Assembly: GCA_937934595.1 (NCBI GenBank)
Contig: CALGZA010000042.1
Span: 1 to 34,801 of the forward strand
Length of the DNA stretch: 34,801 bases
From: an uncultured Verrucomicrobiales bacterium
GTDB lineage: Bacteria; Verrucomicrobiota; Verrucomicrobiia; Verrucomicrobiales; Akkermansiaceae
Direction: 5' to 3'
Positions within the stretch are counted from its first letter, which is position 1. Each line of letters starts with the position of its first letter. The notes under the pieces were generated by a model, which saw only the letters and a list, made by a program, of their open reading frames with translations, was not told the DNA's origin and ran no database searches. Positions 1-34,801 of the stretch are shown here, piece after piece. A program made the translations under genes and the position numbers.

Positions 1-159
1 GATCTTATCTTTAAACGTGTAGAGGTGTGTCAGCTGATTATACACATCATAACCATAAGCCCTAGGATACATCTGACTCCCAATTTGAGTCTTTATATTA
101 TTCAGCAAATCGTATTCAACATACTGCCGGCTTCCATCCGCGATGAATACACCAGATAG
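1..159 (-). pseudogene. Rhs/YD-repeat protein fragment, cut by the window edge
   Basis: Reading the minus strand from 159 to 1 gives about 53 open codons with YD-repeat character. Examples are DGSRQYVEYDLLNN followed by YGYDVYNQLTHLYTF, where tyrosine, aspartate and glycine recur at the usual YD spacing. In-frame stops (TGA at 160-162 and TAG at 178-180) lie directly upstream with no start codon, so this looks like the broken 5' side of a larger Rhs-family gene continuing to the left. YD-repeat proteins are large surface or secreted shells that often carry toxins. The assignment rests on repeat style alone. A frameshifted intact gene is possible because only its end is visible. Confidence 0.45.
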
Positions 160-682
160 TCAGACCCTAAACCCGACCTACATCAATACTCTGAAACTCT
201 TTTACATACCTTAAGATCACTCTAACCACAAATTACCATCTTCACATCTAGATAAAAAAGCACCTCATCCAGAGAAACGAAATAAACCACTCAACCGATG
301 CACATCCTAATTAATGAACACCGAAATCTCTCTCTCTTATCAAAGCTGAAAATATTCGACCCCAACAGTTGCTTAATACAGTAACACAATAGAAGCTCTA
401 ATAACCACTCCCTCAAACTCTGATAAGTAATGAAACAATGAAAACCAAACTGAAATTTCAAAAAACACACTACACTTAGGTTTACCTCTAAGCAATATTT
501 CCACTTCACTAAAACACAAACAAATCCTCACCAGCCACCTTAAACACCTATAAACTTAAGCATTTCTATCGCATCAACACATCTGTAATCCCCACAGCCA
601 CAAACTAATGCCAAATTGAAAAAAATAGAAAATTTCAAAAAATCCCTTGACCAAAGAAATCCTTTAAAGTAGCTGACAGCTG
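160..682. other. Intergenic stretch, no gene recognised
   Basis: This is AC-rich sequence between the Rhs remnant and the large sulfatase. Two short minus-strand open frames (about 291-509 and 540-722) have no recognisable family, low-complexity hydrophobic translations and no ribosome-binding site, so I do not call them. A TTGACC hexamer at 647-652 could be a -35 box for the sulfatase, but the hexamer 17 nt later (TAGCTG) is a poor -10. Confidence 0.5.
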
Positions 683-3600
683 ATGAAAACAAAACCAACA
701 ATATACAAACTGTGCTTATCAATAATCGCTTTGTTTATAGCACTCGCAATAACCTCCCAAGCAGAAGTCATTAACCACCAATACTCTTATGACCAAAAAA
801 CCTATACTGCCACAATCACCTGGAACTCCACAGAAGGTCAAGCCTACAGCATCGACTATTCTACAGACCAAGTAAACTGGTCTGACTCCCTAGGCGAAAA
901 CATCCCCGGCGCCAAAGGCAACTCAACCACAAGGAAATACAACCTCCTCGCACTAGATCTCCCTTCTCTTGACCTTTTCTTCGTAAGAGTCAGAAAACTA
1001 GACGACTCATCAGTCATAAGCGCACCAAAAATCGACCCTAATGCCACACCTAACATCGTCTTTCTTATGACAGACGACCAAACATTCTACTCCATGGGCA
1101 TCTACGGTAATCAAGATGTCATCACCCCTAACATGGACAAGCTCGGAAAAGACGGTGTCATCTTTGATCGTCACTACAATACCACTGCCCTCTGCATGGC
1201 AAGTAGAGCAAACGTATTCACAGGAATGTACGAATACAAACATGGAACCACATTCACCCACGGTGAAACCATGAAAGAAAGTATCTGGGACAAAGGATAC
1301 GCTAATATACTAAGAGCCAACGGATACAGAACAGCATTCGCTGGGAAATTCGGATTCGCTATCGAAAACGGCGGATGGGGAACAGGTGAATTCGACGACT
1401 ACGCAGGCATGTCTGAGCAAGCGTCATACACCACTGCAGACAACGGACCTCTCGCTCAATATTCTGCAAAATACCCTCACTCAACACTCGCATACGCTGC
1501 GTGGGCTCGTAATTTCATAAAAACATCAGCTCAGCAAGACAAGCCATTCTGCCTGTCACTCAGCTTCAAAGCACCACATAGACCCACCACGCCAGACCCT
1601 CGCTTCGACCAAGTCTACGCAAATAAAATATTCACCAAACCTGTCAACTTCGGCAGAGAAGCAGGCGCTCACAGACCTGCTCAAAGTAAAGCAGGGCGCC
1701 AATACGGACGATTCACAAAATGGGGATACGATACTAATTACGACCAAGTCATGGCCACCTACTACCAACAAATCTATGGAGTAGACGTCGCAGTCGGAAT
1801 GATACGCCAAGCACTCGAAGACTACGGCCTAACAGAAAACACCATCATCGTTTATACCAGTGACAACGGCTTCATGAACGGCGTCCACGGATTCGGATCA
1901 AAAGTACTCCCATTCGAAGAATCAGCCAGATCCCCCCTCATGATCTATGACCCAAGATCTCCTAACGCGGGCCTACAAAAGCGCTCCAAAAGACTCACAG
2001 GAAACATCGACTTCGCTCCCACATTCCTAGACATTGCAGGTATCCCAATACCACAAAACATGGACGGGAAAAGCCTCATGCCTCTCGTAGAAAACCCTAA
2101 CACAGGCGGCCACGATGAACTAGCCATCATGTCAACATTCACCAGAGGCGGTGACTCCACATCATTTACAGTCGTCAGCGACAACTTCAAATACACATAC
2201 TGGTGGCAAGCCCCAGTCGAAGAACTATACGACCTAGACGCAGACCCATACGAAAGCAACAACCTCGCTACCAACCCTATCTATATCAACAAACTCCAAG
2301 AAATGAGAAATAGATATGACGGCCAAATCAACAACTGGAAACAAAACCGTATCATGACCGGCATCGCAGGCTCAGGAACATCCACAGTCGCCGTCTACGA
2401 GTCCTACGGAAACACCTTCACACGAGACTCCAGCGGAGACATCGAGATCCCCGACAACGGCGGTGGTGACAACGGCGGCGGTGACAACAGCGGAGGAGAA
2501 GTCACAGCAACAATCCCAGCAGGATTCAAAGCCTACTACTCATTCAACGACAGCAACAACATCGGTAATGATGACAGCGGAAACGGATTCAACTTAAACC
2601 CATTCCTCGTCAACCACACCAATGAAGGTCGCTCACAAGGCGGAGCTGCATTCAATGCCAACACAAGCAGACTTACACACCCTAGCATCCCTCTAGGTGC
2701 CAACTGGACAGTCTCTGCTTGGTATGAGGGACTAGACACCGACGGTTGGAGAACCCTATTCCGGGGCGCAAGACACCACCATATCATCGTAAACTGGAAC
2801 TCTACTCAGCTTGGTATATTCATGGCAGGGCACAGAGACAGCGGCAAAAACCTTACCCGTGAAGACGGAGTATGGCGTATGATCACTGCCGTTGGTAGCC
2901 CAGGTAAAATAGACTACTACATCGACGGACAACTCGTAGGAACCGTCAACGGCTTCACAGTTGACCAAGACGTCCAATGCGTCGGCAACTACCAATTCGG
3001 TGACCAACGATTCGCAGACACTCTAGACGAAGTCTACCTATACGATCGTCTACTCACTGCCGCTGAAGTAGCTGACCTATACGCCGCCAGCTCAGGTGAA
3101 GTCAACAATGACACAGGCGGTGGCGACGATACCGTCAACAACACCATCCCAACCGGCGCCAAAGCTTACTACTCATTCAACGACAGTAACAACATCGGTA
3201 AAGACGACACCGGAAACGGATTCAACCTAATCCCATCCCAAGTCAACCACACCAATGCAGGACTCTCACAAGGTGCCGCTGCATTCACGGCCAACACAAG
3301 TAAACTAACACACCCTAGCATCCCTCTCGGTGCCAACTGGACAGTCTCAGCTTGGTACGAAGGACTAGACACTGACGGATGGAGAACTCTATTCCGCGGG
3401 GCTGGACACCACCACGTCATCGTCAACTGGAACTCCACCCAACTTGGAATCTTCAGAGGTGGGCACAAAAGCAGCGGCTTCTCACTTACACGTGAAGACG
3501 GAATCTGGCGCATGATCACAGCCGTTGGAAGCCAAGGTAAAATAGACTACTACATCGACGGCAAACTCGTCGGAACAGTAACCGGATTCACCGTTGACCA

Positions 3601-4039
3601 AGACGTCAGAGGAATCGGTAACTACCAATTCGGTGACCAACGATTCGCAGACACTCTAGACGAGGTATACCTCTACGATCGCCAACTCACTGCCGCTGAA
3701 GTAGCAGGCCTATTCAACGGTTCAAATCCAAACACAGCCATTGCTACAGCCAACGCCGCCCAGGACACATCCACACTCGTCCTAGAACCAGTCAGTGCAG
3801 ACGTTGCCAAAGGAGAATACAACGCCGAACACCAATCATTCGGAACAGCTCTAAACGCAACTATCAAATACGAGTGGACCACAGACTTCGTCAACTACTT
3901 CAAAGCAGACGGATCAGACGCTGACGGAAATGGCACCACAGTCACCATCACCACCCAGGTCAATGGAGACAGAGTAAGCGTAAAAGCCAAAGCCAACAAA
4001 ACCAACATCAGCATCTTCATCAGAGTTGCTGAAGATTAA
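683..4039 (+). CDS. Secreted type I sulfatase with tandem LamG-like domains
   Basis: An 1118-residue exported sulfatase that probably removes sulfate esters from a polysaccharide. Residues 1-27 form a signal peptide. Residues 28-112 form a beta-rich domain ending FFVRVRKL. The sulfatase domain starts near 121 with PNIVFLMTDDQ, a metal-binding segment. The formylglycine motif is C-M-A-S-R at C171, the CxA/PxR form needing a formylglycine-generating enzyme, followed by FTG. TSDNG further on supplies another metal ligand. A Gly/Asp linker leads to two LamG/concanavalin-like domains (about 617-803 and 828-1013) that are roughly 80% or more identical by eye. A C-terminal beta domain ends in FIRVAED. 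The gene is monocistronic, with a strong terminator 42 nt after the stop. No clear Shine-Dalgarno is seen. Substrate is unknown; carbohydrate binding by the LamG-like domains is inferred from the family. Confidence 0.9.
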   Translation: MKTKPTIYKLCLSIIALFIALAITSQAEVINHQYSYDQKTYTATITWNSTEGQAYSIDYSTDQVNWSDSLGENIPGAKGNSTTRKYNLLALDLPSLDLFFVRVRKLDDSSVISAPKIDPNATPNIVFLMTDDQTFYSMGIYGNQDVITPNMDKLGKDGVIFDRHYNTTALCMASRANVFTGMYEYKHGTTFTHGETMKESIWDKGYANILRANGYRTAFAGKFGFAIENGGWGTGEFDDYAGMSEQASYTTADNGPLAQYSAKYPHSTLAYAAWARNFIKTSAQQDKPFCLSLSFKAPHRPTTPDPRFDQVYANKIFTKPVNFGREAGAHRPAQSKAGRQYGRFTKWGYDTNYDQVMATYYQQIYGVDVAVGMIRQALEDYGLTENTIIVYTSDNGFMNGVHGFGSKVLPFEESARSPLMIYDPRSPNAGLQKRSKRLTGNIDFAPTFLDIAGIPIPQNMDGKSLMPLVENPNTGGHDELAIMSTFTRGGDSTSFTVVSDNFKYTYWWQAPVEELYDLDADPYESNNLATNPIYINKLQEMRNRYDGQINNWKQNRIMTGIAGSGTSTVAVYESYGNTFTRDSSGDIEIPDNGGGDNGGGDNSGGEVTATIPAGFKAYYSFNDSNNIGNDDSGNGFNLNPFLVNHTNEGRSQGGAAFNANTSRLTHPSIPLGANWTVSAWYEGLDTDGWRTLFRGARHHHIIVNWNSTQLGIFMAGHRDSGKNLTREDGVWRMITAVGSPGKIDYYIDGQLVGTVNGFTVDQDVQCVGNYQFGDQRFADTLDEVYLYDRLLTAAEVADLYAASSGEVNNDTGGGDDTVNNTIPTGAKAYYSFNDSNNIGKDDTGNGFNLIPSQVNHTNAGLSQGAAAFTANTSKLTHPSIPLGANWTVSAWYEGLDTDGWRTLFRGAGHHHVIVNWNSTQLGIFRGGHKSSGFSLTREDGIWRMITAVGSQGKIDYYIDGKLVGTVTGFTVDQDVRGIGNYQFGDQRFADTLDEVYLYDRQLTAAEVAGLFNGSNPNTAIATANAAQDTSTLVLEPVSADVAKGEYNAEHQSFGTALNATIKYEWTTDFVNYFKADGSDADGNGTTVTITTQVNGDRVSVKAKANKTNISIFIRVAED
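2531..3090 (+). repeat. Direct repeat, copy 1 (LamG-like domain)
   Basis: This DNA encodes the first LamG-like domain of the sulfatase, opening with AYYSFNDSNNIG. It is repeated in frame 633 nt (211 codons) downstream with long identical stretches, such as the segment encoding HPSIPLGANWTVSAWYEGL. The similarity at nucleotide level suggests recent internal duplication or ongoing gene conversion. Confidence 0.85.
3164..3720 (+). repeat. Direct repeat, copy 2 (LamG-like domain)
   Basis: Second copy of the LamG-like domain, in frame with copy 1 and joined to it by a Gly/Asp-rich linker (about 3100-3150). Most differences are single conservative substitutions. The most variable spots are the loops after GIF (MAGH in copy 1, RGGH in copy 2) and after DQDV (QC versus RG), which could tune ligand binding. 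Confidence 0.85.
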
Positions 4040-4080
4040 ACGGGGCACGTATAAAACTCAACAACATCTAGAACAATACA

Positions 4081-4118
4081 AACGGCACCTTATGCTCAGC
4101 ACAAGGTGCCGTTTTTTT
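4081..4118 (+). terminator. Rho-independent terminator of the sulfatase gene
   Basis: A perfect 11-bp stem, AACGGCACCTT (4081-4091) with AAGGTGCCGTT (4103-4113), closes an 11-nt loop and runs into seven T residues (4112-4118). It lies 42 nt after the sulfatase stop and separates it from the convergent tilS operon. Confidence 0.92.
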
Positions 4119-4130
4119 GCACCATAAATA

Positions 4131-4164
4131 ATACCATTTGAACTGTTAGAATGGTATAAGCACC
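4131..4164. repeat. Dispersed ~35-bp repeat, copy A (8-bp inverted repeat)
   Basis: ATACCATT (4131-4138) and AATGGTAT (4150-4157) are perfect inverted arms around an 11-nt loop. The 25 nt from ATACC to AATGG match a second copy near 31940 with one mismatch, and both are followed by a TA-rich step and GCAC. It sits 7 nt beyond the tilS stop, where the hairpin could also help end minus-strand transcription, although no good T tract follows. Confidence 0.6.
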
Positions 4165-5117
4165 TAATCCATAAAAAGCCTACCCTCTTTCCTCCTCATA
4201 AATCTTCCCCCAGGTAAGTTGATCTTAGCCGCATTCGTAGTCTCCATCAGCCCCTGACATGACTCTACTAAAGCTTGTGTAATATTATGAACCCTGCACT
4301 CTGACAAATAGCGGTGTATAATACGTTGCTGAATAACCCCAGGCACTTCCCGTAAACTAGGCAGATGCAAGCGCCCCTGTGGATCTAACATACTAGGATA
4401 ATCAATCATCTCCTCAAAAAAATCCTCCTGCCGCCCACAATAATCTAAAGACTTCAGCACAGAAGGAACAATATCACGCCCCATAATATCAAAAAGCAAA
4501 GGCAAAACCTCATTCCTCAACCTATTCCTAACAGCAAAGGGCTCCGCATTAGTAACATCCTCCCTAAACTCTAATGCATGCTCATCAATATAAGCATTAA
4601 TCTCACTCCGCCTAACAGCCAACATCGGCCTAACAAGAACAAGTTTCTTATCCTTCAAAACACTCTCCTCTTGCATCCCCTTGAGACCAGCAGAACCCCG
4701 CAAAAGCTTATAAAGTACAGTCTCACACTGGTCATCTGCATGATGACCCAGAAGAACACCATCACATTTAAATTCTGAACAAGCTAACACATACGCCTCA
4801 TGCCGCGCATCTCGAGCAGCCAGCTCTACACTCTTCTTCCCCACTTCAGCCTCCAAACCCACATCCACTTGATGCACAAATAAAGGCAACCCATATTGCC
4901 CAGCTATACTCCTAACAAACCCCTCATCACCATCAGAATCATCTCCTCTAAGCCGATGATTCACATGACAAACAACCAACCTATCAGCACACCCAGCACC
5001 AAAAGCAACCACACAAGAATGCAGCAAAGCCACAGAATCCCTCCCCCCAGACACACCCACCAGCCACCTCTTGCCATAAGCCTCACCTAACCACTCTGAA
5101 TCTAAAATCAACATCAC
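4164..5117 (-). CDS. tilS: tRNA(Ile)-lysidine synthase
   Basis: TilS attaches lysine to C34 of the CAU-anticodon isoleucine tRNA, changing its decoding from AUG to AUA; it is a cytosolic, essential N-type ATPase. The PP-loop motif SGGRDS is near residues 24-29, followed by VCHVNHRLRGDDS and GHHADDQCETVLYKLLRGS, both TilS signatures. At 317 residues it is shorter than E. coli TilS, fitting a form with a reduced C-terminal region. The frame opens with GTG at 5117, with ATG next at 5114. GGAGG lies 7 nt before the GTG and 10 nt before the ATG, so both starts are plausible. Only 3 nt separate it from the mlaE stop, so it is the last gene of a leuC-mlaE-tilS run. Confidence 0.93.
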   Translation of the reverse strand: MMLILDSEWLGEAYGKRWLVGVSGGRDSVALLHSCVVAFGAGCADRLVVCHVNHRLRGDDSDGDEGFVRSIAGQYGLPLFVHQVDVGLEAEVGKKSVELAARDARHEAYVLACSEFKCDGVLLGHHADDQCETVLYKLLRGSAGLKGMQEESVLKDKKLVLVRPMLAVRRSEINAYIDEHALEFREDVTNAEPFAVRNRLRNEVLPLLFDIMGRDIVPSVLKSLDYCGRQEDFFEEMIDYPSMLDPQGRLHLPSLREVPGVIQQRIIHRYLSECRVHNITQALVESCQGLMETTNAAKINLPGGRFMRRKEGRLFMD

Positions 5118-5120
5118 TAA

Positions 5121-5915
5121 CTAACCTCCAAAACTAAGCGGGAAAAAGATGTTCAACAACATAGTCAAAAAGAAATTCACAATCAAAATAGCAAGAGCAG
5201 AAAACACCATCGCATTCGTCGTCCCCTTACCTACTCCAACAGCACCATTCTTAGCCTTCAAACCCTGATGACAGGAAATCAAAACTATCAACATCCCAAA
5301 CGCTCCACCCTTTATCATCGCTATGATAATATCAATCAACTCAGTCCGCGCAACCAAATGAAAATTCCAATACGCATAAGGCACATCAAATATCTGAGTC
5401 CCTATAAATATAGAAGACAATATACCAAAACCAACAGACTCAGCTATCAATAACGGAATCGAAATCGCCATCGCCAAAAACCGCGGAGTCACCAAATAAT
5501 CCACAGGATGAACATCCATCGAACGCAACGCATCAATCTGCTCAGTCACCTTCATCGTCCCCACCTCAGCAGCCATCGCCGCACCAACTCTACCAGATAA
5601 CATCAAACCCGTTATCGTAGGACCTAACTCACGTAACATCCCCACACCCACCAACGCACCACCCATCGTCTCCATCCTAAACTGCTCCATCTGAAACAAA
5701 GCCTGCGCAGTCAAAACAGACCCAGTAAAAGCACCAGTAACTATCACAACTATCTGTGACTTGAAACCAATCTCAACAATCTGCTTCATAAACTGATTCC
5801 ACCTAAACTTACCAACTACCAATGACATCAAAACCTCCTGAGACAAAGCAACCAACTCACCCAAATAAGTAAGAAAACCAATCACCAAACGGCCTAAGAA
5901 GCGGACAAAAATCAT
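5121..5915 (-). CDS. mlaE: MlaE-family ABC transporter permease
   Basis: A 264-residue inner-membrane permease of the MlaE family, which moves phospholipids or related lipids between inner and outer membranes with an MlaF ATPase and an MCE-domain protein. The family signature is clear: LRELGPTITGLMLSGRVGAA followed by EVGTMKVTEQIDALRSM, then five or six hydrophobic segments. The ATPase (mlaF) and MCE (mlaD) genes that usually adjoin it are absent here, which is unusual. It sits instead between leuC (5 nt upstream) and tilS (3 nt downstream), so it is probably co-transcribed with them. The partners may be encoded elsewhere. Confidence 0.9.
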   Translation of the reverse strand: MIFVRFLGRLVIGFLTYLGELVALSQEVLMSLVVGKFRWNQFMKQIVEIGFKSQIVVIVTGAFTGSVLTAQALFQMEQFRMETMGGALVGVGMLRELGPTITGLMLSGRVGAAMAAEVGTMKVTEQIDALRSMDVHPVDYLVTPRFLAMAISIPLLIAESVGFGILSSIFIGTQIFDVPYAYWNFHLVARTELIDIIIAMIKGGAFGMLIVLISCHQGLKAKNGAVGVGKGTTNAMVFSALAILIVNFFLTMLLNIFFPLSFGG

Positions 5916-5920
5916 AACAA

Positions 5921-7321
5921 CTAAAACGATCTCACATCAGTCACCACACCAGTTACTGCAGCTGCCACCACCATCGCCGGACTCATAAGAACAGTCCGCC
6001 CCGTTGGACTACCCTGCCTCCCCTTATAATTCCTGTTAGACGAACTAGCACAAATCTGATCACCCACTAACTTATCAGGATTCATCGCCAAACACATCGA
6101 ACACCCAGCTGCTCGCCACTCAAACCCAGCCTCACGAAATATATCCGCTATACCCTCCTCCTCACACTGATGCGCCGTTATCTGAGAACCCGGCACAGCA
6201 ATAGCCTTCACCCCATCCGCCACACTCCTACCCTTCAAGATCCTAGCCGCCTCACGGAAATCAGACAGCCTCCCATTCGTGCACGAACCCAAAAACGCCA
6301 CATCCACAGGAATATCAGCCACAGCACTACCAGCAGGCATACGCATATAAGCCAACGCCTCTAATATACTCTCCCGCTCATCAGCCGTCTCAGCATTCTC
6401 AGGATCAGGTATCAACTCACTTATCCCCACACCATGATCAGGTGAAATCCCCCACGTCACTGTTGGCTCTATTTCCTCCGCAGCAAAATCAACAACATCA
6501 TCATAAACACAATCCTCATCAGAAGCAAAAGACTCCCACCTTCTAACAGCCTCATCCCACTCAGCACCAGAAGGCGCATAAGGCTTCCCCTTCAAATATG
6601 AATAAGTCGTAGCATCAGGATTCACATAACCACAACGCGCTCCGCCCTCAATAGACATATTACAAACCGTCATCCGCTCCTCCATCGTCATCCTGTCAAA
6701 CACATCACCACCATACTCATACGCATAACCAATCCCTCCCTTAGCTCCCAAATGACGTATAATATGCAAAATCACATCCTTAGCATACACACCAGTCCCC
6801 AAATCCCCATTCACATTTATCCTCCGCACCTTCAGCTCAGACATAGCAAGAGTCTGAGTCGCCAAAACATCACGCACCTGAGTCGTACCAATACCAAACG
6901 CAATCGCACCAAAAGCACCATGCGTCGCCGTATGAGAATCTCCACACACTATCGTCGTCCCTGGCTGCGTTATCCCCTGCTCAGGCCCCACCATATGCAC
7001 TATCCCCTGCCTCCCAGTACCCAAAGAAAAATAAGTAATCCCATACTCCTCCACATTACACCTCAACTCATTAATCATCGCCTCAGCCAATGGATCAGCA
7101 AAAGGCTGCTCCTGATTATCCGTAGGCACAATATGATCAACAGTAGCAAATGTCCTCCCAGGATAACGAACCCCAAGACCAAGATCGCGTATCATACCAA
7201 ACGCCTGCGGAGAAGTCACCTCATGGATCAAATGTGTCCCTATGAAAAGCTGTGTCCGTCCATCAGCCACCTCACCCACCCTGTGAGCATCCCAAGTCTT
7301 CTTATATAATGTGCGTGCCAT
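5921..7321 (-). CDS. leuC: 3-isopropylmalate dehydratase large subunit
   Basis: LeuC catalyses the isomerisation of 2- to 3-isopropylmalate in leucine biosynthesis, working with LeuD. The 466-residue length is standard. The [4Fe-4S] ligands are visible as C347 (GSCTNGR) and C407/C410 (GCSMC), the same positions as in E. coli Leu[11 protein letters not shown] and [13 protein letters not shown] are further family motifs. No leuD or leuB lies in the window, so the leucine pathway is split. It is the first gene of a minus-strand run with mlaE and tilS; its promoter should be in the 124-nt divergent gap shared with the gene at 7446. Confidence 0.95.
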
Positions 7322-7445
7322 AAACTTATCTTGCCTTCTTCAGCAACCACACACTGAAGCCATTTAACAACAAAGTCAAGACACCCTCCCATCCCAAAGA
7401 TTTAATCATTGGCTTCATCCTCACCTACGCTCAAAATCAAAATCA

Positions 7446-7766
7446 ATGAAAAATCTACTCTTCATCTGCTCCATGAACAAACTCCGCAGCCCCACCGCAG
7501 AAACCATCTTCTACGACACAGCAAACATCACCGTCGACAGCGCTGGGCTGAACCATAGCGCTGAAGTCATACTCAGCGCAGAACAAATAGAATGGGCAGA
7601 CACCATTCTCGTCATGGAAAAAATCCACCTCCGAAAACTCAACCAAAAATACAGTCAACACCTCAAAGGTAAAAAAATCATCACGCTCGGAATCCCAGAT
7701 AACTACAAATACATGGACCCAGAACTCATCAGCATACTAAAAAGAAAATGCCAACAATTCCTATGA
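7446..7766 (+). CDS. Short low-molecular-weight tyrosine phosphatase-like protein
   Basis: A 106-residue cytosolic protein with the LMW-PTP fold signature: a hydrophobic strand NLLFIC, then the C-X5-R-S phosphate loop, CSMNKLRSP, with C8 as nucleophile and R14. A DPEL segment near residue 92 could supply the general-acid aspartate, as in the DPY of classical members. It is shorter than the classical 150-residue enzymes and belongs to the compact class often annotated simply as tyrosine phosphatase. Substrate is unknown. It is divergent from leuC and stands alone. Confidence 0.75.
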   Translation: MKNLLFICSMNKLRSPTAETIFYDTANITVDSAGLNHSAEVILSAEQIEWADTILVMEKIHLRKLNQKYSQHLKGKKIITLGIPDNYKYMDPELISILKRKCQQFL

Positions 7767-7929
7767 GAAATAAATACTAATAAAACCTCAATAAAAACAT
7801 GCCAGAGCCTAAATCAACCAGACCACACCATAATCATATCCGCGCCATCAAGCACTGAAAACAAAGATGATGCAGTCCATGTATCTATAATACCTAAGTA
7901 TACCCTGCCCATTACACACCCCAGTCACA

Positions 7930-9360
7930 CTACATTCCTATAAAACAACTAGTCGGCAAACCCGCAGCATTAACCAAATTAGCATTAACAGGATTATTCT
8001 GCCAAGCATAACGCGCATTAACAGGCTTTGAAACATCTTTATGAGTCACCAATACCTTCCCGTCTTTAATAACAGCATCCGCCGCATGCCACTGACCAGA
8101 AGCATCACTTACCTCAAACCCACCCAGCGGCTTGCCATCACGTGACTTCATCCCTTCGCCATGAACGAATGTGATCTCAATACTTGCCCCCTTAACCACA
8201 TGCCCCTTATACAAAGGCCCTGATACAATAATATCCTTCTGCCCATAATCTCTAACCAAAGCCCATCGCGACAATCTCTCACCCACATCCTTCTTGTTCT
8301 TAGGATGAATATCTTTAGCAGCTCCAATGTCATTTATAACCGCCATGCCAGTACCCTTTGACTCATCCAATAATCGGCGCATCTCATCCTGAACAGTCAC
8401 CCACCCTGTAAAACGAGGACCATTAAAGTTTGCCAACTGCACATAATAAAACGAGAAATCTACACCCCACCTCGTTCTCCAGTCATTAATCAAACAATGA
8501 AGAAGCTCTCCATAATGATCGGATGTCGCACCTCTCGCATTAGATTCGCCCTGATACCAAATTGCACCCCTCACACCATAACCAACCAAGGGAGCAATCA
8601 TTCCATTATAAATCGTAGAGTGCATAGCTGGATGAAGAGCCGGATTCCCCCTCTTCTTTTTCTTATCAGACGCATCCCACTTCTTCTGCATATTCACTTT
8701 TTTATCAATGACAAACTTCGCCTCAGGTAACGCCTTCAAGGCTTCCTCACTAACAAAAGACTCCACTGGCTTCCCGCCCCATGAGCACTCAATAATACCC
8801 ACAGGCACATCAAGCTTCTTCCTCAAATTCTTTGCAAACTCATAACCCACAGCAGTAAAGCCAGAGTTATGATCAGGGTGCGTATGCCTCCACACCCCTT
8901 TAAAATCAGCAACAGGTTCCTTAGCCGTCTTATTTCCGGACACATACACCCTCAACAACGGATCATTAGCAGTCTTCGCCTCTTCCGCACTAGAAGTCCT
9001 CTTCATTGGCCACTCCATATTGGACTGCCCACTAGCTAACCAAACTTCACCAACTAACACATCCTTAATCTCTAGCTTATCCTCTCCGCTAGTTATCGTC
9101 ATCACAGCACCAGATTTACTCATCTTCAGCCCCTTAAAGTCAATCATCCACTTCCCATCACCACCAGCCTTCGTCTCCAGCTCCTTACCAGCAAAACGAA
9201 CCTTAACTCCAGCCCCAGCATCCACACTACCCCACACCTTAGCACTCGTCTCCCGCTGTAAAACCATGCCATCGGAGAAAAACGTAGGCATCTTTATCTC
9301 TGCCAATGACGGCATACTACCTGCAAATAAAACAAGAGCGGACTTTGTGTAAATATTCAT
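7930..9360 (-). CDS. Secreted sialate O-acetylesterase (SGNH/SASA family)
   Basis: A 476-residue exported esterase that removes O-acetyl groups from sialic acids or from plant or algal polysaccharides. Residues 1-20 form a signal peptide. An N-terminal beta-sandwich (about 25-100) precedes the SGNH block WLASGQSNMEWPM with nucleophile S113. Further blocks are WYQGESN, the oxyanion region, and the DIHPKNK segment that carries the catalytic histidine. The family is common in glycan-degrading Verrucomicrobiota, and the two sulfatases in this window fit that lifestyle. No partner gene is adjacent. The exact substrate cannot be read from the sequence. Confidence 0.9.
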   Translation of the reverse strand: MNIYTKSALVLFAGSMPSLAEIKMPTFFSDGMVLQRETSAKVWGSVDAGAGVKVRFAGKELETKAGGDGKWMIDFKGLKMSKSGAVMTITSGEDKLEIKDVLVGEVWLASGQSNMEWPMKRTSSAEEAKTANDPLLRVYVSGNKTAKEPVADFKGVWRHTHPDHNSGFTAVGYEFAKNLRKKLDVPVGIIECSWGGKPVESFVSEEALKALPEAKFVIDKKVNMQKKWDASDKKKKRGNPALHPAMHSTIYNGMIAPLVGYGVRGAIWYQGESNARGATSDHYGELLHCLINDWRTRWGVDFSFYYVQLANFNGPRFTGWVTVQDEMRRLLDESKGTGMAVINDIGAAKDIHPKNKKDVGERLSRWALVRDYGQKDIIVSGPLYKGHVVKGASIEITFVHGEGMKSRDGKPLGGFEVSDASGQWHAADAVIKDGKVLVTHKDVSKPVNARYAWQNNPVNANLVNAAGLPTSCFIGM

Positions 9361-9461
9361 AGAATATACAACTACAGCCCTCAGCCAAATCCGTCAAGCT
9401 CATCCCCTTTTTCACCATGACACTGCAGCCCCCCACACACACCTAATACACCATTCACAAC

Positions 9462-9845
9462 CTAGTCAACAACAGGGGGATTCCTATGAATCACCTGATA
9501 ACTATGCGCCTCAGGCTTAAATTGTTGAATCAAATTCTCATAGATCCTCTCCGCAATAATAGCCTCACCACAAGTAAAAATATCTACCGCCGCATAACCA
9601 TCTTCTGGCCATGTATGAATCGCAATATGACTCTCAGCTATGACAATCACCCCGCTCAACCCATGCGGATTAAACGCATGAATCGTAGACTCCACTACGG
9701 TCGCACCTGCCGCAGTAGCTCCATCACAAAGAATCTTCTCTAACCTATCCTTATCATTAAGAATACTCAGATCTATACCTGAACACTCTAAAAGATAATG
9801 AACCCCTTTAGGCGAATGAACAGAAACTCTCGGACTAACAGACAT
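9462..9845 (-). CDS. speD: S-adenosylmethionine decarboxylase proenzyme
   Basis: SpeD makes decarboxylated AdoMet, the aminopropyl donor for spermidine synthesis. The 127-residue length is typical of the short bacterial class. The self-cleavage site is the Glu71-Ser72 bond in ESHIAIHTWPE; the serine becomes the pyruvoyl cofactor. H77 and C92 (FTCG) are the expected processing and catalytic residues. It is the last gene of a minus-strand run, 14 nt after the DUF350 gene and with a spermidine synthase-like gene three places upstream, so donor and aminopropyl-transfer functions are encoded together. Confidence 0.95.
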   Translation of the reverse strand: MSVSPRVSVHSPKGVHYLLECSGIDLSILNDKDRLEKILCDGATAAGATVVESTIHAFNPHGLSGVIVIAESHIAIHTWPEDGYAAVDIFTCGEAIIAERIYENLIQQFKPEAHSYQVIHRNPPVVD

Positions 9846-9859
9846 ACAGCGACAAAAAT

Positions 9860-10756
9860 CTAATGGAAAGCTCCTGTTATTATAAACGCCGCACCCACAG
9901 CCGTAATAGCCTCTATGGCACCTGCTCCCCAGTTCTCATCCTTACTAAGCTCAGCACTCAAACAATGTTTGGGCAATATCAGCTTATCCACCGCTATGCG
10001 CACCAGCCAAAGCATCAATATCGACAGAACAGCCCATACCCCCAATCCCAATATGCTATCATATACCTCAATAAAAAAACTTAGTAATACCCCATAGGCC
10101 ACTATATTACCCGCAAGAGCCACTCCCACTGCCACATTATCATTTTTTAACTCCTCATGTATATCGTGCTTCGTCGTTTTCTGGTAAACAATAGAATAAA
10201 ATAAAATCAACGCCTGTGACACAATAAACCATATAGCAGTTAAACCAATGTCCTCTAACAAAGAAACATCCGCAGGAGACAGTAAAGACGCCTTCAGCAC
10301 CAGGGCAGTAGATACATATGCCCCAGCCTGAACAAACCCAACCCCAACATTCCTATCCCTAACAAGTTCTACCTTATTACTAAATCTCGGTAACATCAAC
10401 TTATCACAAAGCACCCTAGAAATTAGTAAAAAAACCACACCCACCATAGACCATATAACAGTCATCTTCAAATCCTGCAAGAAAGGACTACTCTCAGCAT
10501 CACCATAGTCCACAGTCCCAGGACTAAAAAGCACACCACTTATCACAATGCATAAAGCTATCAAAAAGCCCGAAAATGAGATAGCAATCGCCTTATTATC
10601 ATTCTCCGTAAGCTCATAATTTAATGAATAATCAGACAGCTTATCATTAATAGACTTCCCAAGAAAAAGTATACACAGCGCCAGCAAAATATAACACAGC
10701 ACACGCCAGTCTAATATTTCACGAAATAACGAAAGATCAAAAAGTTGTTCGAACAT
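9860..10756 (-). CDS. DUF350 membrane protein with four internal repeats
   Basis: A 298-residue integral membrane protein with about eight hydrophobic segments. Four related units can be seen, each with a short charged start and a small-residue membrane segment: YELTENDNKAIAISFSG, VELVRDRNVGVGFVQAG, EELKNDNVAVGVALAG and AELSKDENWGAGAIEA. This is the DUF350 (YjfL-like) pattern, duplicated. DUF350 proteins have no established biochemical role but are repeatedly found with AdoMet decarboxylase and spermidine synthase-like genes, as here. The gene lies 22 nt after the exported-protein gene and 14 nt before speD. A role in polyamine handling at the membrane is inference from context. Confidence 0.82.
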   Translation of the reverse strand: MFEQLFDLSLFREILDWRVLCYILLALCILFLGKSINDKLSDYSLNYELTENDNKAIAISFSGFLIALCIVISGVLFSPGTVDYGDAESSPFLQDLKMTVIWSMVGVVFLLISRVLCDKLMLPRFSNKVELVRDRNVGVGFVQAGAYVSTALVLKASLLSPADVSLLEDIGLTAIWFIVSQALILFYSIVYQKTTKHDIHEELKNDNVAVGVALAGNIVAYGVLLSFFIEVYDSILGLGVWAVLSILMLWLVRIAVDKLILPKHCLSAELSKDENWGAGAIEAITAVGAAFIITGAFH

Positions 10757-10778
10757 AAAATGTTTATATAATTAATAT

Positions 10779-11651
10779 TTACTTACCCCCACCGAAAAAA
10801 CTACGTGACCGTGAAGAACTACCACTCCCAAAACGAGATTTAGAAGAAAATGAAGACTTAGAAGACGATGATGTCCTAACACGCCTAGTATGCTTCGAAG
10901 GACTAGAACGCTGATACTTCTTCTGCGCAGTACTAGGACTCTTTAAAGGCGCCTTTATGCTCCGTGCAACCTTATTCGCATTCGGTGACTTAATCCCACT
11001 CGTCATCACAGACTTCTTACTCAAGTTAATACTACTCCCATAACCACCCAACTTAGCACTCCTCTTATGCCGCTCTTTATAAACTTCAGTTGAAGCAGGC
11101 TTTGTTGAAGTAAAATTACTAGGTAACCTACTATGCCCATACTGAGAACGATAAGGACGATGATCCCGTGAAAAATACCCACCTATCGGAAACCCTGAAT
11201 ACATCGGCCTACCATAATAATAATAACCATGCCCATACATATAATGACTACCATGCGTTTGAACTCTCTCCTTACCTTTAGTCAAATCATACTGAATAGT
11301 AGCCACCTCTTGTTCTTCCACTCCCTTATCCGAAGGAACCTCCACAGTTAATGAAAACCCTTTTTGCGCACCACTAATTTCAGTGATCTTTATATAATCC
11401 ACCTTATCATCCTCATTTAAATCCAAATTATTAATACCCTTAGCCGGATCATTCAGCTTCTTCTCAAACTCCTCAGCCGTCTTCACCTCAGCAGCCAGCG
11501 CAGTCACAGCTTTCAAATCTAAATTATCTGCCGCATAACTCGTCACAGTCGTCTGATACGTCTTATTACTATTGCAATGACTGCTTATAAGCACAAAACC
11601 GATTATACTAATACTCCTAAAAATTAACCTGAACATACATTTTTTCTTCAT
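10779..11651 (-). CDS. Exported or lipoprotein-like protein with basic Ser-rich tail
   Basis: A 290-residue protein with an N-terminal signal-like segment ending LISSHC; the His before Cys makes the lipobox non-canonical. Residues about 40-125 form an acidic domain with the sequence INNLDLNEDDKVDYIKI, an EF-hand-like DxNxD loop that may bind calcium. Then come a Tyr/Gly-rich stretch (HGYYYYGRPMYSG) and a highly basic Ser/Arg/Lys tail ending SRSFFGGGK. I recognise no characterised family. The gene is 16 nt downstream of the spermidine synthase gene and 22 nt upstream of DUF350, so it is probably part of the same envelope-associated polyamine module. Confidence 0.7.
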   Translation of the reverse strand: MKKKCMFRLIFRSISIIGFVLISSHCNSNKTYQTTVTSYAADNLDLKAVTALAAEVKTAEEFEKKLNDPAKGINNLDLNEDDKVDYIKITEISGAQKGFSLTVEVPSDKGVEEQEVATIQYDLTKGKERVQTHGSHYMYGHGYYYYGRPMYSGFPIGGYFSRDHRPYRSQYGHSRLPSNFTSTKPASTEVYKERHKRSAKLGGYGSSINLSKKSVMTSGIKSPNANKVARSIKAPLKSPSTAQKKYQRSSPSKHTRRVRTSSSSKSSFSSKSRFGSGSSSRSRSFFGGGK

Positions 11652-11667
11652 ATCGCCTTATAAATAA

Positions 11668-13368
11668 TCATTCGAGAAAGCCATTCAAATAATGATTTAA
11701 AATAGCAGAATTCGTTATCGTAGTAATATCAGTCTCGCGCGTGATGAGATCTTCTTTACCAAAACTTAATGAAGAATGTATAATCTCCGGCGTCAGGTAT
11801 CGAGTATAATCTGTCACTTTCTTTATACCCTTCAGAATCCCCTTCAGCCGTAACTCACTCGCGTAACTAGGGTGCGTAGCTATCCACCACCCCCACTCCC
11901 CAAATGACGGAACATGATCATGATAAGGCACAGCAGCTAGACCCCCTAGTTTCATCGTTCGCCCTATACATAAAAAAGCCTCCTTCGCTCGGTAAGGTGA
12001 TGTCGACTGCTGAACAATAAACCCATCATGCGCTAACTTCTTCAATAGAGAACCATAAAAATGCATACTATAAAGCTTCGCTAGATCAGGACTAGAAGGA
12101 TCAGGAAAATCACATATGATAATATCATATATACCATCAGCCTGCTTCAAATACCGTGATGCATCAATGTTAATCACATTCAACTTAGGCCTAGAATCCA
12201 ATGAATCCACATCAACCCCCCTATTCTGACTAACTCCCTCAAGCTCATATGCCTCACCCATACTCACCCCCAAGCCAGAACTCACCAGCCTCACCTTCTC
12301 ATGCGTCAAAGACGACTCATTCAGACTGATAAATAAAGGATGCTCCGCCGCCAACCTAGTCATCGCCGGATCCAAATCTACCAAAGTCACCTCCTCAACA
12401 CTCGGATACTTTAAAATCTCCCTTACTGCCAAACCATCACCACCACCAAGCACCAATACTCGACGAGGCGAACGGTGCGCAGCCATCGCAGGATGCACCA
12501 ATTGCTCATGGTAAATATGCTCATCATTCGCTGAAAACTGAATGTGTCCATTGATATAACAACGCAGATTCGCATGATCACTCTGTGTCAACACTATATG
12601 CTGATACGGCGTAGTCTCCACATACACCACCCTATCAGCATAAATACGCTGCTCAGCACTCAACGCCCATTGATTCGTTTGACTCTGACCATAACCCAAA
12701 AATACCATCACAACCGCAAAAACAGACAAAAACAAAACATTCAACTTTACCGACCTCGAAAAATAAAACCAACACAACAACGTCGAAGCCATACTGATGA
12801 AAGCCAACACAAACGCCGTTTCATTAAGCGAAAAAAACTTAGGTAACAAAAACACCCACAACAAAGCACCAGCCAGCGCACCAATGTAATCCATCTTCAG
12901 AACTCGCGCCAAATTACTACTTATATCTCTCGAAAACCTCTCATTAATACGTGTTATCAGCGGTATCTCAAACCCAATAATAACCCCAATGATACTCGTA
13001 AGTCCGTAATGAACCAATCCATATTGATAAGGAAAAGACGTAAAAGTCCACAACATCAAAACAGGACCAAACCCACCCAAAAGAGCCAAAAGTAACTGTG
13101 AATACAGTAACGAAGAAACCACCCTCTTATCAGAAATATAACGCTGAATCTCAGACCCTACGCCCATAAAAAACAACATCACTGCTATAATCACAGCCCA
13201 CTGCTGAACCGAATTACCTAACAAATCTGAGGCTATCTTCGAGAAAGTATACTCATAAGCCAGCCCACATCCACCCATCACAAAAATGATGATAGAGAGC
13301 ACCCAGCCACTTCCAGACTGAGGCTCCCCCAGTGAATTCTTCTCTATAAATTCATTACCCCCTCCCAT
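11668..13368 (-). CDS. speE: Membrane-anchored spermidine synthase-like protein
   Basis: A 566-residue fusion of an N-terminal membrane domain (seven or more hydrophobic segments in residues 20-230) and a C-terminal aminopropyltransferase domain. The latter shows VLVLGGGDGLAVREI (GGGDG at 308-312), the AdoMet-binding acidic pair D331/D333, and IIICDFPDP with D420 where the catalytic aspartate of spermidine synthases lies. About 30 residues (364-396) between the second and third motifs look like an insertion relative to soluble SpeE. Its pairing with speD supports spermidine synthesis, transferring the aminopropyl group to putrescine or a related amine. An acceptor other than putrescine cannot be excluded. 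It starts 12 nt after the menB stop. Confidence 0.85.
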   Translation of the reverse strand: MGGGNEFIEKNSLGEPQSGSGWVLSIIIFVMGGCGLAYEYTFSKIASDLLGNSVQQWAVIIAVMLFFMGVGSEIQRYISDKRVVSSLLYSQLLLALLGGFGPVLMLWTFTSFPYQYGLVHYGLTSIIGVIIGFEIPLITRINERFSRDISSNLARVLKMDYIGALAGALLWVFLLPKFFSLNETAFVLAFISMASTLLCWFYFSRSVKLNVLFLSVFAVVMVFLGYGQSQTNQWALSAEQRIYADRVVYVETTPYQHIVLTQSDHANLRCYINGHIQFSANDEHIYHEQLVHPAMAAHRSPRRVLVLGGGDGLAVREILKYPSVEEVTLVDLDPAMTRLAAEHPLFISLNESSLTHEKVRLVSSGLGVSMGEAYELEGVSQNRGVDVDSLDSRPKLNVINIDASRYLKQADGIYDIIICDFPDPSSPDLAKLYSMHFYGSLLKKLAHDGFIVQQSTSPYRAKEAFLCIGRTMKLGGLAAVPYHDHVPSFGEWGWWIATHPSYASELRLKGILKGIKKVTDYTRYLTPEIIHSSLSFGKEDLITRETDITTITNSAILNHYLNGFLE

Positions 13369-13380
13369 AAAACCTCATCC

Positions 13381-14196
13381 TTACGGTACCCTTGGGAACT
13401 TACTAAAGTCTGGTTTACGCTTATCAACAAAAGCATTTTTACCCTCTTTCGCCTCCTCGCTCATATAATAGAGTAATGTCGAATTACCCGCCATATCTAA
13501 TAACCCCATCTGACCATCACAGTCAGCATTATGAGCCGCTTTCAAACAGCGCAAAGCCATTGGAGAATGCTGCAACATTTCTCTACACCACTGAACAGTC
13601 TCCCCCTCTAATTCCTCCAACGGCACCACCGTATTCACTAGCCCCATTTCTAATGCCTCAGCCGCACTATACTGACGACAGAGATACCAAATCTCACGCG
13701 CTTTCTTCTGCCCAACTATTCGTGAAAGATAACTAGATCCTAATCCACCATCAAAACTACCCACCTTCGGACCAGTCTGACCAAAAATAGCATTGTCAGC
13801 CGCAATTGATAAATCACATACCACATGCAGAACATGTCCACCACCTATCGCATACCCAGCCACCATTGCCACTACCGGCTTCGGTAAAGTCCTTATCTTA
13901 CGCTGCACATCTAATATATTAAGACGCGGAACCCCATCCTCACCTATATATCCAGCATGCCCACGCACTTTCTGATCCCCGCCAGAACAAAACGCCTTCT
14001 CACCCTCACCAGTAAGCACAATAACACCCACCTTAGGATCTTCATGAGCCAAATCTAGCGCCACCAACAGCTCTTTAACAGTCTGCGGCCGGAAAGCATT
14101 CCGCACCTCTGGTCGGTTAATCGTAATCTTAGCAATCTGCCCCTCATCAGCAGTCTCATACTTTATGTCTTCAAATTCTTTTGCAGTAGTCCACAT
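13381..14196 (-). CDS. menB: 1,4-dihydroxy-2-naphthoyl-CoA synthase
   Basis: MenB closes the naphthoquinone ring in menaquinone synthesis, converting o-succinylbenzoyl-CoA to dihydroxynaphthoyl-CoA. Crotonase-fold hallmarks are [18 protein letters not shown], the oxyanion-hole segment FCSGGDQ, and the MenB-specific [14 protein letters not shown]. The frame is open to a GTG at 14247 abutting the ilvE stop. I prefer ATG at 14196 (271 aa) because [14 protein letters not shown] aligns with the usual MenB amino end; AGAGA lies about 11 nt upstream. The other men genes are absent here. Its position between ilvE and a spermidine synthase gene is unusual. The polyprenyl synthase at 21454 could supply the quinone side chain. 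Confidence 0.93.
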
Positions 14197-14247
14197 AGTG
14201 ATAATATTCTCTACTGGCTCACCGAAATTTGCAAGACCTGACTCCAC

Positions 14248-15147
14248 TTACTTACACAGCCTTCCCTCACTATTCGCAAGCTCCCTAAAGGCCGCTACAA
14301 GCTTCCTGCTCAATGGCCCAGGGCCACCATCACCTATCACCCTCTGATCAAGCTTTACAAAAGGAATCACCTCCGCCGCAGTCCCTGTCAGAAAAGCCTC
14401 ATCACATGTATAAATATCATGTCTCGTCATCGTCTTCTCTAACAGCTCTATACCCTCGCGTTCACATAAATCAAAAATCACCTCTCGCGTTATCCCATCC
14501 AGAGCACCATCAGATACAGGCGGCGTATAAATCACCCCCTTCTTTACCACAAAAACATTATCCCCAGTACACTCAGCCACATAACCCTGTTCATTCAGCA
14601 TGATACCCTCCATCACGCCCGCCTGAATACACTCTATCTTAGCCATCACATTATTCAAATAATTCAGAGATTTCACCTGCGGACTCAATGACGCAGGTGT
14701 CGGCCGTCGGGTAGCACAAGTAATCAAATCTAAACCATTCTCGTAACTATCATCCGAATAAAGCTTTATATCCGCAGCTATAATAAACATAGACGGATGC
14801 TCACAAAGATAAGGATTCAAACCCAAACCACCCACACCCCTGGTCACCACCAACCTTATATAACCATTCGTCAAATGATTCGCATTTACCGTATCTACTA
14901 CCGCCTGGCACACCTCCTCATGACTCCATGGAAGTCGAAGCAAAATAGACTTTGCAGACAAAAATAACCTCTCAATATGCTGCTCTAAACGAAAAACCCT
15001 ACCACTATAAAGACGAATCCCCTCAAATATACCATCTCCATACAGTAGCCCATGATCAAACACAGATACTTGAGCCCGTGACTGATCCACTAACTCACCA
15101 TCGAGCCATATCTTCTGATCCTTACTTATGTTACTTGTCTCACTCAT
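14248..15147 (-). CDS. ilvE: Branched-chain amino acid aminotransferase
   Basis: A 299-residue class IV PLP aminotransferase for the last step of valine, leucine and isoleucine synthesis. Near the N-terminus, VSVFDHGLLYGDGIFEGIR is typical. The PLP lysine is K159 in VKSLNYLNN. ECTGDNVFVV and a C-terminal FLTGTAAEV complete the fold type IV signature. D-amino acid aminotransferase and aminodeoxychorismate lyase share the fold, but KSLNYLNNVMAKIE favours IlvE. It is the first gene of the six-gene minus-strand run and leaves no gap before the extended menB frame. The promoter should lie in 15148-15242. Confidence 0.9.
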   Translation of the reverse strand: MSETSNISKDQKIWLDGELVDQSRAQVSVFDHGLLYGDGIFEGIRLYSGRVFRLEQHIERLFLSAKSILLRLPWSHEEVCQAVVDTVNANHLTNGYIRLVVTRGVGGLGLNPYLCEHPSMFIIAADIKLYSDDSYENGLDLITCATRRPTPASLSPQVKSLNYLNNVMAKIECIQAGVMEGIMLNEQGYVAECTGDNVFVVKKGVIYTPPVSDGALDGITREVIFDLCEREGIELLEKTMTRHDIYTCDEAFLTGTAAEVIPFVKLDQRVIGDGGPGPLSRKLVAAFRELANSEGRLCK

Positions 15148-15242
15148 TTAAAAAAATCTTTCTATACACTTAGTATTTAAAAATAAACAGAATCAAAGAT
15201 CCCCGCAATAGCCAAATCAACTAACGAAATCCCCACATCAGA

Positions 15243-16073
15243 TCAACCCTTACCGCCCCTACCCATCTCCTCTGCCTTCTTGCTCGCCGCCCGCACTGCA
15301 CCCGTCACAGCAGCCCTGAAACCATGCTCCTCCAAAGTACACAAAGCCTCTATCGTAGTCCCACCTGGACTAGTCACCATATCTCTAAGCATCGCCGGAT
15401 GAAGCCCAGTCTCCGCCACCATACTAGCCGCACCTTGAACCGTCCGCACCGCTAACTCCAACGCTTGAGACCGTGATAAACCCTCCGCCACACCACCATC
15501 AACCATTGCCTCAATAAATGTATAAACATAAGCAGGCCCACTTCCAGAAACCCCAGTAACCGCATTAATAAGATGCTCTTTAACCTCAATAACACTACCA
15601 GAAGCGCCCAATATCTTACACGTCAACTCAGCATCCGCATCAGTAGCAGAACTACCCAGCGAATAAGCCGCTGCACCCTGACCTATCAACGCCGGCGTAT
15701 TTGGCATACAACGAACAAATCGCACCCCAATCGGCAAAAACTTCTCCTGCTCCTCAATCGTAAGCCCAGCAGCCGCAGAAACCAAAAGCGTATTCGTCAA
15801 ACAATCTGACTCGTTCGCTAGCTCTAACAATACCAGAGGTATATCGGTAGGCTTCGTACACAGCAACACAACATCACATCGTCGCGCTACCTCTAAATTA
15901 CTCTCTAGTGCCGTCACCCCCAACTCACTCGTAATCAGCTGAATCGCAGATGCAGTTCGACTACTCACATAAACATCTCCAGGTGACACAATCTCATCTC
16001 TCAAAGCTCCCTCAATAAGAGCACGGCCCATCTTCCCACATCCTATCAATCCTAGCTTAAGTCCAGATTTCAT
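15243..16073 (-). CDS. proC: Pyrroline-5-carboxylate reductase
   Basis: ProC performs the final NAD(P)H-dependent reduction in proline synthesis. The Rossmann motif [17 protein letters not shown] is at the N-terminus. The C-terminal dimer and substrate region contains [16 protein letters not shown] and the family signature [14 protein letters not shown]. The 276-residue length is standard. Its ATG overlaps the clpX stop by 4 nt (ATGA at 16070-16073), so it is translationally coupled to clpX, an unusual pairing of proline synthesis with a protease ATPase. Confidence 0.96.
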
Positions 16074-17365
16074 GCCGCGTCAGTCGTTGATTTTTTAGAA
16101 ATACTAGGCGCCTTCTTACCCTCAATAACCTGCCTATTAATCGTCACCGTATCCACATCCTTTCTGCTCGGAATGTCATACATAATATCCAACATCAACT
16201 TCTCAAAAATAGCTCGTAAAGCACGTGCCCCAGTTCCACGATTCACAGCCTCATCAGCAAGCGCAGCCAAACCATCTTTAGTAATCTTCAGCTTCACCCC
16301 ATTCATCCCCAAAAGCTTCTGATACTGCTTTATTATCGCATTCTTAGGCTCAGTTAAAATCCTAACCAGCTCCGCCTCAGTCAGCTTGCGCAATGAAGAA
16401 ATCACCGGCAACCTACCCACAAACTCTGGAATCAATCCAAAATGCAAAAGATCCTGTGGCTCCACCATGCTCAATAGCTCAGACTCACTAAGCTCAGACT
16501 CTGCATCAGCAGCACCATCCTGAACAAAGCCAAGCGTGCGCTTACCTAGCCTATTCTTCACATAATCATCCATCCCCACAAAAGCACCCGCACAAATAAA
16601 TAATATCTTCTCAGTATTCACCTGAATATACTCCTGATTAGGATGCTTCCTACCACCCTGTGGCGGCACATTACAAACCGTTCCCTCCAGAATCTTTAAC
16701 AACGCCTGCTGAACACCTTCCCCAGAAACATCGCGAGTGATAGATACATTCTCAGTCTTACGCCCTATCTTATCTATCTCATCCACATATATTATACCAC
16801 GCTCAGCCTTCTCAATATCTCCATCAGCAGCCTGTAACAACTTAAGTATGATATTCTCAACATCCTCACCCACATATCCAGCCTCAGTCAATGTCGTCGC
16901 ATCCACAATCGTAAACGGAACATCAAGAACTCGAGCCAATGTCTTAGCCAAAAGCGTCTTACCAGAACCCGTTGGCCCAAGCATAAGTATATTTGCCTTC
17001 TCTATCTCAACCTCATCATACTCACCATCTCCACCATCCGCATCTGATACATCATACTGACGTAACCTCTGGTAATGATTATAAACAGCCACAGACAATA
17101 TCTTCTTCGCATGCTCTTGTCCTATCACATAGTCATTCAATAACTCCGCTATCTCTGCAGGTGTTAACAAATCTTCAGCAGAAAATATCTCATCCGGAAA
17201 CGGCTCACCATGAGATATATTGGCCAATTCCTTACGCATAATACCACTGCAAACATCTATACATTCATTACAAATATAAACACCAGGTCCTGCGATTAAC
17301 TTTTTAACTTCAGAATGGCTCTTACCGCAGAACGAGCACATTGTCAGATTAGAATTCTTTGCCAT
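16070..17365 (-). CDS. clpX: ATP-dependent Clp protease ATPase subunit ClpX
   Basis: ClpX is the hexameric AAA+ unfoldase that feeds tagged proteins to ClpP. The N-terminal zinc-binding domain has C10, C13, C32 and C35. Walker A is GPTGSGKT (130-137), the pore loop is GYVG (163-166), Walker B is IIYVDEID (191-198), and the sensor 2 region is [13 protein letters not shown]. The 431-residue length is normal. It is separated from clpP by a terminator and about 130 nt, so it probably has its own promoter, and it overlaps proC by 4 nt. Confidence 0.97.
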
Positions 17366-17396
17366 AATATATACGAAATTTACTTAAATAAATGAA

Positions 17397-17426
17397 AATT
17401 TAAAATGATTCACCGAAAGCTTTCAA
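17397..17426 (-). promoter_or_regulatory. Possible sigma70-type promoter of clpX
   Basis: On the minus strand, TTGAAA (17426-17421) is followed after 18 nt by TAAATT (17402-17397), about 30 nt before the clpX start. The boxes match the -35 and -10 consensus at 5 and 4 of 6 positions. The position just downstream of the clpP terminator makes a promoter necessary somewhere here, but AT-rich sequence makes chance matches likely. Confidence 0.3.
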
Positions 17427-17494
17427 CCATCAGCTTGTTTACGCCACCAGTATGACAGCTGCTCCCATAAATCGCAAGACTGATCTATGGCAGT

Positions 17495-17529
17495 AAAAGG
17501 CACCTGAACCAAAAAAGCTCAGATGCCTT
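17495..17529 (-). terminator. Rho-independent terminator after clpP
   Basis: On the minus strand AAGGCATCTGA (17529-17519) pairs with TCAGGTGCCTT (17507-17497) over 11 bp including one T-G wobble, with an 11-nt T-rich loop and a short T run at the base. It lies about 33 nt after the clpP stop and separates tig-clpP from clpX-proC. Confidence 0.8.
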
Positions 17530-17561
17530 CATCATAAAATCTTTAACCCTAAAAAGAAATA

Positions 17562-18233
17562 CTACTTCTTATCACTCTTCTCAGGCTCAGGCTTACTCTC
17601 TAAAACCTTATCAACAAGTCCATACTTCACCGCCTCAGTTGCCGTCATATAGTTATCACGGTCAGCATCCTTCTCAACCTGCTTCTCAGTCTTACCAGTA
17701 TGGCTCGCAAGTATCTTATTCAACTTACCCTTAAGACCATACATAAATTCAACCGTACGCTCCACATCAGATGCAGTACCCTGCGCACCACCAGATACCT
17801 GGTGAATCATCACATGTGAATTAGGTAAACAAAAACGCTTACCCTTCGTCCCAGCTGTCAAAAGAACCGCACCCATAGAAGCACAAATCCCTATGCAATA
17901 CGTATTCACATCACATGTAAGGAACTGCATCGTGTCATACATCGCAAGACCAGCAGTCACAGACCCACCAGGTGAATTAATATAAATATGTATATCCTTC
18001 TTCGGATCCTGCATCTGCAAGAAAAGCATCTGCGCTATCACCGCATTCGCCACATTATCATCAATACCCGTTCCTATGAAAATAATACGGTCCTTCAGCA
18101 AACGGGAATAAATATCATATCCTCGCTCACCCCTGCCATCCTGCTCAATAACAGTAGGAATCGGATAATAATTATTCTGTGGAGACGATGAGCCCTGTGA
18201 CCCCTGTAGTTGATTTGGTATATTATTCAGCAT
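17562..18233 (-). CDS. clpP: ATP-dependent Clp protease proteolytic subunit ClpP
   Basis: ClpP is the tetradecameric serine protease chamber that works with ClpX. The catalytic triad is S119 (GICASMGA), H144 (HVMIHQ) and D193 (ADRDNYM). [17 protein letters not shown] is the family signature. At 223 residues it has a Gln/Ser/Asn-rich N-terminal extension of about 30 residues, which may be a propeptide removed on maturation. It overlaps the end of tig by 11 nt, indicating translational coupling, and is followed by a strong terminator. Confidence 0.96.
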
Positions 18234-19551
18234 CAGTTTCAGTAGTTTCTATTTCCTTTACGTTCGCCTTCTCTACCACAAAGTCAATCGCCTTTCCAAT
18301 CAGAACAGAATTACTTACATTCTGAATCGCGTTAGACTTCTGTAGCTCTTTGATATACTTCTTTAGTGGCTTATTCGCCTGCTGCGCCATTCCTGATATC
18401 CGCTGAATCATATCTTGGTCACTAACCTCAATGTTCTCCTTTGCCGCTATCTCCTGCAAGATGAAATTCGTCTTCAAATTCATCTCAGCCTGCTGGTTAG
18501 CAGAATCAGCTATTTCACTCTGCTGCTCCACTAGCATCTCCTCAGTCATACCCTGCTGCTTAGCACGCTCTATCATATTCATCGCATTACTCTGGGCCTC
18601 CTGAGCAACAAGCGCCTCAGGTATCTCAAAGTCTACCCCTTCACTAAGCTTCTCCACCACCTGATTCACCTTCGCATCAGCCACCATCTTCTCCTTCTCA
18701 GTTACCAACTGCTCGCGGATTATATCCTTCAGCTCATCCATCCCCTTATCAGGAAGAAGCTTACCCGCAAATGCATCATCAAGCTCAGGAAGAACCTGCT
18801 CCTTCACCTCCTTCACAGTCACATCAAAAACAACCTCAGCACCACGAACGTCAGAAAGCGGAAAGTCATCAGGCATCGTTAACTTTAACTCCTTCTCATC
18901 TCCCACCTTCAAGCCCTTAAGCCCACTACCAAAACCAGGCATAAACGAATCTTCCTCCACCTTAGCCCAGTGACCCTCACGCCCCTCAAGAAAACCTGCC
19001 GGCTTACCTATAGCCTCAGAAACAGACTTACCATCAGTCGTAGCCGTGAAATCAACCACCGCAAAATCACCCTCAACAAGCTCTCGCTCAACATCATTAA
19101 ATTCCGCAAACCTCTGCTGTAAATCAGCCAGTGACGCCTCTACTTCACTATCCTCAACCTCTCCACTAGGCGCCTCTATCTCTAACCCCAAATACTCAGG
19201 CAGCTCAAACTCTGGCGCCAAAATGAAATCCGCAGAAAACGTAAGTTGCCCGTCATCAGACAAACTAGGCTCACCAGAAATATTCACTGAAATCACCTTC
19301 AGATCCTCCTGCTTAATCGCATCTTCAAATCCAGCATTAGCCAAACGACTATACAACTCCTCCTCTATCTGCTTCTCAAAACGCTTCTCTATTACCTTAG
19401 CCGGAGCCTTCCCTGGCCTAAAACCAGATATCTTAGCCTCCTTAGTAAATCCGCTAACAATAGTCTGGCGCTCTGAAGCCACTTTATCTGCTGGCACCTC
19501 TACACTTACAGTAGCCATGCACTTTGGTTGTTTTTCTACAGTGATGTTCAT
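18223..19551 (-). CDS. tig: Trigger factor
   Basis: Trigger factor is the ribosome-bound chaperone and prolyl isomerase that meets nascent chains. The N-terminal ribosome-binding domain contains the tail signature SGFRPGKAP (residues about 42-50). The central FKBP-like domain includes [15 protein letters not shown], and the C-terminal helical arms are Gln/Glu/Ala-rich. The 442-residue length is typical. It heads the tig-clpP unit. An AGAGA ribosome-binding site lies just upstream of the ATG, and the leader (19552-19690) holds several hairpins, described separately. Confidence 0.95.
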
Positions 19552-19602
19552 ATCAGTTTCTCTAAAATTCTTTTATATATTATAAATCTCCCGCGTAATT
19601 AT

Positions 19603-19687
19603 GTTTCCAGGTGATAGATTCACCCTCCTCTGAATCCCCGCAGGGGCGGAAACTTAGGCAGGAAAGTCTCTAAGGTCAAAGCCTTTT
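19603..19687 (+). ncRNA. Candidate structured RNA (three-way junction plus terminator-like end)
   Basis: On the + strand GTTTCC (19603-19608) can pair with GGAAAC (19648-19653), enclosing two hairpins: GGTGA/TCACC (19610-19614, 19620-19624) and CCCC/GGGG (19636-19639, 19643-19646). Downstream, CTTAG/CTAAG (19653-19657, 19670-19674) and AAGG/CCTT (19672-19675, 19682-19685) compete, and the latter runs into a T tract. The same pairings exist on the minus strand, where the region is the tig leader. The strand is undecided and no known family is recognised. Confidence 0.35.
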
Positions 19688-19739
19688 TCTCAACACATAA
19701 GCACTTTATCAAACACCCTCCACACCCTACAATCAACAC

Positions 19740-20303
19740 ATGACAAGATGCAAATGGGTATCACATGACCCCCTCTACATATACTACCATGACCACGAAT
19801 GGGGCAACCCACTCCATAAAGACAACAAACTATTCGAAATGCTTACCCTCGAAGGAGCACAAGCAGGCCTATCATGGATCACCATCCTCAAAAAACGTAA
19901 CAACTACAACAAACTATTCCACAACTTCAATATCAATAAAGTAGCCAGTATGTCCGATTCAGAACTCCAAAAAATCCTCCTAGACCCAGGAATCATACGC
20001 AATAAACTTAAAATCTACGGAACACGAAAAAACGCCATCGCCACACTCAAAATCATCGAAGAATCAGGATCACTTGACCACTACTTCTGGAAATACGTAA
20101 ACCATAAACCCATCATAAACACATTCAAAAAACACAACCAAATACCCACCCAGACACCACTCTCAACTCAAATCAGCAAAGACCTAAAAAAACGCGGGTT
20201 CACCTTCACGGGACCCACCATCATCTACGCATTCATGCAAGCTATCGGCATGGTCAACGACCACACCACAGACTGCCACCGCCACCCCCAAAAAAACAAA
20301 TAA
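19740..20303 (+). CDS. tag: DNA-3-methyladenine glycosylase I
   Basis: Tag removes 3-methyladenine from DNA in base-excision repair. The N-terminal CKWVSHDPLYIYYHDHEWG contains the zinc-ligand Cys4 and the conserved HDxEWG, and LEGAQAGLSWITILKKR follows. The C-terminal HTTDCHRH supplies the remaining His/Cys zinc ligands. The 187-residue length is standard. It stands alone, divergent from tig and convergent with msrA, 12 nt apart with no terminator visible. The codons end strongly in C/A, as in other plus-strand genes here. Confidence 0.95.
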   Translation: MTRCKWVSHDPLYIYYHDHEWGNPLHKDNKLFEMLTLEGAQAGLSWITILKKRNNYNKLFHNFNINKVASMSDSELQKILLDPGIIRNKLKIYGTRKNAIATLKIIEESGSLDHYFWKYVNHKPIINTFKKHNQIPTQTPLSTQISKDLKKRGFTFTGPTIIYAFMQAIGMVNDHTTDCHRHPQKNK

Positions 20304-20315
20304 AAACAGCCCCCA

Positions 20316-21020
20316 CTAACGCTCCACCCGCCTACGCACCTCATTCTCTATCTCAAGCGGTAAACCATACTCACTAAGCTCAGCCAGAAACTGCACTCTA
20401 TCCTGACCCAGACCATCACCCAAATAAGCATTAACACGTGTAATCACCGTAGAATCCGCTAACTCCTTCCCATCAGAAAACAACCCATCCACCGCCGCCC
20501 TCAAGCCACCACCCACCGCATACTTCTGGTGATACTTCTCAGCATACGTGAACTCCTTCATCGGCAATACCTTAGTAGCCACCTCGTCAAGTGAAAGACC
20601 AAGATCAGACGCACGCTTCACTAACTCTCCCTCCGCAAGCACCCTCTGAACATCATCCCTATAAAACAAAGCATTCTGATACTGAACACTAGAATTATTC
20701 CTCTCACAACGATGACCATTCCAGAAATAACTCAGAAGCTCACCATAACTAATAACCTCCGGATCATAATCAACAGATATCGCCTCAGTATGATCACCCA
20801 TATCACCATAATCTGGTTTCACCTTGTCCCCACCACAGTAACCCGCACGCGTTCTTAACACACCAGCAATACTCCCAAACTGAGAGTCAGGCCCCCAAAA
20901 TCAGCCCATCCCAAACGTAACCGTCTCATAAGGCACCTCACACATCGCCTTATCAAATCCTAGACGAGCCACAGGAGCAGACTCTATCACAAGTTCCTCT
21001 TTCCCACGTAATCCAAACAT
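20316..21020 (-). CDS. msrA: Peptide methionine sulfoxide reductase A, probable selenoprotein (UGA = Sec40)
   Basis: MsrA reduces methionine-S-sulfoxide in proteins. Read through one in-frame TGA (20903-20901), the frame gives 234 residues from ATG 21020, the only in-frame ATG after a stop 11 codons upstream. The TGA falls exactly where MsrA has its catalytic cysteine: TFGMG-U-FWGPDSQFG, normally GCFWG. The rest is a normal MsrA: RTRAGYCGG, GDHTEAISVDYDP with E79, ISYGELLSYFW and the C-terminal part. The GDHTE and FWNGH style resembles insect-type MsrA. C62 and C105 could act as resolving residues. A SECIS-like hairpin follows the UGA. Without read-through a caller would start at GTG 20861 and lose the active site. 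The alternative is a point nonsense mutation at the catalytic codon. It is probably last in a run with the polyprenyl synthase and 4-TM genes; no selA, selB, selC or selD is in the window. Confidence 0.85.
20871..20903 (-). promoter_or_regulatory. Candidate bacterial SECIS element of msrA
   Basis: Directly after the UGA (20903-20901) the message folds into ACUCUC (20887-20882), loop AGUUU (20881-20877) and GGGAGU (20876-20871), a 6-bp stem with one U-G wobble. Nineteen nt lie between the UGA and the apical loop, and G is the second loop base. Both are within the loose bacterial SECIS rules for SelB binding. A weak lower stem CCUG/CUGG with a 3' bulge can extend it. Confidence 0.65.
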
Positions 21021-21081
21021 AATCGTATCAACTCTATTTAAACCAAGACATCAAAGACCCAGCTCCTTAAGAAACACTATA

Positions 21082-21435
21082 TTAAAACGGCTTCGTTAAC
21101 CCCAAATAAGCCGCCACAGAAGCCAAGCCTATCATCACTATCCATGCAGCAGCTCCCTTCAAAATACCACGCTTGGCCAAAACAACAGAACCACCAAAAA
21201 TAATCCAAATTACCAACTTCACTATCATCCAGTTCGGAAAACCAGTCTCAAACTCAGCCACATAAAACGTCTTCATCCTGGCCTGCATTCCAAAACCTCC
21301 TAAAATAATGAGCAACAAAGCCACCCCATGACCAATAACCGCAGACTTATTATATTTAGTAAATAATGAGCCAAGAGAAAGCATCAATGTGAAAATGCCA
21401 ACATAGTGAATGATTTTGTAAACTGAGTAATCCAT
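21082..21435 (-). CDS. Small four-helix membrane protein
   Basis: A 117-residue protein with four hydrophobic segments (about residues 8-25, 32-48, 67-88 and 93-112). Charged or polar turns include TKYNKS and MKTFYVAEFETGFPN. The opening YKIIHYVGIFTLMLSLG loosely resembles small SirB2-like membrane proteins, but I cannot assign a family with confidence. It starts 18 nt after the polyprenyl synthase stop and lies 61 nt upstream of msrA, so it is probably co-transcribed with both. Function unknown. Confidence 0.7.
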   Translation of the reverse strand: MDYSVYKIIHYVGIFTLMLSLGSLFTKYNKSAVIGHGVALLLIILGGFGMQARMKTFYVAEFETGFPNWMIVKLVIWIIFGGSVVLAKRGILKGAAAWIVMIGLASVAAYLGLTKPF

Positions 21436-21453
21436 AGTAATATCTGTATTAAA

Positions 21454-22470
21454 TTATTTTCTGCACTTCTTGATGAGATCATCCAAATAATGCGTTATAT
21501 CTAAAAGCCCCGTCGTATATTTAGAATCATCTAAACACTGAAGACCATCGCGTGCATCCACTAACATTTCAGATGCCGTGTCAAGCGCACTTTCTATCGC
21601 ACCTGCATAATCTGCTATCCCCACCAGCACCTCAAAGTCTAATGCCTCCTGCTCAATGATACGCTTATTAAGCTTACTCCTCTGCTCATCAGTCGCCTGC
21701 TCCAGTAATATCAACATCGGTAATGTCAACTTACCCTTCTCCAAGTCCGTACCCAGCGTCTTACCTATCGCATCCTCACATCCCACCAAATCCACACAGT
21801 CATCATAAATCTGATACGCCGTTCCAAGCTTCATTCCATAGTCATACAACGCCTCCTCCACCTCAGCATTAGCTCCAGATAAATTCGCAGATATCCCCGT
21901 TGACGCCGCAAAAAGAGCGCCTGTCTTCATCGCTATAATCTTAAAATAATCATCCTTCGTCAGTGTCAGATCAAATCGGCGCTGACTCTGTATCACCTCA
22001 CCCTCACAAACCTCACGTGAAGCCCTACCCACCTTACGATTAATCTCAATATCATCAAACTCAGTTGCCAATAACAGCGCATGTGAAAACAGCGCATCAC
22101 CTAACAATACCGCCATGCCATTGCCCCACTTAGCATTCGCTGTCAGCTCCTTCCGCCGCGTCGTCGCCTCATCTATTATATCGTCATGAACTAAAGTAGC
22201 CATGTGTATCAGCTCCAACACAACTCCTATCTTTATATTATCAGATGTTATAGAACCCACAGCTCCTGCGGTCAATATTGACAACGCCGGTCGTATGCGC
22301 TTGCCACTCGTATTACATATATAGTCTATATAAGGCGCCACTCCAGGATCAAAAGCATTTACCTGCTCGTTAATCTGTTTCTCCACTTTTCGTATCTCTG
22401 GTCGTACTAATTCAAATGGAATCTTGCCCTTGGCATCAGTGAATGGTGATAATGGTTTTAAAATGGCCAT
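21454..22470 (-). CDS. ispB: Long-chain polyprenyl diphosphate synthase
   Basis: An all-trans polyprenyl synthase that builds the isoprenoid side chain of quinones from isopentenyl diphosphate. The first aspartate-rich motif is DDIID (96-100) and the second DDCVD (223-227), with GKRIRP (56-61) and the GKTLGTDLEKGKLTLP tail. The 338-residue length fits octaprenyl or heptaprenyl synthases. Given menB nearby, menaquinone is the likely product, so hepT or menaquinone-specific naming may be better than ispB. It heads the run with the 4-TM gene and msrA. Chain length cannot be read safely from the sequence. Confidence 0.9.
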   Translation of the reverse strand: MAILKPLSPFTDAKGKIPFELVRPEIRKVEKQINEQVNAFDPGVAPYIDYICNTSGKRIRPALSILTAGAVGSITSDNIKIGVVLELIHMATLVHDDIIDEATTRRKELTANAKWGNGMAVLLGDALFSHALLLATEFDDIEINRKVGRASREVCEGEVIQSQRRFDLTLTKDDYFKIIAMKTGALFAASTGISANLSGANAEVEEALYDYGMKLGTAYQIYDDCVDLVGCEDAIGKTLGTDLEKGKLTLPMLILLEQATDEQRSKLNKRIIEQEALDFEVLVGIADYAGAIESALDTASEMLVDARDGLQCLDDSKYTTGLLDITHYLDDLIKKCRK

Positions 22471-22552
22471 AGTTTTAAAGCGGTTATTTATTCCCCATCA
22501 ATATGCTACAATCACGATAACTTGCAATCAAAATCTTTGAATTTTCGTATTT

Positions 22553-23116
22553 TCAATAATTACTGAAATGGTAGCTTGCGCTCTCTATGATGCCGTGAAC
22601 TGTCTCAGAGATATCCAGATCATCAGTATTTATTACTAAATCAGCTACATCAGAGTAGACAGAATCACGCTCAGCAAGCATCCGCTCCACAACCTCACGC
22701 GGATTCCCCGTTTGCAGTAACGGCCTATGATTAGACTTACCCGCACGCTCCAGTATAGTATCCACACCAGCGCGTAACCACACCACATAACCTATCTTCT
22801 TAAGCCAACCCCTATTCTCCTCACGCACAGGCAACCCTCCCCCAGTTGAAATAATCTGGTTAGTACACTCCATTCCATGAATTTGCCGTATCAAATCAGT
22901 CTCCAAATCCCGAAAATGCCCCTCCCCATGTTCCGCAAAAATCTTAGCCACACTCAGACCCACATTCTCTACAATCAAACTATCAGTATCCACTAACGGA
23001 TAATTAAGCTGTAAACCTATCTCCCTTCCTACTGTAGACTTACCACACCCCATAAAACCTACTAAAACAATATTATGGTTGCTCGGTATAAATGGTTCAT
23101 GGGCAGGATCAGGCAT
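22553..23116 (-). CDS. aroK: Shikimate kinase
   Basis: Shikimate kinase phosphorylates shikimate in the chorismate pathway. The 187-residue protein has the P-loop GFMGCGKST near the N-terminus. The shikimate-binding Asp follows in LVDTDSLI, with F-R-D-L-E and STGGGLP, and the RPLL lid region comes later. Its length is normal for AroK/AroL. It is divergent from thrB across 93 nt, which must hold both promoters. The chorismate product also feeds menaquinone synthesis, although the genes are not adjacent. Confidence 0.95.
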   Translation of the reverse strand: MPDPAHEPFIPSNHNIVLVGFMGCGKSTVGREIGLQLNYPLVDTDSLIVENVGLSVAKIFAEHGEGHFRDLETDLIRQIHGMECTNQIISTGGGLPVREENRGWLKKIGYVVWLRAGVDTILERAGKSNHRPLLQTGNPREVVERMLAERDSVYSDVADLVINTDDLDISETVHGIIESASYHFSNY

Positions 23117-23209
23117 AAAAAAACACTATGAGATCAAGACCGCAAATATGCAAGAGTGAAAATCTAAACAGAATATGTCAAAGTGATCGCTTGAAATAAA
23201 AAACACAAA

Positions 23210-24199
23210 TTGCATGATATTAACATGGCAGCTTCACAAAATAATAAAACTCCAACAAACAACGAACCCAAAGAAATCACAGTTTTCGCTCCCGCCACAG
23301 TCGCTAACGTAGCCTGTGGATATGATGTCCTAGGGTTTGCCATAGACTCCCCAGGTGACGAAATCACCGTAAGACACTCAGACAAACCAGGCCTCCGTAT
23401 CACCAAAATCACCGGAGACAACGGCAAACTCCCAAAACGCGTCGAAGGAAATACCGCAGGTGTCGCAGCCCTAGACCTCCTCCGCCACCTCGGAATGACT
23501 GACCGAGGCATCGAAATGGAAATCCATAAAAAAATGCCATTCGGCAGCGGACTAGGCTCCTCAGCAGCCTCAGCCGTAGCTGGCGCATACGCAGTGAATA
23601 AACTAATCGGCGAGCCTCTCTCCAAAAAACAACTCCTCCCATTCGCTATGACAGGAGAAGCCTGCGCAGACGGTGCATATCACGCAGACAACGTCGGACC
23701 ATCTCTCCTCGGAGGAATCGTCTTTATCAGATCCAACCAAGAACTAGACATCGCACAGCTACCAGTCCCTAAAAACCTCTGGGCAGCAGTCGTTCACCCA
23801 GACATAGAAATCCTCACCAAAGTAGCCCGTGAAATCCTACCTAAAGACATACCCATCGCAAACGCTACACAACAAATAGGAAACCTCGGAGGACTCATCT
23901 GCGGCATCATCCAAGAAGACTTCGGCATGATCAGCCGCTCCATACACGACGTCATAGCAGAACCTCATCGCCAAAAACTCATCCCAGAATTCTATAAAGC
24001 AAAACGCGCCGCCCTCTCAAACGGAGCACTAGGTTTCTCAATCTCAGGTGCAGGACCCAGCGTATTCGCTCTCTGTGAAGGTCAAGAAATCGCCAATAAC
24101 GTTGCCAATGCAGTCTCAAATGTATTCACTAACATCAATCTAGAAAACCAAGCTCACGTCTCCAAAATCAACCAAAAAGGTGTCCACGTCATCAACTAA
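23210..24199 (+). CDS. thrB: Homoserine kinase
   Basis: ThrB phosphorylates homoserine for threonine synthesis. It is a GHMP kinase with the N-terminal FAPATVANVACGYDVLGFA and the ATP-loop MPFGSGLGSSAASAVAGA; a C-terminal ISGAGPSVFAL glycine motif closes the fold. The frame opens at ATG 23210, but an ATG at 23225 (MAASQ) is equally plausible, and neither has a strong ribosome-binding site. It is 14 nt upstream of thrC and forms a two-gene threonine unit with it; homoserine dehydrogenase is not in the window. Confidence 0.95.
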   Translation: MHDINMAASQNNKTPTNNEPKEITVFAPATVANVACGYDVLGFAIDSPGDEITVRHSDKPGLRITKITGDNGKLPKRVEGNTAGVAALDLLRHLGMTDRGIEMEIHKKMPFGSGLGSSAASAVAGAYAVNKLIGEPLSKKQLLPFAMTGEACADGAYHADNVGPSLLGGIVFIRSNQELDIAQLPVPKNLWAAVVHPDIEILTKVAREILPKDIPIANATQQIGNLGGLICGIIQEDFGMISRSIHDVIAEPHRQKLIPEFYKAKRAALSNGALGFSISGAGPSVFALCEGQEIANNVANAVSNVFTNINLENQAHVSKINQKGVHVIN

Positions 24200-24213
24200 C
24201 TCGCCTCACTTCC

Positions 24214-25533
24214 ATGTTCTATTCCACAAATAACCCAGACCTCCGCGTTGATCTCAAAGAAGCCGTCATCCGCTCATTACCCGCAGATAACGGCCTCTAC
24301 ATGCCCACAGATATCTCCCCCCTCCCAGAATCATTCTGGGAAAACTGGAGAACCATGAACTTCGCAGAACTAGGCTTCCACATAGCAAAAAACTTCCTCC
24401 AAGGATCCATCCCAGATCAAGAACTCCGTAAAATCGTAACCGAATCTATAAATTTCGATGCCCCCCTCATCCCACTAACAGATCAATCATACATCCTAGA
24501 GCTCTTCCACGGCCCCACTCTCGCATTCAAAGACTTCGGCGCCAGATTCATGGCTCGCCTCATGTCATACCTCGTGAAAAATGACGCCCACCAAGACAAC
24601 CCATCTAAACCCCTCACCATACTTGTCGCAACATCAGGCGATACCGGTGGCGCAGTCGCATCAGCATTCCATAACGTAAAAAACACCAAAGTCATCATCC
24701 TCTACCCCAAAGGAGGCGTTAGCGACCTCCAAGAAAAACAACTCACCACACTCGGTGACAACATCTCAGCACTAGAAGTCGAAGGCTCCTTCGATGACTG
24801 CCAGCACATGGTCAAAACATGCCTGCTCAATACAGAACTTACCAAAAAACATAACCTCACCTCCGCTAACTCTATAAACATCTCCAGACTCCTACCCCAA
24901 GCATTCTACTACTTCCACGCAGCCCGCCAACTCCTCGACATACACGAAAACGCACTACCCACATTCGTCATACCAAGCGGCAACTTCGGCAACCTAACAG
25001 CAGGCCTCATCGCTCAGCAAATGGGCCTACCCATCAGACACATCGTTGCCGCTACAAACATTAACGACGTCATACCCAGATACCTAGCAGATGGAAGCTA
25101 CAAGCCAAACACATCCATCCCCACCATCTCTAACGCCATGGACGTAGGCGCACCATCAAACTTCGCCAGAATGAAAGACATCTTCGGAAATGACTGGAAC
25201 ACCATGCGAGAAAACATCAGCGGACTCGCATTCGATGACCAAGAAACTAAAGACGCCATAAAAGCAGTCAAACACATCCACGAATACACCATAGACCCAC
25301 ACGGCGCAGTCGCATGGCTAGCAGCCCAAATATGGCATGAAGCAGACCCAGATGCTCACACCATCATACTCGGCACAGCACACCCCTCCAAATTCATCGC
25401 CACCATGGAAAACCAACTTGGCAAAGACAGCATCCACATCCCAGAAAGACTCGCCTGCCTCGCACAACTTGAAAAACTATCCAAGCTCGTAAAACCAAAC
25501 CCACAAGAACTCATAGACTACCTAGAACAATAA
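24214..25533 (+). CDS. thrC: Threonine synthase
   Basis: ThrC converts O-phosphohomoserine to threonine with PLP. The N-terminal YSTNNPDLRVDLKEAVIRSL and DNGLYMP are typical. The PLP lysine is K106 in LAFKDFGARFM, VATSGDTGGAVASAF binds the cofactor phosphate, and IPSGNFGNLTAG follows. The 439-residue length fits the class with E. coli-type ThrC. It is the second gene of thrB-thrC, and no terminator is visible in the 50 nt before the Dabb gene. Confidence 0.96.
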   Translation: MFYSTNNPDLRVDLKEAVIRSLPADNGLYMPTDISPLPESFWENWRTMNFAELGFHIAKNFLQGSIPDQELRKIVTESINFDAPLIPLTDQSYILELFHGPTLAFKDFGARFMARLMSYLVKNDAHQDNPSKPLTILVATSGDTGGAVASAFHNVKNTKVIILYPKGGVSDLQEKQLTTLGDNISALEVEGSFDDCQHMVKTCLLNTELTKKHNLTSANSINISRLLPQAFYYFHAARQLLDIHENALPTFVIPSGNFGNLTAGLIAQQMGLPIRHIVAATNINDVIPRYLADGSYKPNTSIPTISNAMDVGAPSNFARMKDIFGNDWNTMRENISGLAFDDQETKDAIKAVKHIHEYTIDPHGAVAWLAAQIWHEADPDAHTIILGTAHPSKFIATMENQLGKDSIHIPERLACLAQLEKLSKLVKPNPQELIDYLEQ

Positions 25534-25583
25534 AACCAAACCAGCATTTACATCACCAAAATCACCACTAACCTCATAACACT

Positions 25584-25994
25584 ATGAACATAATCAAACT
25601 AACCATCATCTCACTTCTACTCACCTTCACCGCAAACGCCGACCACCACGCAGCTGATAAAAAATCCAAAACAACAAAAACATCAAAAACATCACCACTC
25701 CGCCACGTCGTCTTATTCAAATTCAAAGATACCACCACCAAAGAACAAATCGCTACCATCGAAAAAGCATTCGCCGAACTACCAAAAAAAATCAACACCA
25801 TTACCGGCTTCGAATGGGGAACCAACATCAGCAAAGAAAATAAAAACCAAGGCTTCACCCACTGCTTCGTCGTCACATTCAAAGACCAAAAAGGACTAGA
25901 TGTCTACGGCCCACACCAAGCACACCAAGCATTCGTTAAACTCCTACTCCCCTCACTAGACAAAGTCCTCGTCCTCGACTTCTTCGCCAAATAA
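25584..25994 (+). CDS. Exported Dabb (stress-responsive A/B barrel) protein
   Basis: A 136-residue protein. A signal peptide (residues 1-19, cleaving after ANA) precedes a Lys/Thr-rich linker and one Dabb domain: LRHVVLFKFKDTTTKEQ, a central ITGFEWGTNIS, HCFVVTFKD and the closing YGPHQAHQAFV. Dabb proteins are small dimeric alpha/beta barrels induced by stress in plants; bacterial exported members are common in Planctomycetes and Verrucomicrobiota with no proven function. It sits 50 nt after thrC, but a functional link is doubtful. Confidence 0.85.
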   Translation: MNIIKLTIISLLLTFTANADHHAADKKSKTTKTSKTSPLRHVVLFKFKDTTTKEQIATIEKAFAELPKKINTITGFEWGTNISKENKNQGFTHCFVVTFKDQKGLDVYGPHQAHQAFVKLLLPSLDKVLVLDFFAK

Positions 25995-26048
25995 AAAAAC
26001 ACTCACAACTCCTCCCACACCCAAAAAATCCCCCCCAAAAAAAACTAT

Positions 26049-26642
26049 CTACAACCCAAAACTAAGAAGAACACCCTCACCAGTCACATCCATCTTCTTC
26101 AAAAAACCAATCCCAGCCCTATCCCCCAATGTATAAACCGGATACCGCTCTAACAAATCCTTCCCCACAAAGTTAGCCACACCCTGAATACCAGAAGTCA
26201 ACTGGCTAGAAACACCATTCAAACTAAAATCCTCAAGCATCGAATCCTTAAGATAAACACCCCGCGTCTTCGGATCATACCGCAGCCCACAGGCAAGCTG
26301 GCACCTACCACCAATCTGCCGCCCGCCACCCACCAAACCACCCAGCGTAGTCAAACCCACACGCACCTTCTCAGACTCAGGAACCATACTCAAAACAGGA
26401 TTCGAGAAATTCAAATTTACCAACCCCTGATACCCTCGCTCATAAGGAAAATAAGGACTCAACTTACGCATCATCATCTCAGGCTTTATCAACAAAGTAG
26501 GCATCAACCCCTTACCTATACCCAAGTCACCAAGCTTACTCAACTCACTAAGACCACCACAGCTACTCAACAAACCACCCGCACCTAATGAGCCTATACC
26601 CGCAATAAAATTCCTCCTGCTAACCACAGTATCATCTCTCAT
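26049..26642 (-). CDS. DUF1439 (YceB-like) lipoprotein with Tat-type signal
   Basis: A 197-residue envelope protein. The N-terminus has a twin-arginine motif SRRNFIAG followed by a hydrophobic stretch and the lipobox LSSC, suggesting a Tat-exported lipoprotein. The remainder resembles the DUF1439/YceB fold, a lipid-binding-like barrel: GVYLKDSMLEDFSLNG, then YPVYTLGDR and KKMDVTGEGVLLSFG at the end, matching the layout of E. coli YceB. It starts 9 nt after the uppP stop, so both are probably co-transcribed. A role in envelope lipid or wall homeostasis is inference. Confidence 0.72.
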   Translation of the reverse strand: MRDDTVVSRRNFIAGIGSLGAGGLLSSCGGLSELSKLGDLGIGKGLMPTLLIKPEMMMRKLSPYFPYERGYQGLVNLNFSNPVLSMVPESEKVRVGLTTLGGLVGGGRQIGGRCQLACGLRYDPKTRGVYLKDSMLEDFSLNGVSSQLTSGIQGVANFVGKDLLERYPVYTLGDRAGIGFLKKMDVTGEGVLLSFGL

Positions 26643-26651
26643 AACAACAGC

Positions 26652-27461
26652 CTAAACCGGATTCATCGAAAAGTAAATCATCCCAGAAATACTAGCCACT
26701 ATAAGGTAATAAGAAAAATACTCTAACTTACCCTTCTTCACCACCTTCATCGCCAACGAAATAGCCAACAAGCCCACAACCGCAGAAGCACACGCTCCCC
26801 AAAGATACGCATCACTCGTACAAGCATCAATAGCCGCACCCCATCCACCCAGCTTATCAGACTCCTCCTTCAAAGTAAGCACAAACCCCCCAGCAATAGC
26901 AGGAATCGACATCAAAAATGAAAACTCAGCAGCCTTCTCTGCCTTCACACCACTAAACAAACCAGCCGCTATCGTAGAGCCACTCCGTGAGATCCCAGGT
27001 AAAATAGCCAATGCCTGCCCCACCCCCATCCACAATGAACTCTTCGCACCTATCTTAGCCGTCTTATGCTTCAAAAGCTTAGGAACAAAAAGTAACCCAG
27101 CATTCAGCAACAACAACCCACTAACAAGAACAGGATTCCCATAAGCAGCCTTAAACGTATCACCAAAAAACTTATAAGCCACCACCGCAGGTATCGTAGC
27201 CACACCCAACCATAATATCATCATCCGCTCCTCAACCATCTCCCTCGTCCATAATGACTGACACAACCTCCACAAACTCCCACGGAAGTATATCAGAACA
27301 CTCAACAAAGTACCCAAATGAAGCACCACCTTAAACGATAAACTATTCTCCTGAATCCCCAACAACATCTGAGTCAATACAATATGACCAGATGAAGAAA
27401 TCGGCAAAAACTCTGCCAAACCCTGCACCACTCCTACAATAATTGCTTCCCAGATTTCCAT
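26652..27461 (-). CDS. uppP: Undecaprenyl-diphosphatase
   Basis: UppP (BacA) recycles undecaprenyl diphosphate to the monophosphate carrier used for peptidoglycan and other envelope polymers. The 269-residue membrane protein has two active-site signatures: the N-terminal GVVQGLAEFLPISSSGHIVL and the later PGISRSGSTIAAGL, with about eight hydrophobic helices. It heads a two-gene minus-strand unit with the DUF1439 lipoprotein 9 nt downstream. Confidence 0.95.
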   Translation of the reverse strand: MEIWEAIIVGVVQGLAEFLPISSSGHIVLTQMLLGIQENSLSFKVVLHLGTLLSVLIYFRGSLWRLCQSLWTREMVEERMMILWLGVATIPAVVAYKFFGDTFKAAYGNPVLVSGLLLLNAGLLFVPKLLKHKTAKIGAKSSLWMGVGQALAILPGISRSGSTIAAGLFSGVKAEKAAEFSFLMSIPAIAGGFVLTLKEESDKLGGWGAAIDACTSDAYLWGACASAVVGLLAISLAMKVVKKGKLEYFSYYLIVASISGMIYFSMNPV

Positions 27462-27973
27462 AACTGATCAAAAAATGAAACACATCCTCCCTCATGACAA
27501 GAACCAATCCCCATCAACACACCTTTTGCAATCCGCTCACTCCACAATAACATTCATCCTTGAACCCACAACAAGACAAGATAAGCTAGATACTATCTTA
27601 AAATGAAATCCTATTCCAAACATAAGATCATCAAAATCATCTCACTATGAGCCATCACCCATACACTCACCCACTCACCACCAAAAGCCACAACTAAAAC
27701 CCCCACCCCAGGAAAAAGAGTCAAACAAACAAATAATACACAGAAACAAGCATCAACAAAACCAAAACATACCTCAAAAAAAAACTACCCAACCAGACAA
27801 TTCACATTCCTAGCCCTTCCCTCCCCAAGACACTAAGACTCCTGGGTCCTCTCTGATTTCCCAGAAAAACAAACACTAAGGAACTGGTTCCAAAACACAA
27901 TCAAACGCTAAGCCCGCTCAAAATAAATCTTGTAACCCACCTAAACAAAAACCTTAAAAACAAATACAAAACC
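27462..27973. other. Intergenic region between uppP and the DUF3592 gene
   Basis: About 510 nt of AC-rich sequence without a credible gene in any frame. The only structure noted is a 12-nt near-palindrome GGAACTGGTTCC (27880-27891, 5-bp arms) about 80 nt before the plus-strand start, a possible operator, and a short CTGGG/CCCAG hairpin just before it. Both divergent promoters should lie here. Confidence 0.45.
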
Positions 27974-28738
27974 ATGACTCAACAAAACCAAAGACAATAC
28001 CTAGAAAACATTCCAACAAACATTCAAGACCTGATCTACGATGCCAAAAGAACAGAAGTCATACCACAAATAATGGCACATTACAGATGCAGTAAACCAG
28101 ACGCCATCGTAAAACTCGTTCAAATAGATGAAAAACTCCATGAAGCATTTCCTAATGCAACGTTCGCAGGCCCCCAAGATCTCACAATAGAAAAACGTAA
28201 AGAACTATTTACACACAAAGCCATAGGCTGTATGGGGATAGGCATCTTATTCATGGCTGCGCTGGGCGTTATAATCTTCCTCTTCATAGACAGCATGATC
28301 ACAAAGGATGCCATTGCCAGAAAAAACTGGCCTACCACCCAAGGAACAGTCATAGAATCATCTGTTAACAAAGAACGTTCACTTTCAGATAGCAGCTCAA
28401 CTACTAGCACCACCACTACATACCAAGCACGCATAAAATATGAATACACGGTCAATGGCACCTCATTCACCAACGACACAGTAGCACATAGCAACCAAAG
28501 CGGAAGTGAATCTCAAGCTCAAGAAATCAAAGCAAAATACCCCATACAGAAGGAAGTCACTGTCTATTACATGCCAGATAATCCCAGAAACAGCCTCCTA
28601 GAAAATAATCAAAATACTCAGTCATCCCTCAAACTTTCACACGGTATCCTACCACTCATTCTATGCATAATAGGAGCGTTCCTGATCATCAGATCACGCA
28701 AAAAAATCGCCGCATTCCGTGAAACCCATAACCTATAA
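27974..28738 (+). CDS. DUF3592 membrane protein
   Basis: A 254-residue protein with an N-terminal cytosolic stretch of about 75 residues, a membrane segment (about 80-102), an extracytoplasmic beta-rich domain and a second membrane segment (about 225-243) ending RSRKK. The middle domain shows the DUF3592 pattern: WPTTQGTVIESSV, a Ser/Thr-rich variable loop, YQARIKYEYTVNG, and VTVYYMPDNPRNSLL. DUF3592 proteins are widespread and of unknown role. It is monocistronic, between uppP and a convergent sulfatase. Confidence 0.85.
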   Translation: MTQQNQRQYLENIPTNIQDLIYDAKRTEVIPQIMAHYRCSKPDAIVKLVQIDEKLHEAFPNATFAGPQDLTIEKRKELFTHKAIGCMGIGILFMAALGVIIFLFIDSMITKDAIARKNWPTTQGTVIESSVNKERSLSDSSSTTSTTTTYQARIKYEYTVNGTSFTNDTVAHSNQSGSESQAQEIKAKYPIQKEVTVYYMPDNPRNSLLENNQNTQSSLKLSHGILPLILCIIGAFLIIRSRKKIAAFRETHNL

Positions 28739-28795
28739 AAACAAACATAACCCCTCTCTAACACCCCTCCTAAAAAAGCATCCCCAAAAAACCAA

Positions 28796-30262
28796 CTACC
28801 TAACCTTGCCAGCTCTCCGCTTAGGATAATCCCTACCCTCCAAACTATCCAAAACAGAATGCTGCCACCCCTCTAACTCTCTACGCATCCTAACAACCCT
28901 CCCAGCCTCTAATCCCACCAAATTATCCTTCTCCATAGGATCTCTTATCAAATGATAAAGCTCTAAAACCACTTCCCCCTTCTTCCTTTCAATGCGATGC
29001 AGCTTCCACGGCCAGCTATTCCATGCCGCATGACCACCTAACACATCTCGCGGACGCTTAGGAAAAAGTAACACATTCTTATACAACCTCTCCGGAAAAG
29101 GATTCGCACCACCCTCCTCTTGTGCCTCCATCATCACCTTAATAAGCCGGTCATTATGCGTTAAATCACCCCCAGCATACTGATGCCAAAAACCCATAGA
29201 ATAAACACCCCCCTTCTTCTTTAAACCGCTCATATAATCAAAATAATCAACCCCATCCAATGGACGCATATCAGGCATCTTCGCCCCAGCCAACTTCATC
29301 AACGTGGGATACATAGAAGAAGTCGTCATCGGCAAATCACAAACTCTCGCAGCAAGCCTAGACGGCCACTCAACTATACAAGGCACCCTCAAACCACCCT
29401 CATAAACACTCCCCTTCTTAGCCCTTCCTCCTGAATACTCCTCCACCAAACCACCATTATCACTACAATACCAAACCAACGTATTCTTCTCAATACCAAG
29501 ATCCCTCAACACCTTTCTTAACCTACCCACCTGCTGATCAATCAAAGCAATCTCTAAATAATAACCTCTATACTTCCCACCCTCCTTATACAAACCTTCA
29601 CCCACCCCTTCAGCCTCCTCCACATGAGGGCTATGCGGTGACGGAAACCAAGTCATCACAAACATCGGCTTATCACCACCCTCATGCTTCTTCAAAAATG
29701 CTATAGTAGCATCCATCGTTAACTCACTACCCATCCCTCGCATACGAACATATCTTCCCCCATCAGATAGATAAGGATCCTTATCAAAAAAATTCAACCC
29801 AGATAACCATTCATCAAATCCCGCACCACCAGGACTCGTCGGACTCGCCTTCTGAACAGAACCAATATGCCACTTACCAAAATGACCCGTTACATAACCA
29901 GCAGACTTTAGTCCCTCAGCAAGCGTATACTCATCAGGCCGCATATAATGACCATAATTAACCACATTCGTCCGCATCGGATGACGCCCAGTAAGAACAC
30001 TAGCCCTAGTAGGTGAACAATTCGGCGCAGCAGCATAGAACCGCTCCATCACCACGCCCGCCTTAGCCATCGCATCCAAATGCGGTGTCTTCAAAAAAGG
30101 ATGACCATTATAGCCCACATCACCATAACCCTGATCATCCGCCATCACTAAAATAATATGAGGCCTCTCCTCAGCCCCACATAACCCATCAACCATACAA
30201 CCCAATACCACAAGTTTCAATAACCACTTAAACATACCCAAAACTATCCACTGCAACAACAT
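28796..30262 (-). CDS. Secreted type I (arylsulfatase-like) sulfatase
   Basis: A 488-residue sulfatase with an N-terminal signal segment, then HIILVMADDQGYGDVG with the metal-binding aspartates. The formylglycine motif is CSPTR with C82, followed by LTGRHP, and KWHIG comes further on. Late in the domain CSDNGG contributes a metal ligand. The catalytic domain fills most of the protein and there are no accessory domains, unlike the sulfatase at 683. ATG codons at 30262 and 30235 are both possible starts. It probably cleaves sulfate from a glycan in the periplasm; the substrate is unknown. It is convergent with the DUF3592 gene and divergent from the toroid protein. Confidence 0.93.
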   Translation of the reverse strand: MLLQWIVLGMFKWLLKLVVLGCMVDGLCGAEERPHIILVMADDQGYGDVGYNGHPFLKTPHLDAMAKAGVVMERFYAAAPNCSPTRASVLTGRHPMRTNVVNYGHYMRPDEYTLAEGLKSAGYVTGHFGKWHIGSVQKASPTSPGGAGFDEWLSGLNFFDKDPYLSDGGRYVRMRGMGSELTMDATIAFLKKHEGGDKPMFVMTWFPSPHSPHVEEAEGVGEGLYKEGGKYRGYYLEIALIDQQVGRLRKVLRDLGIEKNTLVWYCSDNGGLVEEYSGGRAKKGSVYEGGLRVPCIVEWPSRLAARVCDLPMTTSSMYPTLMKLAGAKMPDMRPLDGVDYFDYMSGLKKKGGVYSMGFWHQYAGGDLTHNDRLIKVMMEAQEEGGANPFPERLYKNVLLFPKRPRDVLGGHAAWNSWPWKLHRIERKKGEVVLELYHLIRDPMEKDNLVGLEAGRVVRMRRELEGWQHSVLDSLEGRDYPKRRAGKVR

Positions 30263-30455
30263 TCACAAGAATATTATACACCTCAAAATCTAATCTAACA
30301 ATTATCAACAGATTAAAAAAAACCAACGTAAATCCCAACCCACATTCATAACCTAAATAAAAATAAAAAAATATAGGTAACTCCAAAACCTAATAAAATA
30401 AACCACCAAACCGTAAGTATTAATAATTAAACATTAACCCACAACCTATTACACC

Positions 30456-31913
30456 ATGAGCCTACATGCACAAATATCATCTGAAGCACTAGCAAAGCTA
30501 GATGCTCAGAAAAGAAACTCAACCATCTCATCAGTCATTATTGCATTACTAGTCTGCGCCCTCCTAGCTGCTACTCTTTTCTTAATCGCCCTCTCACCAC
30601 TTTTTAAGAACAAAGAAACAATGGTCACCTACGCACCTAGTTCACATAATCCTGAAGAAATAATCGAACCCGAGATCACCTCCGATGTGAAAAAAATCCC
30701 AGCATCTCCTTCACAAAATATGGCAAACATCATTCACTCTAACATTCCAGCGCCCATTGCCATACCTGTCACAACCATGATCATCACAGATCCATTAACT
30801 GACATGGGCGACAACAGCGACTTCGGCAAAGGCTGGGGAGATTCTAACTCAAATGGAAATGGAAAAGATGGATTGTTTAAAGGCATAACAAGAACCTCAG
30901 AAGCCAGATGCACAGCAAAAAACCGCATCAGCAGACTCCTCAAAGAAGGAGGTAAAGAAGAATACGAAGAACAAGTCATCGCCGCACTAAGATGGCTTAA
31001 AACAACTCAGTCAGAAAATGGATCATGGAATGTTCAGAATAAACCAATCGCCATGACAAGCCTCGCCCTTCTTGCATACCTTGGACACTGTGAGACTCCC
31101 TTATCTACAGAATTCGGTCATACAGTCGAAAAAGCTATCTACCACCTCATCACCAACAGCAAAAAAAACGGCGGACCTCTCGCCACAACCACTACAGATA
31201 AACACTGGTGCTATGAACATCCCATCGCCACTTACGCCCTTGCTGAAGCATACACACTCTGCACAGAATTCAACATAATTATCCCTGACCTAAAAGAAAC
31301 AGTCCTCGCCGCCGGTAACCACATTATCGGATCACAAAACAAAGATGGCGGCTGGGCTTACAACTACCAAATCTCAGCAGGACACACAGACTCATCAATA
31401 GTATGCTGGCAGCTCCAAGCTCTTAAAGCTTGTAAAACCACTAAACTAGAATTCCCTAACCTACAGAACAGCGCCAAAAGAGGAATCAAATTCCTAGAAT
31501 CATGCAAAAGCGCTAAAGGTGTAATCGCATACAAAACTGGCGGCAAAAACCACCCAGGTAGCAACATGACTGCAGGCGGTGTGCTCTGCTTCCAACAATG
31601 GGGCAAAGGTAAAAAATCTCTCACACGCAACGGCGTAAAATGGGTAACAAAAAACATTAACTTCGACTACCATAAACAAGCAGACCTATATGTGCACTAC
31701 TATGCTAGCCAAGCCATGATCAACGCAGGTGGATCCGCCTGGAATAAATACAACAAAAAAACCATGGCCAACCTCGCCAAAAACCAAAATACAGACGGAT
31801 CATGGTCTATCCCCACTAAAGGCGGTCACCAAATGACATCCAAGCACTACGCAACATGCCTCGCCACACTCATGATGGAAGTCTACTACAGATTCCTCCC
31901 AAGCTCCGAATAA
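30456..31913 (+). CDS. Membrane-anchored alpha/alpha-toroid (squalene cyclase-like) repeat protein
   Basis: A 485-residue protein: a short cytosolic N-terminus, one membrane segment (about 23-47), a low-complexity linker (about 50-150, with Gly/Asn/Asp near GNGKDG), then a repeat domain. QW-like motifs recur near residues 176-192 (LKTTQSENGSWNV), 290 (GSQNKDGGWAYN) and 440 (LAKNQNTDGSWSIP), as in the prenyltransferase/squalene cyclase toroid fold. The cyclase DxDD catalytic motif is absent, so terpene cyclase activity is unlikely. Such membrane-anchored toroids are frequent in Planctomycetes and Verrucomicrobiota and have no known function. It is monocistronic with an AT-rich upstream region. 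Confidence 0.8.
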   Translation: MSLHAQISSEALAKLDAQKRNSTISSVIIALLVCALLAATLFLIALSPLFKNKETMVTYAPSSHNPEEIIEPEITSDVKKIPASPSQNMANIIHSNIPAPIAIPVTTMIITDPLTDMGDNSDFGKGWGDSNSNGNGKDGLFKGITRTSEARCTAKNRISRLLKEGGKEEYEEQVIAALRWLKTTQSENGSWNVQNKPIAMTSLALLAYLGHCETPLSTEFGHTVEKAIYHLITNSKKNGGPLATTTTDKHWCYEHPIATYALAEAYTLCTEFNIIIPDLKETVLAAGNHIIGSQNKDGGWAYNYQISAGHTDSSIVCWQLQALKACKTTKLEFPNLQNSAKRGIKFLESCKSAKGVIAYKTGGKNHPGSNMTAGGVLCFQQWGKGKKSLTRNGVKWVTKNINFDYHKQADLYVHYYASQAMINAGGSAWNKYNKKTMANLAKNQNTDGSWSIPTKGGHQMTSKHYATCLATLMMEVYYRFLPSSE

Positions 31914-31939
31914 AACCTTTCACCAAACAATAAACTCTT

Positions 31940-31974
31940 ATACCCTTTGAACTGTTAGAATGGATTAATAGCAC
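31940..31974. repeat. Dispersed ~35-bp repeat, copy B
   Basis: Matches copy A (4131-4164) over 25 nt with a single mismatch, sharing the core TTTGAACTGTTAGAATGG (31946-31963 here, 4137-4154 there) and the flanking ATACC and GCAC. The inverted arms of copy A are imperfect here. It lies 27 nt after the toroid gene stop. Confidence 0.65.
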
Positions 31975-31988
31975 AACAAGATAGCGAG

Positions 31989-32015
31989 AGTAACAAGAGT
32001 AACAAGAGTAGCAAG
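31989..32015 (+). repeat. 9-nt tandem repeat, three units
   Basis: AGTAACAAG, AGTAACAAG and AGTAGCAAG follow each other without spacing. The unit is non-palindromic and the array is short. It follows closely after the dispersed repeat copy B. Confidence 0.7.
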
Positions 32016-32232
32016 GCAAGAGGAAAGCGAATAGTAGACTACGCAACTGACGAATAACGAAGCTAATCTTGATAGATTGTTTTGCACTTCAACAAATCAG
32101 CTCTGCTGCTGGTCCCAACGTCAAAGGATATAAACCTAAATAATCCAATATATTAACTCCATCATTAAAGCCAAAACCATACAACCTAATCCCCCAGCTT
32201 TCATCGTTGGGGTCTCTGCTTGGCCATCTCCC

Positions 32233-32583
32233 CTATTGTGGTTCGTAATGCCTGTATTTGTAAAGGTAGTAGCCGCTGATATGGTTGTAGATACGGATTC
32301 TGTCTAGTTGGCGCCCTGTGCCGATGAAGAGTTTTACTTCGCCATAGGCACTGTAACGGTAGTTTACTTTGCCGTAGTCGACGTTGACACAGGTCATGCG
32401 CTTGTCTAGATCATTAGTCACTGCATAAGTTTTGCCATGTTATTGATATTTCATCAAATTCCCTCTTTTGTCGTGAGTGGTGGCTATACCTCCGAGTTGA
32501 CTGATTTGTTCTCTAACTGTAATAGTTCTCCCGCTCATTACGCTTTTCCTACTATCTATGCATGAATTCATGGTTGATACTCT
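32233..32583 (-). pseudogene. Rhs/YD-repeat C-terminal core remnant with internal stop
   Basis: Reading from about 32583 to 32233 on the minus strand gives Rhs-like sequence broken by an in-frame TAA at 32442-32440. Before it lies TTHDKRGNLMKY, a YD-repeat style motif. After it come VNYRYSAYGEVKLF and then SGYYLYKYRHYEPQ, which resembles the end of the Rhs core (usually a Tyr-rich YYxxRYYxP followed by LGRW). The frame stops directly after EPQ, so the core is truncated. No start codon or ribosome-binding site is convincing. A decayed fragment, with a second remnant at the left window edge. Confidence 0.55.
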
Positions 32584-32940
32584 CTACTAGTAAAATCAGA
32601 AATAGGAAGCATCATGATCCATGCCGATTCAACTTAACACAATCTTATTGAAGCAAACTTTGAACAATTAACGGCCTCATCTTGAGCATTGGCCACAACT
32701 AAGAAAACCTAACATAACCCAACAAAAACCACCAACCAAAAACGGTCACTCACATAACACCGTAATGCATCTAACAGCTGCGCAGAAATAGCCAAAAAAA
32801 ATAACAGTCACCCCCCCCAACTTCACCTCAATACCAATACCACAACCACAACCACAACAAACACAACGCAACCACGACCAGATCCGCAATTTTAACAACT
32901 AGCTTGGCATACTCAGAACGACTACGAACTAAGCCAAGTT
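32584..32940. other. Intergenic low-complexity region
   Basis: No gene. It holds AC-rich low complexity sequence, including repeated ACCACA units around 32830-32880 and a run of C residues near 32811-32818. CTTGGC and GCCAAG near 32903-32940 form a loose inverted repeat just before composition changes sharply to G-rich. Confidence 0.4.
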
Positions 32941-32971
32941 GATAGGGTTTGATTTTAGCTGATTTTGAGGA

Positions 32972-33240
32972 TTAGGCGTAGCGCCTTGAAGTTTGCTCGG
33001 TTGCATCCCCCGTTTCCCCGCGGGGGAAGGATGGGACGAAGTCCCTGGGGGGATTTAGGGTCGTAGGTCTGCGGTTAAGCTGGCTCAGCTTAGGCGGGTT
33101 TGGGGTGGCAACCCCATGTGGCGGGCGGTGGCTTGTGCGCAGGAACGGAGCATAGGCCACCGTGTGGGGGCGGAGCTTGAGGCGCGGAGCATTGGAAAAA
33201 GAATGCGTAAGCCATATCTAAGGCCTGGCGCGATGCCTGC
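32972..33240. repeat. G-rich palindrome-dense tract
   Basis: Composition switches from AC-rich to G-rich here. At least six hairpins of 4-7 bp follow in quick succession: GGCG/CGCC, CCCCCG/CGGGGG, GGGAC-GAA-GTCCC, TAAGCTG-GCT-CAGCTTA, TGGGGT-GGCA-ACCCCA and CGGTGGC/GCCACCG. CGGAGC recurs three times. Open frames here are by-products of composition. It may be part of the IS110 end, a separate structured RNA or a palindromic repeat cluster. Confidence 0.5.
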
Positions 33241-33401
33241 TCATTCCTTCGCACAACGTGTGTAATGCCCAGCAAATGAAACGAGCTTTGCGAGTGGAAT
33301 GATCCCGGTGATGAGAAGGGGTCCCCTTTGGGGTAGTGTCTCAGCATGAGCCCCTAGGGCGAAAGGGTGCGTGGTATTACACTCGTTGTGCGATGGCATG
33401 A
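33241..33401 (+). ncRNA. Candidate bridge (seek) RNA of the IS110 element
   Basis: Arms at 33241-33266 and 33376-33401 pair over 26 bp with three mismatches, for example TCGCACAACGTG with the matching segment around CGTTGTGCGA. They enclose 109 nt containing CCCC-TTT-GGGG (33323-33333) and a two-part hairpin GGGG...CTCA-GCA-TGAG-CCCC (33330-33354). It ends about 60 nt before the transposase ATG, the position of the bridge RNA in the IS110 subgroup. No guide loops were matched to ends. Confidence 0.45.
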
Positions 33402-33462
33402 AAGCAGATAGGATGAGAAGGTAGTTGAGGTCGCTCCAGCGACTTTGTTAACATATTACCTT

Positions 33463-34536
33463 ATGAAAAAAGAAAATACACCAATACAACAGACGATAAT
33501 CGGAGTCGACCTCGGAGACACTAAACACGCTATTTGCGTCACTGACAAGGATGGAAATATTCTCAAAGAATATTTCATAACCATTACAAAACAAAGCTTC
33601 AAAAAGCTCATTGAAACGTATCCACAAAGCCTAATTGCCATCGAAGTAGGGACACATAGCCCATGGATCAGCCGATACCTTACTCAACTAGGAGCGCAAG
33701 TAGTGGTAGCTAATGCTAGAAAGCTCCGGGCCATCTACACCAACGAACGTAAGTCTGATGAACTTGATGCTAGAATGCTTGCTAAAATTGCTCGACTAGA
33801 TATTGATTTACTCCACCCCATTCAGCACGGAACAGAAGAGCAACAAAGAGATTCCCTTATGATAAAACTCAGAGCATCTCTAACAAAACAACGCGCTGCC
33901 ACTGTAGTGACGATCCGTTTCACTTTAAAAAGTCTAGGCATTAGAATCAGATCTTCAAGCACTAGAGCATTTCCTAACGTAGCTCGTAAATACCTCCAAC
34001 AGCAACCTGAAATACTAGCTATCATTGAGCCATCACTCGTGATTCTAGATGCACTGAATGAGCAAATTAAAAAACTAGAAAAGCAAATTGAAGAGCGTAT
34101 CTCAAAGAAATATCCAGAAGCTCAACACTTGCAACAAATAACTGGCATAGGCCCCATCACCGCACTCGCCTTTGTCCTTCATATATCTGATCCAGAAAGT
34201 TTCAAGAGTCCACGAGATGTCGGTGCTTATCTGGGATTAGTGCCTCGAAGTGACCAATCTGGGAAGAAGGACAAAGAACTCTCCATAAGTAAAACTGGCA
34301 ACACATACCTTCGTTGCCTATTAGTCCAAGCGGCTCAATATATTCTAGGGCATTTCGGACCAGACTGTGACCTCAGAAATCACGGCTTGAAGCTTGCCGC
34401 TAGAGGTGGGAATGGAGCCAAAAAGAAAGCAGTCATAGCCACCGCACGTAAGATCGCTGTTACCATGCTAGCTATGTGGAAAAATAAAAATGACTATAAT
34501 CCTCATATGCAATCCACCCCTAAAAAAGTAGCTTAG
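33463..34536 (+). CDS. IS110-family transposase (DEDD recombinase)
   Basis: A 357-residue recombinase from ATG 33463; a TTG six codons earlier (33445) is a weaker alternative. The N-terminal RuvC-like DEDD domain shows VDLGDTKH (first Asp), IAIEVGTHSPW (Glu) and RKSDELDARMLAKIA (the Asp pair). A coiled-coil-like linker (EQIKKLEKQIEER) follows. The C-terminal Transposase_20 domain has ITGIGPITA, GAYLGLVPRSDQSG and the serine-bearing SISKTGNTYLR. IS110 recombinases act with a noncoding RNA that selects donor and target. The length is full and no frame break is seen, so it may be active. Confidence 0.93.
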   Translation: MKKENTPIQQTIIGVDLGDTKHAICVTDKDGNILKEYFITITKQSFKKLIETYPQSLIAIEVGTHSPWISRYLTQLGAQVVVANARKLRAIYTNERKSDELDARMLAKIARLDIDLLHPIQHGTEEQQRDSLMIKLRASLTKQRAATVVTIRFTLKSLGIRIRSSSTRAFPNVARKYLQQQPEILAIIEPSLVILDALNEQIKKLEKQIEERISKKYPEAQHLQQITGIGPITALAFVLHISDPESFKSPRDVGAYLGLVPRSDQSGKKDKELSISKTGNTYLRCLLVQAAQYILGHFGPDCDLRNHGLKLAARGGNGAKKKAVIATARKIAVTMLAMWKNKNDYNPHMQSTPKKVA

Positions 34537-34801
34537 CCAAACATCAGAAAATTTCTAATCAACTGAACTTTATGAACAACAATAAATCGAATTTCCGAGA
34601 TGACTGCGGACGCTTCCTAGCACCAGTGAGTGCGTTTTGCAGATAGCAGCATCTCGAAAAACTTTTTCTAACAACGAAAAAAGCGGAATCAATCATGCAC
34701 CGAGATACAATAGAATATTTCACCACCAGAGTGCGAATGGAAGCGAGATTCCGTTGTTCAGAATACCACAATGGACTCACGCGATGCGGAGCCAAACTAG
34801 T
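34537..34801. other. Downstream flank of the IS110 gene, no gene seen
   Basis: Contains one long hairpin (34596-34656). Its outer stem is CGAGATG/CATCTCG continuing past a bulged A into CTGC/GCAG, with an inner ACGC/GCGT stem, followed by A5-C-T5. It could be the right end of the element, a terminator or a downstream guide RNA. The minus-strand open frame at 34559-34795 has no family features. Confidence 0.45.

What the first reader, a model, noticed from the sequence alone, without database searches (positions are those of the whole stretch)
20316..21020. msrA appears to encode a selenoprotein: UGA at the catalytic position
The minus-strand frame from ATG 21020 to 20316 is intact except for one TGA (20903-20901), which lies exactly at the catalytic Cys of MsrA (GMG-U-FWG). 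Both sides are well-conserved MsrA, which is hard to explain by random decay. Selenocysteine forms of MsrA are known but rare, mainly in algae, some animals and a few bacteria. A standard caller would miss 54 N-terminal residues and the active site, so the gene would be filed as truncated.
Basis: partly seen in the sequence, partly recalled or inferred. Interest (0 to 1): 0.92.

Follow-up and report, generated by a model that had tools for sequence, protein, structure and literature searches.

The report
Selenocysteine MsrA in marine Verrucomicrobia
A bacterial gene that looks broken by a stop codon most likely uses that codon to insert the rare amino acid selenocysteine into a protein-repair enzyme; the enzyme type was already known, and close relatives of this bacterium share it.

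Summary
The minus-strand frame 21020-20316 reads as a 234-aa MsrA with one in-frame TGA at 20903-20901, the catalytic codon (GMG-U-FWG). The selenoprotein reading is strongly supported. The window's genome has selA, selB, selD and a tRNA-Sec with anticodon UCA; its selD also carries an in-frame TGA. Among 58 genomes (own included), 11 have this gene, each with one TGA at this codon; all 11 have selA. Of 78 distinct homologues examined, 52 have TGA and 26 TGT/TGC; the 48-row verrucomicrobial group is all TGA. A hairpin 14-30 nt after the TGA resembles the published bacterial SECIS model and is kept by synonymous codon choice in TGA genes (mean z -2.6), not in Cys genes (-0.2). The closest solved structure is Clostridium oremlandii selenoprotein MsrA, with the same C-terminal helical domain. 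It is a new member of a known kind. Possibly new: 49 of 52 TGA forms, and 0 of 26 Cys forms, have a second Cys at position 62, 105 or 106, a candidate resolving residue absent from the C. oremlandii enzyme. Sec incorporation was not tested.

The parts
20316..21020 (-). msrA open reading frame, 234 codons with UGA read as Sec, TAG stop at 20318-20316
   Evidence: PMSR domain residues 33-168; best solved relatives are C. oremlandii MsrA entries
20901..20903 (-). in-frame TGA at the catalytic position (residue 40), predicted Sec codon
   Evidence: TGA at this codon in 52 of 78 distinct homologues examined and in all 48 rows of the verrucomicrobial group
20871..20887 (-). predicted SECIS hairpin: ACTCTC/GGGAGT (one T-G wobble) around AGTTT, +14 to +30 nt after the TGA; the minimum-energy fold also pairs the loop's A and last T (7 bp, loop GTT)
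   Evidence: compared with the bacterial SECIS model quoted from PMC13188914
20517..20924 (-). PMSR catalytic domain (residues 33-168)
   Evidence: Pfam; TIGR00401, 96.4 bits, under its cut-off of 108.1; fold
20319..20516 (-). C-terminal helical domain (residues 169-234), corresponding to residues 145-209 of C. oremlandii MsrA
   Evidence: AF2 model helices between 171 and 233; alignment to 4lwj and relatives; domain limits from PMC4333827
20706..20708 (-). codon of Cys105 in the HRC loop, candidate resolving Cys
   Evidence: aligned with Pro81 of C. oremlandii MsrA; function inferred
20835..20837 (-). codon of Cys62 in GYCGG, second candidate resolving Cys
   Evidence: aligned with Ala38 of C. 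oremlandii MsrA; function inferred

Best explanation
The gene encodes a selenoprotein MsrA of the C. oremlandii type (MsrA catalytic domain plus a C-terminal helical domain). The UGA at codon 40 is decoded as Sec by SelB and tRNA-Sec, directed by a SECIS hairpin 14-30 nt downstream inside the coding sequence. The selenolate attacks methionine-S-sulfoxide, releasing Met and leaving a selenenic acid. Shown here by sequence: frame, UGA conservation, presence of the machinery, hairpin, domain make-up. Inferred from the known family: chemistry and substrate. Inferred here and less certain: that the oxidised Sec is resolved by a Cys in one of two places of the catalytic domain (Cys105 and/or Cys62) before a thioredoxin or glutaredoxin recycles it. 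A Cys-MsrA in the same genome (G000:C45) presumably covers the basal function.
For: Own genome: selB 301 bits over cut-off 242; tRNA-Sec 57.1 bits over 47, called tRNA-SeC with anticodon tca by ARAGORN; selA 510 bits over 268; selD 375 bits over 125 with one in-frame TGA in SCGG-U-ASKL. A VPGUxxT family gene (NF041383, over cut-off) also has one TGA. Among 58 genomes the UGA gene is in 11; all 11 have selA, selD and tRNA-Sec over cut-off, and 10 of 11 have selB over cut-off; 0 of the 27 genomes without a selA match have it (Fisher p 4e-4, not corrected for kinship). TGA 52, TGT 19, TGC 7 among 78 distinct homologues; 48 of 48 rows in the verrucomicrobial group are TGA (SH-aLRT 99). SECIS: synonymous-codon test mean z -2.58 (52 TGA genes) against -0.16 (26 Cys genes); Ser46 is TCY in 48 of 48 and Ser50 AGY in 46 of 48. 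The Glu/Gln switch at codon 47 is matched at codon 49 in 45 of 45 (GAG without GGG in 30, CAG with GGG in 15; 7 TGA rows with another codon 47 left out), keeping the hairpin in two registers. Fold: top PDB matches are C. oremlandii MsrA, 35% identity, TM 0.74/0.83. TGA ends 4 of 29 ORFs that I took as genes in the window, so it is an ordinary stop here too.
Against: No selenium or peptide data. Rfam's SECIS_1 finds nothing in the genome, but it found nothing in any of 14 control genomes either, so this is uninformative. The tRNA-Sec model is over its cut-off in 5 of 14 control genomes, so that cut-off alone is not specific; the anticodon call was made only for the window's genome. One of the 11 genomes (G007, a 93% complete assembly) has no selB over the cut-off. 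TIGR00401 scores under its cut-off (96.4 against 108.1 bits). A folding test on the whole 42 nt was weak (mean z -0.62 against -0.17, p 0.09); only the hairpin-specific test is strong. The hairpin alone folds at -7.1 kcal/mol, just short of the model's -7.5. The kinship-aware test of the codon 47/49 covariation had too few supported pairs to reach significance (2 of 2 agree), and the fixed-register pair counts are mixed.
Confidence: 0.96

Rival explanations
1. Pseudogene: a nonsense mutation in a redundant MsrA, the genome also having a Cys-MsrA.
For: A Cys-MsrA paralogue exists in the genome (G000:C45:7639-8073; TIGR00401 159.6 bits).
Against: The same single TGA, and no other stop inside, in the 11 orthologues, at the same codon, and TGA in 48 of 48 verrucomicrobial rows, with up to 65% identity over the protein among the nine aligned. 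Sec machinery is present.
Confidence: 0.01
2. The UGA is read as another amino acid (Trp, Cys or Gly) through a variant code or suppressor, or the protein is made from the downstream GTG start without the active site.
For: A downstream ORF of 181 aa from GTG 20861 exists.
Against: 4 of 29 window ORFs taken as genes end in TGA. The codon sits at the catalytic Cys, where the other homologues have TGT/TGC. A tRNA-Sec with anticodon UCA, selA, selB and selD are present. A SECIS-like hairpin is under synonymous constraint. A protein from 20861 lacks the catalytic residue.
Confidence: 0.02
3. Sequencing or assembly error turning TGC/TGT into TGA.
For: The window comes from a fragmented assembly (123 contigs), and reads were not available.
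Against: Ten further assemblies show the same TGA, with a SECIS-like hairpin that the Cys homologues do not keep.
Confidence: 0.005

Closest known systems
Clostridium oremlandii OhILAs selenoprotein MsrA (CoMsrA; PDB 4LWJ, 4LWK, 4LWL, 4LWM, 4U66)
   Same: Sec at the GUFWGPD catalytic site, MsrA catalytic domain plus C-terminal helical domain; best PDB match by sequence (2.4e-39) and fold. Glu55 and Tyr47 of CoMsrA align with Glu79 and Tyr71 here.
   Different: CoMsrA has only Sec and no Cys (PMC4333827). The window's protein has Cys27, Cys62 and Cys105; a Cys at 62 and/or 105 recurs in 47 of 52 TGA forms examined. Different phylum; about 35% identity.
NF041383 VPGUxxT thioredoxin-like (seleno)protein type 2
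   Same: Its C-terminal half resembles MsrA (weak match of P0001); present with a TGA in the same genome.
   Different: The Sec is in a thioredoxin-like N-terminal part, and its MsrA-like part is divergent; the window's gene is far below its cut-off (43 against 275 bits).
Conventional MsrA (TIGR00401), e.g. the G000:C45 paralogue
   Same: Same catalytic domain.
   Different: Cys at the catalytic position; 219 aa with the MsrA domain at 45-198, so no room for the C-terminal helical domain (inferred).

Membership tests
Bacterial selenoprotein | In-frame UGA aligned with a catalytic Cys of homologues | tested here: met
   TGA in 52, TGT/TGC in 26 of 78 distinct homologues examined
Bacterial selenoprotein | selA, selB, selD and tRNA-Sec in the genome | tested here: met
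[quoted passage not shown]
   Loop AGTTT (or GTT), beginning at +20 (or +21) after the UGA, stem of 6 (or 7) bp
Bacterial selenoprotein | SECIS folding energy at most -7.5 kcal/mol (same model) | tested here: inconclusive
   -10.4 for the 42 nt after UGA, -7.1 for the 24 nt with the hairpin alone
Bacterial selenoprotein | Sec incorporation in the protein | not testable with these tools
   needs 75Se labelling or mass spectrometry
MsrA (PMSR) | PMSR domain with G-C/U-F-W-G site | tested here: met
   PF01625 4.4e-33, 115 bits over 23.7
MsrA (PMSR) | TIGR00401 msrA equivalog cut-off | tested here: not met
   96.4 bits against 108.1, profile positions 1-144 of 153
CoMsrA type (two-domain Sec-MsrA) | C-terminal helical domain | tested here: met
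CoMsrA type (two-domain Sec-MsrA) | 1-Cys type: no Cys other than the catalytic residue | tested here: not met
   Cys27, Cys62, Cys105 in the window's protein
MsrA (PMSR) | Reduces methionine-S-sulfoxide | not testable with these tools
   enzyme assay needed

The most novel reading that the evidence does not exclude
Sec-MsrAs of this family are mostly not 1-Cys enzymes. [quoted passage not shown] Support: 49 of 52 TGA forms against 0 of 26 Cys forms have such a Cys (Cys105 alone 25, both 62 and 105 16, Cys62 alone 6, Cys106 2, none 3), with different positions in Verrucomicrobiota (105 and 62), Planctomycetaceae (106) and a Clostridium (62). Against: CoMsrA, a Dehalococcoidia copy and two deep verrucomicrobial copies lack it; the tree allows too few independent changes for a test; distances to the Sec were not measured, and the 104-113 loop has pLDDT under 50 in the model.
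Probability: 0.4. Interest if true: 0.55.

Novelty: new member of a known kind. Interest (0 to 1): 0.42.

Why it matters
A gene caller that treats TGA as a stop will file this enzyme as truncated and lose its active site, hiding the selenium dependence of methionine repair in these Verrucomicrobia (Rubritalea, Roseibacillus and relatives). The group gives a large, well-conserved set of Sec-MsrAs, including two named strains (Roseibacillus ishigakijimensis KCTC 12986 and R. persicicus KCTC 12988), in which recycling of Sec-MsrA and the role of a second Cys can be tested; in the papers I saw, the recycling of a bacterial Sec-MsrA was worked out for C. oremlandii only.

Tried and rejected
Rfam SECIS_1 on the genome: no hit, and none in the 14 control genomes either, so uninformative. 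Rfam and tRNA scans of the window: nothing. Minimum free energy of the 42 nt after the UGA: weak, perhaps because other pairings in the stretch dominate; replaced by the hairpin-specific synonymous test. Count of covariation with one fixed register on 40 sequences: 78% and 88% of cells paired; neither register fits all sequences, because the Glu-type and Gln-type hairpins differ by one base in register. Both exceed every slid version in percent paired and in covariation score, but not in every measure (in some slid versions more cells or pairs change on both sides). Against shuffles, the Gln-type register is reached by 0 of 500 on three of five measures, and the Glu-type is not (covariation score reached by 172 of 500). 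Kinship-aware test of Sec against companion Cys: 1 supported pair, no power. Distances from the Sec to Cys62/Cys105 could not be measured: no model coordinates were in the Python box. The AF2 model rests on an alignment of 9 rows; four of its five models have mean pLDDT 80-83, one 46.

Literature: searches for Sec-MsrA in Verrucomicrobia showed no paper on it in the listed part (1 of 1 listed; 25 of 68 listed; 15 of 3,777 listed; further searches listed 20 of 42, 15 of 28, 6 of 74 and 8 of 15). The paper (PMC3281104, passages) concerns SELO and, in the passages seen, mentions msrA only as a neighbour gene. PMC4807772 (passages) reports selenoproteins in Planctomycetes; its main text does not hold the words MsrA or methionine sulfoxide, and its supplementary table of selenoproteins was not seen. 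The library lacks most subscription journals, so absence in print is not established. PMC13188914, PMC9312934, PMC2398784, PMC12013277, PMC1088965: passages found by search terms; PMC5029168: term search without a match. PMC4333827: first of four parts read. PMC4479559: passages.

Full report
What is there. The minus-strand frame from ATG 21020 to TAG 20318-20316 encodes a 234-residue protein with one in-frame TGA at 20903-20901, codon 40, in TFGMG-U-FWGPDSQFGS. Pfam PMSR (MsrA) covers residues 33-168 at 4.4e-33. Without Sec the mechanical ORF list keeps only 181 aa from GTG 20861. The gene lies tail to tail with a methyladenine glycosylase gene (19740-20303) and downstream of a 117-aa ORF without a Pfam match and a polyprenyl synthase gene.

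Conservation. A search of 58 genomes (the window's own and 57 relatives) with the Sec-read protein gave 11 orthologues at 40-100% identity, each with exactly one stop inside, TGA, at the catalytic codon. 56 of 58 genomes have some match; no listed match other than these 11 has a stop inside. Of these 80 plus the 11, 89 hold the catalytic codon (two are cut by contig ends): 62 TGA, 20 TGT, 7 TGC; after removal of 11 identical rows 78 remain: 52 TGA, 19 TGT, 7 TGC. On the tree (79 rows, C. oremlandii MsrA added; trait columns masked; quick search, drawn with a midpoint root) 48 rows form one side of a branch with SH-aLRT 99, all TGA; those with a phylum name are Verrucomicrobiota (Rubritalea, Roseibacillus, Akkermansiaceae and others; one record, L071, is named only as a bacterium). 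The Cys forms kept are in haloarchaea, Bacillota, Atribacterota and a cyanobacterium; further TGA forms are in Planctomycetaceae, a Dehalococcoidia MAG and Clostridium sp. OS1-26. The window's nearest rows are uncultured Rubritalea, which share its genus code (contig lengths of G011, G009 and G002 equal those of three Rubritalea MAG records); the placement in or near Rubritalea is inferred.

Machinery. The own genome has selB (C45:4081-5985, 301 bits), tRNA-Sec (C43:26674-26766, 57.1 bits; ARAGORN tRNA-SeC, anticodon tca), selA (C6:54301-55653, 510 bits) and selD (C6:15481-16407, 375 bits). Its selD has an in-frame TGA in SCGG-U-ASKL, and a VPGUxxT gene has one in VPG-U-GGCQ, so UGA decoding is likely used elsewhere in this genome. 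TGA also ends 4 of 29 ORFs that I took as genes in the window. Among the 58 genomes selA is in 31, selB over cut-off in 30, selD over cut-off in 33, tRNA-Sec over cut-off in 38. Controls: over cut-off in 1, 2, 2 and 5 of 14 well-known genomes, so the tRNA-Sec cut-off is the least specific; scores near 47-50 bits are probably other tRNAs (my judgement). All 11 genomes with the UGA gene have selA, selD and tRNA-Sec over cut-off (tRNA-Sec at 54 bits or more); 10 of 11 have selB over cut-off, the exception being G007, a 93% complete assembly. 11 of 31 selA genomes and 0 of 27 others have the gene (Fisher p 4e-4, kinship ignored).

SECIS. In the window +14 to +30 nt after the TGA (20887-20871) reads ACTCTC-AGTTT-GGGAGT, a 6-bp stem (one T-G wobble) with loop AGTTT, or 7 bp with loop GTT in the minimum-energy fold. 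The published bacterial model asks for a G in the first two loop positions, a loop 16-37 nt from the UGA, a 4-16 bp stem and -7.5 kcal/mol or lower (PMC13188914, passage). Geometry and loop fit; the hairpin alone folds at -7.1 and the 42 nt at -10.4 kcal/mol. Redrawing synonymous codons 45-50 by gene and group usage, the 52 TGA genes fold better than their redraws (mean -6.1 against -1.8 kcal/mol, mean z -2.58, p at most 0.05 in 31 of 52), the 26 Cys genes do not (mean z -0.16, 2 of 26). The same test on the whole 42 nt is weak (mean z -0.62 against -0.17, p 0.09). The two serines beside the loop use opposite codon families: Ser46 TCY in 48 of 48, Ser50 AGY in 46 of 48. Where residue 47 is Glu (GAG) codon 49 is never GGG (30 of 30); where it is Gln (CAG) it is always GGG (15 of 15) (7 TGA rows with another codon 47 left out); this keeps a hairpin in two registers one base apart. 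Each of the two traits needs 6 changes on the tree, but only 2 independent pairs rest on supported branches (both agree), so kinship-corrected significance is not reached.

What it works like. The best PDB matches by sequence are the C. oremlandii MsrA entries (2.4e-39), and the AF2 model (mean pLDDT 83) matches them best by fold (E about 1e-17, TM 0.74/0.83, 35% identity) over 206 columns, which reach into the C-terminal helices. In C. oremlandii the helical domain is needed for the active site, the Sec form is 20-fold more active than the Cys form, and glutaredoxin recycles it (PMC4333827). Tyr47 and Glu55 of that enzyme, the latter its proton donor (PMC4479559), are Tyr71 and Glu79 here. 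The mechanism I commit to is Sec attack on Met-S-sulfoxide, selenenic acid, then reduction. By family knowledge this is well founded; here it is inferred.

The difference. C. oremlandii MsrA has no Cys at all. The window's protein has Cys27, Cys62 (GYCGG) and Cys105 (HRC). A Cys at 62, 105 or 106 is in 49 of 52 distinct TGA forms and 0 of 26 Cys forms; the exceptions are L011 (the same row as L094) and L095, which pair together deep in the verrucomicrobial group, and L103. The aligned C. oremlandii residues are Ala38 and Pro81; Pro81 lies seven residues before R88 of the L2 stretch R88-Q89-Y90, which moves during catalysis (PMC4479559). I propose Cys105 and/or Cys62 as resolving residues. This is a hypothesis: kinship explains much of the pattern, and no distance was measured.

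What is new. Sec-MsrA in bacteria is known; a 2026 review gives its motif as GUFWG/H (PMC13188914), and both variants, GUFWG and (in L095) GUFWH, occur here (L011 has SUFWH). The main text of that review and of five other papers holds no word beginning with Verrucomicro. The TGA form throughout the verrucomicrobial group and the companion Cys were not seen described in these searches, but only parts of the hit lists were shown (25 of 68; 15 of 3,777) and the library lacks most subscription papers. Verdict: real, well supported, a new member of a known kind.

Noticed in passing
G000:C121:6945-7559 (L161, L158:1446-2063); G007:C22:39073-39636 (L162): A 205-aa protein with no Pfam match has an in-frame TGA in VW-U-YSV; the only other match among 58 genomes at E 0.001 (G007, 31% identity) has TGA at the same place, CW-U-YSV. 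Candidate undescribed selenoprotein family.
   Followed up: partly
G000:C3:24080-24937 (L159): VPGUxxT-type gene (NF041383) with one TGA and a hairpin soon after it; its C-terminal half has a weak, sub-threshold MsrA match, so this selenoprotein seems to be a thioredoxin-like domain joined to a degenerate MsrA.
   Followed up: partly
G000:C6:15481-16407 (L157): selD itself has an in-frame TGA (SCGG-U-ASKL), as do 28 of the 33 over-cut-off selD genes among the 58 genomes; G055, G036, G051, G053 and a fragment in G012 have none.
   Followed up: partly
G007: Has UGA-msrA, selA, UGA-selD and tRNA-Sec but no selB over the cut-off: an assembly gap, or loss of selB in progress.
   Followed up: no
window 21020-21070: The window's msrA lacks the hydrophobic N-terminal segment that 34 of 52 distinct TGA rows show; an AAGGAG begins 48 bases upstream of the ATG, before a short frame that stops after five codons, as if the N-terminus had been remodelled.
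   Followed up: no
G000:C45:4075-8202 (L047): The Cys-MsrA paralogue lies near selB on the same strand, with one aldo-keto reductase gene between them.
   Followed up: no
L103 and L106: UGA MsrA homologues in a Dehalococcoidia MAG and in Clostridium sp. OS1-26, the latter with Cys62.
   Followed up: partly
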